Of a DNA stretch of 64,000 nucleotides, positions 1 to 64,000 are shown in pieces. The notes under the pieces are model-generated. The model was not told the DNA's origin. It did no database searches and worked only from the letters and a program-made list of their open reading frames with translations. How positions within the stretch are numbered: the first letter of the stretch is position 1; the number at the start of each line of letters is the position of its first letter. Source of the stretch: Methylobacterium bullatum (GTDB lineage Bacteria; Pseudomonadota; Alphaproteobacteria; Rhizobiales; Beijerinckiaceae); NCBI GenBank assembly GCA_902712845.1, contig LR743504.1:1896001-1960000 (forward strand), given 5' to 3'. The translations under genes and the position numbers were made by a program.

Positions 1-155
1 GCGTGCCGGAAATCGTGGGCCGCGTTGTGCAGCGCCATCGCCGGGGCGAAGCCGGCCATGAAAACGAGCCCGAGGCCGAGGAAAGCGGCCATGAGCACCG
101 CGCCGAGACGCTCGTTGCTACGGGTGCCGGTGAGGACGAGGGTGTTGGTGGTCAT
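1..155 (-). CDS. cbtB: Cobalt transporter subunit CbtB, 5' part only
   Basis: The gene reads leftwards off the window edge, so only about 51 codons are present. The visible protein starts MTTNTLVLTG, has one hydrophobic membrane segment at roughly residues 17-36, and then shows HNAAHDFRHA, the histidine-containing signature after the single helix of CbtB proteins. CbtB is the small membrane subunit predicted to work with CbtA in cobalt uptake for cobalamin synthesis. A GGAG sequence lies about 8 bases before the ATG. A cobalamin riboswitch lies upstream on the same strand (229-392), which fits B12-repressed cobalt uptake. The C-terminal histidine tail and any following cbtA are outside the window. 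Confidence 0.85.
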   Translation of the reverse strand, partial: MTTNTLVLTGTRSNERLGAVLMAAFLGLGLVFMAGFAPAMALHNAAHDFRH

Positions 156-228
156 CGTGTCAGGTCTCCGGCCGCCCCGCCGGCGGCGTTCGAGGATCGA
201 GCGGGAGGACGATTAGGTCCCCTTCGGA

Positions 229-392
229 GGGCAGGTCTCCTGGCTCGCGGGTCATCCGGTCCTGCCGCCTTCCCGGATCGCTCCGGTGGCCGATGGCAGG
301 CCCGTCTCCGCTCACAGTTGCGGGGGCAGCTGCGGTTTCAGGCGCGAGCCCTCACCGCATTCCCTTTTCACCCCGTCGCCGGGGCACCGTCC
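229..392 (-). promoter_or_regulatory. Cobalamin (adenosylcobalamin) riboswitch controlling cbtB
   Basis: Read on the minus strand, this stretch contains the conserved blocks of a cobalamin riboswitch in order: GGTGCC near 388, GGGTGAAAAGGGAAT, GCCCCCGCAACTGTGAGCGG (about 309-328), CCGGGAAGGC, then GATGACCCGCGAGCC and the B12 box AGCCAGGAGACCTGCC ending near 231. It lies about 75 bases before the cbtB start on the same strand, so it should reduce cbtB expression when cobalamin is plentiful. A G/C-rich inverted repeat just before the cbtB ribosome binding site (about 170-190) could be the expression platform that hides that site; this last point is inference. The element is antisense to the cobU leader and cannot control cobU directly. 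Confidence 0.93.
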
Positions 393-491
393 GAACTTCG
401 CTTCTACGCGCTCCCGGGAGCGCTGACAACGCGCTGCCAAAGCGTTTCACCACCTTTGACGGGGCAGGGCGGTTTCGCGCTAAAGGGAGCC

Positions 492-1025
492 ATGCGGCAG
501 CTTTCCCCAAGAATGACACTGGTTCTCGGCGGCGCGCGCTCGGGCAAGAGCCTGCACGCGGAGCGCCTGATCGAAGCCTGCCCCGCGCCGTGGCTCTATC
601 TCGCCACCGCGCAGGCCTGGGACGACGAGATGCGTGAGCGCGTTGCCCTTCACCGGTCGCGCCGCTCGGCCGATTGGATCACGCGGGACGTGCCGATCGA
701 CCTGGCCGAGGCCGTCGCCGCGGCGACCGGGCCGGTGCTGGTCGATTGCCTGACCCTGTGGCTCACCAACCTGATCCTGTCCGAGACGGACGTCGAGGCC
801 GCCACCGTCGCGCTGATCGAGGCCTGTGATCGGGCGCCGGGGCCGGTGGTGCTCGTCGGCAACGAGGTCGGTCTCGGCATCGTGCCGGACAACGCGCTCG
901 CCCGCCGCTTCCGCGACGCGGCCGGGCGCCTGCACCAGCGCCTCGCCGCGCGGGCCGACCATGTGGTGTTCATGGTGGCGGGACTGCCGATGATCGTGAA
1001 ACCCCAACCCGGAGCAGCCGCATGA
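492..1025 (+). CDS. cobU: Adenosylcobinamide kinase / adenosylcobinamide-phosphate guanylyltransferase
   Basis: CobU phosphorylates adenosylcobinamide and then transfers GMP to give adenosylcobinamide-GDP in nucleotide-loop assembly. The 177-residue protein is a normal family length. It shows the P-loop GGARSGKS at residues 13-20, then VDCLTLWLTN and VGNEVGLGIVP, all typical of CobU/CobP. The ATG at 492 is preceded by AAAGGGAG; reading-frame sequence upstream belongs to the riboswitch region and is not coding. The stop overlaps the cobO start (ATGA at 1022-1025), so the two genes are probably translationally coupled. The 99 bases between riboswitch and start must hold promoters for both directions. 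Confidence 0.95.
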   Translation: MRQLSPRMTLVLGGARSGKSLHAERLIEACPAPWLYLATAQAWDDEMRERVALHRSRRSADWITRDVPIDLAEAVAAATGPVLVDCLTLWLTNLILSETDVEAATVALIEACDRAPGPVVLVGNEVGLGIVPDNALARRFRDAAGRLHQRLAARADHVVFMVAGLPMIVKPQPGAAA

Positions 1026-1642
1026 GCGTTTCAGATACGAGCGACCCGGAGGCCGACCGTCACCGCGAGAAGATGGAGAAGCGCAAGGCCGTCCAGGATG
1101 CCGAGGTCGCGGGCAAGACGATCGAGAAGGGGCTTCTCATCGTCAATACCGGTCCCGGCAAGGGCAAGACCACGGCCGGGCTCGGCCTCGTCCTGCGGGC
1201 GCTCGGCCATGGCTGGCGGGTCGGCGTGGTCCAGTTCATCAAGGGCGCGTGGGACACGGGCGAGAAGCACGCGCTGAAGGCTTTCGGTGACCGGATCGAA
1301 TGGCACACGCTCGGCGAGGGCTTCACCTGGGAGACCCAGGACAAGGCTCGCGACATCGCGGCGGCCGAGCAGGCCTGGGCCAAGGCCGAGGAGCTGATGG
1401 CGGACCCGACCATCCGCCTCGTCCTCCTCGACGAGCTCAACATCGCCCTGCGCTACGATTACCTGCCCATCGATGCCGTGGTGGCTGCCTTCCGGGCGCG
1501 CCGGCCCGATCTCCACGTCATCGTCACCGGGCGCAACGCCAAGCCGGCCCTCATCGAAGCCGCCGACCTCGTCACCGAGATGGGCAGCGTGAAGCACCAT
1601 TTCTCGGCAGGCGTGAAAGCGCAGGAGGGGATCGAGTTCTGA
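1022..1642 (+). CDS. cobO: Cob(I)yrinic acid a,c-diamide adenosyltransferase
   Basis: CobO/BtuR-type ATP:corrinoid adenosyltransferase, which attaches the 5'-deoxyadenosyl group to the reduced cobalt centre. The 206-residue protein has the expected P-loop NTGPGKGKTT at residues 42-51, followed by VVQFIKGAW and LDELNIAL, which match the family. The N-terminal 30 residues are charged and rich in Lys/Glu, as in other members. It overlaps cobU by four bases. A strong hairpin follows 35 bases after the stop, so the two-gene unit probably ends here. Confidence 0.96.
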   Translation: MSVSDTSDPEADRHREKMEKRKAVQDAEVAGKTIEKGLLIVNTGPGKGKTTAGLGLVLRALGHGWRVGVVQFIKGAWDTGEKHALKAFGDRIEWHTLGEGFTWETQDKARDIAAAEQAWAKAEELMADPTIRLVLLDELNIALRYDYLPIDAVVAAFRARRPDLHVIVTGRNAKPALIEAADLVTEMGSVKHHFSAGVKAQEGIEF

Positions 1643-1677
1643 CGACTGGGCGCGGTTCCGGCCTGACCGCGCAGTGC

Positions 1678-1710
1678 GGTCGGTGGCGGGGTCAGGCCCC
1701 GCCGCCGACC
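1678..1710. terminator. 14-bp stem hairpin between convergent genes
   Basis: GGTCGGTGGCGGGG (1678-1691) pairs with CCCCGCCGCCGACC (1697-1710) around a five-base loop, with one G-T wobble. It separates cobO from the convergent gene at 1692. The stop codon of the minus-strand gene lies in the loop. There is no T tract on either side, so it is either a GC-type bidirectional terminator or a transcript-end stabiliser. Confidence 0.55.
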
Positions 1711-2342
1711 GGCTGATTCTCGTGGAGGACGAGCTTCAACGTGGCGACGAAATCCTCCAGGGCGGCGGGATCGAGGTCTCGCTGCAGTGCCCCGTGGGCG
1801 ACGGCGTTGCGCAGGCTCGCGATGGGGCGAAGCCGATCCGCCTCGTCGGGCGTCACGATGCCTTCGCCCGCGAGTTGTTCGATCAGCCGTGCGGGCGATT
1901 GAGATTGCGACAGGCGGTCTGGAATCAAGGCCCGCCCGATGGCTTCGAAGGTCGACCAGCCAAGCAGCAGAGCGGCTTCCATCTGGCCGGTCGCGATGAG
2001 GGTCTCGACCTTCGCGATCGTGCGGTCGATGATGTCGAGCGTCACGCGGTCGATGGCGGGTACGCCGCCGCCGGAGCGGGCGTAGTAGATCCGAAGCTCC
2101 CAATCGGCCACACCGAGGAAGCGGTCCGCGACCTTTTCCTGGCTTCCCGATCGCGAGCCATCCCGCACGATCTCGATGGCGAGATTCTTGGGTTTTCCGA
2201 GCGCAATCGCGTCGGGAACGTAGTCGCCCATGAAGGAGGGCAGAAGCTGACGTGAAGGGTGAGTATAGACCTCGTAGCCGGCATCCGTGAGTGCCGGGAT
2301 GATAAGGTCGAGGACCGGCCCTTCTGATTCCATACCGCTCAT
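1692..2342 (-). CDS. PD-(D/E)xK-like nuclease domain fused to a HEPN-like domain
   Basis: This 216-residue protein is not a family I can name with certainty. The N-terminal part (about 10-90) looks like a restriction-endonuclease-type fold: GYEVYTHPSR, then PDAIAL with Asp44, a strand, and AIEIVRD with Glu57. The usual Lys of ExK is not at the standard place. The C-terminal part (about 100-205) is helical and contains RNAVAH at residues 178-183, matching the RNxxxH active-site motif of HEPN domains, which are often RNases in defence systems. The start overlaps the stop of the RusA-like gene upstream (ATGA at 2339-2342), so the two are made together. The pair interrupts a cobalamin gene region. 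Domain reading is by eye; function is inference. Confidence 0.6.
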   Translation of the reverse strand: MSGMESEGPVLDLIIPALTDAGYEVYTHPSRQLLPSFMGDYVPDAIALGKPKNLAIEIVRDGSRSGSQEKVADRFLGVADWELRIYYARSGGGVPAIDRVTLDIIDRTIAKVETLIATGQMEAALLLGWSTFEAIGRALIPDRLSQSQSPARLIEQLAGEGIVTPDEADRLRPIASLRNAVAHGALQRDLDPAALEDFVATLKLVLHENQPVGGGA

Positions 2343-2785
2343 GCCAGTTCCTCGAAGGGATCGTCCGAGAGTCTTACGTATAGAATCGGCTTCTGTGCCG
2401 ACAGCGCCGCCGCCAGGACGGGGCTCGGCTGCGTGAACGAAAACACCCGCTGCGGTTCGAACTTCTGGATGACCACCCGTTCGATCTGAGAATCATCCAT
2501 GTAGATGTGCTGGTTGAGGGCATCGAGGACCAATTTGACGATATTGTCCACGTCGCCCTGTACGGGGCCGACCGGGAAGTAGAACAGCGTCACGGCGAGT
2601 TTGCCCTCGCAGGCGAAGTGGTTCTCGGGCAAGGAGCCGTCGCTTGCCGCTCGGACCTTCTGCTTCCACTGCGATTTGGAACTCGGTCGGGCCGATTGGA
2701 ACGAGACCGGTGTGCCGCTGACGAGGAACTCGATGGGAAAGATGAGCTCCACGAGAGATCGCCTGGTGTCGCGGGCTTCGGTCAC
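2339..2785 (-). CDS. RusA-family Holliday junction resolvase-like protein
   Basis: The central segment GDVDNIVKLVLDAL followed by YMDDSQI matches the RusA family, in which Asp-x-Asp and a Lys four residues on, plus a later Asp, form the active site. With the GTG start at 2785 these are Asp78, Asp80, Lys84 and Asp97/98, in about 148 residues; E. coli RusA has about 120. A longer frame reaches back to 2944 but would run through the divergent gene at 2820. A second GTG at 2752 is also possible, and neither has a clear Shine-Dalgarno sequence. RusA proteins cut four-way DNA junctions and are often phage-borne, but no phage genes are seen nearby. The overlap with the nuclease-HEPN gene suggests a joint role. 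Confidence 0.78.
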   Translation of the reverse strand: MTEARDTRRSLVELIFPIEFLVSGTPVSFQSARPSSKSQWKQKVRAASDGSLPENHFACEGKLAVTLFYFPVGPVQGDVDNIVKLVLDALNQHIYMDDSQIERVVIQKFEPQRVFSFTQPSPVLAAALSAQKPILYVRLSDDPFEELA

Positions 2786-2819
2786 GCAACTTATGCACGG
2801 CTTCGTCCGCGTGTATAGG

Positions 2820-3566
2820 ATGCCGAGAAATCGCTTTCTGATTGTGGCCCGTCGTGGCTTTCGGCGTTGCCTCGTTCCTCTCGCGGTTCTTTTGTCCGGC
2901 GCCGGTGCGGCCTCCGCGCAGTCCGGTGCATCCTGGCCGGACACCTATCTCGGCCGCGTCGAGGCGCTGGCGGTGATGGAGGGGCTGAACGCACGGCTCC
3001 TGGCGAGCCGCAGCGCCACGGCGACCCTCGAGGGCTGGTGCTCCGAGCACGGCATGGCGACCGACCCACGGCTGACGGCGACCCTCTTGCGCGACGTGGA
3101 CAAGCCGGCATCGGAAGAGACGCGGCGCCGCCTCGCCGCCGGACCTGAAACCGTCCTGAGATACCGCCGCGTCCGGCTCGCTTGTGGCGATCACGTCCTG
3201 TCCGAGGCGGACAATTGGTATGTGCCGGAGCGGCTGAACCCGGAGATGAACCGCCTGCTGGAGACGACTGATACGCCGTTCGGCAGGGCGGTCCAGGCGC
3301 TCGGCACGACCCGCCAGACCATCGGGGCGGACCGTCTCTGGCAGCCGCTGCCGCCCGGTTGGGACCAGGCGGTCCCGCCCGATCCCGCCTGCGCGCCGCT
3401 CGTGATTCCGGATCGGCTATTCAGCCATCGCGCCGTGCTGTTCACGGCCGAGCGGGTGCCGTTCTCGGAGGTGGTCGAGACCTACGCCTCCGCCATCCTC
3501 GATTTCCGCCGAGCCGTGCGGCCGCCCGATCCCGCCTGCGGCGCCGGCCCGCCGTCGCGGCCCTGA
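2820..3566 (+). CDS. Exported protein with chorismate-lyase-like fold
   Basis: A 248-residue protein with a signal peptide (basic start, hydrophobic core, cleavage near GAASAQ at about 29-34). The mature part follows the pattern of UbiC-type chorismate lyases: a strand RYRRVRLACG, then the W-Y-V-P turn (DNWYVPERL), then DTPFGRAVQAL and TRQTI, and a final pair of strands around RAVLFTAERVPFSEVVETY. UbiC is cytoplasmic and makes 4-hydroxybenzoate for ubiquinone; export argues against that role here. ATG 2820 is chosen because it gives the signal peptide; in-frame sequence upstream overlaps the divergent RusA-like gene. The fold is a by-eye call and the substrate is unknown. Confidence 0.6.
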   Translation: MPRNRFLIVARRGFRRCLVPLAVLLSGAGAASAQSGASWPDTYLGRVEALAVMEGLNARLLASRSATATLEGWCSEHGMATDPRLTATLLRDVDKPASEETRRRLAAGPETVLRYRRVRLACGDHVLSEADNWYVPERLNPEMNRLLETTDTPFGRAVQALGTTRQTIGADRLWQPLPPGWDQAVPPDPACAPLVIPDRLFSHRAVLFTAERVPFSEVVETYASAILDFRRAVRPPDPACGAGPPSRP

Positions 3567-3623
3567 CGCGGCCGTGCTAGGGCACGCCAACGCCCCTCGG
3601 CACACCGGACGAGACCCGATCGC

Positions 3624-5084
3624 ATGACTGCCCGCGCCTTCATGATCCAGGGCACCGGCTCGGATGTCGGTAAGTCGCTGATCGTGGCCGGCCTGTGCCG
3701 CGCCTTCACGCGGCGCGGCCTCGCCGTGCGACCGTTCAAGCCGCAGAACATGTCCAACAACGCCGCCGTCACCGCCGATGGCGGCGAGATCGGCCGGGCT
3801 CAGGCGCTGCAGGCGCGGGCCTGCGGGGTGGCGCCCTCCATCCATATGAACCCGGTCCTGCTGAAGCCCCAGAGCGAGACCGGCTCCCAGGTGGTGGTGC
3901 AGGGCCGGATGGTCGGCACGGCCAGGGCCCGGGATTACCAGGCCTGGAAGCCGCGCTTGCTGGCCTCTGTGCTGGAGAGTTTTTCGCACTTGAAGGCTCA
4001 AGCCGATCTCGTCATCGTCGAGGGCGCCGGCTCCGCCTCCGAGGTCAACCTGCGCCGGGGCGACATCGCCAATATGGGTTTCGCGCGGGCCGCCGATACG
4101 CCGGTGATCCTGCTCGGCGACATCGACCGGGGCGGCGTCATCGCCAGTCTCGTCGGCACCAAGGCAGTGATCGCGCCCGAGGATGCGGCCATGATCGCCG
4201 GTTTTATCGTCAACCGCTTTCGCGGCGACCCGAGCCTGTTCGCGGACGGCATGGCCATCGTGACGAAGCATACCGGCTGGCCGGCGCTCGGCCTCGTGCC
4301 GCATTTCCCCCCCGCCGCGCGCCTGCCCGCCGAGGACATGCTCGGTCTCGCGGGTTCCGCGGCCACCGCCCGCACGCGGGTCCGCGTCGCGGTGCCGGTC
4401 TTGCCGCGCATCGCCAATTTCGATGATCTCGACCCGCTGCGGGCGGAGCCGGAGGTGGAAGTGGTGCTGGTCAGGCCCGGTGAGGCGATTCCGGGGGACG
4501 TCGCCCTCGTCCTGCTGCCGGGCTCGAAGACCACGATCGACGATCTCGACGCCCTGCGCCGCGAGGGCTGGGACGTGGATATCCGCGCCCATATCCGGCG
4601 CGGTGGTCATGTGCTCGGGCTCTGCGGCGGCTATCAGATGCTGGGCCGGACGTTGAGCGATCCGCACGGGATCGAGGGGGAGCCGCGCAGCGTCGCCGGG
4701 CTCGGCCTGCTCGACGTCGAGACGGTGATGACCCCGCTGAAGCGGCTCGAAGCGGTGAGCGGCCGGACGCTGGTCGATGACCTGCCGTTCAGCGGCTACG
4801 AGATGCATGTGGGCGACACGGTGGGGCCGGATACGGTGACGCCGCTGCTGCGCTTCGCCGACGGGCGGGCGGACGGCGCCGTCTCCGCCGACGGGCGGGT
4901 CAGCGGCACCTATGTCCACGGCCTCTTCTCCAACGACCGGCAGCGGGCCGCCTGGCTCGCGCGCCTCGGGGCGGCGTCTGACGGCCATTCCTACGAAAGC
5001 GGGGTCGAGCGCGTGCTCGACGAATTGGCGCGACACATCGAGGCCCATGTCGATTGCGACCGCCTGCTGGCGCTGGCGCGTTAG
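3624..5084 (+). CDS. cobQ: Cobyric acid synthase (glutamine-hydrolysing)
   Basis: CobQ amidates four side chains of adenosylcobyrinic acid a,c-diamide with glutamine-derived ammonia and ATP. At 486 residues it has the normal length and two-part build: an N-terminal P-loop domain with GTGSDVGKS (about 10-18) and FKPQNMSNN, and a C-terminal class I glutamine amidotransferase-like domain with the nucleophile Cys334 in [11 protein letters not shown] and the His in YVHGLF. It stands alone between the exported protein and an MFS gene rather than in a tight cob operon. A long stem-loop begins at its stop codon. Confidence 0.97.
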
Positions 5085-5149
5085 CGGTTTCGCGGCGTAG
5101 GCTCGCCCCATAAGGCCCCCGTTCGAGGGGCGAGCCTCGAGGAAACCGC
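5084..5149 (+). promoter_or_regulatory. Long two-part stem-loop between cobQ and MFS gene
   Basis: Two nested inverted repeats: outer GCGGTTTC (5084-5091) with GAAACCGC (5142-5149), and inner GGCTCGCCCC (5100-5109) with GGGGCGAGCC (5127-5136). The right arm of the outer stem contains the probable ribosome binding site GAGGAAA of the MFS gene, whose ATG is at 5152. When folded it would hide that site; it could also act as a cobQ terminator. No ligand-binding family is recognised. Confidence 0.5.
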
Positions 5150-5151
5150 CG

Positions 5152-6495
5152 ATGACGCTGCCGCCCCCGCAGGTCGATGCGCGCCTCGCGCACGACACGG
5201 TCCGAACCGTCACGCTGCGGCTGATGCCGCTCCTCGGGCTGATGTACCTGATCGCCTATATCGACCGGCAGAACATCTCCTACGCCAAGCTCCAGATGGT
5301 CGGCGACCTATCCTTGAGCGAGACCGCCTATGGGCTCGGGGCGTCGCTGTTCTTCCTTGGCTATTTCCTGTTCGAGGTTCCCGCGAACGTCATCCTGGAG
5401 CGGGTCGGCGCGCGGCGTTGGTTTGCCCGGATCATGTTGACCTGGGGCGTGATCACGATCCTGCTCGGCTTCACTCAGAACACGGCGATGTTCTACATCC
5501 TGCGCTTCCTCCTCGGTGTGGCGGAGGCGGGGTTCTTCCCCGGCGTGCTGTTCACCCTCACCCTGTGGTTCCCGCAATCGCACCGGGCGCGCATGATCGG
5601 CTGGTTCATGATCGCGAGTGCGCTGGCCAACGCGGTCGGTGCCGCCATCGGCGGCGCCCTCCTCGATCTCGACGGGCTTCTCGGCCTCAAGGGCTGGCAA
5701 TGGGTCTTCGTGGCGACGGGCATTCCGGCCCTGATCCTCGCCCTCGTCGTGCTCCGCATCCTGCCCGACGGGCCGGAACAGGCGCCGTGGCTGTCTCGCG
5801 AGGGGCGCGACTGGTTGGCCCGCACCCTCGCCTTCGAGCGCGAGAGCGGGGGGCAGGTGGAGCACGGCAACCCCTTCGCCGCGCTCCTCGACCGACGGGT
5901 CTGGATGCTGGCCTCGGTCTACATCGCCTTCCCCCTGGCGGCCTATGGCCTGAGCTACTGGCTACCCACCGTGGTCCGGAGCTTCGAGGTGTCGAACACC
6001 GTCAACGGCTTCATCAACATCATCCCGTGGCTGATCACGGCCCTCGCCTTGTGGTGGGTGCCGCGGCGGGCGGCCCGCTCGGGCGATCAGGTCTGGCACG
6101 TGGTGGTGCCGGGCCTCGTCGCGGCGCTCGCCCTGGTGCTCAGCGTGGTGCTGCCGGGGGCGGTGCTGAAATTCGCGTGCCTCTGCGTGGCGGCGGCGGG
6201 AGTGTTCTCGGCCCAGCCCGTGTTCTGGTCCCTGCCCGCCACCTTCCTGAAGGGGGCGAGCGCCGCCGCGGGTATCGCCGCCATCAACTCGGTGGGCAAT
6301 CTCGGCGGCTTCATTGCCCAGAATGCCGTGCCCTTCATCCGCGACCGCACCGGCAGCGACCTCGTTCCCATGTACTTCCTGGCCGCCTGCCTCGCTTGCG
6401 GGGCGAGCCTGATGTTCGTGGTGCTGTCCGCCCTGCGCCGGGACGCGGCGCGCCGGAGCGTCGCGACACCGGACACCGCGCCGCGTCCGGCCTGA
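5152..6495 (+). CDS. MFS transporter, anion:cation symporter (tartrate/phthalate-type) family
   Basis: A 447-residue inner-membrane protein with about 12 hydrophobic segments. The first loop has YIDRQNISYAKLQM and the second helix region GYFLFEVPANVILERVGARRW, the signature of the ACS branch of the major facilitator superfamily, which imports organic acid anions such as tartrate, phthalate, glucarate or 4-hydroxyphenylacetate. The substrate cannot be told from sequence. Its ribosome binding site lies in the arm of the stem-loop just upstream. The stop is four bases from the stop of the convergent DUF3616 gene. Confidence 0.85.
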   Translation: MTLPPPQVDARLAHDTVRTVTLRLMPLLGLMYLIAYIDRQNISYAKLQMVGDLSLSETAYGLGASLFFLGYFLFEVPANVILERVGARRWFARIMLTWGVITILLGFTQNTAMFYILRFLLGVAEAGFFPGVLFTLTLWFPQSHRARMIGWFMIASALANAVGAAIGGALLDLDGLLGLKGWQWVFVATGIPALILALVVLRILPDGPEQAPWLSREGRDWLARTLAFERESGGQVEHGNPFAALLDRRVWMLASVYIAFPLAAYGLSYWLPTVVRSFEVSNTVNGFINIIPWLITALALWWVPRRAARSGDQVWHVVVPGLVAALALVLSVVLPGAVLKFACLCVAAAGVFSAQPVFWSLPATFLKGASAAAGIAAINSVGNLGGFIAQNAVPFIRDRTGSDLVPMYFLAACLACGASLMFVVLSALRRDAARRSVATPDTAPRPA

Positions 6496-6499
6496 CCCG

Positions 6500-7567
6500 T
6501 CAGGGCAGCGTGTATTCGAGCGGCCCGCCATCCTTGACGCTGTCGAACATGACGAGGATGCGCTTGTCGCCCAGCACAGCGACGCCTTCCGCCTTCGCGC
6601 CCTTTTCCGCCCCGGTGAGACGTCCGATGGGCTCGAGCTTCGCGTTGACGGAGGCACCGGCCGCGAACAGGCTGTAGGGCACATCGGTCTGCCCCTGAGC
6701 CGGCCCGGTGAGGACGAGGAGTCGCCCGTCGGGCAGGATGGCGAGATCGCGGATTCCGGCCCCACGCCCGACCGCGAGGGGGATCACCTGCGGGGCGGCC
6801 TTGAGCGGTTCGTGCCCCTGCGCGAACAGAGCCCCCACATCCGCCTCGACGATGAAGGTCTTGCCGTCATGGGACGGCGCGCGCAATCCGGCGAACAGGC
6901 GCGTTCCATCGACGGCGACGCCCTCGATATTCAGGCCGTTGGGCGTCGCGTCGCCGTCATCGGTCTGGAGATCCTGCGTGTAGTAGGCGCTGACGGTCTC
7001 TGCCAGACCGAGGGCGTCACCGAGGCGGTAAGTGGTCTCGACCGCACCCGGTCCCACCGGCTCGCCGGCCGCGTCGACCCTGATGCGTGCCAGCACGAAG
7101 GTGGAGAGCTTGAACTTCGCCTTGCCGCGCGAGCAGCCATGCGAGCCGACCACGTAGAAATACGGGGCGGCATAGGCGACGCCTTCGCCGTCGAGATCGT
7201 CGAACTTGCCCTCGCCGCCCGAGCATCCGTTCTTCGAGGGTGGGGTGCCCAGCGTGTTCGGGCTCGGTCCCCCGCCGACGAGGTCGATATCGGCGCCGGG
7301 CGTGATCGTGTGCCCGTCGATGGTGATGAACTGCGCGCCGGTATTCTCGTCGTTGACCACGAGGCAGCGGCGCTTGCCGTCCTTTGGCGGCATGCAGGCG
7401 ATGCCGCTGATGTCCTCGGCGGGTTTGCCGTTCTTGCCGCTCAGGCCGGACGTCATCGTGTAGGGCGGCTCCACCGGAACGAGGTCGCGCATCGCGCCTC
7501 CCGCCGCGTGGGCCGGCGCAACGGCTTCGTGAAGGAGCAGGATCGCAAGAAGACCAGTCCGTATCAT
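6500..7567 (-). CDS. DUF3616 exported protein
   Basis: A 355-residue protein with a short signal peptide ending near AHAAG (residue 22). The body matches DUF3616: DISGIACMP near the start, a central NIEGVAVDGTRLFAGLRAP segment typical of a beta-propeller blade, and RDLAILPDGRLLVLTGP near the end. Four cysteines (IACMP, RRCLV, NGCSG, HGCSR) are placed for disulfides in the periplasm. The biochemical role of the family is not known to me. It follows cobD on the same strand 34 bases downstream and may share its transcript, but nothing in the protein points to cobalamin. Confidence 0.75.
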   Translation of the reverse strand: MIRTGLLAILLLHEAVAPAHAAGGAMRDLVPVEPPYTMTSGLSGKNGKPAEDISGIACMPPKDGKRRCLVVNDENTGAQFITIDGHTITPGADIDLVGGGPSPNTLGTPPSKNGCSGGEGKFDDLDGEGVAYAAPYFYVVGSHGCSRGKAKFKLSTFVLARIRVDAAGEPVGPGAVETTYRLGDALGLAETVSAYYTQDLQTDDGDATPNGLNIEGVAVDGTRLFAGLRAPSHDGKTFIVEADVGALFAQGHEPLKAAPQVIPLAVGRGAGIRDLAILPDGRLLVLTGPAQGQTDVPYSLFAAGASVNAKLEPIGRLTGAEKGAKAEGVAVLGDKRILVMFDSVKDGGPLEYTLP

Positions 7568-7601
7568 TGCCGCCCGCCCCTTCGAATGTCAGTGATCGAA
7601 A

Positions 7602-8603
7602 TTACAGAAAAGCAACCTTGAGTATAGATGCGCCAAGGACGACAAATCCGAAAAGCAGCGCACAGGCGATGCGGTACAAGGCCAGCGCCCGTTCCACATC
7701 GTGCGGACCCGCCTCCGCCCGGCCATCGCCCATCCAGGCATCGTCGACGATCTCCGAGCCGTACATGCGCGGCCCTGCCAGCCTCAGTCCGAGCGCGCCC
7801 GCCATCGCCGCCTCGGGCCAGCCGGCATTGGGCGAGCGGTGCCGTCCCGCATCGCGCCGGACGGCGCGGAACGCCCCCGCCGCCGAAGCGCCGGGATGAA
7901 GGAGAGCGGCCGTAGCGATCAGCCCCGCCGACAGCCGCGAGGCCGGGAGGTTCACGAGATCGTCGAGGCGGGCCGAGGCCCAACCATAGGCCTCGTGTCG
8001 GGGCGTGCGGTGGCCGATCATGCTGTCGGCGGTATTGATCGCCTTGTAGAGGGCCCCTCCCGGTAGGCCGCCGATCCCGATCCAGAATGCCGGGGCCACG
8101 ATGCCGTCGGAGAAGTTCTCCGACAGGCTCTCGATCGCGGCGCGGCAGATGCCGGCTTCGTCGAGGCTCTCCGGGTTGCGCCCGACGATCATCGAGACCT
8201 CGCGCCGCCCGCCCGCCAGCCCTTCGGTGCGGAGGCCCATGGCGACGCGGGCCACATGGTCGTGGAGGCTGCGTTGTGCCGGCAGGCTCGCGCAGGCGAG
8301 GCCGAGGAGCAGCATGGCCGGGATTTGTCCCGCGGCGGCGGCGAGCGCCGTTCCCGCGATCGACACCGCCGCGACCGTTCCCAGGAGGATGAGGAGACCG
8401 AGGATCCCGGCCGCGCGCCGCCGTCTCCCGCCGCCCGTATTGAGGGTCCGGTCGAGCCAACCGATCAGGCGGCCGATCCAGGTGACAGGATGGCCCAGCG
8501 CCTTGTAGAGCCGGTCCGGATAGCCCGCCGCCGCCTCGATGGCGAGAGCGAGACCCAGCACCACGAGCGTGTCCGGCGGATGGGCGAGGGCGGTCCAGGT
8601 CAT
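7602..8603 (-). CDS. cobD: Adenosylcobinamide-phosphate synthase
   Basis: CobD (CbiB) attaches aminopropanol phosphate or threonine-derived phosphate to adenosylcobyric acid. It is an integral membrane protein, here 333 residues with several hydrophobic helices. Recognisable motifs are HPVTWIGRLIGWLD near the N-terminus, then SMIVGRNPESLDE, ESLSENFSDGIVAPAFW and AINTADSMIGHR. The ATG at 8603 (MTWTALAHPP) is preferred; a TTG at 8648 in the same frame would add 15 residues and collide with the cobC start. It is divergent from cobC, the enzyme that supplies its substrate. Confidence 0.95.
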   Translation of the reverse strand: MTWTALAHPPDTLVVLGLALAIEAAAGYPDRLYKALGHPVTWIGRLIGWLDRTLNTGGGRRRRAAGILGLLILLGTVAAVSIAGTALAAAAGQIPAMLLLGLACASLPAQRSLHDHVARVAMGLRTEGLAGGRREVSMIVGRNPESLDEAGICRAAIESLSENFSDGIVAPAFWIGIGGLPGGALYKAINTADSMIGHRTPRHEAYGWASARLDDLVNLPASRLSAGLIATAALLHPGASAAGAFRAVRRDAGRHRSPNAGWPEAAMAGALGLRLAGPRMYGSEIVDDAWMGDGRAEAGPHDVERALALYRIACALLFGFVVLGASILKVAFL

Positions 8604-8647
8604 CTGTTCGGGAATGGGGTTCGGTGCGGCAGGGTGATGGAAGAGCA

Positions 8648-9667
8648 ATGAGCGGGACGGAGGAGGCGAACGGTCGTGGCGGGCCCATCGCCCATGGGGG
8701 CGATCTCGATGCCGCCCAGGCGCTGTTCCCCCACGCCGAACTGCCCTGGATCGACCTCTCCACCGGGATCAATCCGGTCCCGTATCCCTGTCCGCCGCTG
8801 GAGGCCAGCGCGTTCCGGCGACTTCCCTCCCGCGCCGACCTGAACGCCCTGTGCGCCGCCGCCGCCCATGCCTATGGCGTCGCCGATCCGGCCCGGGTCG
8901 CGGCGGCGCCCGGCACGCAGATCCTCATCGAGACCCTGCCACGCCTGAGGCCGCATTCGCGCGTGGCCGTCATCGGTCCCACCTATGCCGAGCACGAAGC
9001 GGCGTGGCTCCGGGGCGGCCATGCCGTGACGGTGGTGCCCGATCCGGCGCAGGCCGAGGGGGCGGACGTCGTCGTCGTCGTCAACCCGAACAATCCCGAT
9101 GGCCGGACCTGGGAGGCGGGCCGTCTCTTCAACCTGGCGGGACGGATCGCCGAGCGCGGAGGCTGGCTCGTGGTCGACGAGGCCTTCATCGACTTAGAGG
9201 CGGTGGAATCCCTCGCACCGCGAGCAGGTCCCGGTCTCGTCGTGTTGCGCTCCTTCGGCAAGACCTATGGCCTCGCCGGCATCCGTCTCGGCTTCGCCCT
9301 CGCCGAGCCGGCGCTAGCCCTGCGGATCGGCGCGGCGCTCGGACCCTGGGCGGTGCCGGGACCGGCGCTCGCCATCGGCCGGGCGGCCTTGTCCGATGGG
9401 GCCTGGCTGCGGGAGGCGGCCATCGATCGTCACGCCGACGCGCTGCGCCTCGATCGGCTGCTCGCCTTCCGGGGAGGGCGCATCGTCGGCGGTACCTGCC
9501 TGTTCCGCACGGCTGCGTTCGACGACGCGCCAAGTCTTTTCCGGCGTCTCGGCGAGGCCGGGATCTATGTCCGCCGGTTCGAGGCCAACCCGCACTGGCT
9601 GCGCTTCGGTCTGCCGGCGGACAAGGGCGAATGGTGTCGACTGTCCCGCGCCCTCAAACCCGCCTGA
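8648..9667 (+). CDS. cobC: Threonine-phosphate decarboxylase (PLP-dependent)
   Basis: CobC/CobD-type aminotransferase-fold enzyme that decarboxylates L-threonine phosphate to (R)-1-amino-2-propanol phosphate for the cobalamin nucleotide loop. The 339-residue protein has GGDLDAAQALFP and WIDLSTGINP at the start, VVNPNNPDGRTW, VVDEAFIDLE, and the PLP lysine in SFGKTYGLAGIRLGF. The ATG at 8648 has GGAAGAG seven bases upstream. It is divergent from cobD with a 44-base gap, so the two start regions must overlap. Its stop lies inside an 18-bp perfect palindrome shared with the convergent MFS gene. Confidence 0.95.
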   Translation: MSGTEEANGRGGPIAHGGDLDAAQALFPHAELPWIDLSTGINPVPYPCPPLEASAFRRLPSRADLNALCAAAAHAYGVADPARVAAAPGTQILIETLPRLRPHSRVAVIGPTYAEHEAAWLRGGHAVTVVPDPAQAEGADVVVVVNPNNPDGRTWEAGRLFNLAGRIAERGGWLVVDEAFIDLEAVESLAPRAGPGLVVLRSFGKTYGLAGIRLGFALAEPALALRIGAALGPWAVPGPALAIGRAALSDGAWLREAAIDRHADALRLDRLLAFRGGRIVGGTCLFRTAAFDDAPSLFRRLGEAGIYVRRFEANPHWLRFGLPADKGEWCRLSRALKPA

Positions 9668-9676
9668 TCAGGCGGG
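9659..9676. terminator. 18-bp perfect palindrome spanning two convergent stop codons
   Basis: CCCGCCTGATCAGGCGGG reads identically on both strands. Its centre TGATCA contains the stop of cobC and, on the other strand, the stop of the MFS gene. It can form a hairpin in both transcripts and is a likely bidirectional terminator, though without a T tract. Confidence 0.55.
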
Positions 9677-10855
9677 CTTGGTCCGCGACCGGTCGAAGAT
9701 CGCCACGAGGAGGCCCCCGCCCGAGAGCAGGGCACCCACCGCGCAGACGCCGGGCCACCCCGCCATCAGGAATGCCTGCGAGCCGGCGAAGGCCCCCAGC
9801 GCCCCGAACACGAACATCACCGTGAACAATACGGTGTTGACCCGGCCCCTGGCGCCGGGAACGAGGGCGTAGGCTCGGGTCTGATTGGCGATGAGCGCGC
9901 CGTTGAGACCGATATCGATGAGGAGAACGCCGACGGCCACCGCCACAAGCGAGACCTCGCCCCCGAGCCAAAGGACGAGAAACGAGGCGAGCACCAGGGC
10001 GCCGCCCGTGACGACCACCGGCCGGGCGCCCTTCCGGTCGGTATAGCGTCCGGAGAGCGGGGCGACGAAGGCGCCGCAGACTCCGATCACCCCGAACAGG
10101 CCGGCGCCGGCGGCGGTGAGATCGAAGGGCGGGGCCTCGACCAGGAGGGCCAGGGTCGCCCAGAACGCATTGAAGCTCGCGAACAGAAGGCCTTGCGACA
10201 GGCTGGCATTGCGCAGGATGGGCTGAGTCTTCACCAGATGCAGGATCGACAGCATCAGTGCGCGGTAGCGCAGCGGTTTGGTCTGCTTCGTCTTCGGGAG
10301 CGTCGCGGCCGCCACGGCGGCGATGACCAGGGCCACGAGAGCGGCGGCGAAGAACACCGCGCGCCAACCGAAATGCGCCCCCACGAAGCCGCTCACCGTC
10401 CGGGCGAGGAGGATGCCGGTGAGCAGGCCCGTCATCACTTGGCCCACCATCCGGCCGCGGCTCTCGTCGGGGGCGAGTTCGGCGGCGAAGGGGACCGCCT
10501 GCTGAGCGGCCGAGGAAAGGAACCCGATGAGGAGGCAGGCGACCGTCAGAAAGGCGAGGGTCGGCGCGAGGGCGGCACCCAGAAGCGCCACGCTCAGGCC
10601 GAGCAATTGCGCCACGATGAGCGTCCGCCTCGGCCAGGCATCCCCGAGGGGCACGAGGCCGAGGATGCCGAGCCCGTAGCCAACGAGACATGCGGTGGGG
10701 ACGAGGAGCGCGGCGCGCTCGCCGAACTCGCTCACCAGAACCGCGAGGAGCGGTTGATTATAATAGATGTTGGCGACGGCGCCCCCGGCGATCAGGGTCA
10801 GGCCGAAGCGCGCCCTGGCGGTGAAGCCGTGGCCGGAAACGGTGCCGGGCTGCAT
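9668..10855 (-). CDS. MFS transporter (drug-efflux-like)
   Basis: A 395-residue protein with about 12 membrane segments. It starts near MQPGTVSGHGFTARARFG and has the early motif NIYYNQPLLAVL, a feature of a common bacterial MFS efflux subgroup, then PLGDAWPRRTLIV in the loop between helices 2 and 3 and SGRYTDRKGARPV in the second half. ATG 10855 is chosen because residues upstream in the frame are polar, low-complexity and unlike the family. It converges on cobC. The substrate is unknown. Confidence 0.82.
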   Translation of the reverse strand: MQPGTVSGHGFTARARFGLTLIAGGAVANIYYNQPLLAVLVSEFGERAALLVPTACLVGYGLGILGLVPLGDAWPRRTLIVAQLLGLSVALLGAALAPTLAFLTVACLLIGFLSSAAQQAVPFAAELAPDESRGRMVGQVMTGLLTGILLARTVSGFVGAHFGWRAVFFAAALVALVIAAVAAATLPKTKQTKPLRYRALMLSILHLVKTQPILRNASLSQGLLFASFNAFWATLALLVEAPPFDLTAAGAGLFGVIGVCGAFVAPLSGRYTDRKGARPVVVTGGALVLASFLVLWLGGEVSLVAVAVGVLLIDIGLNGALIANQTRAYALVPGARGRVNTVLFTVMFVFGALGAFAGSQAFLMAGWPGVCAVGALLSGGGLLVAIFDRSRTKPA

Positions 10856-11229
10856 GGTCAGGCTCGCACCGGAACGATGCCGTCCGCCGTGCCAAGCCAA
10901 TGGAAAAGCGATGAATTGTTCGTCATCCGGTGGGGCGGGTCCGTGAGCGACGGGATTGCTGCGCCTCCGGTTAGGGGCGCCAACGCGCGGGGGCAACTCG
11001 TTGGCGTGCGAAATGGTCCCACGTCGGAGAGCGGGCCGCGGTGAGGCGCACCTTCCATCGGATGCGCCGATCCCCATATACGAATCGTTACCGGATAAAG
11101 ACGCGGCGCGTCTCTGTGGCGAAGTTCCACTTGGCAGGAACCAAGTCGTTCTGCCACACTCTCGACTGTCGAGACGAGTCGGTCTTCAAGTTCCGGTGAC
11201 GACACCGTGTATCGACAACGGAGTTTGGA
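10856..11229. other. Intergenic, start regions of MFS gene and small ORF
   Basis: About 370 bases without a convincing gene. It holds the upstream region of the minus-strand MFS gene and of the small plus-strand gene at 11230. It is somewhat less GC-rich than its surroundings around 11070-11220. I see no clear promoter, riboswitch or repeat. Confidence 0.5.
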
Positions 11230-11424
11230 ATGCCGAATTACCGAGTCAGCTTCGCCAAGCAAATTCTCGGCGTGCCGTTCACGATCGGATGCGTCGAGAT
11301 TTCACGGGCACGTGATCCCCGCCGGGCTCAACGCGCGGCGGAACTCCGTTTCGCGCGCCAGCATGGCGTCGAGGATTGGCGCGAGCGGGCCGATCGTGTT
11401 GCCATCGAGGCCGCTCAAGCCTGA
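11230..11424 (+). CDS. Small conserved-looking hypothetical protein
   Basis: A 64-residue frame beginning MPNYRVSFAKQILGVPFT. Amphipathic strands come first, then a helix RRAQRAAELRFARQ, then a V-x-D-W element (GVEDWRERAD) near the end. This strand-helix layout, with a helix of the form AA-xx-RF followed by DW, looks like a genuine small alphaproteobacterial protein rather than a chance frame. A GGAG sequence lies eight bases before the ATG. There are no membrane segments or cysteine clusters, and no function can be proposed. It stands alone upstream of the malonyl-CoA decarboxylase gene with a 220-base gap. Confidence 0.55.
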   Translation: MPNYRVSFAKQILGVPFTIGCVEISRARDPRRAQRAAELRFARQHGVEDWRERADRVAIEAAQA

Positions 11425-11644
11425 CACGACAGGTTATCTGACCCGAAAGTGGGTACAGGACTTCGGGAAGACGGTTTTTTGGTCGTCGCCTCGTTCCGCC
11501 GTCACGCCGCGGCTGCGGCATGGTTCCGCGGTCAAAGCCCTGGCCCTCGGTCGCCCTGCGACATAGACTGGGGCCCGCACGTGCGTTCGGCGGGTTCAGC
11601 ATCTCGCGGAACTTGCGACAGGGGCAAGGAGCAGGCGGCGAGCC

Positions 11645-13051
11645 ATGGCGGCGATCTCGTTTTTCGGCGACCTGCTTCAGACCATCAGCGACCGTGGTCG
11701 CGATCTCATCGGAATCGGCCGCGGCGACCTCGCCTCCAAGGCCAATGCGCATGAGCTCATCAAGCTCTGCGAGGATCTGATCTCCCGGCGCGGCGAGGCG
11801 TCGGGTGTCGCGCTCGCCCGCCTGATCCTCGAACGCTACGCCAGTCTCGCGCGGGCCGAACGGCTCGTCTTCCTGCAGGGTATCGCCACCGTCTTCGGGG
11901 CCGATCACGACGCGGTGGACGATGCTATCGCCGCCTATCGCCGCGACCCGACGCGCGCCGCCCTCGGTGTGCTGCACGAGGCGGCCGAGCCGCGCAGCCA
12001 GGAACTCATCCGCCGGCTCAACCTCGCCCGCAACGGCACCCTCGCCCTGGTGCGGATGCGGGAGGATCTCTTCGTCCTGCGAAAGGACCTGCGCGGGAAC
12101 GAGGCCGACCCCGACCTCGTCGATGCCGTCGACAGCCTCGACAGTGATTTCGAGCACCTGTTCGCGTCGTGGTTCAACCGGGGATTCCTGGTGCTGCGCC
12201 ATATCGACTGGACCACCCCCGCCCATATCCTCGAGAAGATCATCCGTTACGAGGCGGTGCACGAGATCGCGGGCTGGGACGAACTGCGCCGACGCATCGA
12301 ACCCACCGACCGGCGCTGCTTCGCCTTTTTCCACCCCGCCCTGCAGGACGAGCCGCTGATCTTTGTGGAAGTGGCGCTCACGGCCGGCATCGCGCCGGCC
12401 ATCGCGCCTATTCTCGCACATGGGCGCGAGCCCCTGCCCACCCGCGCCGCCACCACCGCGATCTTCTACTCGATCTCGAACTGCCAGAAGGGGCTTGCCG
12501 GCGTCACCTTCGGCAATTTCCTGATCAAGCAGGTGGTGGAGGATCTCGCCCGCGAGATTCCTAGCCTGAAGACCTTCGTGACCCTCTCGCCGGTGCCCGG
12601 CTTCTCCGCCTGGCTCGACCGTGAGCGCCGCTCCGATTCGCCCCAGGGCCTGACCCGTGACGACGTCGAGGCTCTGCGGGCCATCGACGAGCCGGGCTGG
12701 CACGCCGACAAGGCCAAGGCCGATGCGGTGAAGAAGGCGCTGATCCCCGCCGCCGCCGCCTATTTCCTGCGGGCCAAGAACGAGCGCGGCAAGCCCCTCG
12801 ATCCCGTGGCGCGGTTCCATCTCGGCAACGGCGCCCGCCTGGAGCGGCTCAACTTCCTCGGCGACGTCTCACCCAAGGGGCTCGGCCAGTCACGCGGGCT
12901 GATGGTCAATTACCTCTACGATCTCTCGGCCATCGAGAAGAACCACGAGACCTATGCCAATCTCGGCACCGTGGCGGCATCGAGCAGCGTGAGTCGCGAA
13001 CTCAGGACCAACCTGCCGCCGATTCGCGCCGTGGCGTTGGCCGAGGCTTGA
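11645..13051 (+). CDS. matA: Malonyl-CoA decarboxylase
   Basis: Converts malonyl-CoA to acetyl-CoA and CO2. The 468-residue protein has the two-domain build of the family: a helical N-terminal domain (LIKLCEDLISRRGEASG, then LNLARNGT and the linker helices) and a GNAT-like catalytic domain. The latter contains FYSISNCQKGLAGVTFGNFL with the conserved serine, TLSPVPGF, and RFHLGNGARLERLNFLGD with the catalytic histidine. An AAGGAG sequence lies about 12 bases before the ATG. It is followed after 54 bases by matB, so the two probably form an operon for using malonate or recycling malonyl-CoA. No malonate carrier or MatR regulator gene is adjacent. Confidence 0.95.
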   Translation: MAAISFFGDLLQTISDRGRDLIGIGRGDLASKANAHELIKLCEDLISRRGEASGVALARLILERYASLARAERLVFLQGIATVFGADHDAVDDAIAAYRRDPTRAALGVLHEAAEPRSQELIRRLNLARNGTLALVRMREDLFVLRKDLRGNEADPDLVDAVDSLDSDFEHLFASWFNRGFLVLRHIDWTTPAHILEKIIRYEAVHEIAGWDELRRRIEPTDRRCFAFFHPALQDEPLIFVEVALTAGIAPAIAPILAHGREPLPTRAATTAIFYSISNCQKGLAGVTFGNFLIKQVVEDLAREIPSLKTFVTLSPVPGFSAWLDRERRSDSPQGLTRDDVEALRAIDEPGWHADKAKADAVKKALIPAAAAYFLRAKNERGKPLDPVARFHLGNGARLERLNFLGDVSPKGLGQSRGLMVNYLYDLSAIEKNHETYANLGTVAASSSVSRELRTNLPPIRAVALAEA

Positions 13052-13105
13052 TTTCGAGGCGTCGTCCGGCCACGGCTGTCCGTTCGATCACGGTTGGACG
13101 ACGTC

Positions 13106-14626
13106 ATGCGTAACCATCTCTTCGACCTCATCCGGGCGAGCCTGCCCGCCGATCCCGCCTCGCGGACATTCATCGAGACCGGCGACGGCGCGCGGATCAG
13201 CTATTCCGACATGCTCGACCGCTCGGCCGCCTATGCCTCCGCCCTCAAGGCGCTCGGGGTGAAGACGGGTGACCGCGTCGCCGTCCAGGTCGAGAAGAGC
13301 GCCGAGGTGGTGTTCCTTTATCTCGGCGCCGTTCGTGCCGGCGCCGTCTTCCTGCCGCTCAACACCGCCTATACGGCCCCCGAGATCGCGTATTTCCTGT
13401 CGGATGCCGAGGCGTCCCTGTTCGTCTGCGATCCCGCCCGGCTCGCGGCCCTTGAACCGGTCGCCGCCGAAGCGAAGGTCTCTTCTCTGCGTACCCTCGA
13501 CGGGGCGGGACGCGGCACCATGGCGGAGGTGGCGGACGAGGCAGGGACCGACTTCGCGGATGCGGAACGCGGGCCCGACGATCTCGCGGCGATCCTCTAT
13601 ACATCGGGCACCACCGGGCGCTCGAAGGGCGCCATGCTCAGCCACGACAACCTCGCCTCCAACGCCGTCACCCTGGTAGAGACCTGGCGCTTTACCGCCG
13701 ACGATGTGCTGATCCACGCCCTGCCGGTGTTCCACACCCACGGCCTGTTCGTGGCCACCAACATCGTTCTGCTGGCCGGGGCCACGGCGATCTTCCTGCC
13801 GAAATTCGACCCGAAGCAGGTGCTCGCCCTGATGGGCCGGGCGACCGCGATGATGGGCGTGCCGACCTTCTATACACGCCTGCTGAAGGAGCCGGGTCTG
13901 ACCCCCGAGGCGGCGGCGACAATCCGCCTGTTCGTCTCCGGCTCGGCCCCGCTTCTCGCCGAGACGCACCGGGACTGGCAGGCCCGCACCGGCCACGCCA
14001 TCCTCGAACGCTACGGCATGACCGAGACCAACATGAACACCTCGAATCCCTATGACGGCGAGCGCATCGCTGGCACGGTGGGGCTGCCCCTGCCGGGCGT
14101 CTCGCTCAGGGTGGTCGACCCCGAGACGGGAAGGGCATTGCCCGCCGATACGGTGGGGATGATCGAGGTGAAGGGCCCGAACGTGTTCCAGGGCTATTGG
14201 CGCATGCCCGAGAAGACGGCCTCCGAGTTCAAGGCAGACGGGTTCTTCATCACCGGCGACCTCGGCAAGGTCGACGAGCGCGGCTACGTCCATATCGTCG
14301 GACGCGGCAAGGATCTCATCATCACCGGCGGCTACAACGTGTATCCGAAGGAGGTCGAGAACGAGATCGATGCGCTTCCGGGCGTCGTCGAATCCGCCGT
14401 GATCGGCCTCGCCCATGCGGATTTCGGCGAGGGTGTGACTGCCATCGTCGTCGCCCGCCCGGACGCACCGGGAGAGCAGGAGATCCTCCGCATCCTCGAA
14501 GGGCGACTCGCGCGGTTCAAATGTCCCAAGCGCGTCCTCTTCGCCGACGAATTGCCGCGCAATGCCATGGGCAAAGTGCAGAAGAACCTGCTGCGCGAGG
14601 CGCATGTGGATCTCTACCGCCGCTGA
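13106..14626 (+). CDS. matB: Malonyl-CoA synthetase (AMP-forming)
   Basis: ATP-dependent ligase of the acyl-CoA synthetase superfamily, 506 residues. Motifs in order: ILYTSGTTGRSKGAMLSH (P-loop), HALPVFHTHGLFV, ERYGMTETNMNTSNPYDGER, TGDLGKVDERGYVHIVGR, and the C-terminal GGYNVYPKEVENEID and catalytic Lys in RNAMGKVQK. The H-T-H-G-L-F and M-N-T-S-N-P-Y patterns are characteristic of MatB rather than general acetyl-CoA synthetases. ATG 13106 is preferred to the TTG at 13094. Together with matA it turns malonate into acetyl-CoA. Confidence 0.94.
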   Translation: MRNHLFDLIRASLPADPASRTFIETGDGARISYSDMLDRSAAYASALKALGVKTGDRVAVQVEKSAEVVFLYLGAVRAGAVFLPLNTAYTAPEIAYFLSDAEASLFVCDPARLAALEPVAAEAKVSSLRTLDGAGRGTMAEVADEAGTDFADAERGPDDLAAILYTSGTTGRSKGAMLSHDNLASNAVTLVETWRFTADDVLIHALPVFHTHGLFVATNIVLLAGATAIFLPKFDPKQVLALMGRATAMMGVPTFYTRLLKEPGLTPEAAATIRLFVSGSAPLLAETHRDWQARTGHAILERYGMTETNMNTSNPYDGERIAGTVGLPLPGVSLRVVDPETGRALPADTVGMIEVKGPNVFQGYWRMPEKTASEFKADGFFITGDLGKVDERGYVHIVGRGKDLIITGGYNVYPKEVENEIDALPGVVESAVIGLAHADFGEGVTAIVVARPDAPGEQEILRILEGRLARFKCPKRVLFADELPRNAMGKVQKNLLREAHVDLYRR

Positions 14627-14713
14627 GGGACGAGACGGCGGAACGCTTTGGCGGGCCGGCGGTTCTCGTCATCGAACGGCCAAGCTCGCGCCGTCTCCGT
14701 ACCGGTTGCCGTC

Positions 14714-15868
14714 ATGTCTTCGTCTCAGCCTCACCGTCCCGAGCCCGCGGGGCCTGGCTCCACCCATTCCGTGGTCTGGACTCTGGCGATGGGGGCGGCG
14801 CTCGTCGCCCTGTCGCTGGGGCCACGGTCGCGCGGCGCCCGGCGTGAGGCCGAACCGCCCGAGCCGCGACGCGACGAAGGCGCCCGATCGCATAGCGGGC
14901 GCAGCGCCGAATGGGTGGCGGCGACACAGGTCCATCGCGGCCGTGCCGCAGACAGTCCGACCGAGATCACCCGCGCCGGCTGGAAGGACATCGCCGTCCG
15001 GGTCTATCTGGAATTCAACAAGGACCGCGTGCTCGCGGTGGCCGCCGGGGTCACGTTCTTCACCCTGCTGTCTCTGTTCCCCGCCATCGCCGCCCTGGTC
15101 TCCTGCTACGGACTCGTGGCCGATGTCGGCGCCATCAACGAGCACCTCTCCAGCATGCAGGGCGTGCTGCCCTCCAGCGCCATCGACATCATCGGCGAGC
15201 AGGTGAAGCGCATTGCGGCCAAGGACAATGGCACCCTGGGCCTGACATTCTTCTCCAGCCTCGTCCTGTCGCTCTGGAGCGCGAACGCCGCCATGAAGGC
15301 GATGTTCGATGCCCTGAACGTGGTCTACGAGGAAGACGAGAAGCGCTCCTTCGTGATGCTGAACCTGCGCTCCCTGACCTTCACGGTCGGGGCGCTCCTC
15401 TTCACCATCCTGGCGCTCACCAGCATCGTCGTGCTGCCGGTGATCTTCAACTTCTTCGGGTTCGGGCAGGGGGCGAGGCTCATCGCCCTGCTGCGCTGGC
15501 CCTTTCTCCTTGTCGTCCTCCTCGGCGGCCTCTCGCTCCTCTACCGCTATGGCCCCAGCCGCGAGCGGCCGCGCTGGCGCTGGGTCGGCACCGGTGGCGC
15601 TGTGGCGGGCATCCTCTGGCTCGCCGCCTCGATCCTGTTCTCGTGGTATGTCGGCAGCTTCGGTAATTACAACGAGACCTATGGTTCGCTCGGCGCCGCC
15701 ATCGGCTTCATGACCTGGATTTGGATCTCGACGACGATCGTGCTCCTAGGCGCCGAGATCAATGCCGAGATGGAGCATCAGACCGCTCGAGACACGACGA
15801 CGGGCCCGGAAAAGCCCATGGGCGACCGCGAGGCGCGGATGGCGGACACGATCGGCGCGGCCGCGTGA
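14714..15868 (+). CDS. YihY/BrkB-family inner-membrane protein
   Basis: A 384-residue protein with one predicted hydrophobic segment near residues 16-34, a polar Arg-rich linker, and then a six-helix core of the YihY/UPF0761 family. The core begins DRVLAVAAGVTFFTLLSLFPAIAALVS, continues with LWSANAAMKAMFDALNVVYEEDEKRSF, and ends with YGSLGAAIGFMTWIWIS and LLGAEINAE. The family was once mislabelled RNase BN; its true role is not established, with suggestions of transport or envelope function. The C-terminal 30 residues are polar. ATG 14714 (MSSSQPHRP) was chosen over an upstream frame extension into the matB 3' region. Confidence 0.88.
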   Translation: MSSSQPHRPEPAGPGSTHSVVWTLAMGAALVALSLGPRSRGARREAEPPEPRRDEGARSHSGRSAEWVAATQVHRGRAADSPTEITRAGWKDIAVRVYLEFNKDRVLAVAAGVTFFTLLSLFPAIAALVSCYGLVADVGAINEHLSSMQGVLPSSAIDIIGEQVKRIAAKDNGTLGLTFFSSLVLSLWSANAAMKAMFDALNVVYEEDEKRSFVMLNLRSLTFTVGALLFTILALTSIVVLPVIFNFFGFGQGARLIALLRWPFLLVVLLGGLSLLYRYGPSRERPRWRWVGTGGAVAGILWLAASILFSWYVGSFGNYNETYGSLGAAIGFMTWIWISTTIVLLGAEINAEMEHQTARDTTTGPEKPMGDREARMADTIGAAA

Positions 15869-15932
15869 CAGGGTGCGGGACGGCCTCGGGAGTCCTATTT
15901 CTCCAGCATAACCCGAGGAACCGGAGGCCACC

Positions 15933-16340
15933 ATGAGCGAGACCCAGTCAGGCACCGTCGAGCGCAGCGAAGCCGAGTGGCGGGAGATCCTGACGCCGGA
16001 TCAGTACCGTGTCCTGCGCGAGCATGGCACGGAGCGCGCGGGCACGAGCTGCCTCAACGCCGAGAAGCGTCCCGGCACGTTCCACTGCGCCGGCTGCGAT
16101 GCCCCGTTATTCGAGAACACCACGAAATTCGAATCCGGCACCGGTTGGCCGAGCTTCTTCGATCCCATCGACGGCGCTGTGGAGACGACGACCGACCGGA
16201 GCCACTGGATGGTGAGGACCGAAGTGCACTGCGCCCACTGCAAAGGTCATCTCGGCCACGTCTTCGATGATGGCCCGGCGCCGACGGGGCTGCGCTATTG
16301 CATGAACGGGATTTCACTGCGTTTCGAGCCGAATGCGTGA
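15933..16340 (+). CDS. msrB: Peptide-methionine (R)-S-oxide reductase
   Basis: Repairs R-methionine sulfoxide in proteins. The 135-residue protein is of normal length. It shows two zinc-binding pairs, CAGC and CAHC, the substrate-site FESGTGWPSFFDP and the catalytic cysteine in RYCMNG near the C-terminus. A cysteine in TSCLNAEKR sits where the resolving cysteine is found in many members. There is no signal peptide, so it is cytoplasmic. An SD-like GGAGG lies seven bases before the ATG. The gene appears to stand alone. Confidence 0.96.
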   Translation: MSETQSGTVERSEAEWREILTPDQYRVLREHGTERAGTSCLNAEKRPGTFHCAGCDAPLFENTTKFESGTGWPSFFDPIDGAVETTTDRSHWMVRTEVHCAHCKGHLGHVFDDGPAPTGLRYCMNGISLRFEPNA

Positions 16341-16632
16341 GCTCATTGGTATAAAAGGATAAAAATCGGGGCCGGGCTTACGAGACTGGCCTTGATTTAG
16401 TCCCATTTTTTCTTAGTCGAAGGGAAGTGGTCTTCCCCTTTGTGTGCCGTCGGCGGTGCGAGGCGGGAAAACGATCAAATTCGGACGGTTCGTGCCGGCC
16501 GGTTTCCACAGGCCGGGCATTCCGTCGCTGCCGAAACAGGGTATGGCTTCGAACGGCGCTGACGTTGCGCCCATGGCGCGGCGCTCCGGAGGAGTGCCTG
16601 CCATGATGAGCCGATCCGGGGGGAGAGAATAC

Positions 16633-17526
16633 ATGAGTGTCGTTCGTCGGTTTCTGGTCGCGCCTTCACTCGTTCGTCTGATCCGCAAGGAGCGCGGCGG
16701 TTCGAAGATCACCGAGGGCTATTTCGCTCCCCAGGCCGGTCGCACGTCCTATGTCCGCGTGGATGGCCAGAACTGCCATCTCGTTCTCGTCACGACGGCG
16801 CCGGACGGAACGTCGAGCGAGGAGCGGACCGATGTCCCTCGCGCCCACGGCGATGCCCTTCTGGATGTCTGCTCCGGCAAGGCGATCTACGACCGTGCCG
16901 TGCTCGCGCTCGGCAACGGCCGCGAGGCGCTCGTCGACCGCTACGCGACACCGGGCGCCCTCGACCTGCTCAGCGTCGTGTTCGACGACACCGCCCAGGC
17001 CGCGGCCTTCGTGCCCCCGGTCTGGTTCGGCGAGGACGTCTCCGAGAATGCCGCCTATGACCGGCATTCCGTGGCGATCCAGGGTGTGCCTCAGACCGGC
17101 GAGGTTCCCCTTAACAACGCCGCCCTCGAAGCGATCCTCGATCTGCTCGAGCCGCGCTTCGGTTTCGGCCGCTTCAATGCCCCGCCGCCCAAGGCCGGCG
17201 AGGACGAGGCGACCCTTCGGGCGAACCGCCGCGCCGCCGCTCTGGCTGCCAAGGCCGCTGCTCCCGCCGCCATCCCGGTGGAAGAGCCCGCGCCCCAACC
17301 CATCGTCGAGGAACGGAGTGAGGAGCGTCGGGACGTGCCCGCCGCTGCGGAGGAGACCGCCACGGACGCTCCGATCCGCACCGATGCCCGCATCGACGAC
17401 GTCATCGAGAGCCTGTCGCAGGCTCTGGGTGCGTCTCAACCGTCCCGCGCTCCTGCACGCGACGACGATCCGGCCGCCGAATTCGAGCGCTGGACCGTGC
17501 GTCCCCGCCGTACTCCGCAGACCTGA
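16633..17526 (+). CDS. Degenerate CYTH-domain protein with acidic tail
   Basis: A 297-residue protein. Residues 1-180 follow the CYTH (triphosphate tunnel) pattern: RRFLVAPSLVRLI where family members have an ERKFLV strand, TEGYFAPQ, YVRVDG, a Ser/Glu/Arg stretch then AHGDALLDVCSGKAIYDRAV, and FVPPVWFGEDVSENAAYD where CYTH proteins have P-x-WLG-x-EVT. The ExExK motif that binds metal and triphosphate is missing (VVRRF at residues 3-7), so catalysis is doubtful. The C-terminal 110 residues are Ala/Pro/Glu-rich and probably disordered. ATG 16633 has GGGGGAGAG nine bases before it. Homology is a by-eye judgement. Confidence 0.55.
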   Translation: MSVVRRFLVAPSLVRLIRKERGGSKITEGYFAPQAGRTSYVRVDGQNCHLVLVTTAPDGTSSEERTDVPRAHGDALLDVCSGKAIYDRAVLALGNGREALVDRYATPGALDLLSVVFDDTAQAAAFVPPVWFGEDVSENAAYDRHSVAIQGVPQTGEVPLNNAALEAILDLLEPRFGFGRFNAPPPKAGEDEATLRANRRAAALAAKAAAPAAIPVEEPAPQPIVEERSEERRDVPAAAEETATDAPIRTDARIDDVIESLSQALGASQPSRAPARDDDPAAEFERWTVRPRRTPQT

Positions 17527-17793
17527 ACCATCGGGGCCGGAGGTGGACCATGCCCATCTCCGGGCTCCTCGCGAAGAGCCGGCGGCACCGGGCAGATCCG
17601 GCAAAGTCGATCACCAACGATCGTATGCAGTAGCGCGACAGAAGCTCGGCGCGTTACAGAAGCAGCCCATCCTCACGCTTTCGGCGAGAAACAAAGATAA
17701 TCTCTCATAGCCGCGTTGAGGCGAGGGATTAAACTCGCTAGCGTCTCGGCAAGACAGACGAGCGTGCGCCCAACGAGGCGCCTGTGAGGGAAC

Positions 17794-19185
17794 ATGGCTC
17801 AGACCACCGTCCATGCCGGAGGCAGCGCGCCGGCAGCACCGACACCTCACGAACCTTGGTACAAGGTCCTCTACATCCAGGTGCTGATCGCCATCGCACT
17901 AGGCATCCTGCTCGGATATCTGCACCCCGAATGGGGCAAGTCCGTCAAGTGGTTGGGCGACGCCTTCATCGCCCTCATCAAGATGATGATCGCGCCGATC
18001 ATCTTCTGTACCATCGTCCACGGCATCGCCTCCATCGGCGACCTGAAGAAGGTCGGCCGCGTAGGCTTGAAGGCATTGGTCTATTTCGAGGTGGTCTCGA
18101 CCATTGCGCTCCTCATCGGCGTGCTTGTGGGCGAGGTGGTGAAGCCGGGCGCCGGTTTCAATGCCGATGTGAGCAAACTCGACGGTAAATCGGTCGAGAA
18201 ATACGCCAAGATCGCCGCCGACGATTCCGTCACCGGCCACATCATGGCGCTGATCCCGAAGAGCTTCTTCGACGCTTTCGCCACGGGTGACCTGCTCCAG
18301 GTTCTTCTCATCTCGATCCTCACCGGCGTCGTGGTGACCGGCATGGGCAAGCGCGGCGAGGCGATCACGCACGCCATCGACACGGCCGGCCAGATCTTCT
18401 TCCGCATCATTGGCCTCGTGGTGAAGCTCGCCCCCATCGGTGCCTTCGGCGCCATGGCATTCACCATCGGCCAGTACGGCATCGGCAAGGTGATCGATCT
18501 CGCCTGGCTCGTCGGCACCTTCTACGTCACCGCCTTCCTGTTCGTGGTTCTGGTCCTTGGCGGCATCGCCCGGGTGGCCGGCTTCTCGATCTTCAAGTTC
18601 CTGGCCTACATCAAGGACGAACTCCTCATCGTGCTCGGCACCTCGTCCTCCGAGACGGTGTTGCCGCACATGATGACGAAGATGCGCCGCCTGGGCGCCT
18701 CGGATTCCGTCGTGGGCTTGGTGATCCCCACCGGCTACTCGTTCAACCTCGACGGCACCAACATCTACATGACGCTGGCGTCGCTGTTCCTGGCCCAGGC
18801 CGTGGGCGCGGACCTGTCGTTCGGCCAGTACGCCACCATCATCCTGGTGGCGATGCTGACCTCGAAGGGGGCCTCCGGCGTCACGGGCGCCGGCTTCATC
18901 ACTCTTGCGGCCACGCTCAGCGCCATCCCGAACAATCCGGTGCCGGTTGCCGCCATGACCCTGATCCTGGGTGTCGACAAGTTCATGTCGGAGTGCCGGG
19001 CCATCACCAACCTGATCGGCAACGGCGTCGCCACGGTGGTGGTCAGCCGCTGGGAGGGCGAACTCGACCAGGAGAAGTTGAACCAGGTCATGGCGCATCC
19101 CTTCTCCATCGGCACCGACATTTCGGATCATGCGCCCAACATGGACCAGGAGCCCGCTCCCCGTCCGGCCGTCGCTGCACAGTAG
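17794..19185 (+). CDS. dctA: C4-dicarboxylate transporter DctA (DAACS family)
   Basis: Proton/sodium-coupled symporter importing succinate, fumarate and malate through the inner membrane. The 463-residue protein has the DAACS signature: [20 protein letters not shown], the serine-rich re-entrant loop [26 protein letters not shown], LLTSKGAxGV-like [15 protein letters not shown] and the terminal [16 protein letters not shown]. Length and motifs are complete. Its start is preceded by GTGAGGGAAC. A ROK kinase gene follows after only nine bases and may be cotranscribed. No dctBD two-component genes are nearby. Confidence 0.95.
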
Positions 19186-19194
19186 CGCCGCATC

Positions 19195-20115
19195 GTGGAC
19201 TCTGCGCGCCTGCGCATCGGGATCGACCTCGGCGGGACCAAGATCGCCGGCATCGCCCTCGATGCCGGCGGAGCCGTTCGCGCCGAGGCGAGGATTTCGA
19301 CCCCGCGAAACGATTACGACGCCACCCTCGACGCGATCGCCGCGCTGGTCCTGCGCCTTGAGCGGGACGCCGGCGGCGTCGGTAGCGTCGGCATCGGCAT
19401 GCCGGGGGCCATCACGCCCGTCAGCGGCCTTGTCAAGAACGCCAACTCGGTCTGGCTGAACGGCAGGCCCTTCGTCATCGATATCGCGGCGCGGCTCGGC
19501 CGGCCGGTCAGAGCCGAGAACGATGCCAATTGCCTCGCGGTCTCCGAGGCGGTGGATGGCGCGGGTGCCGGGGCGCGGGTCGTCTGGGCGATCATCCTCG
19601 GGACCGGCGTCGGCTCCGGCATCGCCATCGACGGGGTCGCCCTGTCGGGCGCCAACCGCATCGCCGGCGAATGGGGCCACAATCCGCTTCCCGCCCCGCG
19701 CGACGACGAACGGCCCGGCCCGTCCTGCTATTGCGGGCGGCACGGCTGTATCGAGACCTGGCTCTCCGGTCCCGGCCTCGCCGCCGATCATGCTCGGCGC
19801 GTCGGAGTTCCAGCGGCGACCGGTGAAGCGGTGATCGCCGCCGCGCGCGCCGGTGATGTCACCGCATCGAAGAGCATCACCCGCTACCAGGAGCGTCTCG
19901 CCCGCAGCATCGCCGGCGTCATCAACATCCTCGACCCCGACACAGTGGTCCTCGGCGGAGGCTTGTCGACGGTGCCGGAACTGACCGCCGATCTCGACAC
20001 GCTTCTTCTTCCGCACGTCTTCTCCGATGAATGCGGGACACCGATCCGGGTGAGCCACCACGGCGACGCATCCGGCGTGCGGGGTGCAGCCTGGTTATGG
20101 GGCATCCCCGCCTGA
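19195..20115 (+). CDS. ROK-family sugar kinase
   Basis: A 306-residue ROK kinase, probably a fructokinase, glucokinase or N-acetylglucosamine kinase. Motifs appear in the normal order: IGIDLGGTKIAGIALD (phosphate 1), GIGMPGAI, ENDANCLAVSEA, ILGTGVGSGI (phosphate 2), the zinc site GEWGHNPLP with CYCGRHGCIETWLSGPGL, and VVLGGGLS. The zinc-binding Cys/His set is complete. The start is a GTG directly after dctA with no clear ribosome binding site, which suggests coupling to dctA. It is a useful contrast to the permuted ROK protein at 47187. Confidence 0.9.
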   Translation: MDSARLRIGIDLGGTKIAGIALDAGGAVRAEARISTPRNDYDATLDAIAALVLRLERDAGGVGSVGIGMPGAITPVSGLVKNANSVWLNGRPFVIDIAARLGRPVRAENDANCLAVSEAVDGAGAGARVVWAIILGTGVGSGIAIDGVALSGANRIAGEWGHNPLPAPRDDERPGPSCYCGRHGCIETWLSGPGLAADHARRVGVPAATGEAVIAAARAGDVTASKSITRYQERLARSIAGVINILDPDTVVLGGGLSTVPELTADLDTLLLPHVFSDECGTPIRVSHHGDASGVRGAAWLWGIPA

Positions 20116-20184
20116 ACCTCTCCCCATCGCGCCCCGCAGCCGGTATGGACGGGGACAATCACACAACGACGTGAGCGTATTCCC

Positions 20185-21462
20185 ATGACGAGTCTGGCTT
20201 CCCTCGATCCCGCCGCCCGCGACGCGCTTCACGCGAAGACCCGCGAGGCCTACGAGGCCTTCAAGAGCCGAGGCCTCAAGCTCGACATGACCCGTGGCAA
20301 GCCGGCGCCGGAGCAGCTCGACCTGTCCAGCGCGATGATGTCGTTGCCCGGCAACGGCGATCATTTCGCCGAGGCGGGTGACGATGCGCGCAATTATGGC
20401 GGCCTCCAGGGTCTGCCCGAGGCGCGTGCCCTGTTCGCGCCGATGGTGCAGGCGCCGCCGGCCCAGATCGTCATCGGCGACAATTCGAGCCTCGCGCTCA
20501 TGCACGATTGTATCGCCTGGGCTCTGCTGAAAGGCGTGCCCGGCTCGGTGAAGCCGTGGTCGAAGGAGGAGGAGCCGGTCATCCTCTGTCCCGTCCCCGG
20601 CTACGACCGCCACTTCGCCATCTGCGAAGCCCTGGGCATCCGCATGCTGCCCGTCCCCATGACCGGCCAGGGGCCGGACATGGACGTGGTCGAGAAACTG
20701 GCCGCCGATCCGGCCGTGAAGGGCATGTGGTGCGTGCCGAAATACGCCAATCCGAGCGGCGAGACCTATTCCGACGAGACCGTCCGGCGTCTGGCCGCCA
20801 TGGAAACCGGTGCCCCCGATTTTCGGCTGTTCTGGGACAACGCCTACACCGTCCATCACCTCACCGCCACGCGCCATCCCCTCGCCGACATCCTCGCCCT
20901 CTGCGAAGAAGCTGGCCATCCCGACCGGCCCTTCATCTTCGCCTCGACCTCTAAGGTCACCCTGGCGGGGGCGGGCATCGCCGTGTTCGCCTCCTCACCG
21001 GAAAACGTGCGCTGGTTCCTCGGCCGCTCGTTCTTCCGCACCATCGGGCCGGACAAGCTCAACCAGCTGCGCCACGTCCGCTTCCTCAAGGACATGGCCG
21101 GCATCGAGGCGCATATGGAGAAGCAGCGTGCGCTCATCGCGCCGAAATTCCAGGCCGTCCTCGACGCTTTGGAGGCTCGGCTCGGCGGAACCGGCGCGGC
21201 GACCTGGACGACGCCCGAAGGTGGCTACTTCATCACCGTCGATACGGTGGACGGCGCGGCACAGCGGACTGTGGCGCTGGCCAAGGAGGCCGGCATCGCC
21301 CTGACGCCCGCCGGCGCGACCTCCCCTTACGGACGCGACCCGCATGACCGCACCCTGCGCCTCGCGCCGACCTTCCCTTCGCTCTCGGACGTGAAGGCGG
21401 CGGCGGAGGGAATCGCCCTCTGCATCCTCCTCGCCGGACTCGAGACCGAGACGGCGGCCTGA
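20185..21462 (+). CDS. Class I aminotransferase, aspartate-aminotransferase-like (Ic type)
   Basis: A 425-residue PLP enzyme. The beginning LKLDMTRGKPAPEQLDLS, the substrate-loop NYGGLQGLPEARALFAP and the segment KGMWCVPKYANPSGETYSDE identify the group found in actinobacteria and alphaproteobacteria that transaminates aspartate. The PLP lysine lies in ASTSKVTLAGAGIAV, and the carboxylate-binding arginine in RTLRLAPTFPS. Members transfer the amino group between aspartate/glutamate and 2-oxoacids. No biosynthetic genes adjoin it, so the physiological substrate is open. Confidence 0.85.
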   Translation: MTSLASLDPAARDALHAKTREAYEAFKSRGLKLDMTRGKPAPEQLDLSSAMMSLPGNGDHFAEAGDDARNYGGLQGLPEARALFAPMVQAPPAQIVIGDNSSLALMHDCIAWALLKGVPGSVKPWSKEEEPVILCPVPGYDRHFAICEALGIRMLPVPMTGQGPDMDVVEKLAADPAVKGMWCVPKYANPSGETYSDETVRRLAAMETGAPDFRLFWDNAYTVHHLTATRHPLADILALCEEAGHPDRPFIFASTSKVTLAGAGIAVFASSPENVRWFLGRSFFRTIGPDKLNQLRHVRFLKDMAGIEAHMEKQRALIAPKFQAVLDALEARLGGTGAATWTTPEGGYFITVDTVDGAAQRTVALAKEAGIALTPAGATSPYGRDPHDRTLRLAPTFPSLSDVKAAAEGIALCILLAGLETETAA

Positions 21463-21746
21463 CGCGGGCCGCCACGCACGGCGCATCCCTCCGCACTGCC
21501 CGGGCGGGGGGAGCTGGCCGGGACGCGCGTCGAGGCGTCCGCCGAAGGCGGGGAATTCACCGGCCCCCCCCCATCCCGCTCACTCATCGCAGATGGGACA
21601 ATGAGGCCGCTATCTTCCACCACACATCGGCGGACGGGCTGAACGTTCGTGGGATCGGGTGGTGAAGGGTGCTCTCCCCGCCTGCGACGGGGCGGGAGGC
21701 GTTACCGCCCGAGGGGGCGGCGATAAGCAAGCCGAGCCCTATGGGC

Positions 21747-22271
21747 TCAGCGGAAGCCGCCGACCCTACGGTCGCGCTTGCGCTCGGCGGCGGGCTGATA
21801 CGCGATCTCGGCGTGGTGGGTGCAATAGGGCAGGCCGGTGATCGAGCGGTCGCCGCAATAGTGGAACTCCGGCGATGTCGGGTCGCCCAGGGGCCAGCGA
21901 CACATGGATTCGCGCAGATCCATGATGGTCACGCGCTTGGACACGGCCAGCGGCATGCTCTGGGCGGCGACCGCGGCATTCGTCTCGGGAAACAGCAGGC
22001 TCGGCGCGGCGACGGTATCGGCCGCAGCCGCCAACTCCACGACGTTGTCGGCCTCGGCTTCGCGGATTGCAGGCTTCTTGCGGCCGTTGCCGGGCGAATC
22101 CGCCGCTTTCACGCGGCCCGACAGACCCAGCCGGTGAACCTTGCCGATGACGGCGTTGCGCGTGACGCCACCGAGCTGCGCGGCGATCTGGCTAGCGCTG
22201 AGTCCCTCGTCCCAGAGGCGCCGGAGTACCTCGACACGCTCGTCCGTCCAGCCAGCACCGGTATCCGTCAT
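21747..22271 (-). CDS. gcrA: Cell-cycle transcription regulator GcrA
   Basis: GcrA is an alphaproteobacterial sigma70-associated activator that, with CcrM methylation at GANTC sites, drives S-phase genes. The 174-residue protein has the N-terminal DNA-binding helix set WTDERVEVLRRLWDEGLSASQ followed by GGVTRNAVIGKVHRLGLSGR. The conserved C-terminal sigma-binding module has CRWPLGDPTSPEFHYCGD, GLPYCTHH and the end AYQPAAERKRDRR. The middle (about 60-105) is variable. A strong GGAGGGGG lies just before the ATG at 22271. It is divergent from the iron ABC transporter genes. Confidence 0.95.
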   Translation of the reverse strand: MTDTGAGWTDERVEVLRRLWDEGLSASQIAAQLGGVTRNAVIGKVHRLGLSGRVKAADSPGNGRKKPAIREAEADNVVELAAAADTVAAPSLLFPETNAAVAAQSMPLAVSKRVTIMDLRESMCRWPLGDPTSPEFHYCGDRSITGLPYCTHHAEIAYQPAAERKRDRRVGGFR

Positions 22272-22655
22272 CGCCCCCTCCGACATCCGCTCGATTCCCC
22301 CGACCGACACGGGACGATCCCTGCGACACCTCGCATGGCCACTCCGCCCGTTGCCATACAGATGGTGGTCGCGCAGGGCACCCTTACGACGACGATCGGA
22401 ACCGTACAGGACGCCTCGACACGGATGCAAGAGCGCCCGGAAGGAGGGGGGGAGTTTCCACCGGCAAACCGTCGGGAGCGTCCCGCATGCACTCCGAAAG
22501 GCCCGGCCGGAAAGCGGCTCCGCCTTGTGTGCGACGGCGCAATCCCTCGTTCGACCCCGACCCAGCCGCCCGCTGGCCCGGCTTCCCCTTGACCTGAGGC
22601 GGGATCGGGCGAGAAGCGCGTGTTTCACCACGAGCCGAAAAGCGAGAGGCTGGTC
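22272..22655. other. Intergenic between divergent gcrA and ABC transporter operon
   Basis: About 380 bases holding the start regions of gcrA (minus) and the ABC ATPase (plus). Short frames here are not protein-like. I see no recognisable riboswitch, and no GANTC cluster or clear operator. Confidence 0.45.
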
Positions 22656-23735
22656 ATGGCCGCGACCGATCCGACCGAGGGACGCCGCCTCGGCGAGGTG
22701 CCGCCGCGCCTCGAGACACGCGGCCTCAGCGTCGATTTCGGTCGCAAACATGCCCTCGACGACGTTTCCCTCTCGGTCCGGGCGGGAGAAATCATCGCGC
22801 TTCTGGGTGATTCCGGTTGCGGCAAGAGCACCCTGTTGCGAGCGGTGGCGGGCCTCGAACAGCCGAGCGGCGGGCTGGTCCTGCTCGATGGCCAGGCGAT
22901 GAGCGCCCGGGTGCCGCCGGAGGAGCGCGGCGTCGGACTGATGTTCCAGGATTACGCCCTGTTCCCCCATCTCACCGTCCTGCAGAACGTCCGCTTCGGT
23001 CTGCACCGGCTGCGCGCCGACGAAGCCGATGCCGTCGCGAAGGCGCGGCTGGAGCAGGTTGGCCTCGCCGACCGGGCCGCGAGCTATCCTGGCTCGCTGT
23101 CGGGCGGGGAAAGCCAGCGCGTGGCGCTCGCCCGTGCCCTGGCGCCGGGGCCGCGCGTGCTGCTTCTCGACGAGCCGTTCTCGAATCTCGACCGGCGCAA
23201 CCGGGACAGGGTGCGGGCCGACACCATCTCGGTCCTGCGTATCACCGGCGCCACCGCGCTCCTGGTGACACACGATCCGGAGGAGGCCTTGCTGGTGAGC
23301 GACCGCATCGTCTTGATGCGGGGCGGGCGCATCGTCCAGATCGGCACCGGCGCGGAACTCTACCGCCGCCCCGCCTCGTGGTTTGCCGCGAATTTCTTCG
23401 GCGATCTCATCGCTTTTCCCACGCGCTGCATCGATGGCGCTGCGGTGACGCCCTTCGGCGCGTTTCCGGCGCCGGGGATCGCGGACGGGGCGCCGGTCAC
23501 CGCCTGCGTCAGGCCCGAGGCGATCGGGCTGGCGGACGCAGCATCCGGTCATCCGGCGCGGGTGATCCGGCGGCGGTTTCTCGGACCAGTCGTGGAGCTG
23601 ACCCTGGCGGCGGATGGATTTCCCGAACCGTTCCGCCTCACGGTTTCCGAAGAGACATCGGCGGGGGAGGGCGATCGTGTCGGCCTGACCCTCGCGACGG
23701 GAGCAGGGCTAGTTTTTCCCGCCGGTCTGGATTAA
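22656..23735 (+). CDS. fbpC: Ferric-iron-type ABC transporter, ATP-binding protein
   Basis: ATPase of a 2-TM-domain import system, 359 residues. Motifs: Walker A GDSGCGKST, Q-loop MFQDYALFPHLTV, signature LSGGESQRVALARAL, Walker B VLLLDEPFSNLD, and H-loop VTHDPEEAL. The C-terminal 110 residues form a regulatory (TOBE-like) extension, as in FbpC/PotA/ThiQ ATPases. ATG 22656 has GCGAGAGG before it; an in-frame ATG at 22620 is possible. The binding-protein and fused permease genes follow, and the binding protein resembles iron-binding FutA/FbpA, so the operon probably imports Fe(III). Confidence 0.9.
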   Translation: MAATDPTEGRRLGEVPPRLETRGLSVDFGRKHALDDVSLSVRAGEIIALLGDSGCGKSTLLRAVAGLEQPSGGLVLLDGQAMSARVPPEERGVGLMFQDYALFPHLTVLQNVRFGLHRLRADEADAVAKARLEQVGLADRAASYPGSLSGGESQRVALARALAPGPRVLLLDEPFSNLDRRNRDRVRADTISVLRITGATALLVTHDPEEALLVSDRIVLMRGGRIVQIGTGAELYRRPASWFAANFFGDLIAFPTRCIDGAAVTPFGAFPAPGIADGAPVTACVRPEAIGLADAASGHPARVIRRRFLGPVVELTLAADGFPEPFRLTVSEETSAGEGDRVGLTLATGAGLVFPAGLD

Positions 23736-23761
23736 CCGAGCCTTGCTGTTCGTGTCCGACA

Positions 23762-23812
23762 ATATCCAGAAGTATAGTTTTTAACGATGATAAACTGAGG
23801 ACATAAGTCTTG
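23762..23812 (+). promoter_or_regulatory. AT-rich segment with imperfect inverted repeat before fbpA
   Basis: A 50-base AT-rich island in otherwise GC-rich DNA, between the ATPase and binding-protein genes. AGTTT (23776-23780) and AAACT (23792-23796) form an imperfect inverted repeat, and TATAGT (23773-23778) could be a -10 element although no good -35 is spaced correctly. It may hold a second promoter or iron-responsive operator for the highly expressed binding protein; this is inference. Confidence 0.35.
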
Positions 23813-23869
23813 CTTTTCCCGCGAAGATGCGGCCCAGAACCGGTCATTGCGAGAAGAGGGATGGACGTC

Positions 23870-24889
23870 ATGGTCGGTTGGGTCTCGAAATGTCTGATCG
23901 GCGGTGCGACCGCCTTCGCCTGGATCGCCGGAGCGACCGCCGCCGAGGTCAACATTTACACCACCCGTGAGCCTGGCCTGATCAAGCCCCTGCTCGATGC
24001 CTACACCGCCAAGAGCGGCGTCACCGTCAACACCGTCTTCGTCGAGAAGGGCCTTGCCGAGCGTGTGGCCTCAGAGGGCGAGCGGTCCAAGGCCGACGTG
24101 CTGATGACCGTCGATATCGGCAATCTCATCGAGCTCGTGGATCGAGGCCTCGCCCAGCCGGTCCGCACGGAGACCCTGGAAGCCGCCGTTCCGGCGCCCC
24201 TGCGCGATGCCGGCGGCCTCTGGTACGCCCTCTCCATGCGCGCCCGCGTCGCCTATGCCGACAAGGATCTCGCGGAGAAGGCCCTGACCTACGAGGAGCT
24301 CGCCGACCCGAAATGGAAGGGCAAGCTCTGCCTGCGCTCGGGCCAGCACCCCTACAACACCGCGCTCATCGCCCACTACATCGTCAAGCACGGGCCGGAT
24401 AAGGCGAAGGACTGGCTGACGGGCGTGAAGGCCAACCTCGCGCGCAAGCCGGCCGGTGGCGACCGTGACGTGGCCCGCGACATCCTGGCCGGAACCTGCG
24501 CCGTCGGTCTCGGCAACTCCTACTATGTCGGGCTGATGCGCTCGGGCAAGGGTGGCCCGGACCAGCAAAAATGGGGCGACGGGATCAACGTCGTGCTGCC
24601 GGTCTTCACCAGCGGCGGCACCCATGTGAACGTCTCCGGTGCGGTTGTCGCCAAGAGCGCGCCGAACCGCGACGAAGCGGTCAAGCTTCTCGAATACCTC
24701 GTCTCCGATGAAGGTCAGGGCCTCTATGCGAAGGCCAATTTCGAGTATCCGGTGAAGGCAGGCGCGCCGATCGACCCCCAGCTCACGGCGCTCGGCCCGT
24801 TGACCATCGATACCGTGCCGCTCGCCGAGATCGCCCGTAATCGCAAGGCGGCGAGCCTTCTGGTGGATACGGTGGGCTTCGATAACTGA
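23870..24889 (+). CDS. fbpA: Periplasmic Fe(III)-binding protein of ABC transporter
   Basis: A 339-residue exported protein with a signal peptide ending at GATAA/EVNIY. The mature start EVNIYTTREPGLIKPLLDAY and later RARVAYADKDL, LTYEELADPKWKGKLCLRSG, GNSYYVGLM and VSGAVVAKSAPN match the FutA/FbpA class of extracellular solute-binding proteins, where tyrosines such as those in NSYYVG coordinate ferric iron. ATG 23870 is preferred over 23861 because AGAGGG is nine bases upstream. Binding of a different oxyanion or metal cannot be excluded. Confidence 0.9.
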   Translation: MVGWVSKCLIGGATAFAWIAGATAAEVNIYTTREPGLIKPLLDAYTAKSGVTVNTVFVEKGLAERVASEGERSKADVLMTVDIGNLIELVDRGLAQPVRTETLEAAVPAPLRDAGGLWYALSMRARVAYADKDLAEKALTYEELADPKWKGKLCLRSGQHPYNTALIAHYIVKHGPDKAKDWLTGVKANLARKPAGGDRDVARDILAGTCAVGLGNSYYVGLMRSGKGGPDQQKWGDGINVVLPVFTSGGTHVNVSGAVVAKSAPNRDEAVKLLEYLVSDEGQGLYAKANFEYPVKAGAPIDPQLTALGPLTIDTVPLAEIARNRKAASLLVDTVGFDN

Positions 24890-24900
24890 AGCCCCGGCCG

Positions 24901-26622
24901 ATGTCGGCCGCCGTCGAACTAGCCCGACCGCAGGCCGCGATCGGGTCCGAGGCCGCTCCAAGGGCGGCGCCGCGCCTGCGCGCCGCCCCCATCGCCTGGG
25001 CGGCGGGAGCCCTGGCCCTCGCCGCCCTGATCCTCAGCCCGGTGGCGTCCCTGGCGCTCACGGCGGCGGGAGGGTCGAGCGAGGTCTGGCCGCATCTTCT
25101 GGCGCATGTCCTGCCCCAGGCGACGGTCACCACGGCGCTGCTCCTGGGCGGCGTCGGCCTCTTCGTCGTCATGCTCGGGGTCGGCTCGGCCTGGCTCGTC
25201 TCGGCCTACGACTTCCGGGGGCGCCGCCTCTTAGAAATCGGGCTGCTGCTGCCCCTGGCGGTGCCGACCTACATCGTCGCCTTCGCCTATCTCGACCTGC
25301 TCCACCCGATCGGACCGGTCCAGACCGCCCTGCGCGGGCTTCTCGGCGTGGCTCGGCCGAAGGATCTGTTGCTGCCGGAGATCCGGTCCCTGCCGGGCTG
25401 CATCCTGCTCCTCGGCTTCGTGCTCTACCCTTACGTCTATCTGCCGACGCGGGCGCTTTTCGTAATGCAGGCGGGCACTCTCATCGAGGCGGCGCGCATC
25501 CTCGGGCGTTCGCCGACGGCGGTCTTCTTCCACGTCGCCCTGCCGTTGGCGCGCCCCGCCATCGCCCTCGGCACCAGCCTCGCCCTGATGGAGACGCTCA
25601 ACGATATCGGCGCCGCCGAATTCCTGGGCGTGCGGACACTCACGGTGCAGGTCTACGCCACCTGGATCAACCGGTCCGACCTGCCCGGTGCGGCGCAGAT
25701 CGCCCTGGTCATGCTGGCGATGGTGCTGCTGCTGCTGGGGGCCGAGCGCTGGGGACGGCGCGGGCGCGGCTATGCCGGTACGGCCCAGCGCCAGCGCGGG
25801 ATGGCCCGCCATCGCCTGTCCGGTGCTTCCGCCACGGCCGCCTTGTGCCTCGGCCTCGTCCCCATCGCCATCGGCTTCCTGGTCCCGGCGGCCTATCTCG
25901 TCCATTCCGCCATCGCCCGCGTCACCCGGCTCGGATTTCCCCAAGGTGTCATCGCTGAGGCGGGAAACACCCTGCTCTATGCCGGGCTCGCCACCCTGCT
26001 CGCGGCCGCCTGCGGGTTCCTCGTCGCCGCCGGCCCCCGCCTCGTCGCGCGGCGCTTCGGGCAGGGACTGATCCGCATCGCCGCCCTCGGCTACGCGCTC
26101 CCCGGGGCGATCCTGGCGATCGGGCTGCTCGGCCCGTTGGCGCTCGCCGATGCCTCCTTGTCCCGCATCACGACGGCGCTGTTCGGCGTCGCTCCGGCGA
26201 TCATCGGCGTCGGCGCGGGCGGCGCCCTCGTCATCGCCTATCTCGTGCGCTTCCTCGCGGTCGGTGTCGGTGCCTGCGAAGCAGGCCTGGCGAAGGTGCC
26301 GAGCTCCCTCGGGGAAGCCGGGCGCATGCTCGGCCGGGGCCCCGTCGGCACGCTGATGCGGGTGCACCTGCCGATGACGTGGCCGGCTTTGCTGAGCGGA
26401 GCGCTCCTCGTCTTCGTCGACTGCGTCAAGGAATTGCCCGCGACCCTGCTCCTGCGCCCCCTCAACGTCGAAACCCTGGCGACCCATCTCTACGGAGAGG
26501 CGGTGCGCGGCACCTACGAGGACGGCGCGGTCGCCGCCCTCCTCATCGTCGTCGTCGGCCTGATCCCGGTGGCGCTGCTCATGCGTCTGGGCTCGGCGGA
26601 GAACGCCCCGAGGGGCGGATAG
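24901..26622 (+). CDS. fbpB: Iron ABC transporter permease, fused double domain
   Basis: A 573-residue inner-membrane protein made of two tandem six-helix permease halves, as in FbpB. Each half has an EAA loop that contacts the ATPase: EAARILGRSPTAVFFHVALP in the first and EAGRMLGRGPVGTLMRVHLP in the second. The second half also has VDCVKELPATLLLRP and FxTLATxLY-type NVETLATHLYGEAVRGTYED, typical of ferric-iron permeases. It starts 11 bases after fbpA, completing the ATPase, binding protein, permease order. Confidence 0.92.
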   Translation: MSAAVELARPQAAIGSEAAPRAAPRLRAAPIAWAAGALALAALILSPVASLALTAAGGSSEVWPHLLAHVLPQATVTTALLLGGVGLFVVMLGVGSAWLVSAYDFRGRRLLEIGLLLPLAVPTYIVAFAYLDLLHPIGPVQTALRGLLGVARPKDLLLPEIRSLPGCILLLGFVLYPYVYLPTRALFVMQAGTLIEAARILGRSPTAVFFHVALPLARPAIALGTSLALMETLNDIGAAEFLGVRTLTVQVYATWINRSDLPGAAQIALVMLAMVLLLLGAERWGRRGRGYAGTAQRQRGMARHRLSGASATAALCLGLVPIAIGFLVPAAYLVHSAIARVTRLGFPQGVIAEAGNTLLYAGLATLLAAACGFLVAAGPRLVARRFGQGLIRIAALGYALPGAILAIGLLGPLALADASLSRITTALFGVAPAIIGVGAGGALVIAYLVRFLAVGVGACEAGLAKVPSSLGEAGRMLGRGPVGTLMRVHLPMTWPALLSGALLVFVDCVKELPATLLLRPLNVETLATHLYGEAVRGTYEDGAVAALLIVVVGLIPVALLMRLGSAENAPRGG

Positions 26623-26726
26623 TGTCCCGGCCCGCATCCCTGTCGGAGGGGGGGCGAGGACCGTCTCCAGCGGCGGGCCGCCGAACCCACTCTGATGCCG
26701 GCTTAGCGAGAAGGCGACAGAGGCTC

Positions 26727-26755
26727 TTGACGGGCGCGTGGGCCTCGCCCTAGAA
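26727..26755 (+). promoter_or_regulatory. Candidate promoter of tRNA-Val
   Basis: TTGACG at 26727-26732 and CTAGAA at 26750-26755 are separated by 17 bases and end 12 bases before the mature tRNA 5' end. This is the expected position for a strong vegetative promoter of a single tRNA gene. Confidence 0.55.
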
Positions 26756-26767
26756 GGCCCTCGGTCC

Positions 26768-26842
26768 GGGTGCGTAGCTCAGCGGGAGAGCATTCGCTTC
26801 ACACGCGAAGGGTCACAGGTTCGATCCCTGTCGCGCCCACCA
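26768..26842 (+). tRNA. tRNA-Val (anticodon CAC)
   Basis: A full cloverleaf can be drawn. The acceptor stem GGGTGCG pairs with CGCGCCC with one G-T pair. The D arm is GCTC/GAGC, and the anticodon stem TTCGC/GCGAA carries the loop TTCACAC, giving anticodon CAC. The T arm is ACAGG-TTCGATC-CCTGT, and CCA is encoded at the 3' end. The gph stop codon lies seven bases downstream on the other strand. Confidence 0.96.
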
Positions 26843-26848
26843 TTCCCC

Positions 26849-27538
26849 TCAAGCCGCAGCGATAGCTGGCACGAGGGTCTCGACCGCCCCCACCAATTCA
26901 TCGAAATGCTGGATCACCCGCGTGGGGCCGAGTTGCTCCACCGGCAGGTCGGTATAGCCGAACGGCACTGCGATGACGGGGATTCCCGCTGCCTTGGCCG
27001 CGTCGATATCGGCGCGTGAATCTCCCACCATGACGGCGCGCGAGATGTCGCCCTTCGCCTGCTCGACGGTCAGAGTGATATGGGCCGGGTTCGGCTTGTA
27101 GACCGGGAAGGTGTCGCGGCCGCAGATGGCGGCGAAGCGTCCGGCGACGCCGAGTTCCTCCAAAAGCTGCTTGGCATGGGCCTCGACCTTGTTGGTGCAG
27201 ACCGCGAGGAGGAAGCCACGTGCGCTCAGCGCATCGAGCGCCGCCTCGACCCCTGGGAACAGGTAGGAATGCTCGCTGAGATGCCGGCCGTAATGGTCGA
27301 GGAAATCGACGAAGAGCGTCTGCAGGCGGGCATCGTCGATGGGTTCGCCCGCGGCCTCGAAGCCGCGCTGGATCAGTGCTTTCGCCCCGGCGCCGATCAT
27401 GTCGCGGGCCCGGTCGAGGGGGAGAGTCGGCAGGCCCTCGCGGGCGAGGATCGCGTTGAGGGTCCCGACGAGATCGCCCGCGGTCTCGGCGAGGGTACCG
27501 TCGAGGTCGAACACGACGATGGGCGGCAGGCTTGGCAT
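26849..27538 (-). CDS. gph: Phosphoglycolate phosphatase
   Basis: HAD-superfamily phosphatase of 229 residues. Motif I VVFDLDGTLAETAGDL carries the nucleophilic Asp and acid/base Asp, motif II is VCTNK, and the motif III/IV region is VYKPNPAHI with MVGDSRADIDAAKAAGIP. The helical cap (about 20-85) and the LARxGLPxLP-like LAREGLPTLPLDRARDMIGAGA are typical of Gph. It removes 2-phosphoglycolate, formed in DNA repair or by oxygenation reactions. ATG 27538 (MPSLPPIVVF) fits the family start better than upstream in-frame sequence. It converges on tRNA-Val. Confidence 0.92.
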   Translation of the reverse strand: MPSLPPIVVFDLDGTLAETAGDLVGTLNAILAREGLPTLPLDRARDMIGAGAKALIQRGFEAAGEPIDDARLQTLFVDFLDHYGRHLSEHSYLFPGVEAALDALSARGFLLAVCTNKVEAHAKQLLEELGVAGRFAAICGRDTFPVYKPNPAHITLTVEQAKGDISRAVMVGDSRADIDAAKAAGIPVIAVPFGYTDLPVEQLGPTRVIQHFDELVGAVETLVPAIAAA

Positions 27539-27903
27539 GGGGTCTCGCAAGGTTGGTGGAGTGGCGACGGGTGATCTAGGGCTGGATGACGGCGTGACGG
27601 TGGGCGGGGGCAAGGACGCCGCGGTTGGGGAAAAATCCGATGCACACGCAAAGGCTTAACGCACCGATCAGGCTGCTTTCCCGTGCCATGATGCTGTAGA
27701 ATCCGGCCATGATGCGATCAAGGCCGCCGCGAGCGGGTCACGGTTGCGCCGCAAGGCCGCTATAGGGAGGCGGCCGCGAGATTCCCCCTGCAAGATTCAT
27801 CTGTCTGCATCAGGACATGAAGGCGACCATGCGTTCGACACTGCCGACCGACCGTGCGCTCATTTCCGCCGTTCCCGCCGCCTCCCCCCGTTCGTGGAGA
27901 GCC

Positions 27904-28371
27904 ATGGGATGCCGGGCCGGGATCGCGATGGCCATTCTCGCCTTTACGGCCGGTAGTGCCGGCGCCGCCTCCTTCGAATTCGTCCCCGCCCCGCAGATCG
28001 ATCTCAACCGGGTCTACCGCGTCGACAAGGTCACGGGCGAGGTCACGTCCTGCCAGTACGGGCTGCGCGAAGGCGCGGTGGGCAGTGTCGGCCTCACCGT
28101 CTGCTACGGCTCCGGGGAAGGCGCCAGCGCCCAGGCCCCGTCCGAATACGGCCTCGTCGCCTCCCGCCACACCCGCGAGGCCGGGGTGTTCCGGGTGAAC
28201 TACCGCACCGGTGAGATGAGCATCTGCTACGTCCAGCTCCAGAAGGAGGCGGTTGTCTGCACGGCCCAGGCGAACCCGGCCGCCAGCGGTCCCGAGGAAG
28301 CCGTGGCCACGGGACAGGCGCCCGGCCGCGTCGGGCCGAGCGCCACGCCGCCCCAGAACACCCGCCCCTGA
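27904..28371 (+). CDS. Small exported protein with a duplicated cysteine motif
   Basis: About 155 residues from ATG 27904, which gives a clean signal peptide (GIAMAILAFTAGSAGA then ASFEF) and has GGAG just upstream. ATGs at 27817 and 27829 would add a polar leader of 25-29 residues. The mature protein contains two similar units, YRVDKVTGEVTSC and FRVNYRTGEMSIC, each followed by a further cysteine (TVCYG, VVCTA). This suggests a duplicated small fold held by disulfides in the periplasm. The C-terminal 35 residues are Pro/Ala/Gly-rich. I do not recognise the family. Confidence 0.7.
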   Translation: MGCRAGIAMAILAFTAGSAGAASFEFVPAPQIDLNRVYRVDKVTGEVTSCQYGLREGAVGSVGLTVCYGSGEGASAQAPSEYGLVASRHTREAGVFRVNYRTGEMSICYVQLQKEAVVCTAQANPAASGPEEAVATGQAPGRVGPSATPPQNTRP

Positions 28372-28478
28372 CGGCGGTCGGCGCGCATGTTCGGCGATAG
28401 CCGCGTTGGACGGCGTTGCCAGCCGTGCTAGGGCCACCGAACTTTCAGCGGCCCAGCCCGTAGCCCGAGAGCCCGCCC

Positions 28479-29228
28479 ATGCATCTCGCCCTCCCTCCCG
28501 ATGAACGGGGCTTCCTCGTGAGCAGTCCCGACCTGCGTCGCGCCGCCGCCGCCCGCGCCCTCGATCTCGTCGAAGACGGAATGCGGCTCGGCATCGGGAC
28601 CGGCAGCACCGCCAACGTGTTCGTGGAGTTGCTCGGCGCGCGGGTGCGTGACGGGCTCAAGGTCACGGGCGTCCCGACGTCGGAGGCGACGCGCATCGCC
28701 GCCGAGCGCGTCGGCATCCCCCTGGCGACGCTCGAAGACCTGCCCGAACTCGACCTCACCATCGACGGTGCCGACGAGATCGACGCACGGATGCGCTTGG
28801 TGAAGGGCGGCGGCGGTGCACTCCTGCGCGAGAAGATCGTGGCTTTCGCCAGCCGCCGCATGGTGGTGATCGCCGACGCGGCGAAATCGGTGATGACCCT
28901 CGGCGCGTTTCCGCTGCCGGTGGAGATCAATCCGTTCGGCCTCGGCGCCACCCGCATTGCTGTGGGGCGAGCCATCGAGAGCGCCGGTTGCGCGGGCGAC
29001 CTCGTCCTGCGCTCCGGACCCGGCGGCACGCCCTTCGTGACCGATGGCGGCCATCTCATCCTCGACGCCCATCTGAAGGCCATCGCCGATCCCGAACGCC
29101 TGTCCGCCGCCCTCTGGGCGGTGCCCGGCGTGGTCGAGCACGGTCTGTTCCTCGGCCTCGCCACCGGCGCTGTCCTGGCGGAGGCCCGTGACGGGCAGGC
29201 GCACGTCACCTGCCTCGGTGCGGTCTGA
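28479..29228 (+). CDS. rpiA: Ribose-5-phosphate isomerase A
   Basis: Interconverts ribose 5-phosphate and ribulose 5-phosphate in the pentose phosphate pathway. The 249-residue protein carries all family motifs: [33 protein letters not shown] with the active-site Asp residues, [16 protein letters not shown] with the Lys/Glu, PVEINPFG, and [12 protein letters not shown]. It is about 20 residues longer at the N-terminus than E. coli RpiA. The DUF2059 gene follows on the same strand after 56 bases. Confidence 0.95.
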
Positions 29229-29284
29229 CGCGCCTCCACCCTCCTTCGATATCCTGATCGACACGCCTTTCCGGAGCGTTCGCC

Positions 29285-29875
29285 ATGTCCCGTCGCCTCT
29301 CTTCCGTCCTGACCGGCTCCATTCTCGCCGCACTCCTCGCCGCCTCGGTTCCGACGATCGTGCACGCCCAGACGCAGAAGCCGGCCGCACCGGCCAAGCC
29401 CGGCGCCAAGCCCGCCGCGCCGGCACCCTCGACGCCCGCCGCCCAGCAGCCGACCTACACGCCGAACCACTTGGCGCTGGCGCGTGAAGTCACCCTCAGC
29501 TCGGGTATCGCCCGTTCGTTCGATTCGATCCTTCCGGCCTTCGGCCAGCAGATCAAGCAGGCGGCCATCACCCGCCCGGACTTGACCAAGGACCTCGATG
29601 AGGTTCTCACTTCCCTGGCGCCGGAGATGGAACTGCAGAAGCAGATGATGATCGAGACGGCCGCCAAGATCTACGCGAGCCGCCTGTCCGAGGCCGAGCT
29701 CACCGAGATCGTCGCCTTCTTCCATTCGGCGGCGGGCAAGCGCTACGTCGAGACCCAGCCGCAGGTGCTCGACGAGATCGTCCAGGCCATGCAGAACTGG
29801 ACCCAAGGCGTGTCCGAATACATGATGGTCCGCGTGCGTGCGGAGATGGGCAAGCGCGGCCACGAACTCCAGTAA
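29285..29875 (+). CDS. DUF2059 exported protein
   Basis: A 196-residue protein with a signal peptide (cleavage after VHAQ, about residue 29) and a Lys/Pro/Ala-rich linker of about 25 residues. A helical DUF2059 domain follows, seen in AAKIYASRLSEAELTEIVAFFHSAAGKRY, the most conserved segment of the family. DUF2059 proteins are periplasmic helical-bundle proteins of unknown function. GGAG lies nine bases before the ATG. It sits between rpiA and the O-antigen-ligase-like gene, all on the plus strand. Confidence 0.85.
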   Translation: MSRRLSSVLTGSILAALLAASVPTIVHAQTQKPAAPAKPGAKPAAPAPSTPAAQQPTYTPNHLALAREVTLSSGIARSFDSILPAFGQQIKQAAITRPDLTKDLDEVLTSLAPEMELQKQMMIETAAKIYASRLSEAELTEIVAFFHSAAGKRYVETQPQVLDEIVQAMQNWTQGVSEYMMVRVRAEMGKRGHELQ

Positions 29876-29897
29876 TCGCGGCGTCCGCCCGTCTCCG

Positions 29898-31181
29898 ATG
29901 TTCGCTCTCCCGCCTCGATCGGAGACGGTCGCGCTTCTGCGCTCCGCCGGTGCCGTCACGCTCGCCATTCTTCCGGTGGCCATGGCGCTCGCCAACCGGT
30001 CGAGCCCGACCGTCGTCGGCCTCGCTGCGTTGTTTTTCCTCGTCGCGGGGCTGATCGAGGATGCTCGCGCTACGACGCGGTTCATGGCGAGGCCCCTCGT
30101 CACGCCGATTGGCCTTGCCGCTCTCGGCTTCGTCGTCTGGTCACTGGCCAGCATCGCCTGGAGCCCGGTGCAGGATCTGTCCTGGCGCAACATCCAGGAA
30201 TTCCTGCCGACAATCGCGGGGGCCTATCTCCTCGCCCGCCTCGCGCCTGGGAACATGCCGGCCTTCACGCCCCGGCTCGCCGCCTGGTCCATCGCGCTCG
30301 CCGGCCTCTACATCGTTGTGGCCCTGGCCGCCCACCTTCCTCTCCATCGGGCTATGGGCTCGCGGGTGGCGCTGTTCGTCTTCAACCGTCCCGCCCTGAC
30401 GATCCTGCCCGTGATGGGGCCACTGGCCTATCTCCTCCACCGGCGCGGGCAGGGAATCGCGGCACTCCTCGTGCTCGTGATCGGTACCGGGGCGATCCTG
30501 CGATCGATCAGCGGCGCTGCCGCCTTGGGGCTCGCAGCCGGCGCCGTCACGGCTCTCATCGCCGTCCTGACCCCGCGGCGGGTCGGGCTCTCCATTGTGG
30601 GGGCCGTGCTGGGCCTAGCCCTCGTCCTTGCGCCGGTGGAGGGGGATATCCTCCAGAAAGTGATGCCCGACGCTGTCCATGAACGGCTGGTGCAGAGCAG
30701 TTCGCGGGCACGGGTGGCCATCGCCCGCAGCTTCGGCGCGGCCGTGGCCCTCGATCCCTGGCGGGGTGCCGGGTTCGGGACCTCCGCGCGGTTCATCGAG
30801 ACGCCTATAGCAGCCCAAATCGAGCCGGGACTGCGGCCGATGCTGGCGGTGGGCCACCCGCACAACATCTTCCTGCAGATCTGGGCCGAGCTCGGCATCG
30901 TCGGCGCAGGCTTCGCCAGCGCGATCCTGTTGATGATGCTGGCGCTCATCGCCCGCATGCCACGCGGGGAAGGCGTGGTGGCCTTGAGCCTCGTGGGCTC
31001 CTGCACGGCAGTGGCCTTCGTGGAGCACGGCGCCTGGCAGGGCTGGTGGATCGCGGCCATCGGCGCCGCCGTCGCCTGGGCACGCGAGGCCGGGACGGAG
31101 CCCCACCGCTGCGACCGCTCGGACCGATCTCAGGCCGCTTCGGCTTCGACCCGGTTGCGACCGGAGGATTTGGCACGGTAG
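29898..31181 (+). CDS. O-antigen ligase / Wzy-like membrane protein
   Basis: A 427-residue protein with 10-12 hydrophobic helices and one large periplasmic loop. The loop ends in GAGFGTSARF ... GHPHNIFLQIWAELGIVG, the conserved H-N-x-x-L-q-x-w-x-E-x-G motif of the Wzy_C/O-antigen ligase superfamily, which joins or polymerises surface sugars on the periplasmic side. No glycosyltransferase genes adjoin, so the acceptor is unknown. The last 52 bases overlap the 3' end of the convergent pleD gene. A second member of the superfamily is at 52375. Confidence 0.8.
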   Translation: MFALPPRSETVALLRSAGAVTLAILPVAMALANRSSPTVVGLAALFFLVAGLIEDARATTRFMARPLVTPIGLAALGFVVWSLASIAWSPVQDLSWRNIQEFLPTIAGAYLLARLAPGNMPAFTPRLAAWSIALAGLYIVVALAAHLPLHRAMGSRVALFVFNRPALTILPVMGPLAYLLHRRGQGIAALLVLVIGTGAILRSISGAAALGLAAGAVTALIAVLTPRRVGLSIVGAVLGLALVLAPVEGDILQKVMPDAVHERLVQSSSRARVAIARSFGAAVALDPWRGAGFGTSARFIETPIAAQIEPGLRPMLAVGHPHNIFLQIWAELGIVGAGFASAILLMMLALIARMPRGEGVVALSLVGSCTAVAFVEHGAWQGWWIAAIGAAVAWAREAGTEPHRCDRSDRSQAASASTRLRPEDLAR

Positions 31182-32503
31182 AGGGCGAGATCGGCACGTT
31201 TGAGCATGTCTGCCGGGCTCTTGTCGTCGGCATGGCGGCACGCCACCCCGATGGACACGGTGACGTGGATCTTGCGCGTCTCCTGGTCGATCAGGAACGG
31301 GACGGCTTCGATGCGCTCGCGGATACGCTCGGCGATGACATGGGCGGCCTCCGGCTCCGCGTCTGGCAGGATGATGACGACCTCTTCGCCGCCATAGCGG
31401 GCGACGATGTCGACGACGCGGGTATGAAGGCGGATACGGTCGGCGAAGGCGCGGAGTACCTCGTCGCCCGCGTCGTGACCGTAGGTGTCGTTGATCGCCT
31501 TGAACCGATCGATATCGAGCATCAGCATCGAGACGGCACGGTGGCGCAGGGCGGCATCGTCGAACAGCACCGCGAGATGGCTGTCGAGGTAGCGTCTATT
31601 ATGGAGCCCGGTGAGCCCGTCGGTGACGGCCATCTCCATTGAGGCCTGGACGGCGCCGCGCAGGGTGTCCGAGAAACGGCTGCGCCGCACCTGGGTGCGC
31701 ACGCGGGCCACGAGTTCGTTCCGGTCCACCGGGCGCATGAGATAGTCGTGCACGCCGAATTCGAGGCCCCGGATCACCCGTGCCTTGTCGTTCTCCTCCG
31801 CGATCATCATCACCGGCATGGTGCGGGTACGGTCGAGGGACAGGACCTGGCTGCAGAGGCGCAGGCCGTCGAACCCCTGAAGGTCGAGGCTGACGAGAGT
31901 CAGTTCGAAATCCCCCTCGGTGGCGAGGACCATCGCGTCGTGCGGATCCGCCACGACCGTGACCCGATGGTGCTGGTTCAAGGCCGCCGAAAGCCGCTCC
32001 GCCGAGTTCTTGCGGTCCTCGACCAGCAGGATCGACGCGTTCTGGCCGTCCCCGGCGGCGGCGAGTGCCAGGGGATCGCCGATCCCGAACTCCCGTGAGG
32101 CCAGCGCCCTGTCGCGAAGCTCATCGGTGACGGCCTTCAGCCGGACGAGGTTGCGCACCCGCGCGAACAGGGCGGTGTCGTCGATCGGTTTCGTCAGGAA
32201 GTCGTCGGCCCCCGCGTCGAGGCCGCGCAGCCGGTCCGACGGCTGATCGAGGGCCGTCACCATCACGACGGGGAGATGGGCGGTGGTCGGGTTGCGCTTG
32301 AGGCGGCGGCACACCTCGAAACCGTCCATACCGGGCATCATCACGTCGAGCAGAACGAGGTCGCACAGACCCTTCTCGCAGATCGAGATGGCATCCGGCC
32401 CGTTCATGGCCGCCAGAACATCGAAATACTCGAGGGACAGCTTCGTCTCGAGCAGCTTCACGTTCGGAAAGAGATCATCGACGATCAAGATGCGAGCCGA
32501 CAT
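31130..32503 (-). CDS. pleD: Response regulator / diguanylate cyclase PleD
   Basis: Makes c-di-GMP when phosphorylated and helps the cell-pole/motility transition in alphaproteobacteria. The 457-residue protein has two receiver domains and a GGDEF domain. The first receiver has VDD at 8-10 and phospho-Asp53 in LLDVMMPG. The second (about 150-270) retains VSLDLQG but fewer conserved residues. The GGDEF domain carries RYGGEE at about 368-372 and the inhibitory I-site RVVD five residues before it, so feedback by c-di-GMP is expected. It lies 57 bases downstream of divK, the classic arrangement. Its 3' end overlaps the convergent gene by 52 bases. Confidence 0.96.
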   Translation of the reverse strand: MSARILIVDDLFPNVKLLETKLSLEYFDVLAAMNGPDAISICEKGLCDLVLLDVMMPGMDGFEVCRRLKRNPTTAHLPVVMVTALDQPSDRLRGLDAGADDFLTKPIDDTALFARVRNLVRLKAVTDELRDRALASREFGIGDPLALAAAGDGQNASILLVEDRKNSAERLSAALNQHHRVTVVADPHDAMVLATEGDFELTLVSLDLQGFDGLRLCSQVLSLDRTRTMPVMMIAEENDKARVIRGLEFGVHDYLMRPVDRNELVARVRTQVRRSRFSDTLRGAVQASMEMAVTDGLTGLHNRRYLDSHLAVLFDDAALRHRAVSMLMLDIDRFKAINDTYGHDAGDEVLRAFADRIRLHTRVVDIVARYGGEEVVIILPDAEPEAAHVIAERIRERIEAVPFLIDQETRKIHVTVSIGVACRHADDKSPADMLKRADLALYRAKSSGRNRVEAEAA

Positions 32504-32560
32504 CGTTCCTCGCGGATTCTAACGGGTTCGACGGGTCGACCCTGTGGACGGTGGCCCTCA

Positions 32561-32938
32561 TCAACGGGCTCCGTCGCCGAGGTAGAGGCGGACGGTGGCG
32601 AGAAACTTCGCCACGGAGATCGGTTTCGAGAGATAGGCCTCGCAGCCGCCTTCACGGATGCGCTCCTCGTCGCCCTTCATGGCGAAGGCCGTGATGGCGA
32701 TGACGGGGATATGCTTGAGGTCGTCGTCTTCCTTCAGCCATTTGGTGACTTCGAGGCCGGAGACCTCGGGAAGCTGGATGTCCATCAGGATCAAGTCGGG
32801 CCGGTGGGCGCGGGCGAGCTCGATCGCCTCGATCCCGTTGGCCGTCTTGAGCGTCGCATAGCCGTGCCCCTCCAACAAATCGTTGAAGAGCTTCATGTTG
32901 AGTTCGTTGTCCTCGACGATGAGCACGGTCTTCGGCAT
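32561..32938 (-). CDS. divK: Single-domain response regulator DivK
   Basis: A 125-residue stand-alone receiver. It has [20 protein letters not shown] at the start, phospho-Asp53 in [14 protein letters not shown], the conserved [12 protein letters not shown] loop and YLSKPIS with the conserved Lys. DivK links the PleC/DivJ kinases to CckA-CtrA control of the cell cycle. Upstream gene of a probable divK-pleD operon. The divergent DUF3572 gene starts 76 bases away, so promoters for both directions lie in that gap. Confidence 0.97.
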
Positions 32939-33014
32939 GGCTCATTGTTCCCGGCAGGCTGGCGGCGCATTCTGGAAGGACCGACGTCCCGCTCGATGAG
33001 AACCTAAGAGATAC

Positions 33015-33320
33015 ATGTTGACGAAACGCAAATCCGACCGTCCGGAAGAATCCGCCGAGCACCTCGCCATCTCGGTGCTCGGATGGCTCGCGGAGGACGG
33101 CGACAGGCTCCTGCCCTTCATGGCCTCCTCCGGTCTGACACCCGACACGTTGCGGGAAAGCGCCACCGATCCGGCCTTCCTCTCGGCGGTCCTCGACCAT
33201 CTCATGGGTGACGAGGCGGTGCTGATCGCCTGCGCCACGGCCCTCGACGTGAAACCCGAACAAATCGCCGCGGCGTGGCGCCGTCTCGGGCCGGCCGATC
33301 CCGATGGCGAGTTCGGGTGA
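33015..33320 (+). CDS. DUF3572 protein
   Basis: A 101-residue, mostly helical cytoplasmic protein: AISVLGWLAEDGDRLLPFMASSG followed by LRESATDPAFLSAVLDHLMGDEAVLIACATAL. This matches DUF3572, a small alphaproteobacterial family often found beside divK. Its function is unknown to me. The conserved neighbourhood hints at a cell-cycle link, which is inference only. ATG 33015 lies 76 bases from the divK start. Confidence 0.85.
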   Translation: MLTKRKSDRPEESAEHLAISVLGWLAEDGDRLLPFMASSGLTPDTLRESATDPAFLSAVLDHLMGDEAVLIACATALDVKPEQIAAAWRRLGPADPDGEFG

Positions 33321-33408
33321 GCGGAAGCGCGGCAACGTAAGGGTGCGCTCCGCACCTGCGAGCCGTCCCCGCCGACCGTCCTTTACGGGCTTCGGACGGC
33401 GTCGGGTC

Positions 33409-34269
33409 TCAGGGCTTGCACTCGGCCTCCGTTTTTGCGTCGGCCTTGTGGAGGTCGAGACGGCTGAGGTCGCCCGCGATGGTGAAGTCGCCGTAATTGA
33501 GACTGAGCCCGCCGCTGACGCCGTTCTCGTAGAGGAGGAAGGTGAGGGTGTAGACCGGCGTGCGCTCGCCCTGTCCGGGGGTGAAGTAGCTCAGGGTCAC
33601 CGGCCAGCGCCGCATCGCCGCCATCTCGCCCTCCCGCAGGGGCTTGTCCCTGTCGGCGCCGCCATCCTTGGCGGGCTCTTCGGCCGTGATCGGTTTGCCG
33701 ATTACCGCGAGCGTGTCGAAGATCTTGCGGCCGTCGTCCGACCCGTCGAACACCTTGGCGGACATCGTCGTCTCGCCGGCCTGTGCCGCCTCGATCATGC
33801 GGCGCATGTGGAGCGTCGGGAACAGCACGGGGCCGTTTTCGGTGTACTGGTCGCGCTTGGGCTCCTTCAGCTTCACCTTCAGGGCATCCGCGCCGCTCTC
33901 GGCCGTGCCATCCACCGAGGTCGATGCGCTGCCGTTGAGCACCGTGTTGGTCTTGAAGCGGAAACTGTGCCCGTCGCCGCCCTCGAAGGTGGTGTTGCGC
34001 AGATCGGAGAGGCGCTTGCCGGTTTCGCCGCTGTCGAGTTCCGTCACCTGCCGGGTCTGCATCGTGTAGCCCTTGCAGGCATCTCCGCTGAAATCGAGGA
34101 CGATGCGTCCCCGTGCGCTCTCCACCGCCCGCGCCCCCCTGCTTTCGGCCAGCGACAGGTCGTAGACCGCGCGGTGGCCGGCCAATCGCATCGGCGCCGC
34201 CTCGGCGATGGCCGTGGAAGCGGCGAGGGCGCCGAAGGCGATGGCGAGGGTAGAGTTTGGCAACCGCAT
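33409..34269 (-). CDS. eipB: EipB-family periplasmic protein (DUF1849)
   Basis: A 286-residue protein with a signal peptide ending near AIAEA (residue 25). The mature part starts LAGHRAVYDLSLAESRGARAVESARGR and is rich in beta strands. It has one cysteine in GDACKGYTMQTR and one at the extreme C-terminus (AECKP), the pair that forms the disulfide in Brucella EipB. EipB proteins are beta-spiral periplasmic factors needed for envelope integrity. ATG 34269 is chosen because it gives the signal peptide; about 28 upstream in-frame residues are Arg-rich and not leader-like. Confidence 0.85.
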   Translation of the reverse strand: MRLPNSTLAIAFGALAASTAIAEAAPMRLAGHRAVYDLSLAESRGARAVESARGRIVLDFSGDACKGYTMQTRQVTELDSGETGKRLSDLRNTTFEGGDGHSFRFKTNTVLNGSASTSVDGTAESGADALKVKLKEPKRDQYTENGPVLFPTLHMRRMIEAAQAGETTMSAKVFDGSDDGRKIFDTLAVIGKPITAEEPAKDGGADRDKPLREGEMAAMRRWPVTLSYFTPGQGERTPVYTLTFLLYENGVSGGLSLNYGDFTIAGDLSRLDLHKADAKTEAECKP

Positions 34270-34321
34270 GAGGTCTCCCGATGGACGCGCCGGTCGAAGC
34301 GAGACGCGTGCCGATGCGCCG

Positions 34322-35194
34322 TCACAGATAGGGGGGCGACGCCGTAGCGGCAACGGCGGCGGTTTGCTTCGCCTCCTCGATGCCGGGAGCGTCTCCGAAT
34401 CGTCCGTGCCGGATGAAGCGTAGCGAAGCGGTGATCGCGGCGCGGTTCAGGATCATCAGGTCGTGGGTGGTGTGGAGGGTGAGGTGGTCGCTCATGCCGG
34501 AGACCCGCGTCCGCGCCACGCTCACGCGTCCGTCATTGGGGCGGGGCAGGATCATGAAGGATTCGATCAGCCAGACCGAACGGTCCGCCGCGATGACCCC
34601 CAGGGGAAAATCGACATCGCCGAGGAGCGTGGTGAGGGCCTCCGAGCGGTGGGTGGTGAGTTGTGCCCCCGCCGGCCCGAAGAACAGCCGGTATGGCCTC
34701 ATCCGATGGAGAAAGTCCGCCACCTCACTGCCTCCGTTCGGCGGTCCCAGCATCACCACACGGCCGAGATTGGCCGGGCGATGCCGGGTGATGAGCCCCC
34801 GCGCCACGAGTCCGCCCATGGAATGGGTGACGAAATGCAGGCGGCGGAGGCCGGACGCGAACGCCGTCACCTGGGGCGCAGCGCCCTCGACGATCGTCTG
34901 GATCGTGGCCTTTCGCCCGGGGTAGTCGAGGTTGAGGGTCTGGTACCCCTCGGCGCGAAATGCACGCTCCATGCGACCGAGGGAGGCCGAGCGCCGCGCG
35001 ATGCCGTGAAGCAGCACGATGCCCTCGGCACCGTCCGTCTGCCTGGCGTCCGCGCTCCTGCCGTTGAGGTCGACTGGCGAAGCCGTCATCGGGTTGCTCC
35101 CCGCCGCACTGCGCCCGACACTCGCCGGGGCGGCGGTTGAGGTAGTGCCGGCGCTCGCCATGACGCAAGCGAGGAAACGCACGATGCCGGCCAC
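34322..35194 (-). CDS. Exported alpha/beta-hydrolase, triacylglycerol-lipase-like
   Basis: The core has IVLLHGIARRSASLGRM, then YPGRKATIQ, the nucleophile elbow VTHSMGGLVARG, and VMLGPPNGGSEVADFL, a pattern of bacterial lipases/esterases with an oxyanion hole at HGI. A final HTTHDLMILN may give the catalytic His. The start is uncertain: GTG 35194 gives a signal-peptide-like leader (VRFLACVMASAG), ATG 35161 starts inside it. With 35194 the protein is about 290 residues and begins six bases from the divergent MFS start. Substrate unknown. Confidence 0.78.
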   Translation of the reverse strand: MAGIVRFLACVMASAGTTSTAAPASVGRSAAGSNPMTASPVDLNGRSADARQTDGAEGIVLLHGIARRSASLGRMERAFRAEGYQTLNLDYPGRKATIQTIVEGAAPQVTAFASGLRRLHFVTHSMGGLVARGLITRHRPANLGRVVMLGPPNGGSEVADFLHRMRPYRLFFGPAGAQLTTHRSEALTTLLGDVDFPLGVIAADRSVWLIESFMILPRPNDGRVSVARTRVSGMSDHLTLHTTHDLMILNRAAITASLRFIRHGRFGDAPGIEEAKQTAAVAATASPPYL

Positions 35195-35200
35195 ACTCGC

Positions 35201-36394
35201 GTGAGCGACCGAACCGACGACCGTCGGCTGCTGGCCGGCCATCTCGCCCTCTTCGTCGCGCTCTATGCCGGATACGGGGCGCTCTCGCCATTCCTGCCGC
35301 TGTTCCTCGAACGGCGTGGGCTGCCCGCGCACGAGATCGCCTGGCTCCTCGCCCTCGCGATCCTGCTGCGGATGGGGGCGGGACCGCTCGCCGGGTGGAT
35401 CGCCGACCGGTGGGGCATCGTCCGCCCGGTCCTGGCCGGTGCGGCCGTGCTCGCGGGGCTTTCCGCCTTCGGGCACCTCGCGGCGACGGGATTCGCGGCC
35501 CTGCTCGTCGTCGGCCTCGCCTATGCCGTCCTCACCGCCCCCCTGGCGCCGTTCAGCGACGCCCTCGCCCTGGCCGCCCCGCGAAACGCCCGGCGCTTCG
35601 TCTATGGCTGGGTGAGGGGCGCCGGCTCGGCCGCCTTCATCCTCGCGACGAGCCTGGTCGGCTGGCTGGTGCCGGGGTTCGGGATCGAGGCCGCGATCCT
35701 GATCGGGGGCGGTCTCTTTGTCGCCGCCGGTCTCGCTGCGACTGGACTTGGGACGGTCAGACCGCCGGAGGTGGCGGCCAGACCGATGCCGCCGCGGGGC
35801 TTCTCGGAGGTGTTGGCGAACCGGCGCTTCCGTCGCGTCGTCTTGGCGGCCTCCCTCGTCATGGGCGCGCATGCCATGCACGATGCCTTCGCGATGATCC
35901 TGTGGAGCCGGAACTCCATCCCGGCCGGGATCGCTGGCCTACTCTGGTCGGAGGCGGTGGCGGCGGAGATCCTCGTCTTCCTCCTCGCCGGGCCGTGGAT
36001 CCTGAGGCGGCTGGATCCGGGTCGGGCGATCGGGCTGGCGGCCGTCGCCGGGGCATTGCGATGGGGGATCGGTGCCGAGACCGTGGCACTCCCGGCGCTC
36101 GTCGCGATCCAGTGCCTGCACGGGCTCACCTTCGCGCTCCTGCATCTCGCCTGCCTGAAGGAGATCGGCCGCTGCGTGCCGCCAGACCTCACCGCCACCG
36201 CGCTGACGCTCTACGGTCCCCTCGGGCTCGGCCTGTCCTCTGCCTTGTTCACGCTTGCGGCCGGTCCGCTCTTCGCCGCTTACGGGGCGTCGGGGTTCTG
36301 GGCCATGAGCGCGGTCAGCCTCACGGCCCTTCCGGTGGCCGTCCTTCTGGCGCGCGGCGACCGGTCGCGATCGGGCGAGAGAGTACATAGATAG
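35201..36394 (+). CDS. MFS transporter, HcaT/MFS_1-like
   Basis: A 397-residue protein with 12 hydrophobic segments, starting at GTG 35201. The N-terminus LALFVALYAGYGALSPFLPLFLERRGL and AGPLAGWIADRWG identify the MFS_1-like group that includes the 3-phenylpropionate permease HcaT and LacY-like proteins. The middle has GWVRGAGSAAFILATSLVGWL. The real substrate is unknown. It is divergent from the lipase-like gene and lies 26 bases before priA, with which it may be cotranscribed. Confidence 0.82.
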   Translation: MSDRTDDRRLLAGHLALFVALYAGYGALSPFLPLFLERRGLPAHEIAWLLALAILLRMGAGPLAGWIADRWGIVRPVLAGAAVLAGLSAFGHLAATGFAALLVVGLAYAVLTAPLAPFSDALALAAPRNARRFVYGWVRGAGSAAFILATSLVGWLVPGFGIEAAILIGGGLFVAAGLAATGLGTVRPPEVAARPMPPRGFSEVLANRRFRRVVLAASLVMGAHAMHDAFAMILWSRNSIPAGIAGLLWSEAVAAEILVFLLAGPWILRRLDPGRAIGLAAVAGALRWGIGAETVALPALVAIQCLHGLTFALLHLACLKEIGRCVPPDLTATALTLYGPLGLGLSSALFTLAAGPLFAAYGASGFWAMSAVSLTALPVAVLLARGDRSRSGERVHR

Positions 36395-36420
36395 AACATG
36401 GTTCCCATGCAGAAGAGCCC

Positions 36421-38604
36421 ATGCCCAGCGTCGCCGATATCCTAATCCCGCTCGCGCTCGACAACGCCTACAGCTACGCCGTGCCCGCCGGGCTGGTTCT
36501 GGCCCCCGGCGACGTAGTGCAGGTGCCGCTCGGGCCGCGTGAGACGGTGGGGGTGGTCTGGCAGGTGACGGAGAGTCCCGGCGGCTCGAACCTGCGGCCG
36601 GTGACGGGGCGGGTCGAGGCGCCGCCCCTGTCCGACCCCTTGCGCGAACTGGTGGATTGGCTCGCCCGCTACACCCTGGCGCCGAAGGGCTCGGCTCTGG
36701 CCATGGCCCTGCGCCTGCCCGACGAGGCGGCGCGCGGCGAGACCTCGCGGATCGGCGTGCGCGGTTCGGGCAAGCCGCCCGCCCGGCCGACGGCGGCGCG
36801 GATGAAGGTGCTGGCGGTCACCGCCGATGGGACGATGCGCGGCAAGAGCGCGCTCGCCAAGGAGGCCGGCGTCTCGCTCAGCGTGGTCGACGGCCTCATC
36901 GACGACGGCGCCCTCGAAGCCGTCGCCCTCGCGCCGGAGCCGGTGGCGCTCCCGCCCGATCCGGACCATCCCCGCGTTCCCCTGTCGGAGGCGCAAGGAG
37001 AGGCGGCACTGGATCTGATCGCCCGTGCCTTCCAAGCCTCGGAGGGTGAGGCGGCGAAAGCGCCGACGATCCTCCTCGAAGGCGTCACCGGTTCGGGCAA
37101 GACGGAGGTCTATTTCGAGGCCGTGGCCGAAGCCGTCCGGCGCGGGCACCAGGCACTCATCCTGATGCCGGAGATCGCGCTCACGGCGCAGTTCCTTGAC
37201 CGGTTCGCCGAGCGGTTCGGCGTTCGTCCGGCGACTTGGCACTCGGGCATCGGGTCGAAGCGCCGCGAGCGCCTGCGCGCCGGCGTGGCGGCGGGCGAGG
37301 TCGCGGTTGTGGTCGGCGCCCGCTCGGCCCTGTTCCTGCCCTTCCGCGATCTCGGCCTCGTCGTGGTCGATGAGGAGCACGAGGCCGCCTACAAGCAGGA
37401 GGACGGCGTGCATTACCATGCCCGCGACATGGCGGTGGTGCGCGGTCGTCTCGAGAACTGCCCGGTGGTCCTCGCTTCGGCGACGCCCTCCATCGAGACC
37501 AAGGTCAATGCCGAGAAGGGGCGCTACGCCCATATCGTCCTGCCCGAGCGGTTCGGCGGGCGGCGGCTACCGGACATCCATGCCATCGACATGCGCCTCG
37601 ACAAGCCGGAGAAGGGCCGCTTCCTCGCCCCGCCCCTGGTCAACGCCGTGCGCGCTACTATCGAGGCCGGCGATCAGGCTCTGCTGTTCCTCAACCGCCG
37701 TGGCTATGCGCCGCTCACCTTGTGCCGAGCCTGCGGCCACCGCTACCAGTGCCGCAACTGCTCGACTTGGCTGGTGGAGCATCGCTTCCGCCGGGCGCTG
37801 GTCTGCCACCAATGCGGCTACGCCGAGCGCCGGCCCGACGCCTGCACCGAATGCGGCACGTTCGACAACCTGACCCCCTGTGGGCCGGGGGTGGAGCGCA
37901 TCGCCGAGGAAGTGACGGAGCTGTTTCCCGGCAAGCGCGTCATCGTGCTCTCCTCCGACTTTCCCGGCGGGGCCGAGCGCCTGCGCGCCGAATTGCAGAG
38001 TGTCGCCGACGGGGAATGCGACATCGTCATCGGCACCCAGCTCGTCGCCAAGGGTCACAACTTCCCGCATCTGACCCTGGTCGGCGTGCTCGATGCCGAT
38101 ATCGGCCTGACATCCGGCGATCCGCGTGCGGCGGAGAGGACCTTCCAGCTGCTCCAGCAGGTGACGGGCCGTGCCGGACGCGGCGACAAGCCGGGCCGTG
38201 CCCTGGTCCAGACCTACCAGCCGGATCATCCGGTGATCGCGGCTCTGCTCTCCGGCGATGCTACGCGATTCTACGAGGAGGAGATCACCTCGCGGGAGGC
38301 CGCCGGTCTGCCGCCGTTCGGTCGGCTCGCCGCCCTCATCGTGTCGGCCAACGAGCGGGAGGTGGCGGAAGCGCATGGACAGGCCCTGGCGCGGGCCGCC
38401 GAACCGCCGGAGGGCATCATGGTGCTGGGGCCGGCCGAGGCCCCTCTCGCGCTGATCCGAGGACGCTACCGGTTCCGGCTGCTGGTGAAGACCCAGCGGG
38501 CCGTCGATCTCCAGGCCTATCTGCGCGACTGGCTCGGGCGCGGGCCGAAGGTTCGCGGCAACGTGAAGGTCGCCATCGACGTGGACCCCCAGAGTTTCCT
38601 ATAA
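36421..38604 (+). CDS. priA: Primosomal replication restart helicase PriA
   Basis: 3'-5' DNA helicase that reloads the replisome at collapsed forks. The 727-residue protein is full length. The N-terminal DNA-binding domain opens with ADILIPLALDNAYSYAVP. The helicase core has GVTGSGKTEVYFEAV, DEEHEAAYKQEDGVHYHARD and LASATPSIET. Eight cysteines bind two zinc ions: CRAC, CRNC, CHQC and CTEC. The C-terminal lobe has GTQLVAKGHNFPHLTLVGVLDADIGL and QVTGRAGRGDKPG. It follows the MFS gene by 26 bases. Confidence 0.97.
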   Translation: MPSVADILIPLALDNAYSYAVPAGLVLAPGDVVQVPLGPRETVGVVWQVTESPGGSNLRPVTGRVEAPPLSDPLRELVDWLARYTLAPKGSALAMALRLPDEAARGETSRIGVRGSGKPPARPTAARMKVLAVTADGTMRGKSALAKEAGVSLSVVDGLIDDGALEAVALAPEPVALPPDPDHPRVPLSEAQGEAALDLIARAFQASEGEAAKAPTILLEGVTGSGKTEVYFEAVAEAVRRGHQALILMPEIALTAQFLDRFAERFGVRPATWHSGIGSKRRERLRAGVAAGEVAVVVGARSALFLPFRDLGLVVVDEEHEAAYKQEDGVHYHARDMAVVRGRLENCPVVLASATPSIETKVNAEKGRYAHIVLPERFGGRRLPDIHAIDMRLDKPEKGRFLAPPLVNAVRATIEAGDQALLFLNRRGYAPLTLCRACGHRYQCRNCSTWLVEHRFRRALVCHQCGYAERRPDACTECGTFDNLTPCGPGVERIAEEVTELFPGKRVIVLSSDFPGGAERLRAELQSVADGECDIVIGTQLVAKGHNFPHLTLVGVLDADIGLTSGDPRAAERTFQLLQQVTGRAGRGDKPGRALVQTYQPDHPVIAALLSGDATRFYEEEITSREAAGLPPFGRLAALIVSANEREVAEAHGQALARAAEPPEGIMVLGPAEAPLALIRGRYRFRLLVKTQRAVDLQAYLRDWLGRGPKVRGNVKVAIDVDPQSFL

Positions 38605-38655
38605 GTCTGGTCCGACGTTCGCATGGTGCGTTCGACCCGACCAGGAGTGCTGCAC

Positions 38656-39015
38656 GTGCTGACCTACACCAAGACACCGGACTCGAACGTGGCCGAAATC
38701 GTCGTCGACGGTCAGATCACCGATCAGGACATGAACACCGTCATCACCGCCATGCAGGCCGATCTCGACAAGGGCGGCAAGCTCAAGCTGCTGGAGGACG
38801 TGCGCGAGTTCAAGGGCATGGAGCCGGCGGCCTTCTTCAAGGACGTTCGCTTCGGCCTCGCCATGATGAAGGGCGTCAGTCACGTCGCCCTGGTCACGGA
38901 CGCGTCCTGGCTGCGCATGGTCGCCGACACGTTCGGCAAGGTCTCGCCGGCCAAGATCAAGACGTTCGACCGCGCCCATATCGACGAGGCGCGGAGCTGG
39001 CTCGCCGCTGCCTGA
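38656..39015 (+). CDS. SpoIIAA-like / STAS-fold protein
   Basis: About 119 residues from GTG 38656, which has CCAGGAG eight bases upstream; an ATG at 38623 would add 11 residues. The pattern AEIVVDGQITDQDMNTVITAMQADL, then KLKLLEDVREFKGMEP, FFKDVRFGLAMM and VSHVALVTDASWLRMV fits the SpoIIAA-like (PF11964) family, which has a STAS fold. These proteins may bind lipids or act in regulation; the exact role is not known. It follows priA by about 50 bases and converges on the exported-protein gene three bases after its stop. Confidence 0.8.
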   Translation: MLTYTKTPDSNVAEIVVDGQITDQDMNTVITAMQADLDKGGKLKLLEDVREFKGMEPAAFFKDVRFGLAMMKGVSHVALVTDASWLRMVADTFGKVSPAKIKTFDRAHIDEARSWLAAA

Positions 39016-39018
39016 CGA

Positions 39019-39411
39019 CTAATCCGCCTGGGCGGTGCGCGTCGCCTGACGCCGCGCCGTCCAGCGGCCGGAGCACAGGGACGACACTTTCCAGATGCCG
39101 CTGCCCGAGTTCGACTGGAGCCGGCCCGAGACCGCGCCCGTGGCGGTGCCGTTCGAGACGCTGAGGCCCAGGGTGCCGTCCGCACCCACTCGGCCCGTGA
39201 GGCTGGCGTTCTGTCCGGTGGCGAGGCGCACCTGCCCCTCCTGCACCGAGACCGAGTAGCTGTAGCGGCTGTCACAGACCATCCCGCTCTCCGTCACGAG
39301 GTCCACCGACCATGCACCGTTGAAGGTGCCGGCATCGCGCGCGGCGGCCGGCAGCATGACGGCCGAGGACAGGCTGGCTCCGAGGAGCAGAAGAGCGGCG
39401 GAGTTAGGCAT
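39019..39411 (-). CDS. Small exported hypothetical protein, beta-rich
   Basis: A 130-residue protein with a signal peptide (LLLLGASLSSAVMLPAAA, cleavage near residue 24). The mature part has the regular strand pattern GTFNGAWSVDL, YSYSVSVQEGQVRLA, SLTGRVGADGTLGLSV, ATGAVSGRL, SGIWKV. Two cysteines (GMVCDS and SSLCSG) probably form a disulfide, and it ends with an Arg-rich GRWTARRQATR. This resembles small periplasmic beta-barrel proteins common in Methylobacterium and Bradyrhizobium, but I cannot name a family. ATG 39411 is chosen for the signal peptide. Confidence 0.72.
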   Translation of the reverse strand: MPNSAALLLLGASLSSAVMLPAAARDAGTFNGAWSVDLVTESGMVCDSRYSYSVSVQEGQVRLATGQNASLTGRVGADGTLGLSVSNGTATGAVSGRLQSNSGSGIWKVSSLCSGRWTARRQATRTAQAD

Positions 39412-39712
39412 GCATGATCCTTCGACATAAGCGCCCGGTTCAACCCGGCCCATGACGGCCCGACGGCATTCCGAGAAAACGTTCAATGATGAGTGGTCGT
39501 AGGATACGTAACGAAGCGGCAGGATTGTGACGAGCGGCGCAATTGGAAGTCCAGAAGGATGGATGATCTGATCTGAACCTGCGCTCAGTGACGTAGGTGA
39601 GGCCATTTAACTTGGCTGTTACAGGGGAGTGGATAATGCGTTCGCGGTATCACTCTCGCGCGTCAGCGGACAAGCTGGGACATCTTGCCCTCGCGTTGCT
39701 CCGCGTCTCTGC
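39412..39712. other. Intergenic, lower-GC stretch
   Basis: About 300 bases between the minus-strand exported-protein gene and the 3' end of the asparaginase gene. It should contain the promoter of the former. Base composition drops at 39460-39640. I see no convincing hairpin terminator, operator or small gene. Confidence 0.45.
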
Positions 39713-40711
39713 TCAGCGGTCGTAGAACGCCTGCAACGCCGCGCGCTCGCGGGTGATCGGCAGGGCGAGCAGCGCCAGCACCCGTGCCTTGTCCGGTGAT
39801 AGGTCATCGGCGAAGATCGCCCCCGCCTCACGCAAGGTCTGGCCGCCGCCCTTGAAGCCGTAGACGGGCAACGCGCGGCCATCGGCCAACTGGCTCGCCA
39901 CGATCACCACCACGCCCTGCGCCGCAGCCTCGACCACCGCATCGTGCATAGCATCGTTGACGTTGCCGAAGCCGTAGGCGGCGAGCACCACGGCGTCGGC
40001 ACCGCTTTCCACGGCGTGGCGAAGCTGTGATCCGTCGGCACCGGCCACCATCGGCACCACGTCGATACGGGGCAATGCCGCCGGGAGTGGGAACGTCTGG
40101 CGTCGGAGGGACTTTCGCGAGAAGACCACGCGGTCCTCGTCCACGGTGCCGAGGAAGCCGACGGCGCCGGAGTTGAACGTCTCCACATTGTTGGTGTGGG
40201 TCTTCCGCACTTCGCGGGCGGCGTTGATGTTGTGGTTGAGCGTCACCGTCACGCCCATGTCGCGTGCCCCCGGCGCCAGAATCTGGCGCACGGCGTTGAG
40301 CAGGTTGCGGCCGCCGTCGCCGTCCGGATCGGAGGCGTTGCGCTGCGCCCCGATAACCACCACCGGCTTGTCGCCGGTCAGGGTCAGGTCGAGAAAGTAC
40401 GCGGTCTGGTCGAGGGTGTCGGTGCCGTGGAGGACCACCACCCCACTGATGTCGTCCCGCGTGAGCAGGCTTTCCACCGTGCGGGTCAGGTCGGGCCAAA
40501 GGGCAGGACCCATATAGGCGCTCGGCAGGTTGGCGAACTCCACCGCCTCGATCGTCGCGAGCCGGGCGAGGCCCGGCACCGCCGCCACCAGATCGGCCCC
40601 CGAGAGGGCCGGCACCGGGGCGCCGGTCTCGGGGTCGTTCTTCATGGCGATGGTGCCGCCCGTGGCGACGATGGCCACGCGCGGCAGGGCAGTCTTCGCG
40701 GATCGGGTCAC
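39713..40711 (-). CDS. L-asparaginase family protein
   Basis: Hydrolyses asparagine to aspartate and ammonia, or a related amide. The 332-residue protein has both active-site signatures: VAIVATGGTIAM with the nucleophile Thr, and VVVLHGTDTLDQTAYFLDL with the Thr-Asp pair. GAQRNASDPDGDGGRNLL and VVLAAYGFGNVNDAM are also typical. GTG 40711 (VTRSAKTALPRVAIV) is taken as the start because sequence before it overlaps the Trm112 gene. No signal peptide, so it is probably cytoplasmic. It lies 10 bases after the Trm112 gene on the same strand and may be the last gene of the cnoX cluster transcript. Confidence 0.9.
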   Translation of the reverse strand: MTRSAKTALPRVAIVATGGTIAMKNDPETGAPVPALSGADLVAAVPGLARLATIEAVEFANLPSAYMGPALWPDLTRTVESLLTRDDISGVVVLHGTDTLDQTAYFLDLTLTGDKPVVVIGAQRNASDPDGDGGRNLLNAVRQILAPGARDMGVTVTLNHNINAAREVRKTHTNNVETFNSGAVGFLGTVDEDRVVFSRKSLRRQTFPLPAALPRIDVVPMVAGADGSQLRHAVESGADAVVLAAYGFGNVNDAMHDAVVEAAAQGVVVIVASQLADGRALPVYGFKGGGQTLREAGAIFADDLSPDKARVLALLALPITRERAALQAFYDR

Positions 40712-40721
40712 GGATGCCGGC

Positions 40722-40925
40722 TCAGTCGAGGGGACGCGCCTCTTCGGGCAGCATGATCGGGATACCGTCACGGATCGGGTAGGCGAGCTTGGCCGAACGG
40801 CTCACCAGTTCCTGGCGGACGGAATCGTATTCCAGCGTCTGCTTGGTCAGGGGGCAGACCAGGAGCTCGAGGAGCTTCGGATCGACGCGCGTGGCTTCCA
40901 CGGCGGTGGGGATTTCGTCGGTCAT
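40722..40925 (-). CDS. Trm112-family small protein (YcaR-like)
   Basis: A 67-residue protein. [17 protein letters not shown], then [26 protein letters not shown], is the pattern of bacterial Trm112/YcaR proteins; the second zinc cysteine pair found in many members is reduced here to the single Cys of VCPLT. The eukaryotic relative activates methyltransferases; the bacterial role is unclear. It lies 24 bases downstream of the LON-domain gene in a cluster conserved across alphaproteobacteria. Confidence 0.9.
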
Positions 40926-40949
40926 CGTTACTGTCCTCGGGTCGCGGCT

Positions 40950-41618
40950 TCACTGCAGGGTCGGCTCTGACCCCGATCCGCGCACCAACTCCATCTCGGT
41001 CACCGCAATCAAGACCTCCGCGCGGGTCTTGAGGTCGGCCGCCTCCAGCATCGCCTGTTTTTCGCGCGAGCCGAACGGGCTCATCATGCAGAGCGCGTTG
41101 ACGAGGGCCTCGTTCGGCGCCTCGTCTATGCCGGCCCAGTCGACCTTGAGGTCGTTCACCTCGACAAAGTCCTTCAGCGCCTTGAGGACGCCGTCGCGGT
41201 CCACCGCGTCCTCGCCCGCCCGCGGTTCGAAGTCGCTGAGGAAGTCGTCGTAGGAGACCTGGCAGCGCCGGTAACGGGTGGTGGTGGCGAGTTCGCCCTC
41301 GACGCGAAACCGCGCGATGCCCGTGAGCGAGATGAGGTAGCGCCCGTCGCCGGTCTCGGCGAATTGGGTGATCCGGCCGAGGCAGCCGACGCGGAAGAGT
41401 TTGGGCGTCATCGGCGACGATCCGCTTTCCACGTCGGGCTGGATCATGCCGATGACGCGATCGGTCCTCAGGGCGTCGTCCACCATGGCGAGATAGCGCG
41501 GCTCGAAGATGTTCAGCGGCATCTGTCCGCGGGGCAGGAGCAGAGCGCCGGGCAGGGGGAAGACCGGGATGACGCCGGGGCAGTCGCCCGGTCCCTTGTA
41601 GCCCGCATGGGTGCTCAT
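40950..41618 (-). CDS. LON substrate-binding-domain protein
   Basis: A 222-residue protein made of only the N-terminal domain of Lon protease: IPVFPLPGALLLPRGQMPLNIF, FEPRYLAMVDDAL, IGMIQPD, VGCLGRITQFAETGDGRYLISLTGIARFRV. The ATPase and protease parts are absent, which is normal for this stand-alone family. Its role is unknown but its constant position next to CnoX and Trm112 genes suggests proteostasis. It follows cnoX by 28 bases. Confidence 0.93.
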   Translation of the reverse strand: MSTHAGYKGPGDCPGVIPVFPLPGALLLPRGQMPLNIFEPRYLAMVDDALRTDRVIGMIQPDVESGSSPMTPKLFRVGCLGRITQFAETGDGRYLISLTGIARFRVEGELATTTRYRRCQVSYDDFLSDFEPRAGEDAVDRDGVLKALKDFVEVNDLKVDWAGIDEAPNEALVNALCMMSPFGSREKQAMLEAADLKTRAEVLIAVTEMELVRGSGSEPTLQ

Positions 41619-41646
41619 CGCGTCTCTCCGCCCCGGCGTTGATGCG

Positions 41647-42576
41647 TCATGCGAAGACCAGCGTCGACAGTCGCCGCCGGCCCCGGATCGAAGCCTTGTC
41701 CATGAGGCCCCAGGCCTCGAAGAACGTGAGGAGCTGCTTGCGGGCCGCCCCGTCGTTCCAGGTCTTGTCCCGCCGCTCGATCTCGATCAGCTCGTCCACC
41801 GCCTCGTCGCGCTTGCCGAGACCGTTGAGGCCGAGGGCGAAATCGAAGCGGGCCTGGAAATCGGCAGGATCGGCGGCGATGCGTTGCTGGAACACGCCAA
41901 GATCACCGAGGGAGGCCGCCTGTTCGGCAAGCTCCACCGCCGCGCGGATGCTTGCCAGGGCCGGGTCACCGGTCTTTTCGGGCGGCGCCATGTCGAGGAT
42001 CTGGCGCGCGTTGGCGACCTCGCCGGAATCGAGTTGGATCTTCGCGAGGGCAGCCAGGGCCACGAGATTCTCCGGCTCCTGCCCGAGGACGGCGGCATAG
42101 AGTTCGGAGGCGCCTGCCATGTCGCCTTCGCCAAGGGCTGCTTCGGCCTCGGTCATCATCGCCTCCACCGGCGTCGGGCCGGCAGGACCGGCCAGACGCG
42201 CGATGAACTCCTTGATCTCGCTTTCCGGCAGCGCCCCGACGAACCCGTCCACGGGACGTCCCTTGTCGATGGCGATGACGGCAGGGATCGATTGCAGCCC
42301 GAGTTGCTGGCTGATCTGCGACCAGATCGCCGGGTTCTCGTCGATATTCACCTTAGCGAGGATGACGGCGCCCTTGGCCGCGGTCACGGCCTTCTCCAGC
42401 AACGGAGTCAGCTGCTTGCAGGGGCCGCACCACGTCGCCCAGAAATCCACCAGCACCGGCTGCTGCAGGGAGGCGGTGATGACCTCATCGCGGAACGTCG
42501 CGGTGGTGACGTCCTTGATGAGGTTCGCGGGACCGCCGGCGGGGCTCGCCCCGGCGGTGGAAACGTCGTTCAGCAT
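41647..42576 (-). CDS. cnoX: Thioredoxin-TPR co-chaperone CnoX
   Basis: CnoX (YbbN) is a thioredoxin-fold chaperedoxin that holds clients under oxidative stress and passes them to GroEL. The 309-residue protein has an N-terminal thioredoxin domain (about 20-125) with VLVDFWATWCGPCKQL, so unlike E. coli YbbN both active-site cysteines are present. Helical TPR-like repeats follow (EAEAALGEGDMAGASELYAAVL; LVALAALAKIQLDSGE). First gene of the CnoX, LON, Trm112 cluster. ATG 42576 gives a 20-residue polar leader. Confidence 0.93.
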   Translation of the reverse strand: MLNDVSTAGASPAGGPANLIKDVTTATFRDEVITASLQQPVLVDFWATWCGPCKQLTPLLEKAVTAAKGAVILAKVNIDENPAIWSQISQQLGLQSIPAVIAIDKGRPVDGFVGALPESEIKEFIARLAGPAGPTPVEAMMTEAEAALGEGDMAGASELYAAVLGQEPENLVALAALAKIQLDSGEVANARQILDMAPPEKTGDPALASIRAAVELAEQAASLGDLGVFQQRIAADPADFQARFDFALGLNGLGKRDEAVDELIEIERRDKTWNDGAARKQLLTFFEAWGLMDKASIRGRRRLSTLVFA

Positions 42577-42746
42577 GCCATCCTCAACTCTCGCACTCGG
42601 ATCGACGGAACGGATGCCGCCGGTGGCCGATTAGACTCGTCCAAGCCCTAGATGGGCGCCCCGGATCCGCTGGACCAGAGCGGTACTCGGGCTATTCACA
42701 CCATCCCGGCTTCTGCGCGCCTCGGCCGTCTTGCAGCACCACCGCG

Positions 42747-43223
42747 TCAGGGTTTCGGTGCGCCGGGAGGCGTTTTCGCGTCCGTGACGAAACGGGCCTC
42801 GTAGCGTCCCTTGGCGGAGGTCGCCTCGCAGGTGATCGCGGTCTTGCCCTCCTGCGGGTTGCTGAAGCTGCACGACCCGACGGCCGCCAGCGGTCCGCGA
42901 ACCACGCCCTCGTCGGTCTTCTCGCCTGGAACGACGAGATTGATCGGCTGCAGCGCGTCGGTTTCCTCCGTCCGCTCCTGCTGTGCCCCGCTGCCGCTGA
43001 AGCTCAGGGACCGACCGTCCCAGGCGGAGAAGTCGAAACTCGTCCGGTTGCGGGACACGGTGTTCATCATCGTGTCCTTGCAGTTCTGGCTCACGTCCAA
43101 TCCCGCCACGATCAGCTTCTCGCATGTGCCTTCGAGCTTGATCGCGGTCTGGGCGCCCGCAGGACTTACCATGGCGGCAAGGACGGCGAGGACGGGCAGG
43201 GTGAGAGCGGATGGTGTCTTCAT
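42747..43223 (-). CDS. Exported hypothetical protein with four cysteines
   Basis: A 158-residue protein with a clear signal peptide (MKTPSALTLPVLAVLAAM, cleavage near SPAGA/Q). The mature part has four cysteines (EGTCEK, SQNCKD, VGSCSF, AITCEA) in two close pairs and alternating strands such as RTSFDFSAWDGRSLSFSG. It ends in a Pro/Lys tail. A beta-rich periplasmic protein with two disulfides is likely. I do not recognise a family. It lies between cnoX and the glutathione reductase gene, all on the minus strand but with gaps that allow separate promoters. Confidence 0.7.
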   Translation of the reverse strand: MKTPSALTLPVLAVLAAMVSPAGAQTAIKLEGTCEKLIVAGLDVSQNCKDTMMNTVSRNRTSFDFSAWDGRSLSFSGSGAQQERTEETDALQPINLVVPGEKTDEGVVRGPLAAVGSCSFSNPQEGKTAITCEATSAKGRYEARFVTDAKTPPGAPKP

Positions 43224-43282
43224 GGCGCTGATGTATGTCCGTCGTCGGATCTGTCGAGGGCAATGTCGCGAAGGTCGCGGCG

Positions 43283-44260
43283 TCATGTTCCGAAGCGTAA
43301 CGCCCTGTCGTTGGGAGCGTCGAGATCGAGCTCTGGACCTTTCGGCACGATCCCCGTCGGATTGAGGCTGGGATGACTTCCGTAATAGTGCCGTTTGATG
43401 TGGGTGAGGTTCACCGTGCCGGCGATGCCGGGCAGGGCATAGAGGTCGCGCAGGTAGTGCGAGAGGTTCGGATAGTCGGCGATCCGGCGCAGGTTGCATT
43501 TGAAGTGCCCGACATAGACCGGATCGAACCGCACCAGAGTGGTGAACAGGCGGATGTCGGCCTCGGTCAGCGCCGCGCCGCACAGGTACCGGGCCCTGCC
43601 CAGCCGCTCGTTGAGGGAATCGAGTTCGGCGAACAGCGCGTCGAAGGCTTCCTCGTAGGCGTCCTGGGTCGTCGCGAAGCCGGCCTTGTAGACCCCGTTG
43701 TTGACGGCATCGTAGACGCGGGCGTTAACCGCATCGATCTCGCCGCGCAGGGCTTCCGGATAGAGGTCGGGGCCGGTGCCGCCGAAGGCGTCGTTCAGCA
43801 TGCGGATGATCTCGGACGATTCGTTCGAGACGATAGTGCGGCGCTGCTTGTCCCACAGGACCGGGACGGTGACGCGGCCGGTGAAGTCCGGCACTGCCTT
43901 CAGATAGACCTCGTAGAGGCGGTTCGCGCCATTTACCGTGTCGGGTGTGGCGCCCGGTGAACCGCCGAAGACCCAGCCTTCCGATCCCATATGCGGATCG
44001 ACCACCGCGACCGTGATAGCCTCCTCCAGCCCCTTCAGCGCGCGCACGATGAGGGTGCGGTGCGCCCAGGGGCAGGAGAGCGAGACGTAGAGGTGATAGC
44101 GGTCGGCCTCCCCGCGAAATCCGCCCTCGCCCGACGGGCCGGGCTCACCGTCGGCGGTGACCCAGTTGCGGAACGTGGCATCCGTTCGCTTGAACCGGCC
44201 GCCGGTGTCCTTCGTGTCGTACCAGCTATCCTGCCAGGCACCTTCGACCAGCAATCCCAT
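43283..44260 (-). CDS. Glutathionyl-hydroquinone reductase (GST superfamily, Xi class)
   Basis: Reduces glutathionyl-hydroquinones with glutathione. The 325-residue protein has the long N-terminal extension of the YqjG/ECM4 family (FRNWVTADGEPGPSGEGGF), the catalytic cysteine in SLSCPWAHRTLIVRALKGLE, VPVLWDKQRRTIVSNESSEI for glutathione binding, and the C-terminal domain with ADIRLFTTLVRFDPVYVGHFKCN and HIKRHYYGSHPSLNPTGIVP. ATG 44260 (MGLLVEGAWQ) is the family-typical start. It is divergent from the 2H phosphoesterase gene with a 105-base gap. Confidence 0.94.
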   Translation of the reverse strand: MGLLVEGAWQDSWYDTKDTGGRFKRTDATFRNWVTADGEPGPSGEGGFRGEADRYHLYVSLSCPWAHRTLIVRALKGLEEAITVAVVDPHMGSEGWVFGGSPGATPDTVNGANRLYEVYLKAVPDFTGRVTVPVLWDKQRRTIVSNESSEIIRMLNDAFGGTGPDLYPEALRGEIDAVNARVYDAVNNGVYKAGFATTQDAYEEAFDALFAELDSLNERLGRARYLCGAALTEADIRLFTTLVRFDPVYVGHFKCNLRRIADYPNLSHYLRDLYALPGIAGTVNLTHIKRHYYGSHPSLNPTGIVPKGPELDLDAPNDRALRFGT

Positions 44261-44365
44261 CCGTCGTCTCCCACCAGACCCGCCGATAGCGAGATGAGCC
44301 ATGCGCGGCTTGTCGGAAAGAGCAAAATGGCGGGAACAGGTCTGCATCCGCACGGTTTGCCGGCG

Positions 44366-44902
44366 ATGAGTACCTTCCCCGACGCGCCCACGGCCGATCC
44401 GCTGATCCTTACCCTGGAGTTGGACCCTGGGACCTTCGAGCATTTCGACGGGTTGAGGCGGCAGCATTTCCCGCAGAAGCTCAACGTCATCCCGGCCCAT
44501 GCCACCCTGTTCCACCATCTGCCGGGACTGGAGGAGGAGGGGATCGCCGCGACCCTTTCCGAACTCACGGCGGAGCGGGAACCGGCGGAGGTCGCCGTCA
44601 CCGAGCTTCGCTTCATGGGCCGCGGCGTCGCCTTTGCCCTCGCCTCCGACGCCCTGTCCCGGCTTCGGGAAGAGATCGCCCGGCGTTACGCGGATGTGCT
44701 GACCGCACAGGACCGGCAGGGTTGGCGGCCCCACGTCACCGTCCAGAACAAGGTCGCGCCGGATGTCGCCCGCACCCTGCACCATACGCTGGAGCGCGAT
44801 TTCGAGCCGTTTCGCTTCACGTCGCCGGGGCTGATCCTCTGGCGCTACCTCGGCGGGCCGTGGCAACAGCAGGGACGCTTCGCCTTCGGGCGGCATCGAT
44901 GA
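44366..44902 (+). CDS. 2'-5' RNA ligase-like 2H phosphoesterase
   Basis: A 178-residue protein with the two H-x-T/S-x motifs of the 2H superfamily: IPAHATLFHHL (about residue 42) and WRPHVTVQNK (about residue 130). The spacing is right for the two-lobed fold that hydrolyses cyclic phosphodiesters of RNA or nucleotides. ATG 44366 is chosen; an in-frame ATG about 13 codons earlier is possible. The stop overlaps a possible ATG (ATGA at 44899-44902) of the PAP2 gene, so the two are probably coupled or at least cotranscribed. Confidence 0.85.
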   Translation: MSTFPDAPTADPLILTLELDPGTFEHFDGLRRQHFPQKLNVIPAHATLFHHLPGLEEEGIAATLSELTAEREPAEVAVTELRFMGRGVAFALASDALSRLREEIARRYADVLTAQDRQGWRPHVTVQNKVAPDVARTLHHTLERDFEPFRFTSPGLILWRYLGGPWQQQGRFAFGRHR

Positions 44903-44937
44903 TCGAGGGACGAGGAACCGATGACGAAGGCCGCAGC

Positions 44938-45696
44938 ATGAAGACGCCGCTCCCGACCTATCTCCAGCATCCGCTGTTCAGCCACGCCACGGCCCTGTGG
45001 CTGCGCCTGCGCCTCAACGAGGTCGGCCCCCTCGTGGCACTGCTGGGCGTGAGCTTCCTCGGCTATGCCTTCTTCTTCCTCGCCGACGAGGTCGGGGAAG
45101 GCTCCACCGAGGCGCTCGACCGCAAGATACTGCTCGCCCTGCGCAACCCCGCCGACCTGTCGGACCCGATCGGGCCTCGCTGGCTCGAGGAGACGATGCG
45201 CGACATCACGGGACTCGGCAGCGTCTTCACCATTACCTTCGTCACCCTGAGCGCGGTCGCCTATCTGGCGCTCACCCGGCGGCACCGCATCGCCGCCTTC
45301 GTGCTGGGCGCCATCGGCGGGGGATTGCTCGTCTCGACGGTACTGAAGATGTTCTACCACCGACCGCGGCCGGATCTCGTCCCCCACGGCATGGACGTGT
45401 TCACCGCGAGCTTTCCCAGCGGCCACGCGATGATGTCGGCCATCGCCTACCTCACCCTGGCGACGCTGCTGGCCCGCGTCGATCCTAACCGGTCCGTGAA
45501 GGTGCTGGTCCTAATCCTCGGCGTCGGAATGACACTCATCGTGGGTGTGAGCCGGATCTATCTCGGCGTGCACTGGCCGAGCGACGTGCTCGCCGGCTGG
45601 TGCATCGGCGCGGCCTGGGCCTCCCTGTGCTGGTTCATGGCGCTGATCCTTCAGCGAAGGGGCGAGGTCGAGTCCCCCGATCCTCCGCCGGGCTGA
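44938..45696 (+). CDS. PAP2-family membrane phosphatase
   Basis: A 252-residue protein with six hydrophobic helices. The three-part phosphatase signature is complete: KMFYHRPRP, SFPSGHAMM, and SRIYLGVHWPSDVLAGW, on the periplasmic side. Such enzymes dephosphorylate undecaprenyl pyrophosphate or phosphatidic acid-like lipids. ATG 44938 has GAAGG 12 bases upstream; an ATG at 44899 overlapping the previous stop would add 13 polar residues. Confidence 0.92.
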   Translation: MKTPLPTYLQHPLFSHATALWLRLRLNEVGPLVALLGVSFLGYAFFFLADEVGEGSTEALDRKILLALRNPADLSDPIGPRWLEETMRDITGLGSVFTITFVTLSAVAYLALTRRHRIAAFVLGAIGGGLLVSTVLKMFYHRPRPDLVPHGMDVFTASFPSGHAMMSAIAYLTLATLLARVDPNRSVKVLVLILGVGMTLIVGVSRIYLGVHWPSDVLAGWCIGAAWASLCWFMALILQRRGEVESPDPPPG

Positions 45697-45826
45697 CCTT
45701 GTACGAAGGTTTTGCCGGCAGTGAGTCCGGCGGGCCGCGCGAGGGGAACGCTCTTCACGCGATCGCATCGTGAACTGCCCCATGCCGCATTGCGGCCCAT
45801 CGCTGCCCTGACCTATGGTCCCGCCG

Positions 45827-46387
45827 ATGAAGCTCACCGTGCCCGAACCCGACCTGCCGTATCGGCCCTGCGTTGGCATCATGCTGATCGCTCCCCGCGG
45901 GGGCGTCTTCATCGGCCGTCGCCGTCAGGAGGCAGGGCCGGAGCATGTGCAGGGCGACCGCGCCTGGCAGATGCCGCAAGGTGGAATCGATGAGGGCGAG
46001 GATCCTCTCGCGGCGGCCCTGCGGGAACTGCACGAGGAAACCAACGTCTCGGCCGGTTCGGTCGTGCTCCTCGGGGAGACGCCTGGTTGGCTCGCCTACG
46101 ATCTGCCGCCCGCCGTACTGAAACAGGCATGGAAGGGCCGGTATCGCGGACAGACGCAGAAGTGGTTCGCCTTCGGTCTCGTCGGGGACGAGGCCGAGAT
46201 CGACGTGCTTTCACCCGGCGGTGGTCTGCACAAATCCGAGTTCGATGCCTGGCGTTGGGAAGCGATGGACGGGTTGGCCGACCTCATCGTGCCGTTCAAA
46301 CGGCCGGTCTACGACGCCGTGGTCGCCGAGTTCGCAGGCCTTGCCGGGTGGAGCGAGCAGGCGCAGAGGGCTGCCCCACCGCGATGA
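45827..46387 (+). CDS. rppH: RNA pyrophosphohydrolase RppH (Nudix)
   Basis: Removes pyrophosphate from 5'-triphosphorylated RNA and so starts mRNA decay; also acts on dinucleoside polyphosphates. The 186-residue protein has [36 protein letters not shown] and the complete Nudix box with [30 protein letters not shown] and [22 protein letters not shown] are typical of the RppH/IalA group. ATG 45827 ([10 protein letters not shown]) is preferred, with 45815 as alternative. The stop overlaps the next gene (ATGA at 46384-46387). Confidence 0.95.
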
Positions 46388-47058
46388 TGCGATTGTGGTG
46401 GATCCCCATTTCCCTGATTTTTTCGTGGTTCGTCTACACGCTGACGCCGTTCTGGATGCTCTATGACCTGGCCTCGGCGGTGCAGGCACGGGACGTCGGC
46501 TATGTCGAGCGGCACGTCAACTTCCGCATCCTGCGCCAATCCATGATTCGTCAGATCTCGGCCGCCGCCTCTCAGCCGAGGGGCGAGGCCGGTGCCGAGG
46601 TCGAACTCTCGCGGGATCGACAGAGGCTGATCGAAGCCGCGGCGGCCCTGGCCGAACCCCTGACCGAATCCCTGGTAACGGCACAGTCGGTCATCGATCT
46701 CCTCGATGACGGCATTCCGCAATCCCTCGATATCGGCCTCCGCGGCGGCGATGCCGCCGGTTCCGATGCCGAGCGCAGGAGTGACGTTCCCGCCGGATTG
46801 AGGATCGACACGATCTCCCGGCTGATCCCGTACTACCTCTCCTCGGAGATGCGGGGATTCCGAACCCTTGTCATCGCCGTGCCTCCAGAAGCATCGCGGT
46901 CGCAGCGGTTCCGGCTACGCCTGCGCCTGCGGGGATGGTCGTGGCGGCTGGTGGAAATCGAACTGCCGAGCGACCTGCGTAACCGCATCGCCAGCAAGGT
47001 CGCCCGCGTCCGCAATCATCCGGACCAGGATGCCGTACCGCCGCCCACCCAGCGCTGA
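46384..47058 (+). CDS. DUF2939 membrane-anchored protein
   Basis: A 224-residue protein with one N-terminal membrane helix ([20 protein letters not shown]) and then [33 protein letters not shown], the hallmark of DUF2939, whose members have this short helical region outside the membrane. The C-terminal half contains strands with many Arg/Leu residues ([21 protein letters not shown]). Function is unknown. The start overlaps the rppH stop, which implies translational coupling. Confidence 0.82.
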
Positions 47059-47186
47059 GCAGGTTTACACCCGACGACCTTCCGACAATCCGAAGACTTG
47101 AGCGGGGGATGACATCGGGCTCGCCGATGCTCGGGTGACCCTCCAGACCGTGGGGACCGCGCGCCGAGGGCCGCGCGGTCCGTCTC

Positions 47187-48266
47187 TCAATGCACCGTGT
47201 CGGGAAGCCGCCGGTTGGTGAAACGGGCATTGCCGAGACCGGTACCGATGGTGAGCACGCCCCATCGCGCGACGCCCATCATGTCCGACATGGCGGAGAG
47301 GCCCTGCACCACGGCGTCGTTGTGCATCAGCACCATGGTGTCGTGATCCCCAATGGTGGGAATGGCTTCCATCAGCCGTTCGGCAAGGTTGAAACGGCTG
47401 CTCTCCCAATCGCCGGGCAGGTTCTGGCCACCACGTTCGATGGTCCCGTCGGCGGCGATGACGCCGGGGCACCCGACCCCGATGAAGGGCGCGAGTTTCA
47501 GGCGCGAGCGCTCTGCCCGCGAGATCAGGTCGTTCAGCATCGCGATCAGGCGGTCGACCGCTTCGTCGCGGCTCGGGGCCGGATCCTCGTCGCGGTGGCG
47601 CCAGAGCTCCGAACGCCAGATCTCGGCGCGCGACAGGTCGGAGGCCTTCTTCAGGTTCGTGGTGACGACTCCCGCCCGGATGTTGCTGCCCCCGATATCG
47701 ACGGCGAGCAGGCTGTCGTACCCAGAAAAGATCCAGGACGGCGCGAGGTGGACGGCCCCGATCAGACCGGCCTCGTCCGGGTGGTGACGGATCGGCTCGA
47801 GGTTCAGATTGAGACCGCCTGCACGGAGGATCACGCTGGCCCGGTCGATGGCGAGCCGTCCGGCGAGGCTGTCGCTGAAACCGCCCCCGACGACGATGCT
47901 CTGGGTATCGCGCCACCCTTTCTGGCGCAGGAAGCGCCGTACGACGATGGCGAGTTCCTGCGCGAACTCCTCGATCGCACCGAAGACCACGCCGGCGGCG
48001 AGCGGGGCACCGTCGATCAACAGATCGTCGAGGCGCCGCTTGCTGAAATCGTGGCTCGGCTTCGTGCCGAGCGGATCGGGACCGAGCTTGCGCAACTTCT
48101 CGCGCCAATCCTCCACGAGATCGCGGAAGGCCTTCTTCGACACGCGATCGCCGATGAAGCCCTCGCCGTTCTTCAGTTCGATGTTGTAATCGTCGAGGAT
48201 GACCGAGGGCAGGTCGTTCGACGCGTGGGAGAGGCTCGATCCGCGCGTTGCCGTATCCGTGCCCAT
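47187..48266 (-). CDS. ROK-like sugar kinase with circularly permuted motif order
   Basis: A 359-residue protein containing all main ROK/actin-ATPase motifs, but in rotated order. Residues 1-180 correspond to the usual C-terminal half: SIVVGGGFSDSLAGRL (about 123-138) is the adenosine-binding GGG, and PDEAGLIGAVHLAP (163-176) is the usual C-terminus. Then follows the usual N-terminal half: LLAVDIGGSNIRAGVV (186-201, phosphate 1), IGVGCPGVIAADGTIERGGQNL (262-283), LMHNDAVVQGLS (313-324), and TIGTGLGNARF (339-349, phosphate 2), where the protein ends. The CxCGxxGC zinc site of many ROK kinases is absent. Kinase activity is plausible but unproven. Confidence 0.72.
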   Translation of the reverse strand: MGTDTATRGSSLSHASNDLPSVILDDYNIELKNGEGFIGDRVSKKAFRDLVEDWREKLRKLGPDPLGTKPSHDFSKRRLDDLLIDGAPLAAGVVFGAIEEFAQELAIVVRRFLRQKGWRDTQSIVVGGGFSDSLAGRLAIDRASVILRAGGLNLNLEPIRHHPDEAGLIGAVHLAPSWIFSGYDSLLAVDIGGSNIRAGVVTTNLKKASDLSRAEIWRSELWRHRDEDPAPSRDEAVDRLIAMLNDLISRAERSRLKLAPFIGVGCPGVIAADGTIERGGQNLPGDWESSRFNLAERLMEAIPTIGDHDTMVLMHNDAVVQGLSAMSDMMGVARWGVLTIGTGLGNARFTNRRLPDTVH

Positions 48267-48418
48267 GCTCGATCGATCCTTTCAGGTTGAGGTAAATGCC
48301 GGCCATCGAGATTGGGCCGCACTGGCCCGCCGCGTGGAGTTCGGCATGGCCAGCGATGCAAGCGTTCTCGCCCTGCGAGTGTTCCCTCCGCGACGCGTTC
48401 CAGCTCTCGCCAGCGTGC

Positions 48419-48802
48419 TCACTTCGCCTTGGCGGGGGCGGCCTCGGCGGGGGGCGCCTTCGGCTGGCGGGCTTCCATCAGATCCTCCGCCTTCTCTTCG
48501 TCGGTATCGCCGCTCTGCTCGATCGCCTTCTCGGGGTTGGTGGCCAGCGCCTTGATGATCGCAACGAGGCGATCGCATTCGCCCTCGTACTTGTACGTCT
48601 CCAGGATGATCGCTGCGTCACGCAGGGTGCGCAGGTCGCGCACCGCCTGCTTGTTGGCGGTTTCGCGAAGCTCGGATTTGCCGGCGATGGCCTCTTCGAG
48701 CTTCGCTCCCTTCACGTCGCACGCGGCCTTGGCGTTTCCTGTCGTGTAGGCGCTGAGCGTCGTGGCGCAGAGGACGAGAGCGGTGGCGAGCAGGGTGCGC
48801 AT
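48419..48802 (-). CDS. Small exported helical protein
   Basis: A 127-residue protein with a signal peptide (MRTLLATALVLCATTLSAY..., cleavage near NAKAA). A helical mature part follows (LRETANKQAVRDLRTLRDAAIILETYKYEGECDRLVAIIKAL) with two cysteines (AACDV and EGECDR), likely a disulfide. The last 35 residues are Glu/Ala/Pro/Lys-rich and probably disordered. I do not recognise a named family. It lies 39 bases downstream of the receiver gene on the same strand. Confidence 0.7.
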   Translation of the reverse strand: MRTLLATALVLCATTLSAYTTGNAKAACDVKGAKLEEAIAGKSELRETANKQAVRDLRTLRDAAIILETYKYEGECDRLVAIIKALATNPEKAIEQSGDTDEEKAEDLMEARQPKAPPAEAAPAKAK

Positions 48803-48841
48803 GGGGGATGGGGCTCCAGATGGAACGGGGCGCGGTTGCGC

Positions 48842-49270
48842 TCAGGCGTAGTGGGGGAAACGGCGCAGGAGGCCGTTGGCGAGGGCGATGAGCTGGCTCG
48901 GGCGATAGGGTTTCGGCACGAAGATTGATTCCGCCACCGCATCCGCCTGCGAGAGGCTTCCGCGTCCGCCCGACGTGTAGATGACCGGGAGGTTAGGGCG
49001 CAGGCGCCGCGCCCGGCGGGCGAGGGAGAGGCCATTGGTGTTGCGGGCCAAATCGATATCGGTGAAGAGCAGGTCGACGCGTTCCCGCGCCAGGATGTCT
49101 TCGGCCTCCTCGGCATCGGCGGCGCTGAGAACGCGGTAGCCTTCGTCCATGAGGGCTTCGACGGCCAGTTCGCAAACCATGGCTTCATCCTCCACCACCA
49201 GGACGGTTTCGGATCCGCGGACGGAGCCGAAATTCGGCAACGCGAAGGCAGCGTAAGCGACAGGGATCAT
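48842..49270 (-). CDS. Single-domain receiver (response regulator) protein
   Basis: A 142-residue protein that is one receiver domain after a 20-residue leader. ETVLVVEDEAMVCELAVEALMDEGYRVLSA contains the acidic pair, Asp71 in LLFTDIDLA is the phosphoacceptor, followed by YTSGGRGS and FVPKPYRPSQL with the conserved Lys. No output domain is present. This type often works with HWE or HisKA_2 kinases in Methylobacterium. No kinase gene is adjacent. ATG 49270 is taken as start. Confidence 0.88.
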   Translation of the reverse strand: MIPVAYAAFALPNFGSVRGSETVLVVEDEAMVCELAVEALMDEGYRVLSAADAEEAEDILARERVDLLFTDIDLARNTNGLSLARRARRLRPNLPVIYTSGGRGSLSQADAVAESIFVPKPYRPSQLIALANGLLRRFPHYA

Positions 49271-49479
49271 GACGCAACTCCAACTCACCCGGGGCGGGAC
49301 GAGAAGCCCGACGCCGGATCGTCACACCAACGGGAGTGGCGGCCGCGATGTTCGGTCCCGTTCATTCGAATTGCGCGGACTTGGTAAGCAATGCCTTAAC
49401 CCTACTGAACCGGCCTCGGTCGTCCCGGGACGGAACGGGGCGGCGGGAGCGCGCGCGCTGCCATGAGCCGGAGCCTGTC

Positions 49480-50151
49480 ATGAGCCGGACCTGGCATCTC
49501 GGCTTTGGCCTCGTCCTCACGGCGCTGGCCGGCTATGTGGACGCCCTGGGGTTCATCCGGCTGGGCGGCCTCTACACCTCGTTCATGAGCGGCAACACGA
49601 CCCAGTTCGCCGTGGCGATGGGGCACGACACGCCCCTCCTGGCGATCCTGCCGGCCCTTCTCATCGTCGCCTTCTTCCTCGGAAGCCTGTGTGGGGGCGG
49701 GCTCTCGGCCCTGACCCCGGCACGGTGGAGCACTCCGGTGCTTCTCGGCTTCGAGACCGTCCTGGTATCCGGCGCCTACCTCACAGCGGTGGAGGACCCG
49801 AGCCCGGGCCACGCTTCGCTGCTCCTCGCCCTCGCCATGGGCGCGCAAAACGCCGCTCTCGCCCATGTCCAGGGGTTCCGGGCAGGCACCACCTTCGTCA
49901 CGGGGGCGCTGTTCAGCACCGGACAGAAGCTCGCTTCGGCGCTCGCAGGGCGCGGACCCCGTTTCGGCTGGGTCGGCGACGGCCTCGTCTGGCTCTCGCT
50001 GCTGTGCGGTTCCCTGCTCGGGGCGGTCGCCTATGGCCGCCTGGCGTTGTATGCCCTCGCCATTCCCGCCGGCATCGCCGGTTGTCTTACCCTGGTCGCT
50101 ATTGTGATGACGGTGCTGAAACCGGCGCCGGATTCCGCATCCGCGTCTTGA
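49480..50151 (+). CDS. YoaK/DUF1275-family membrane protein
   Basis: A 223-residue protein with six hydrophobic helices. LAGYVDALGFIRLGGLYTSFMSGNTTQFAVAMG at the start is the family signature, and GAQNAALAHVQGFRAGTTFVTGALFSTGQKLA is the second conserved segment. DUF1275 proteins are inner-membrane proteins of unknown transport role. ATG 49480 is chosen because the residues before it are not leader-like. The WD40-like gene begins 13 bases after its stop. Confidence 0.88.
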   Translation: MSRTWHLGFGLVLTALAGYVDALGFIRLGGLYTSFMSGNTTQFAVAMGHDTPLLAILPALLIVAFFLGSLCGGGLSALTPARWSTPVLLGFETVLVSGAYLTAVEDPSPGHASLLLALAMGAQNAALAHVQGFRAGTTFVTGALFSTGQKLASALAGRGPRFGWVGDGLVWLSLLCGSLLGAVAYGRLALYALAIPAGIAGCLTLVAIVMTVLKPAPDSASAS

Positions 50152-50164
50152 GAGGTCCTAGCCG

Positions 50165-51172
50165 ATGAGCGCCAGCGCTCCCTCACTCGTCGATCACGTC
50201 GTTCCGCTGGAGGCCGGTGCCCATGTGTCCGGGGCCGTCTGGCTGAAGGACGTCCTGGCCCTGGCCCTGGGCGACGGCGCCGTGATGCTGGTGGGCCCCC
50301 ACGAGACGCGGCGCGTGGAGGCTCACCCGGATGCCGGCATCCTGGTGGCCTCGGGCGACGGACGGCGGATCGTGACGGGCGGCGACGACGGCCGCATCGT
50401 GGCGGTGGCGGCCGATGGCGACATGACCGAGGTGGCCGCCGCCAAGGGCGGGGCCTGGATCGACGCCCTGGCGCTCCATTCCGATGGTGCCATCGCCTAT
50501 GCGGCCGGCCGCAACGTCGTCGCCCGCGATGCCAAGGGCCGGGAGAAGGTCTTCGCCGCGCCCACCACGGCGCGGGGCCTCGCCTTCGCGCCCAAGGGCT
50601 ACCGCCTCGCCGTGGCCCATTACAACGGTGCCACCCTCTGGTACCCGAACCTCGAGACCGCCCCCGATTTCGTGGAATGGAAGGGCTCGCATCTCGACGT
50701 GACCTGGTCGCCGGACGGCCGCTTCGTCGTGACGACGATGCAGGAGAACTCGCTGCACGGCTGGCGCCTCCAGCCCGACCGGGGCCACATGCGGATGTCG
50801 GGCTATCCCGGCAAGGTGCGCTCGGTGAGCTGGTCGGGGGACGGCAACTGGCTCGCCACCAGCGGCGCGGAAGCCGCCATCATCTGGCCGTTCGATTCGA
50901 AGGAAGGCCCCACCGGCAAGGCGCCGCGCGAATGCGGCATCCGCCCGGCCCGCGTCACGCGGGTGGCGTTCCACCCCAAGGCCCTGGTCCTCGCCATCGG
51001 CTACGAGGACGGCTGCATCCTGCTCGTGCGCTTCGCCGACGCCTCGGAACTGCTGGTCCGGCCCGCCACCAAGGGGGGAGCGATCTCCGCCCTGGCCTGG
51101 GACGGGCGCGGCGGCCGGCTTGCCTTCGGCTGCGCCGGTGGCATGGCCGGCATCCTGACGCTGCCGGGTTGA
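50165..51172 (+). CDS. WD40-like beta-propeller protein
   Basis: A 335-residue protein built of about seven repeats with the G-D-G or S-P-D-G turn and an L-A-V/W-S ending: VASGDGRRIVTGGDDGRIVAVAAD, TWSPDGRFVVTTMQENSLHGW, SWSGDGNWLATSGAEAAIIW, AFHPKALVLAIGYEDGCILLV, AWDGRGGRLAFGCAGGMAGIL. There is no signal peptide. WD-repeat proteins of this size accompany CobW-type GTPases in some alphaproteobacteria, but none lies in this window. The 88-residue gene follows after seven bases and probably belongs to the same operon. Confidence 0.85.
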   Translation: MSASAPSLVDHVVPLEAGAHVSGAVWLKDVLALALGDGAVMLVGPHETRRVEAHPDAGILVASGDGRRIVTGGDDGRIVAVAADGDMTEVAAAKGGAWIDALALHSDGAIAYAAGRNVVARDAKGREKVFAAPTTARGLAFAPKGYRLAVAHYNGATLWYPNLETAPDFVEWKGSHLDVTWSPDGRFVVTTMQENSLHGWRLQPDRGHMRMSGYPGKVRSVSWSGDGNWLATSGAEAAIIWPFDSKEGPTGKAPRECGIRPARVTRVAFHPKALVLAIGYEDGCILLVRFADASELLVRPATKGGAISALAWDGRGGRLAFGCAGGMAGILTLPG

Positions 51173-51179
51173 GGCGGCG

Positions 51180-51446
51180 ATGGCGCTCCTCGGCTTCGGA
51201 CGCCGGCGCGAACCGGCCGACGATGCCGCGCGCCGCCGGGTCGAAGAGTGGATCCGCGCCCTCGTCGAGCCCGAGACCGTGGTGAAGGTCAACGAGATCC
51301 TGTGCCCGGACCCCTCCTGTCCCGGCCTGGAGACGATCGTCCTCGTCATGAGGCCGGGGCGGAAGACGCAGGCCGCGAAGGTGCCCAAACCCCTCGCCGA
51401 GGTGACGCGGGCGGAAGTGGAAGCCGCCTTGGCGGACCTCCCCTGA
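51180..51446 (+). CDS. Small conserved hypothetical protein with CPDPSCPG motif
   Basis: An 88-residue cytoplasmic protein. A short helix (DDAARRRVEEWIRALV) leads into VVKVNEILCPDPSCPGLETIVLVM, with two cysteines in C-x4-C spacing, then strands and a final helix LAEVTRAEVEAALADL. The two cysteines in an otherwise compact alpha/beta protein suggest a metal site or redox pair, which is inference. It directly follows the WD40-like gene. The 45-bp repeat array starts at its stop codon. Confidence 0.72.
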   Translation: MALLGFGRRREPADDAARRRVEEWIRALVEPETVVKVNEILCPDPSCPGLETIVLVMRPGRKTQAAKVPKPLAEVTRAEVEAALADLP

Positions 51447-51708
51447 CCGTTCGGGAACCGCAACGGAGCGGCCCCTTCGTGCGCCATCCGACCGTCCGGG
51501 AACCGCCACAGAGAAGCCCTTTCGTGCGCCATCCGACCGTTCGGAACCGCCACGGAACCGCCCTTTCGTGCGCCTTCCGACCGTTCGGGAACCGCCACGG
51601 AACCGCCCTTTCGAGCGCCATCCGACCGTTCGGGAACCGCCACGAAGCCGCCTCTTCGTGCGCCATTGGCCGTTCGGGAACCGCCACGCGGCTCGGTCTT
51701 TTGTCTGA
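51445..51708. repeat. 45-bp tandem repeat array, about 5.9 copies
   Basis: Units begin at 51445, 51490, 51535, 51579 and 51624, with a partial unit from 51669. The third unit is 44 bases (one G missing in the CGTTCGG run). Each unit has GACCGTTCGGGAACCGCC, then a variable centre, then CTTTCGTGCGCCATCC. Some units also hold a smaller direct repeat GGAACCGCC-AC-GGAACCGCC. There are no unique spacers, so it is not a CRISPR. It fills the gap between the 88-residue gene and the DUF2937 gene and overlaps the former's stop codon. It contains no start or stop that would make it coding for the neighbours. Confidence 0.92.
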
Positions 51709-51729
51709 CGACGTCATGAGGGATGAATC

Positions 51730-52248
51730 GTGCTGCGTGTGATCCGGACCCTTGGCCTCGCCCTCGGCATCCTCGGCGGCATCGTCGCCGCGCAGGGGCC
51801 CGAATTCGCGCAGCAATATGCGCAGCGGCTCGGGGGCACCCTCGACGAGCTGCGACGCTCCATCGCCGCCCTGGACGCGGACGCCGCCGCAAGCGGGACC
51901 AACCGGCAGGGGGCCGTCGACCGCCTGCGCGGCAACGGCGACGCCCTGGTGGCCCGTCGCGGGGAAGCGGCCCGCGCCGATATCGAGCGCCTGCAGCGTC
52001 TCGACGCACAGAAGCAGGCTCTCACCGAGGCGGGCGGCCCCATGGGCCGTTTCGCGGCGCTGCTGCGCGACCCCGACATGGCGCTGGCCCGCGCCACCTA
52101 CCAGGATTACGTGCCCGCGGTCCCGGCGAGTGCCGACGGAATCATCGCCGGATTCCTCGGGTTCCTGGCGACCTGGGCGGGTTGGCGGGTGCTGACGGAT
52201 GTCGGCCGGCGGCTGGTTCCGGGCAAACGGCAGCCGAAGGCCGCGTGA
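51730..52248 (+). CDS. DUF2937 membrane protein
   Basis: A 172-residue protein starting at GTG 51730. One hydrophobic segment at the N-terminus (IRTLGLALGILGGIVAAQGPEF) and one near the C-terminus (ADGIIAGFLGFLATWAGW) flank a charged coiled-coil-like middle (LDELRRSIAALDADAA, ADIERLQRLDAQKQAL). This matches DUF2937, a proteobacterial family of unknown function. It ends with a basic tail. The start lies just after the 45-bp repeat array, so its promoter or leader must lie in or next to the repeats. Confidence 0.8.
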   Translation: MLRVIRTLGLALGILGGIVAAQGPEFAQQYAQRLGGTLDELRRSIAALDADAAASGTNRQGAVDRLRGNGDALVARRGEAARADIERLQRLDAQKQALTEAGGPMGRFAALLRDPDMALARATYQDYVPAVPASADGIIAGFLGFLATWAGWRVLTDVGRRLVPGKRQPKAA

Positions 52249-52374
52249 ATGCGGGCGGCGGAGGATGCACGGGTGTTGCACGACATCTACAGCGCGCACC
52301 GCCTCCCTGCACTACGACTTGACCGGTAGCGCACGGGCGGACTCGTGGCGCCGTCGAACGGCTGCAATCGCACC

Positions 52375-53646
52375 ATGGCCCGCGCGCCCACCTCTCGACC
52401 CTCCATCGATCCGGCCCTCGACGCGGCGGCCCTCCTCCGGCGTGTGGGGTTCTTCGGCCTCTTCGTCCTGCTTCCCGTGGCGGCGCAGGTGGCCCGACGC
52501 GCCACCGTGATCCTGGCGCCCATCGCCATCGCGCTCATCGTCATCGCCAGCGCCATCGACGGCAAGCAGCGGCTGCTCCGGGTGACGGCGACCCGGATGC
52601 TGACGTCCACGGCCTTCCTCGCGGGGGGGCTGGTCGTCCTCTGGTCGGCCCTGTCCCTGGTCTGGACGCCGTTCCTGGGACCGGCGACGGAGCGCCTTCT
52701 GAATCTCACCGCCACCATCCTGATGACCCTGGCCGCCTATCTCGCGCTGCCGGACCGGATGCGCTCGGCCAACCTCTACCTGCTGCCGCTGGGCGTCATC
52801 GCCGCGTCCATCGTCTCCATCGTGTTCGGGCTGTTCGGCGACACGCTCCTGCGCAACATGCCCGAGGACCAGAGTTCGGTGGATCGCGGGCTGACGGTCC
52901 TCGCCCTGCTGGTCTGGCCCTCCGTGGCGTGGCTGCGCTCGCGCGGGCGTGACCTGGAGGCCCTCGGCACGGCCATCCTCGTGGCCCTGGCCCTCTCGAT
53001 CTCGCCGAACGTCACCCAGATCCTGGCGCTCGCCGTGGGCGCGGTGGCCTTCGCCCTCACGACCTATCGCCCCCTCGTCGGCGTGCGCGCGGTGGCCTTG
53101 ATCTGCGGCGGCCTGCTCGTGAGCGCGCCGTTCCTGCCGTTCATCGCCCGGCCCATCGGCATCGTCGCCTTCGGTCCGACGGCACCCAATGTCCTCACCA
53201 TCAAGGCCTGGCAGAAGGTGGTGACCACCGAGCCGGTCCGCCTCGTGACCGGGCACGGGTTCGAGACCGCCTCGCGCGGCCGGTTCGTGAACCTGCTGCC
53301 CAGCAACGCCCCGACCACGATGCTGTTCGAACTCTGGTACGAACTCGGGATCGTGGGCGCCTTCGCCGCGGCCTTCGCCCTCCACGCGGCGATCCGGCAT
53401 AGCGGCCGCTCGGCCACTGCCACCGCCCCCGGCGCGATCGCCCCCGGAGCGATGGCGGTCTTCGCCAGCGCCTTCACCATCGCCTGTATCGGCGTCGGCC
53501 TCACGGTGATCTGGTGGGTGACGACGCTGACCGTCACGGTGCTCGTCTTCATCGCCGTGGAGCGCGGGCAGTTCCGCACCCGTCGCCCGAAGGCCAGCCT
53601 GCTCAGACCTCGCGCCGTGAGCCCGCGTCCCGCCAACGACGATTGA
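52375..53646 (+). CDS. O-antigen ligase / Wzy-like membrane protein
   Basis: A 423-residue protein with about 12 hydrophobic helices. The periplasmic loop holds PVRLVTGHGFETASRG followed by LLPSNAPTTMLFELWYELGIVG, a variant of the superfamily's H-N-x-x-L-x-x-w-x-E-x-G motif in which the H is replaced by NAPT. It resembles the gene at 29898 in size and topology but they are clearly different proteins. No sugar-nucleotide or glycosyltransferase genes are adjacent. ATG 52375 is chosen over a GTG ten codons earlier. Confidence 0.72.
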   Translation: MARAPTSRPSIDPALDAAALLRRVGFFGLFVLLPVAAQVARRATVILAPIAIALIVIASAIDGKQRLLRVTATRMLTSTAFLAGGLVVLWSALSLVWTPFLGPATERLLNLTATILMTLAAYLALPDRMRSANLYLLPLGVIAASIVSIVFGLFGDTLLRNMPEDQSSVDRGLTVLALLVWPSVAWLRSRGRDLEALGTAILVALALSISPNVTQILALAVGAVAFALTTYRPLVGVRAVALICGGLLVSAPFLPFIARPIGIVAFGPTAPNVLTIKAWQKVVTTEPVRLVTGHGFETASRGRFVNLLPSNAPTTMLFELWYELGIVGAFAAAFALHAAIRHSGRSATATAPGAIAPGAMAVFASAFTIACIGVGLTVIWWVTTLTVTVLVFIAVERGQFRTRRPKASLLRPRAVSPRPANDD

Positions 53647-53672
53647 CGGAACCGGGCGGGCTCATCCGGACC

Positions 53673-54092
53673 TCACTCGTCCGCCGCCGCCTCGATGGCG
53701 GCCATGTCGTCGTCGGACAGGCCCATATGGTGGCCGATCTCGTGGACGAGGACATGGGTGACGAGATGCCCGAGGGTCTCCTCGTGCTCGGCCCAATAAT
53801 CGAGCAGCGGCCTGCGGTAGAGCCAGACCCGGTTGTGCCATTGCCCGGTCGCCACCTCGCCACCCTGCGCCAGGCCGATGCCCCGGAACAGGCCGAGCAG
53901 GTCGAACTCGCTCTCGCACTCCATCTCGCGCAGCGTGGCGTCGTCGGGAAAATCCTCCACGTGGATCGTCACGCCCTCGCACAAGGCGAGGAACTCCGGC
54001 GGCAGGCGGGCGAGGGCGTCGCGCGCCAGGATCTCCACGTCGTCGAGGGAGGGCGCCTGGAGATCGGACCAGTCCCGGACGGGAGCGTTCAT
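53673..54092 (-). CDS. Zincin-like metallopeptidase family protein
   Basis: A 139-residue protein of the PF06262/DUF1025 type. The C-terminal VHEIGHHMGLSDDDMAAIE has the HExxH zinc motif with a downstream Asp as third ligand, and the middle has GVTIHVEDFPDDATL and WHNRVWLYRRPLLDYW. It has no signal peptide. Members are small zincins whose proteolytic targets are unknown. Its start overlaps the stop of the nucleotidase gene (ATGA at 54089-54092), so the two are coupled. Confidence 0.9.
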   Translation of the reverse strand: MNAPVRDWSDLQAPSLDDVEILARDALARLPPEFLALCEGVTIHVEDFPDDATLREMECESEFDLLGLFRGIGLAQGGEVATGQWHNRVWLYRRPLLDYWAEHEETLGHLVTHVLVHEIGHHMGLSDDDMAAIEAAADE

Positions 54093-54874
54093 CCGAGGAC
54101 CGGGAGGACCCGCTCGCCCAGGAACGCGGCGAGATCGTTGGTGATGTGGTCGATATGCGGCTCCTTCACCGCCTCCTGCTCGAAGGCCTCACGGAACGGA
54201 TCGATGGTGCGGGGCACGACCAGGACCGTCGCCATTCCGAACTCGTGGGGCACGACGAGATTGCGGGCGATGTCCTCGAACAGGGCCGACCGGCGCGGAT
54301 CGACATCGTGCCGAACAAGGAAGCGCTCGTAGGTGGAGCGTTCGGGCTTTGGGACGAAGTCGGCGGCGGCGATGTCGAACACGTCCTCGAAATGGTCGAG
54401 GATGCCGAGCTTGGCGGCCACGTTCTCGGCATGGCGGCGGGAGCCGTTGGTGAGGATCAGCTTGCGGCCCGGCAACTGCTCGATGGCATGGCCCAAGGCC
54501 GCGTCGAGTCGGATCGTGGAATGGTCGATGTCGTGGGCGAAATCGAGGAAGTGATAGGGGTCGACGTTCTCCTCCACCATCAGCGCCTTCAGGGTTGTGC
54601 CGTAGCGATGGTAGAAATGCTTCTGCAGCGCTCGCGCCGACATCCCGTCCAGCCCGTAGAGCTGCATGACGTACAGGGTGATCCGCTCGTCGACCTGCGG
54701 CCAGACGAGGGCATCGCTGGGATAGAGCGTGTTGTCGAGATCGAACACCCAGGTGTCGACGCTCGAGAAGCCACGGGAGCCCGCGCTGGAGAGATGGCTT
54801 TCGCCGGGAAGGAACAAGGCGGCCGAACGGGGTTCGAGGCGGAGGGACCGGTCTATGACCGATGTGACGGCCAA
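54089..54874 (-). CDS. Pyrimidine 5'-nucleotidase (HAD superfamily, SDT1-like)
   Basis: Removes phosphate from UMP/CMP or related nucleotides. Motif I is WVFDLDNTLYP, motif II ILTNGSRRHAENV, motif III is in ADFVPKPERSTYERFL, motif IV FEDIARNLVVPHE. Length is about 261 residues from the TTG at 54874; a second TTG at 54817 would give 242 residues and remove a polar leader, so the start is uncertain. Its stop overlaps the start of the zincin gene. This pairing occurs in several alphaproteobacteria, but I cannot say what links the two. Confidence 0.88.
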   Translation of the reverse strand: MAVTSVIDRSLRLEPRSAALFLPGESHLSSAGSRGFSSVDTWVFDLDNTLYPSDALVWPQVDERITLYVMQLYGLDGMSARALQKHFYHRYGTTLKALMVEENVDPYHFLDFAHDIDHSTIRLDAALGHAIEQLPGRKLILTNGSRRHAENVAAKLGILDHFEDVFDIAAADFVPKPERSTYERFLVRHDVDPRRSALFEDIARNLVVPHEFGMATVLVVPRTIDPFREAFEQEAVKEPHIDHITNDLAAFLGERVLPVLG

Positions 54875-55223
54875 CGGTTACGATGAAATTGCGCCCTGCG
54901 AAAGGAAGCTCGGCCATTCGATCGGGGCAATCGCTCGAAGCGCTCGCCTCGGTTGTCCCGCTGGCCTCGGTCGCCGGGGCGCGCCGGCGCGGGATCGGGC
55001 TTCCGCTTCGCTCGAGGCTTGCCGGGACGTGCGTCCTGACAAGGCCGCGCCGGAAAGCCGCTCATACGGTTTCGAGCGATCGCCCAGGCCATTCGATCCC
55101 TCCCGATGATGACACCGCCGTTTCGCGTTTCCGTGCCGCATCGGCCGAGTGACGGTGGTGGTTCGAAGGAAAGAGTAGGACTATCGCAAGGTTGATCAGC
55201 GTAACGTACATTGCGTAACGTCC
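54875..55223. other. Intergenic with a direct repeat before the GGDEF/EAL gene
   Basis: About 350 bases between the nucleotidase (minus) and signalling (plus) genes. Short frames here are shadows. At its right end GCGTAACGT occurs twice (55199-55207 and 55213-55221), 14 bases apart, directly before the ATG at 55224; see findings. No other element is recognised. Confidence 0.5.
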
Positions 55224-58200
55224 ATGACGCAGCGTCGATCGACGCCATCGGCAGGACGGATGGCGTCGGCTTGCTTTCCTGGATGGTGCGACGTGCAAGA
55301 TCGGGCACACGACCGAGGCTACGGGGAAGGGAAGGATGCCATCGAGGCGGATCCCGCGCACCCGAGCGATTGTGATCCGGAGCCACATCTCGACGCCGTA
55401 TGCCGCACCGCGTCGGCCCTCTTCCGCGTTCCCATCGTCCTCATCCCCCTCGTCGATACCGAATTTCCCGCGCTGAAGGCGGGATCGGGTGCCGGGGGAG
55501 CGATGCCGGGCTGGTACGATGCGTTCGTGGGGCAGGTCATCGCCGGCGAATCCGACGGGCCGGTGGTGATCCGCGATCTCCTCGCCGATCATAGGTTTTC
55601 CGACCATCCCCTGGTGACGGGTGGGCTTCGGGCCCGGTTCTACGCGGGCGTGCCCCTCACGCTCCGGTCCGGGCACAGGACCGGCACGCTGTGCCTGATC
55701 GACACCGTCCCGCGTCCGGATTTCACGGACGAACACCTGGTCCAACTCGAGGATCTCGCCCTCATCGTCACCGGGCACCTGCGCCTTCACCGAGCCAATG
55801 CGGAGCGCGAGGCGGAGCTGCGCGAGCGGCTGCGCGTGACGACCATCCTCACCCGCCGCGAGGCCCATCTCGAAGCGGCCCTGGCATCTCAGCGCATGGC
55901 CGAGGAGATCGCGGGTTTCGGACATTGGCGCATCGACGTGGCCGAAGCCCGCGTCGAATGGTCGGCCGGGATGGCGCGGATCCATGGCCGCGCGCCTGCG
56001 GATCTCGCGCGCATCCCCCTCGACGACCATCTGGCCTTCTACCATCCCCAGGACCGGGAGCGTGTCCGCTGGCAGCTCGACGACACCCTGGCTGGGTCGG
56101 GGGCATTCGCGCGCGACACTTACGAACATCGGTGGCGGATCGTCCGACCCGGTGGAGATTGCCGGGTGGTCGCCGAGCGCGGAATCGTCGAGCGTGATCC
56201 GGACGGGAGCATCCGGGCCATCTCCGGGATCTGCCTCGACGTCACCGAACTGGCCCGATCGGACCAGCACCTGCGCGAGACGATGGACCTCCTGCGCGTC
56301 ACCCTGGAGAGCATCGACGAAGGCCTCGTCATGGTCGATGCGGACGACCGGGTCAGGGTTCATAACGAGCGCCTCAACCTGCTCCTCGACCTGCCCGAGG
56401 ACATGCTCCACGACGGAGCCCCCTTCGACGACCTCCGCCGCCACATCGCCGGACGGGACGGTTCGCTGCCGGCGACCCTGGACAGGCGGGTCCGTGACGG
56501 GAGACGCGATCACGGCGAAGCGGGCGCCAGCGGCGAGCACCTGCAACGGGATGGGACCCTCCTCGAACTCTGCGGCGTGCCGCTGGCCGACGGCAGCACC
56601 GTCTATACCTTCGCCGACATCACCGCCCGGCACAGGGCCGAACGCTCGCTTCGCGAGAGCGAGGCCTCCTACCGCCTGCTCGCCGACTTCCTGCCCCAGA
56701 TGGTCTGGATCACGAACGAGCGCGGCGACACCACCTACTGCAACCGCCATTTCGGGCGCTACTACGAGCGGCCGCTCTTCTCCTTCAAGGAGCGGGTCGA
56801 GTCCTGTCACCCGGACGATCGCAGCCGCATCCGCGGCGATGTCTGCGACCGCCACAAGGCATGGCAGGACTACGATTTCGAGGTCCGCATCCGCCGCGCC
56901 GATGGCGTCTACCGCTGGCACAAGGTCAGCAAGCGCCCGATCCGCCTCCTCGACGGCCAGCCCGGATGGCTCGCGACGGCCTTGGATATCGACGACATCA
57001 TCACCGCCAGGATCGCGCTGGAACGCACCGGCGACCTGCTGCGCCTCGCCCAGGACGCGGCGGAGGCGGGGGTCTGGGAATGGGACGTGGCCTCGGGCCG
57101 GATCTGGCAGTCCCAGGAAAGCGCACGGATGCAGGGATTGCCCCTCGATGGGGCGGATCCCGCCGCCGGCCTCCTGATGACCATGACGGAGTGGGAGCGG
57201 AACCTTCCGGCCGAGGACCTGGATCGGGTTCGGGCGGAGGCGAGCCGGGCCATCGCGACGCGCACCGACCACAGGGTGGAATTTCGCGTCCTGCACCCGT
57301 CGACCGGCGAATGCCGCTGGTTCCAGGGGTTCGGCCGCGCCGTCCTCGACCCGGAGACGGGCGAGGTCCGCCGCTTCGTCGGCATGAATCTCCACATCAC
57401 GGCCCGCAAGGAGGTGGAGCAGCGGATCGCCCATCTCGCCTGCCACGACGCCCTCACCGGGCTGCCCAACCGGTCGATGTTCCACGACCGCTTGGAACAG
57501 GCCCTCGGCTCGGTGCGGAACGGCGGTCGCGGGATGGCGGTGCTCTGCCTCGATCTCGACCGGTTCAAGGCGATCAACGACACGTTCGGACATCTGGCGG
57601 GCGACATCCTGTTGCAGCTCGTCGCCGACCGCCTGCGCGATGTCCTACGGCCCTGCGATATCGTCTCCCGCCTCGGCGGCGACGAGTTCGGCATCATTCT
57701 GGTCGATCTCAGCGGGCACGACGAGGCTGTCGAGGTCGCCCGCAGGGTGATCGACGCCATTGCGCTGCCGGTGAAGCTCGACGGGCACCTGGCCAATATC
57801 GGGATCAGCATCGGCATCGCTCATGCCCCCTCGGACGGACTCGAGGCCGATCCCCTCCTGAGGCATGCCGACCTCGCACTCTACCGGGCGAAGGCCGCAG
57901 GGCGGAACACCGCCCGCGTCTATGAAGCCGGCATGGATGCGGCGATCGAGGAGCGGATCAAGCTCGAATTCGAGCTGCGCGAAGCCATGCTCCGCCGCGA
58001 CCTGACCCTGCACTACCAGCCGGTGGTCGACCTCGCGACCGACAGCGTGAGCGGCGTCGAAGCACTGATGCGCTGGCCCCATCCCACCCGCGGGATGATC
58101 CCGCCCTCGACCTTCGTCGAGATCGCCGAGGAAACCGGCCTGATCGTCGAACTCGGGAACTGGGCTCTGCGCGAAGCCTGCCGCGAGGCCGCGTCCTGGA

Positions 58201-58724
58201 CGCATTCCGCCCGGATCGCGGTCAACGTCTCAGCGATGCAGTTTCGCGATCCGGGTCTCGAACAAGGCGTGATCATGGCCCTGTCGGCGTCGGGCCTCGC
58301 GGCGGACAGGCTGGAGCTCGAAATCACCGAGAGCGTCCTCATCCAGGACACCGAGGCGGTGATCGCCTGCCTGCACCGCCTGCGCTACCTCGGCGTCCGC
58401 ATCGCGCTGGACGATTTCGGCACGGGCTACTCCTCCCTGAGCTACCTGCGGCAGTTTCCGTTCGACAAGATCAAGATCGACCGCTCCTTCATTCGTGAGA
58501 TCGCCGACCCGGACACCGCCGCCATCGTGCGCGCCATCGTCGGGCTCGGCGAGAGACGCGGGACGACGATCACGGCGGAGGGCGTCGAGACCCGGGCGCA
58601 GCTCGATCTCGTGCGGGCGGAAGGATGCAACGAAGTCCAGGGCTTCTTCTTCAGCAAGGCCGTTCCGGCGCGGGACTTGTCCGGCGTCGTCGCCAGGCTG
58701 TCGCGCGCCGAGAGGGCGGCCTGA
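55224..58724 (+). CDS. GAF/multi-PAS GGDEF-EAL cyclic-di-GMP enzyme
   Basis: A 1166-residue cytoplasmic signalling protein without membrane segments. A GAF domain (about 50-190) is followed by four PAS units (about 225-345, 355-470, 480-600, 605-735; the first contains AGFGHWRIDV), a GGDEF domain (about 745-905) and an EAL domain (about 920-1160). The cyclase site is intact (RLGGDEFG near 817) with an I-site RPCD just before it. The phosphodiesterase part also has VEALMRW, ITESVL, LDDFGTGYSSLSYLRQFPFD, TAEGVE and QGFFFSKAV, so both activities are possible. ATG 55224 has no ribosome binding site; ATG 55260 has AGGA close by and may be the true start. Confidence 0.9.
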   Translation: MTQRRSTPSAGRMASACFPGWCDVQDRAHDRGYGEGKDAIEADPAHPSDCDPEPHLDAVCRTASALFRVPIVLIPLVDTEFPALKAGSGAGGAMPGWYDAFVGQVIAGESDGPVVIRDLLADHRFSDHPLVTGGLRARFYAGVPLTLRSGHRTGTLCLIDTVPRPDFTDEHLVQLEDLALIVTGHLRLHRANAEREAELRERLRVTTILTRREAHLEAALASQRMAEEIAGFGHWRIDVAEARVEWSAGMARIHGRAPADLARIPLDDHLAFYHPQDRERVRWQLDDTLAGSGAFARDTYEHRWRIVRPGGDCRVVAERGIVERDPDGSIRAISGICLDVTELARSDQHLRETMDLLRVTLESIDEGLVMVDADDRVRVHNERLNLLLDLPEDMLHDGAPFDDLRRHIAGRDGSLPATLDRRVRDGRRDHGEAGASGEHLQRDGTLLELCGVPLADGSTVYTFADITARHRAERSLRESEASYRLLADFLPQMVWITNERGDTTYCNRHFGRYYERPLFSFKERVESCHPDDRSRIRGDVCDRHKAWQDYDFEVRIRRADGVYRWHKVSKRPIRLLDGQPGWLATALDIDDIITARIALERTGDLLRLAQDAAEAGVWEWDVASGRIWQSQESARMQGLPLDGADPAAGLLMTMTEWERNLPAEDLDRVRAEASRAIATRTDHRVEFRVLHPSTGECRWFQGFGRAVLDPETGEVRRFVGMNLHITARKEVEQRIAHLACHDALTGLPNRSMFHDRLEQALGSVRNGGRGMAVLCLDLDRFKAINDTFGHLAGDILLQLVADRLRDVLRPCDIVSRLGGDEFGIILVDLSGHDEAVEVARRVIDAIALPVKLDGHLANIGISIGIAHAPSDGLEADPLLRHADLALYRAKAAGRNTARVYEAGMDAAIEERIKLEFELREAMLRRDLTLHYQPVVDLATDSVSGVEALMRWPHPTRGMIPPSTFVEIAEETGLIVELGNWALREACREAASWTHSARIAVNVSAMQFRDPGLEQGVIMALSASGLAADRLELEITESVLIQDTEAVIACLHRLRYLGVRIALDDFGTGYSSLSYLRQFPFDKIKIDRSFIREIADPDTAAIVRAIVGLGERRGTTITAEGVETRAQLDLVRAEGCNEVQGFFFSKAVPARDLSGVVARLSRAERAA

Positions 58725-58743
58725 CCGACGGGACGGCGCGGAT

Positions 58744-59184
58744 TCAGCCGCCGAGGCTGTCGAGATAGCCCGGGGCGAGGCGTAGGCCGAGGGGCAGGGC
58801 CGAGACCGGGGGCGGGGTCCGGATGCATTCCTCGAGGAAGACCATGGTGTTCCCGATGACGGCCTCGGTGAAGGGCTTGGCGATCACGGCCACCGCGCCG
58901 GCGAAGTCTTCGTGGAAGCGGCTGGCATTCGCGGTCAGGAAGACCAGCATCATCGCGGGCTCGTCCGCCAGATCCTTCGCGACGTCGAGGCCGGAGGAGC
59001 CGCCCTTCAGCTGCAGGTCGATGAGGACGATGTCGGGCCGGGTCCGCCGGGCCACCGCGACGGCATCCTTCGCGGACACGGCCGTGCCGACCACCTCGTG
59101 CCCCGCCTCTTCGAGCAGGACCTCGAGCTGCATCACGATCAGGGCTTCGTCTTCGACGACGACGATCCGGAGAGGTTCACTCAC
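58744..59184 (-). CDS. Receiver-domain response regulator of LOV kinase
   Basis: A 146-residue single receiver domain. RIVVVEDEALIVMQLEVLLEEAGH gives the acidic pocket, Asp56 lies in IVLIDLQLKGGSSGLDV, FLTANASRF has the switch Thr, and VIAKPFTEAVIG the conserved Lys. It starts at a GTG (59184) that overlaps the stop of the upstream kinase gene (GTGA), so kinase and regulator are made together. No output domain is present; it may relay phosphate onward or compete as in general stress signalling. It converges on the GGDEF/EAL gene with a 19-base gap. Confidence 0.92.
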   Translation of the reverse strand: MSEPLRIVVVEDEALIVMQLEVLLEEAGHEVVGTAVSAKDAVAVARRTRPDIVLIDLQLKGGSSGLDVAKDLADEPAMMLVFLTANASRFHEDFAGAVAVIAKPFTEAVIGNTMVFLEECIRTPPPVSALPLGLRLAPGYLDSLGG

Positions 59185-60329
59185 ATCGACTCCCTGTGGC
59201 CCGTCCCGCCGCGGGGCAGGCGGATCTCGATCCGCGTCCCGGGATTGGCCGGATGCCAAGCGATATCGGCATTCAGCTGGCGCACCAGACTCTCGATCAG
59301 GCGCTTGCCGAAGGTGCGGCCGCCGGCGACGTCCGCCGGCATGCCGATCCCGTCATCGGCGATCGTGATGTGGATCTCCCCGCCCTCGGGCTTCACCGAA
59401 ACCGAGAGCCGCCCGCCCGCGTCACGGGGGAAGGCGTGCTTGAGGGCGTTGGTCAGCAGCTCGTTCATCACGAGGGCGACCGGCGGCGCCTGTTCCACGG
59501 CGACCTCGACGGAGACGAGGTCGACATCGAGTTCGATCTCCTGCCGCCCGGAGCCGCGCACCAGATCGACGGCGAGTTCCTGAGCGAAGGCGGCGACATC
59601 GAAACGCTGGACGTCGTTCGACTGGTAGAGGCGCTTGTGCACCGTGCCGAGGGCTTCGACGCGGGCCAGCATGGACTTGAGTGAGGCTTTCGCATCCGGG
59701 TCGGTGATGGTCCGCGTCTGCAGGGTGAGCAACGAGGCGATCATCTGGAGGTTGTTCTTCACCCGGTGGTCCACCTCGTGGACCAGCATGGTCTTGGCCG
59801 CCAGCGCCTCGGTGAGCTGCCGCGTGCGCTTCTCCACCTCGCGCTCGAAATGCAGCTTCTCGTTGCGCGTCTGCATGAGCGTATCGATCCGGTCCGTCAC
59901 GTCGAGCTGCGACGCGAAGAAATACACGGTCTCGCCCTCGTCGCTGCTCACGGGGCTGACATAGAGGGCGTTCCAGAACTGGCTTCCGTCCTTGCGGTAA
60001 TTGAGGATATCGACGGCCACGTCGCGCTTGGCCGCGATCGCGTCGCGGATCTGGCGCACGGCGTCGGGATTCGTCTCCTCGCCCTGGAGAAGGCGGCAGT
60101 TCCGCCCCATGACGTCGGCGCGGCTATAGCCGGTCATCCTGAGGAACGCGTCGTTGACGAAGACGATGGGATTGTCGTCTTGCCGCGGATCGGTGATCAG
60201 CATCGCCATGCGCGTCGCGCGGATGGCCGCCGCGAAAGGATCGCCCCTTCCGTGCTCGGCCCCCAATCGGTCGGTGAGGTGCCAGGCGTCGTCCGCTTCC
60301 ATCATGCCTTCCCATGCTGCCCGGCGCAT
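59181..60329 (-). CDS. LOV-domain histidine kinase, HisKA_2 type (blue-light sensor)
   Basis: A 382-residue soluble kinase. Residues 32-150 form a LOV domain: VNDAFLRMTGY, then GRNCRLLQG with the photoactive Cys78, then ILNYRKDGSQFWNALYVSPV and FASQLDVTDR with the flavin-binding Asn/Gln residues in place. A coiled-coil linker follows, then HisKA_2 with the phosphoacceptor His188 in HEVDHRVKNNLQMIASL, and an HATPase_c domain (NELLTNALKHAFP, IADDGIGMP, GKRLIESLV). LOV-HisKA_2 kinases sense blue light in Brucella, Rhizobium and Methylobacterium relatives. ATG 60329 is used; ATGs at 60305/60302 are possible. Confidence 0.93.
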   Translation of the reverse strand: MRRAAWEGMMEADDAWHLTDRLGAEHGRGDPFAAAIRATRMAMLITDPRQDDNPIVFVNDAFLRMTGYSRADVMGRNCRLLQGEETNPDAVRQIRDAIAAKRDVAVDILNYRKDGSQFWNALYVSPVSSDEGETVYFFASQLDVTDRIDTLMQTRNEKLHFEREVEKRTRQLTEALAAKTMLVHEVDHRVKNNLQMIASLLTLQTRTITDPDAKASLKSMLARVEALGTVHKRLYQSNDVQRFDVAAFAQELAVDLVRGSGRQEIELDVDLVSVEVAVEQAPPVALVMNELLTNALKHAFPRDAGGRLSVSVKPEGGEIHITIADDGIGMPADVAGGRTFGKRLIESLVRQLNADIAWHPANPGTRIEIRLPRGGTGHRESM

Positions 60330-60720
60330 CTTGCGGCCAGGGCGAAAGTCTTCGGCGAAGAAGCTCCGCCGTCCCGTGGACCCGTCTCACGTCGTCATGA
60401 CGTTGAACCATGCAACGCGATGGGCGAGACGCGACGTCGTTGTGAATTGATGTCAACCACATAGAGGGGGACATCCAATCGACAAGCTTCGGTGTGCCGC
60501 ATCGTTCCAGTCGGTCAATGGTGATTGCGCGGAACGTGTGTCGGAACACCGTCCGGAGACCGTTGCTGATCCATCACGCGGTGTGCCGATCGGGTCGGCC
60601 TGAACCGGCGACGATTGTCTGTCCTTGCCCGGAACGGTAGAATGGCCAAGCTCGTTATCGTTGAGCTTGACGCTCCGTACGCCGGTGGCGATGCAGGTCG
60701 AACGCCAGGATCACGCCGTC
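60330..60720. other. Intergenic between divergent LOV kinase and patatin genes
   Basis: About 390 bases with the start regions of two divergent genes. It includes the small inverted repeat TTGA-TG-TCAA at 60447-60456 in a locally AT-rich stretch. No gene or riboswitch is recognised. Confidence 0.45.
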
Positions 60721-61920
60721 ATGTCGACATCTCGCCGGTTCGGATGGGTCAAGGGCGCGGCCGTGCTCGCCATGGCCGGGCAACTGGCTGCCTGCGGGTC
60801 GATCCCGCGCGTGGCCTACACCGCCGACCAGGCTTCCGCGGCGGTTCCGGCCGGCATGGATCTCAGCGTCCGCGCCTATGCCGACGCGTCGGAGAGCACC
60901 TTCACGGAAATGGTGGCACGGCCGGAGCGCTCGAAGCGCGCCTTCGCCTACCTCGCCCTGTCGGGCGGCGGCGGTGACGGTGCCTACGGCGCCGGCATCC
61001 TCAACGGTTGGTCGGAATCCGGCAAGCGGCCCGAATTCGCCCTCGTCTCCGGCGTCAGCACCGGCGCCCTGATCGCGCCCTTCGCCTTCCTCGGCCCGGC
61101 CTACGATTCCACCCTCACCGACATCTATACCAGCGGCGTCGCCTCGACCCTGGTCCAATCGCCGAGCGTGGCCAACATCGTGTTCGGATCCGGCCTGTTC
61201 GGGGACGGACGTCTCCGCGATCTCGTGCGTCGCTACGTGACGCCCGACCTGCTCGCCGCCATCGCCGAGCAGCACGCCAAGGGCCGCCGCCTCCTCGTGG
61301 TGACGACGAACCTCGATTCCCAGCGTGCGGTCATCTGGAACATGGGTGCTATCGCCACCAATGGCGGGCCCAACGCCGTCGCGCTGTTCACGGATGTGCT
61401 CACGGCCTCCGCCAGCATCCCGGCCGTGTTCCCGCCCCAGCTCCTCGACGTGCAGGCGGAGGGCAGGGCTTTCCAGGAAATGCATGTGGACGGGTCGGTG
61501 GTGACGCCGGTCTTCACCTTGCCGCAATCGTTCCTGCTGCGGGACGGCCGTCTGCGCACGGCGGGCAAGGCCGACATCTACGTCATCATCAATGGGCGGC
61601 TGGAGCCCGAATTCGACGTGGCGCAGAACAACACCCTGTCCATCGTCGAGCGCTCGTTCACCACCGCGAGCCGGGCGCGCAGCCGCGCGACGCTGGCCGC
61701 GACCTATGCCTTCACCCGCGGCAACGGCATGGGCTTCAACCTGACCTATATCGACGAATCCGCGCCCAACACCACGACGGCGAAAGGCTTCGACACCGCC
61801 TACATGCGTCAGCTCTACGAGAGCGGGCGCGAGACCGGCCGGGCCGGAACCTTCTGGCGCAAGAACGTGCCCACGGCTCCCCTGGTGAAGGCGATCGCCG
61901 CCGGGGTCGAGCGGAACTGA
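60721..61920 (+). CDS. Patatin-like phospholipase lipoprotein
   Basis: A 399-residue protein. The N-terminus VLAMAGQLAACGSIPR is a lipoprotein signal with the lipobox Leu-Ala-Ala-Cys25, so it should be anchored in the envelope. The hydrolase domain has LSGGGGDGAYGAGIL (oxyanion hole), LVSGVSTGALIAPFAFLG (nucleophile GxSxG) and MHVDGSVVTPVF (catalytic Asp-Gly), followed by DIYVIINGRLEPEF. The Ser/Asp dyad is intact. Patatins release fatty acids from phospholipids; the substrate here is unknown. ATG 60721 (MSTSRRFGWV) is chosen because it places the lipobox normally. Confidence 0.9.
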   Translation: MSTSRRFGWVKGAAVLAMAGQLAACGSIPRVAYTADQASAAVPAGMDLSVRAYADASESTFTEMVARPERSKRAFAYLALSGGGGDGAYGAGILNGWSESGKRPEFALVSGVSTGALIAPFAFLGPAYDSTLTDIYTSGVASTLVQSPSVANIVFGSGLFGDGRLRDLVRRYVTPDLLAAIAEQHAKGRRLLVVTTNLDSQRAVIWNMGAIATNGGPNAVALFTDVLTASASIPAVFPPQLLDVQAEGRAFQEMHVDGSVVTPVFTLPQSFLLRDGRLRTAGKADIYVIINGRLEPEFDVAQNNTLSIVERSFTTASRARSRATLAATYAFTRGNGMGFNLTYIDESAPNTTTAKGFDTAYMRQLYESGRETGRAGTFWRKNVPTAPLVKAIAAGVERN

Positions 61921-62062
61921 CGGGCAGGGTACCATCCCCCCGGTGGGGTGTTACTGGATTTACCCATCCGCTCCACGGCTGTTTTCTTGAGCCGGAGGCA
62001 TCGATATGAGGCGCGATAGGCTCCCTCCCTCGGAAGGCAGCGAGATCGCATATGACACCACA

Positions 62063-62105
62063 CCGTCATTCCGGGTCGCCGCGGGCGAGCCCGGACCCGG
62101 AGGGC
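62063..62105. repeat. Palindromic intergenic element, first copy
   Basis: CCGTCATTCCGGGT, then CGCC, GCG, GGCG and AGCCCGGACCCGG, form an imperfect hairpin with arms CCGGGTCGCC and GGCGAGCCCGG. The GTCATTCCGGG start is typical of dispersed palindromic repeats in Rhizobiales genomes. Confidence 0.6.
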
Positions 62106-62164
62106 CACGCCAGAGGCGTCCAATCCTGAGCCGCCGACGGTGTAAAGTTCTGCACCACTTGTGT

Positions 62165-62205
62165 TTCTGGATCCCGGGCTCCGCTGCGCGGACCCGGGAT
62201 AACGG
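62165..62205. repeat. Palindromic intergenic element, second copy, opposite orientation
   Basis: TTCTGGATCCCGGG (62165-62178), CTCCGC, a short loop, GCGGA and CCCGGGAT (62193-62200) then AACGG form a strong hairpin with arms ATCCCGGG and CCGGGAT. Read on the minus strand it begins CGTTATCCCGGGTCC and ends GGATCCAGAAAC, a layout like the first element. The two form a loosely inverted pair about 60 bases apart. Confidence 0.65.
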
Positions 62206-62427
62206 GGTGGTGCCAGCGGGTTTCCGACAAGCAAATCGGCATATCCGATAGCCCTGCCTGGAAGGGGAGGGGACCCGTGGTACCTGCGGGATGTGTGAGC
62301 ATGGGAGCGGCGCGGTGGTGCCCTGCGCCGCCCGCCCTCGCGCTCGTTGCTGCACTGCGATAGGAGGAGGGACATCCTCCCGTGTGGCCACCGGCCCGCA
62401 TCTCCCTTGGCGTTTGGCCGCTGATTC

Positions 62428-64000
62428 ATGATCCAGATCGAAGACCTCACTTTCAGCGCCTGGGGCCGGCGCTTCTTCGACCGCGCGAGCGTGGCCGTCC
62501 CGCCCGGATCGAAGGTCGGGCTCGTCGGCCGCAACGGCGTCGGCAAGTCGACCCTGTTCAAGATCATCCTCGGTGAGTTCCAGCCCGATAGCGGCGTGAT
62601 CCTGCTGCCGAAGAATGCCCGCGTCGCCTCCGTCGACCAGGAGCATCCGGCGACCCCGGTCACCCTCATCGACACCATCCTGGCGGCGGATATCGAGCGC
62701 GAGGCCCTGAACCTCGAACTGGAAACCGCCGAGCCCGAGCGCATGGGCGAGATCTACGGCCGGCTGATCGAGATCGACGCCGACCGGGCTCCCGCGCGGG
62801 CGGGCGAGATCCTGGCCGGTCTCGGCTTCTCGGTGGAAGACCTGACCCGGCCGATGTCGGAATTCTCCGGCGGCTGGCGCATGCGCGTGGCGCTCGCCGC
62901 CGCGCTCTTCGCCGAGCCCGACATGCTGCTCCTCGACGAGCCGACCAACTACCTCGATCTGGAGGGCGCCCTGTGGCTGGAGGCGCGGCTCAAGCGCTAC
63001 CCTCACTCGGCCCTGATCATCAGCCACGACCGCGAGCTTCTGAACAATTCCGTCGATGCCATCCTGCACGTCGCGGGCGAAAAACTCGAACTCTACACCG
63101 GCGGCTACGACGATTTCGAGAAGCGCCGGGCCGAGAAGGCGCGGCTCCAGGCCTCGACCAAGATGAAGCAGGACGCCGAGCGCGCCCATCTGCAGAGCTT
63201 CGTCGACCGGTTCAAGGCGTCGGCCTCCAAGGCGGCGCAGGCCCAGTCGCGCATGAAGCGCCTCGCCAAGATGGAGCCCATCGCCACCACCATCGAGGAG
63301 CATGTGGCCCCGTTCCATCTGCCATCGCCGAAGCGTCCGCTGGCGCCGCCGCTGATGCATCTCACCGATGCCACCATCGGCTATGGCGATGACGAGCCGG
63401 TGCTGCGCGACCTCAACCTGACCCTCGACGTCGACGACCGGATCGGACTTCTAGGCGTCAACGGCGCCGGCAAGTCGACCTTCGCCAAGATGGCGGCCGG
63501 CGCGCTGGCGGTGCGGGACGGGCGCATGGTGCGCGAGGGCCGGGTGCAGGTCGGCTGGTTCCACCAGCACCAGATCGAAGCCCTCGACCCGAAGGACACG
63601 CCGCTGGCCATCATCCGCCGCGAGCGGCCGGACGACAGCGAATCCGGGCGTCGCGCCAAGCTCGCCAGCTTCGGCCTCGCCTTCGACAAGCAGGAAACCA
63701 CGGTGGACGCCCTGTCGGGTGGCGAGCGCGCGAGACTCCTGCTCAACCTCGTGGCGATGCAGGCGCCCCACCTGCTCATCCTCGACGAGCCGACGAACCA
63801 CCTCGACATCGACAGCCGGCGGGCGTTGCTCGACGCGCTGAACGATTACGGCGGCGCCGTCATCCTCATCACCCACGACCGTTCGCTGATGGAACTCGTG
63901 GCCGACCGCCTCTGGCTCGCCGCCGACCGGACCGTGAAGCCCTTCGCCGGCGACATGGACGACTACGCCCGCTTCGTCCTCGACCGCTCGAAGACGGGAA
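62428..64000 (+). CDS. ABC-F family ATPase, 3' end outside window
   Basis: A soluble protein with two ABC domains and no membrane part; 524 codons are visible and the frame is open at the right edge. The first domain has GRNGVGKSTLFKI, the signature FSGGWRMRVALAAALF and LLLDEPTNYLDL. The second has GVNGAGKSTFAKM, LSGGERARLLLNL and LILDEPTNHLDI with ITHDRSLMELV. Between them is the charged linker (about residues 230-295, EKRRAEKARLQASTKMKQDAE), typical of ABC-F proteins such as Uup, YheS and EttA, which act on the ribosome. Which subgroup it is cannot be settled here. The start at ATG 62428 has only a weak ribosome binding site. Confidence 0.95.
   Translation, partial: MIQIEDLTFSAWGRRFFDRASVAVPPGSKVGLVGRNGVGKSTLFKIILGEFQPDSGVILLPKNARVASVDQEHPATPVTLIDTILAADIEREALNLELETAEPERMGEIYGRLIEIDADRAPARAGEILAGLGFSVEDLTRPMSEFSGGWRMRVALAAALFAEPDMLLLDEPTNYLDLEGALWLEARLKRYPHSALIISHDRELLNNSVDAILHVAGEKLELYTGGYDDFEKRRAEKARLQASTKMKQDAERAHLQSFVDRFKASASKAAQAQSRMKRLAKMEPIATTIEEHVAPFHLPSPKRPLAPPLMHLTDATIGYGDDEPVLRDLNLTLDVDDRIGLLGVNGAGKSTFAKMAAGALAVRDGRMVREGRVQVGWFHQHQIEALDPKDTPLAIIRRERPDDSESGRRAKLASFGLAFDKQETTVDALSGGERARLLLNLVAMQAPHLLILDEPTNHLDIDSRRALLDALNDYGGAVILITHDRSLMELVADRLWLAADRTVKPFAGDMDDYARFVLDRSKTG

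Follow-up and report, generated by a model that had tools for sequence, protein, structure and literature searches.

A RusA-type resolvase gene paired with a REase-HEPN fusion gene in Methylobacterium bullatum and other Alphaproteobacteria: a candidate anti-invader module

The gene pair and its surroundings

The window, a stretch of 64,000 nucleotides from a Methylobacterium bullatum genome of 4.84 Mb in three contigs, carries inside its cobalamin cluster two minus-strand genes (window 1692-2752) that together occupy about 1.06 kb (Table 1). The upstream gene encodes a RusA-type protein, and the second a fusion of an archaeal Holliday junction resolvase-like (AHJR-like) REase domain and a HEPN domain. 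The RusA gene ends at 2339 and the ATG of the fusion gene lies at 2342, so that the two have an ATGA in common, exactly as described in the initial annotation. The same annotation had set the limits of the pair at 1692..2785; the pair stands, but its right-hand border probably does not. The RusA start is most likely the GTG at 2752 rather than the one further upstream at 2785, because in a near-identical copy (G403) a TGA lies in frame three codons ahead of the former GTG; the earliest possible RusA start in several other loci (e.g., L024, L026, L037, and L038) leads to the same length of 137 amino acids and likewise speaks for 2752.

To the left of the pair lie cobU and cobO; the right side has a gene that no Pfam family matches, followed by cobQ and the gene of an MFS transporter. 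The identities of cobU, cobO, and cobQ were confirmed by Pfam; the pair lies between cobO and cobQ, with the unmatched gene on the plus strand (approximately 2820-3566) as a correction to the initial annotation. In relatives with an empty site, the homologue of this gene directly overlaps cobO, and the first approximately 15 residues of the window version are unmatched there. No transposase or integrase was found among five window neighbours checked by Pfam, and no MNT antitoxin gene among the window neighbours checked (RusA, cobO, and the gene without a Pfam match).

Table 1. Features of the RusA and REase-HEPN gene pair in window coordinates
Feature	Position	Strand	Remarks
RusA-type Holliday junction resolvase gene	2339..2752	-	137 aa, GTG start; Pfam RusA 4e-12
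ATGA overlap: RusA stop / second-gene start	2339..2342	-	From ORF sequence
AHJR-like REase / HEPN fusion gene	1692..2342	-	216 aa; Pfam AHJR-like 4e-12, HepT-like under its cut-off
Archaeal Hjc-like REase domain, residues 7-92	2067..2324	-	D44 and E57 present; catalytic Lys replaced by V59
HEPN domain, residues 97-216	1695..2054	-	R178-N-A-V-A-H183
Approximate extent of DNA present here and lacking at empty sites	1643..2819	.	Comparison with empty cobO loci

Conserved and variable parts of the two proteins

Proteins of the RusA family are dimeric junction resolvases, and the E. coli and phage enzymes (PF05866) share with the protein encoded here both the fold and the catalytic D-x-D-N-x2-K motif, which reads GDVDNIVK in the window. 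The protein scores 47.2 bits against the Pfam RusA model (cut-off 22.8), and its AlphaFold2 model (pLDDT 92.5) finds E. coli RusA as the best Foldseek match (1q8r, E 3e-5, TMt 0.77), at approximately 12% identity in the structural alignment; the sequence profile reached the solved RusA structure 1q8r at an E-value of only 0.46, and a single-sequence search of the PDB gave no match. With residues numbered from the 2785 start, D78, D80, N81, K84, and D88 are kept in 87/87 sequences, D98 in 86/87, and D97 in 82/87. Judging from dN/dS values of 0.02-0.10 among three distinct sequences (window, M. bullatum, and Leaf91), which are based on 1 to 5 amino-acid changes, RusA is under purifying selection.

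Residues 19-94 of the fusion protein match the Pfam AHJR-like REase family (PF18743) with 46.2 bits against a cut-off of 26.1, and the HEPN part stays under the cut-offs of Pfam HepT-like (19.6 bits; cut-off 23.5) and of the NCBIfam HepT equivalog (21.6 bits; cut-off 60). The AlphaFold2 model (pLDDT 89.4) contains predicted REase and HEPN folds, the latter as a helical bundle. A profile search of the PDB matched Hjc and HepT, a single-sequence search returned only weak, chance-like matches to other proteins, and Foldseek with the whole model found nothing at E ≤ 0.001, its top match (0.0013) being a HEPN chain. The fold of the HEPN domain is closest to HepT, with AbiV also among the fold matches. 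The residues expected at the two putative active sites are P43-D44 and E57 in the REase domain and R178-NAVA-H183 in the HEPN domain. The initial annotation, which had named an intact RusA motif, a PD-(D/E)xK-like domain with Asp44 and Glu57, and a HEPN-like domain with RNAVAH, and had made its case depend on a structure prediction with REase and HEPN folds, holds on the first and last of these motifs and on both folds; the PD-(D/E)xK-like domain is present too, but its active site is non-canonical, because the catalytic lysine of the (D/E)xK triad is lacking.

Conservation is distributed unevenly over the pair. R178 and H183 of the HEPN domain are kept in 84/84 readable sequences and D44 of the REase domain is invariant, with E57 present in 70 of 77 sequences. 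The ExK position, by comparison, holds K in 23/77 and R in 3/77 sequences and has neither in 51/77; in a second alignment, K occurs in 26/86 and R in 6/86. The window itself reads E57-I-V59, leaving the D...ExK triad incomplete, and its REase domain is by these residues probably not a canonical DNase. Near-invariant HEPN and RusA residues beside a variable ExK lysine argue that selection maintains the junction nuclease and the RNase but acts less strictly on the lysine of the REase. The fusion protein as a whole is diverse (mean column identity 37%) and, from dN/dS values of 0.13-0.17 for the same three distinct sequences, is likewise under purifying selection. The alignment of 77 rows (A4) consists of 76 of the 80 loci of the RusA scan described below plus the window, leaving out L027 (without the fusion gene), L055 and L081 (cut), and L072 (not given), and a further alignment (A5) holds 61/80 loci plus the window. 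Two diverged pairs (L153 and L154, from genomes G452 and G460) have a fusion gene in which the profile match stops before the HEPN motif; that of G452, a minor lineage, has kept a canonical E-I-K REase motif and lost the R-N-x3-H motif, and that of G460 is known from its profile match alone.

Linkage, distribution, and genomic context

RusA and the fusion gene form a real, tightly coupled two-gene unit. When an alignment of RusA only was searched against the species-genome collection, the fusion gene followed directly downstream in 79/80 loci (the best 80 of 102 relatives), which excludes chance pairing. One locus (L081) is cut by a contig end, and the sole exception among these best 80 of 102 relatives is a Defluviicoccus contig (L027) with an intact RusA gene and no fusion gene behind it; as these loci were found by the intact RusA motif, broken RusA genes are under-counted among them. 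Searches with each protein alone retrieved the same 6 of 72,556 plasmid records. Coming from the fusion side, a survey of the order matched 14/397 genomes, 10 of them strongly, with RusA upstream in 10/10 strong matches (two broken) and in 0/4 weak ones. A survey of the phylum matched 30/398 genomes, with RusA beside all five full-length fusion genes, including one from another class (G548), and the other 25 matching in the HEPN part only, with no RusA within the fetched stretch; three genomes (G000, G196, and G287) count in both surveys. At class level, the Pfam REase family was found in 6/289 genomes, four of them, the window included, with both genes and one (L214) a weak match with neither gene by profiles. 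At the remaining locus of that survey (L213, genome G1073), the REase part of the REase-HEPN fusion is degenerate, and the profile found no RusA in the 3.2 kb of sequence fetched.

The arrangement of the two genes is equally constant. A possible fusion start lies exactly at a 4-nt overlap in 62/85 pairs and at a 1-nt overlap in 20/85 (82/85 in total), a count of possible starts, since the one nearest the overlap was taken wherever there were several candidates; the genes overlap in three annotated plasmid records as well. Trees of RusA and the fusion protein (window plus 83 loci) agree with r 0.78, a value that 0/1000 permutations reached and that fits host descent as well as co-inheritance. 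Loci less than 50% identical had a common gene among the five nearest on each side in 16/2269 comparisons (69 loci), compared with 32/77 comparisons between loci at least 50% identical, and the unit is accordingly the two genes, as diverged loci rarely have a further nearby gene in common. In one sublineage (L018, L017, L021, and L083), a related gene lies downstream of the pair; in L017, the gene after the pair is convergent and encodes a HATPase_c_3 protein of 644 amino acids. Genome G477 (L137 and L156) has a pair at cobO and a second, diverged RusA-fusion pair at another site. The initial annotation had proposed that a DNA-junction nuclease is coupled in one unit with another nuclease-fold domain and a putative RNase domain, and had asked for linkage outside close relatives; both expectations are borne out by the surveys, which found the linked pair in numerous genera of Alphaproteobacteria and in a single genome from a different class.

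Among the best 80 of 102 relatives, the nearest named ones are M. bullatum and Methylobacterium sp. Leaf91, with 98% and 97% RusA identity, respectively. Presence within the genus is patchy, with a RusA match in 24/111 genomes, 18 of which have both genes intact by profile span; of the other six, three combine a broken RusA with an intact fusion, two have both genes broken, and one (G448) has a weak RusA match and no fusion gene. Taking the searches together, a frameshift or stop interrupts RusA but not the adjoining fusion gene in G404, G405, G196, and G333, neither gene is intact in G398 and G426, the RusA of G402 has a stop close to its end, and an intact RusA without a fusion was seen once (L027), in a tally in which some RusA frameshifts may be draft errors and the search routes catch broken genes unequally. 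An intact pair is found in Caulobacter vibrioides DSM 9893 (L088). Among 14 well-known control genomes, only that of C. vibrioides matches the Pfam REase family, L088 being a different record.

Among 30 cobO loci fetched (of 110 genomes with cobO), 27 lack the pair and three (window, G403, and G444) have it after cobO, the pair sequences of G403 and G444 not differing from those in M. bullatum L022 and Leaf91 L023. G442, with a 98% identical CobO, has no pair, and there cobO runs at its stop codon into the start of the gene that follows; the same overlap occurs in 5/6 empty loci inspected, the sixth (L107) having other DNA there. Methylobacterium J-026 has the pair at the same cobO site with 58% (RusA) and 50% (fusion) identity, as do G456, G402, and G477, judged by where cobO and RusA lie. 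In the tree, the window group is joined by J-026 in a single clade (support 0.985), and five other Methylobacterium copies branch elsewhere, scattered among distant alphaproteobacteria, which speaks for horizontal transfer. Two records stand apart. L016 (NZ_LR743510.1), a 2.83-Mb record labelled M. bullatum plasmid 1, has cobO, the pair, and cobQ on board and may be a mislabelled piece of chromosome. L037, a 3.6-kb contig of a Myxococcota MAG, holds a pair whose RusA is 58% identical to that of the window, and its placement in Myxococcota may be a binning error.

Whether such genes sit near known defence genes, as the initial annotation had wished to see surveyed, received a divided answer. 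PADLOC gave 13 names besides the generic mad2 and mad3 among 260 flanking genes (AbiEi, Hydrolase, ZorA, ZorB, HTH_VI, HEC-01A, Control_protein, MTase_II, oMTase, PD-Lambda-3_B, Aga_HEPN, PDC-M27C, and DrmD) and none besides mad3 among 109 control genes (20 chosen stretches in nine genomes). The sample comprised 260/329 flanking genes from 71/83 loci after removal of loci with fusion proteins at least 80% alike. We take the excess as a hint only, because families and not proteins were counted, the comparison set is small, and ZorA and ZorB are ambiguous, as models that bear the labels MotA/ExbB/TolQ and MotB may also match everyday motor proteins; MTase_II and oMTase are probably one protein. 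Pfam, run on 130 of the flanking genes, pointed the other way: in the 25 of 96 families listed, the genes are mostly ordinary and include two integrases and one HEPN/Toprim gene. The plasmid copies are similarly mixed: that of Rhizobium T136 has AbiE genes upstream and Mrr endonuclease and UvrD-like genes downstream, that of the Ti plasmid pTi_CFBP2177 adjoins ligD, ImuA, and two error-prone polymerase genes, and that of an Azospirillum plasmid has ordinary genes around it.

Possible functions and relation to known systems

With confidence about evenly balanced, we read the pair as an accessory, horizontally spread two-gene candidate anti-invader module that couples recognition of branched DNA to an RNase effector. 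Two junction-resolvase folds and one RNase fold make RNA cutting triggered at branched DNA the simplest common theme. RusA would recognise and cut branched DNA of a replicating or recombining phage or plasmid, and the Hjc-like domain would guide the fusion protein to the same kind of DNA, serving, in the copies that lack the ExK lysine (most of them, the window included), probably as a mainly DNA-binding or weak nuclease part. The HEPN domain would be the effector which, once engaged, probably together with RusA, cuts RNA and halts growth of the infected cell. We infer a physical complex of the two proteins as well as its substrate, its activation, and its anti-phage outcome. The persistence of intact fusion genes beside broken RusA genes, with the reverse seen once, suggests that the fusion protein is not toxic in the absence of RusA, and RusA accordingly fits better as an activator than as an antitoxin, although it could simply decay first. 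Further points against an anti-invader role are the ordinary Pfam neighbours and the position of the window copy inside a cobalamin cluster, the company of ligD, ImuA, and error-prone polymerases on pTi_CFBP2177, which would suit repair, and the modest profile evidence (HEPN scores that by themselves fall under curated cut-offs and the E-value of 0.46 between the RusA profile and 1q8r). G1073 with a fusion and no RusA, L027 with RusA and no fusion, and G452 with its lost HEPN motif also weigh on this side. A more specific version, which we hold only tentatively, is a junction-sensing immune module in which RusA, recruited from recombination, acts as sensor and activator of the HEPN RNase. There, the trigger would be the branch structure of the DNA and not its sequence, its modification, or a phage protein; RusA cutting may form part of the signal, and the Hjc-derived domain would be the DNA-binding part in most copies.

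The same folds could serve the cell's own DNA. In an accessory repair or recombination module, which we consider rather unlikely, RusA would resolve the junctions that arise when forks stall or break, and the fusion protein would bind to them as well, with the HEPN domain clearing RNA (e.g., transcripts or R-loop RNA) or acting as a checkpoint. Two independent junction-resolvase folds within one operon fit this well, as does the pTi_CFBP2177 neighbourhood, but the very patchy presence in genus and order (RusA in 24/111 genomes; the fusion in 14/397, 10 strong) and the diversity of the fusion protein do not, and a near-invariant HEPN RNase motif is hard to account for by repair alone. That motif also bears on dual-nuclease restriction, in which RusA and the REase would destroy incoming branched or replicating DNA and HEPN would be merely structural or dimerising. 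The invariant catalytic residues of RusA, together with the invariant D44 and frequent E57 of the REase, are what such a system would need; loss of K or R at the ExK position in 51/77 sequences beside an invariant HEPN R and H is the reverse of its prediction, and diverged loci have no additional gene in common (e.g., for a modification enzyme). We regard it as unlikely.

An improbable reading is that of a toxin-antitoxin pair, with the HEPN fusion as toxin and RusA as antitoxin, as in HepT with MntA. The layout, in which a HEPN gene is preceded by a small gene that overlaps it, and the closeness of the HEPN fold to HepT recall such systems, but RusA retains a full nuclease active site, four genomes (G404, G405, G196, and G333) keep an intact fusion beside a frameshifted or stop-interrupted RusA (draft errors being possible), and none of 77 sequences has, at H+2, the tyrosine that completes the R-x4-H-x-Y motif of HepT. 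That tyrosine is AMPylated in HepT. An antitoxin role for RusA was rejected as the main reading on the ground that the fusion stays intact beside broken RusA. Finally, RusA genes are common in phages, and the protein matches PHROG families, so the pair might be a domesticated remnant, a prophage-derived RusA kept by chance next to a HEPN gene. This is highly improbable in view of purifying selection, near-constant pairing, and the searches of viral sequences, in which neither protein matched any of 50,697 phage records at E 1e-5 and IMG/VR, queried with one pattern per protein, yielded no fusion and five distant, generic RusA matches, with no HEPN gene in the stretches fetched around them. Phage origin or carriage is disfavoured on the same absence of both proteins from phage records and of the fusion from IMG/VR viral contigs.

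The fusion architecture is already in print, and the pairing with RusA is apparently unnamed within our literature and PADLOC searches. The available text of Anantharaman et al. 2013 (PMC3710099) describes HEPN-M/DUF86 domains occasionally fused to MNT or to an AHJR-like REase, and the second protein here fits the latter architecture; the RusA partner present here is absent from the main text of that paper. RusA and AHJR are likewise missing from the accessible text of PMC7159879, RusA from that of PMC12839542, and RusA, resolvase, and Holliday from the main text of PMC13092281. No paper naming both RusA and HEPN came up, and a wider search for RusA as a partner of HepT, defence, or toxin-antitoxin genes found none, judged by titles and the openings of abstracts among the papers listed, in a literature in which subscription papers and bioRxiv preprints were thinly covered, so the negative is no proof of novelty. 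PADLOC-DB 2.0.0 has no family that matches either protein at E up to 1. The earlier statement that no named system has this pair therefore agrees with both searches.

Several known systems share parts of the pair. HepT-MntA has the same HEPN fold and R-x4-H core (HepT R102, H107, and Y109 are named in PDB titles) but differs in its H-x-Y tyrosine and its MNT gene, neither of which is found here, MNT being judged among the window neighbours checked; the fusion adds a REase domain, has RusA as its partner, and scores far below the NCBIfam HepT cut-off. Compared with E. coli and phage RusA, the RusA described here is tied to a HEPN partner gene and was not found in phage records. Archaeal Hjc shares the REase core and the P-D...E positions, whereas the lysine is lost here and in about two thirds of the relatives and the domain is fused to HEPN. 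Anti-phage HEPN effectors such as AbiV and DS-11, the latter with CBS-HEPN (PMC13092281, in its available text), join a HEPN RNase to a regulatory or sensing part, as would the pair here, and their sensing parts differ from those found here.

The pair is a real and apparently undescribed variant of HEPN-based conflict modules, with a putative function. It offers a compact, near-constant, and apparently unnamed combination across Alphaproteobacteria, including the easily handled Caulobacter vibrioides. If branched DNA activates the RNase, bacterial RusA genes would gain a role beyond prophage recombination, and a new trigger would join the signals read by bacterial immunity; even if the pair served in repair, the linkage of a resolvase to an RNase would be unexpected.
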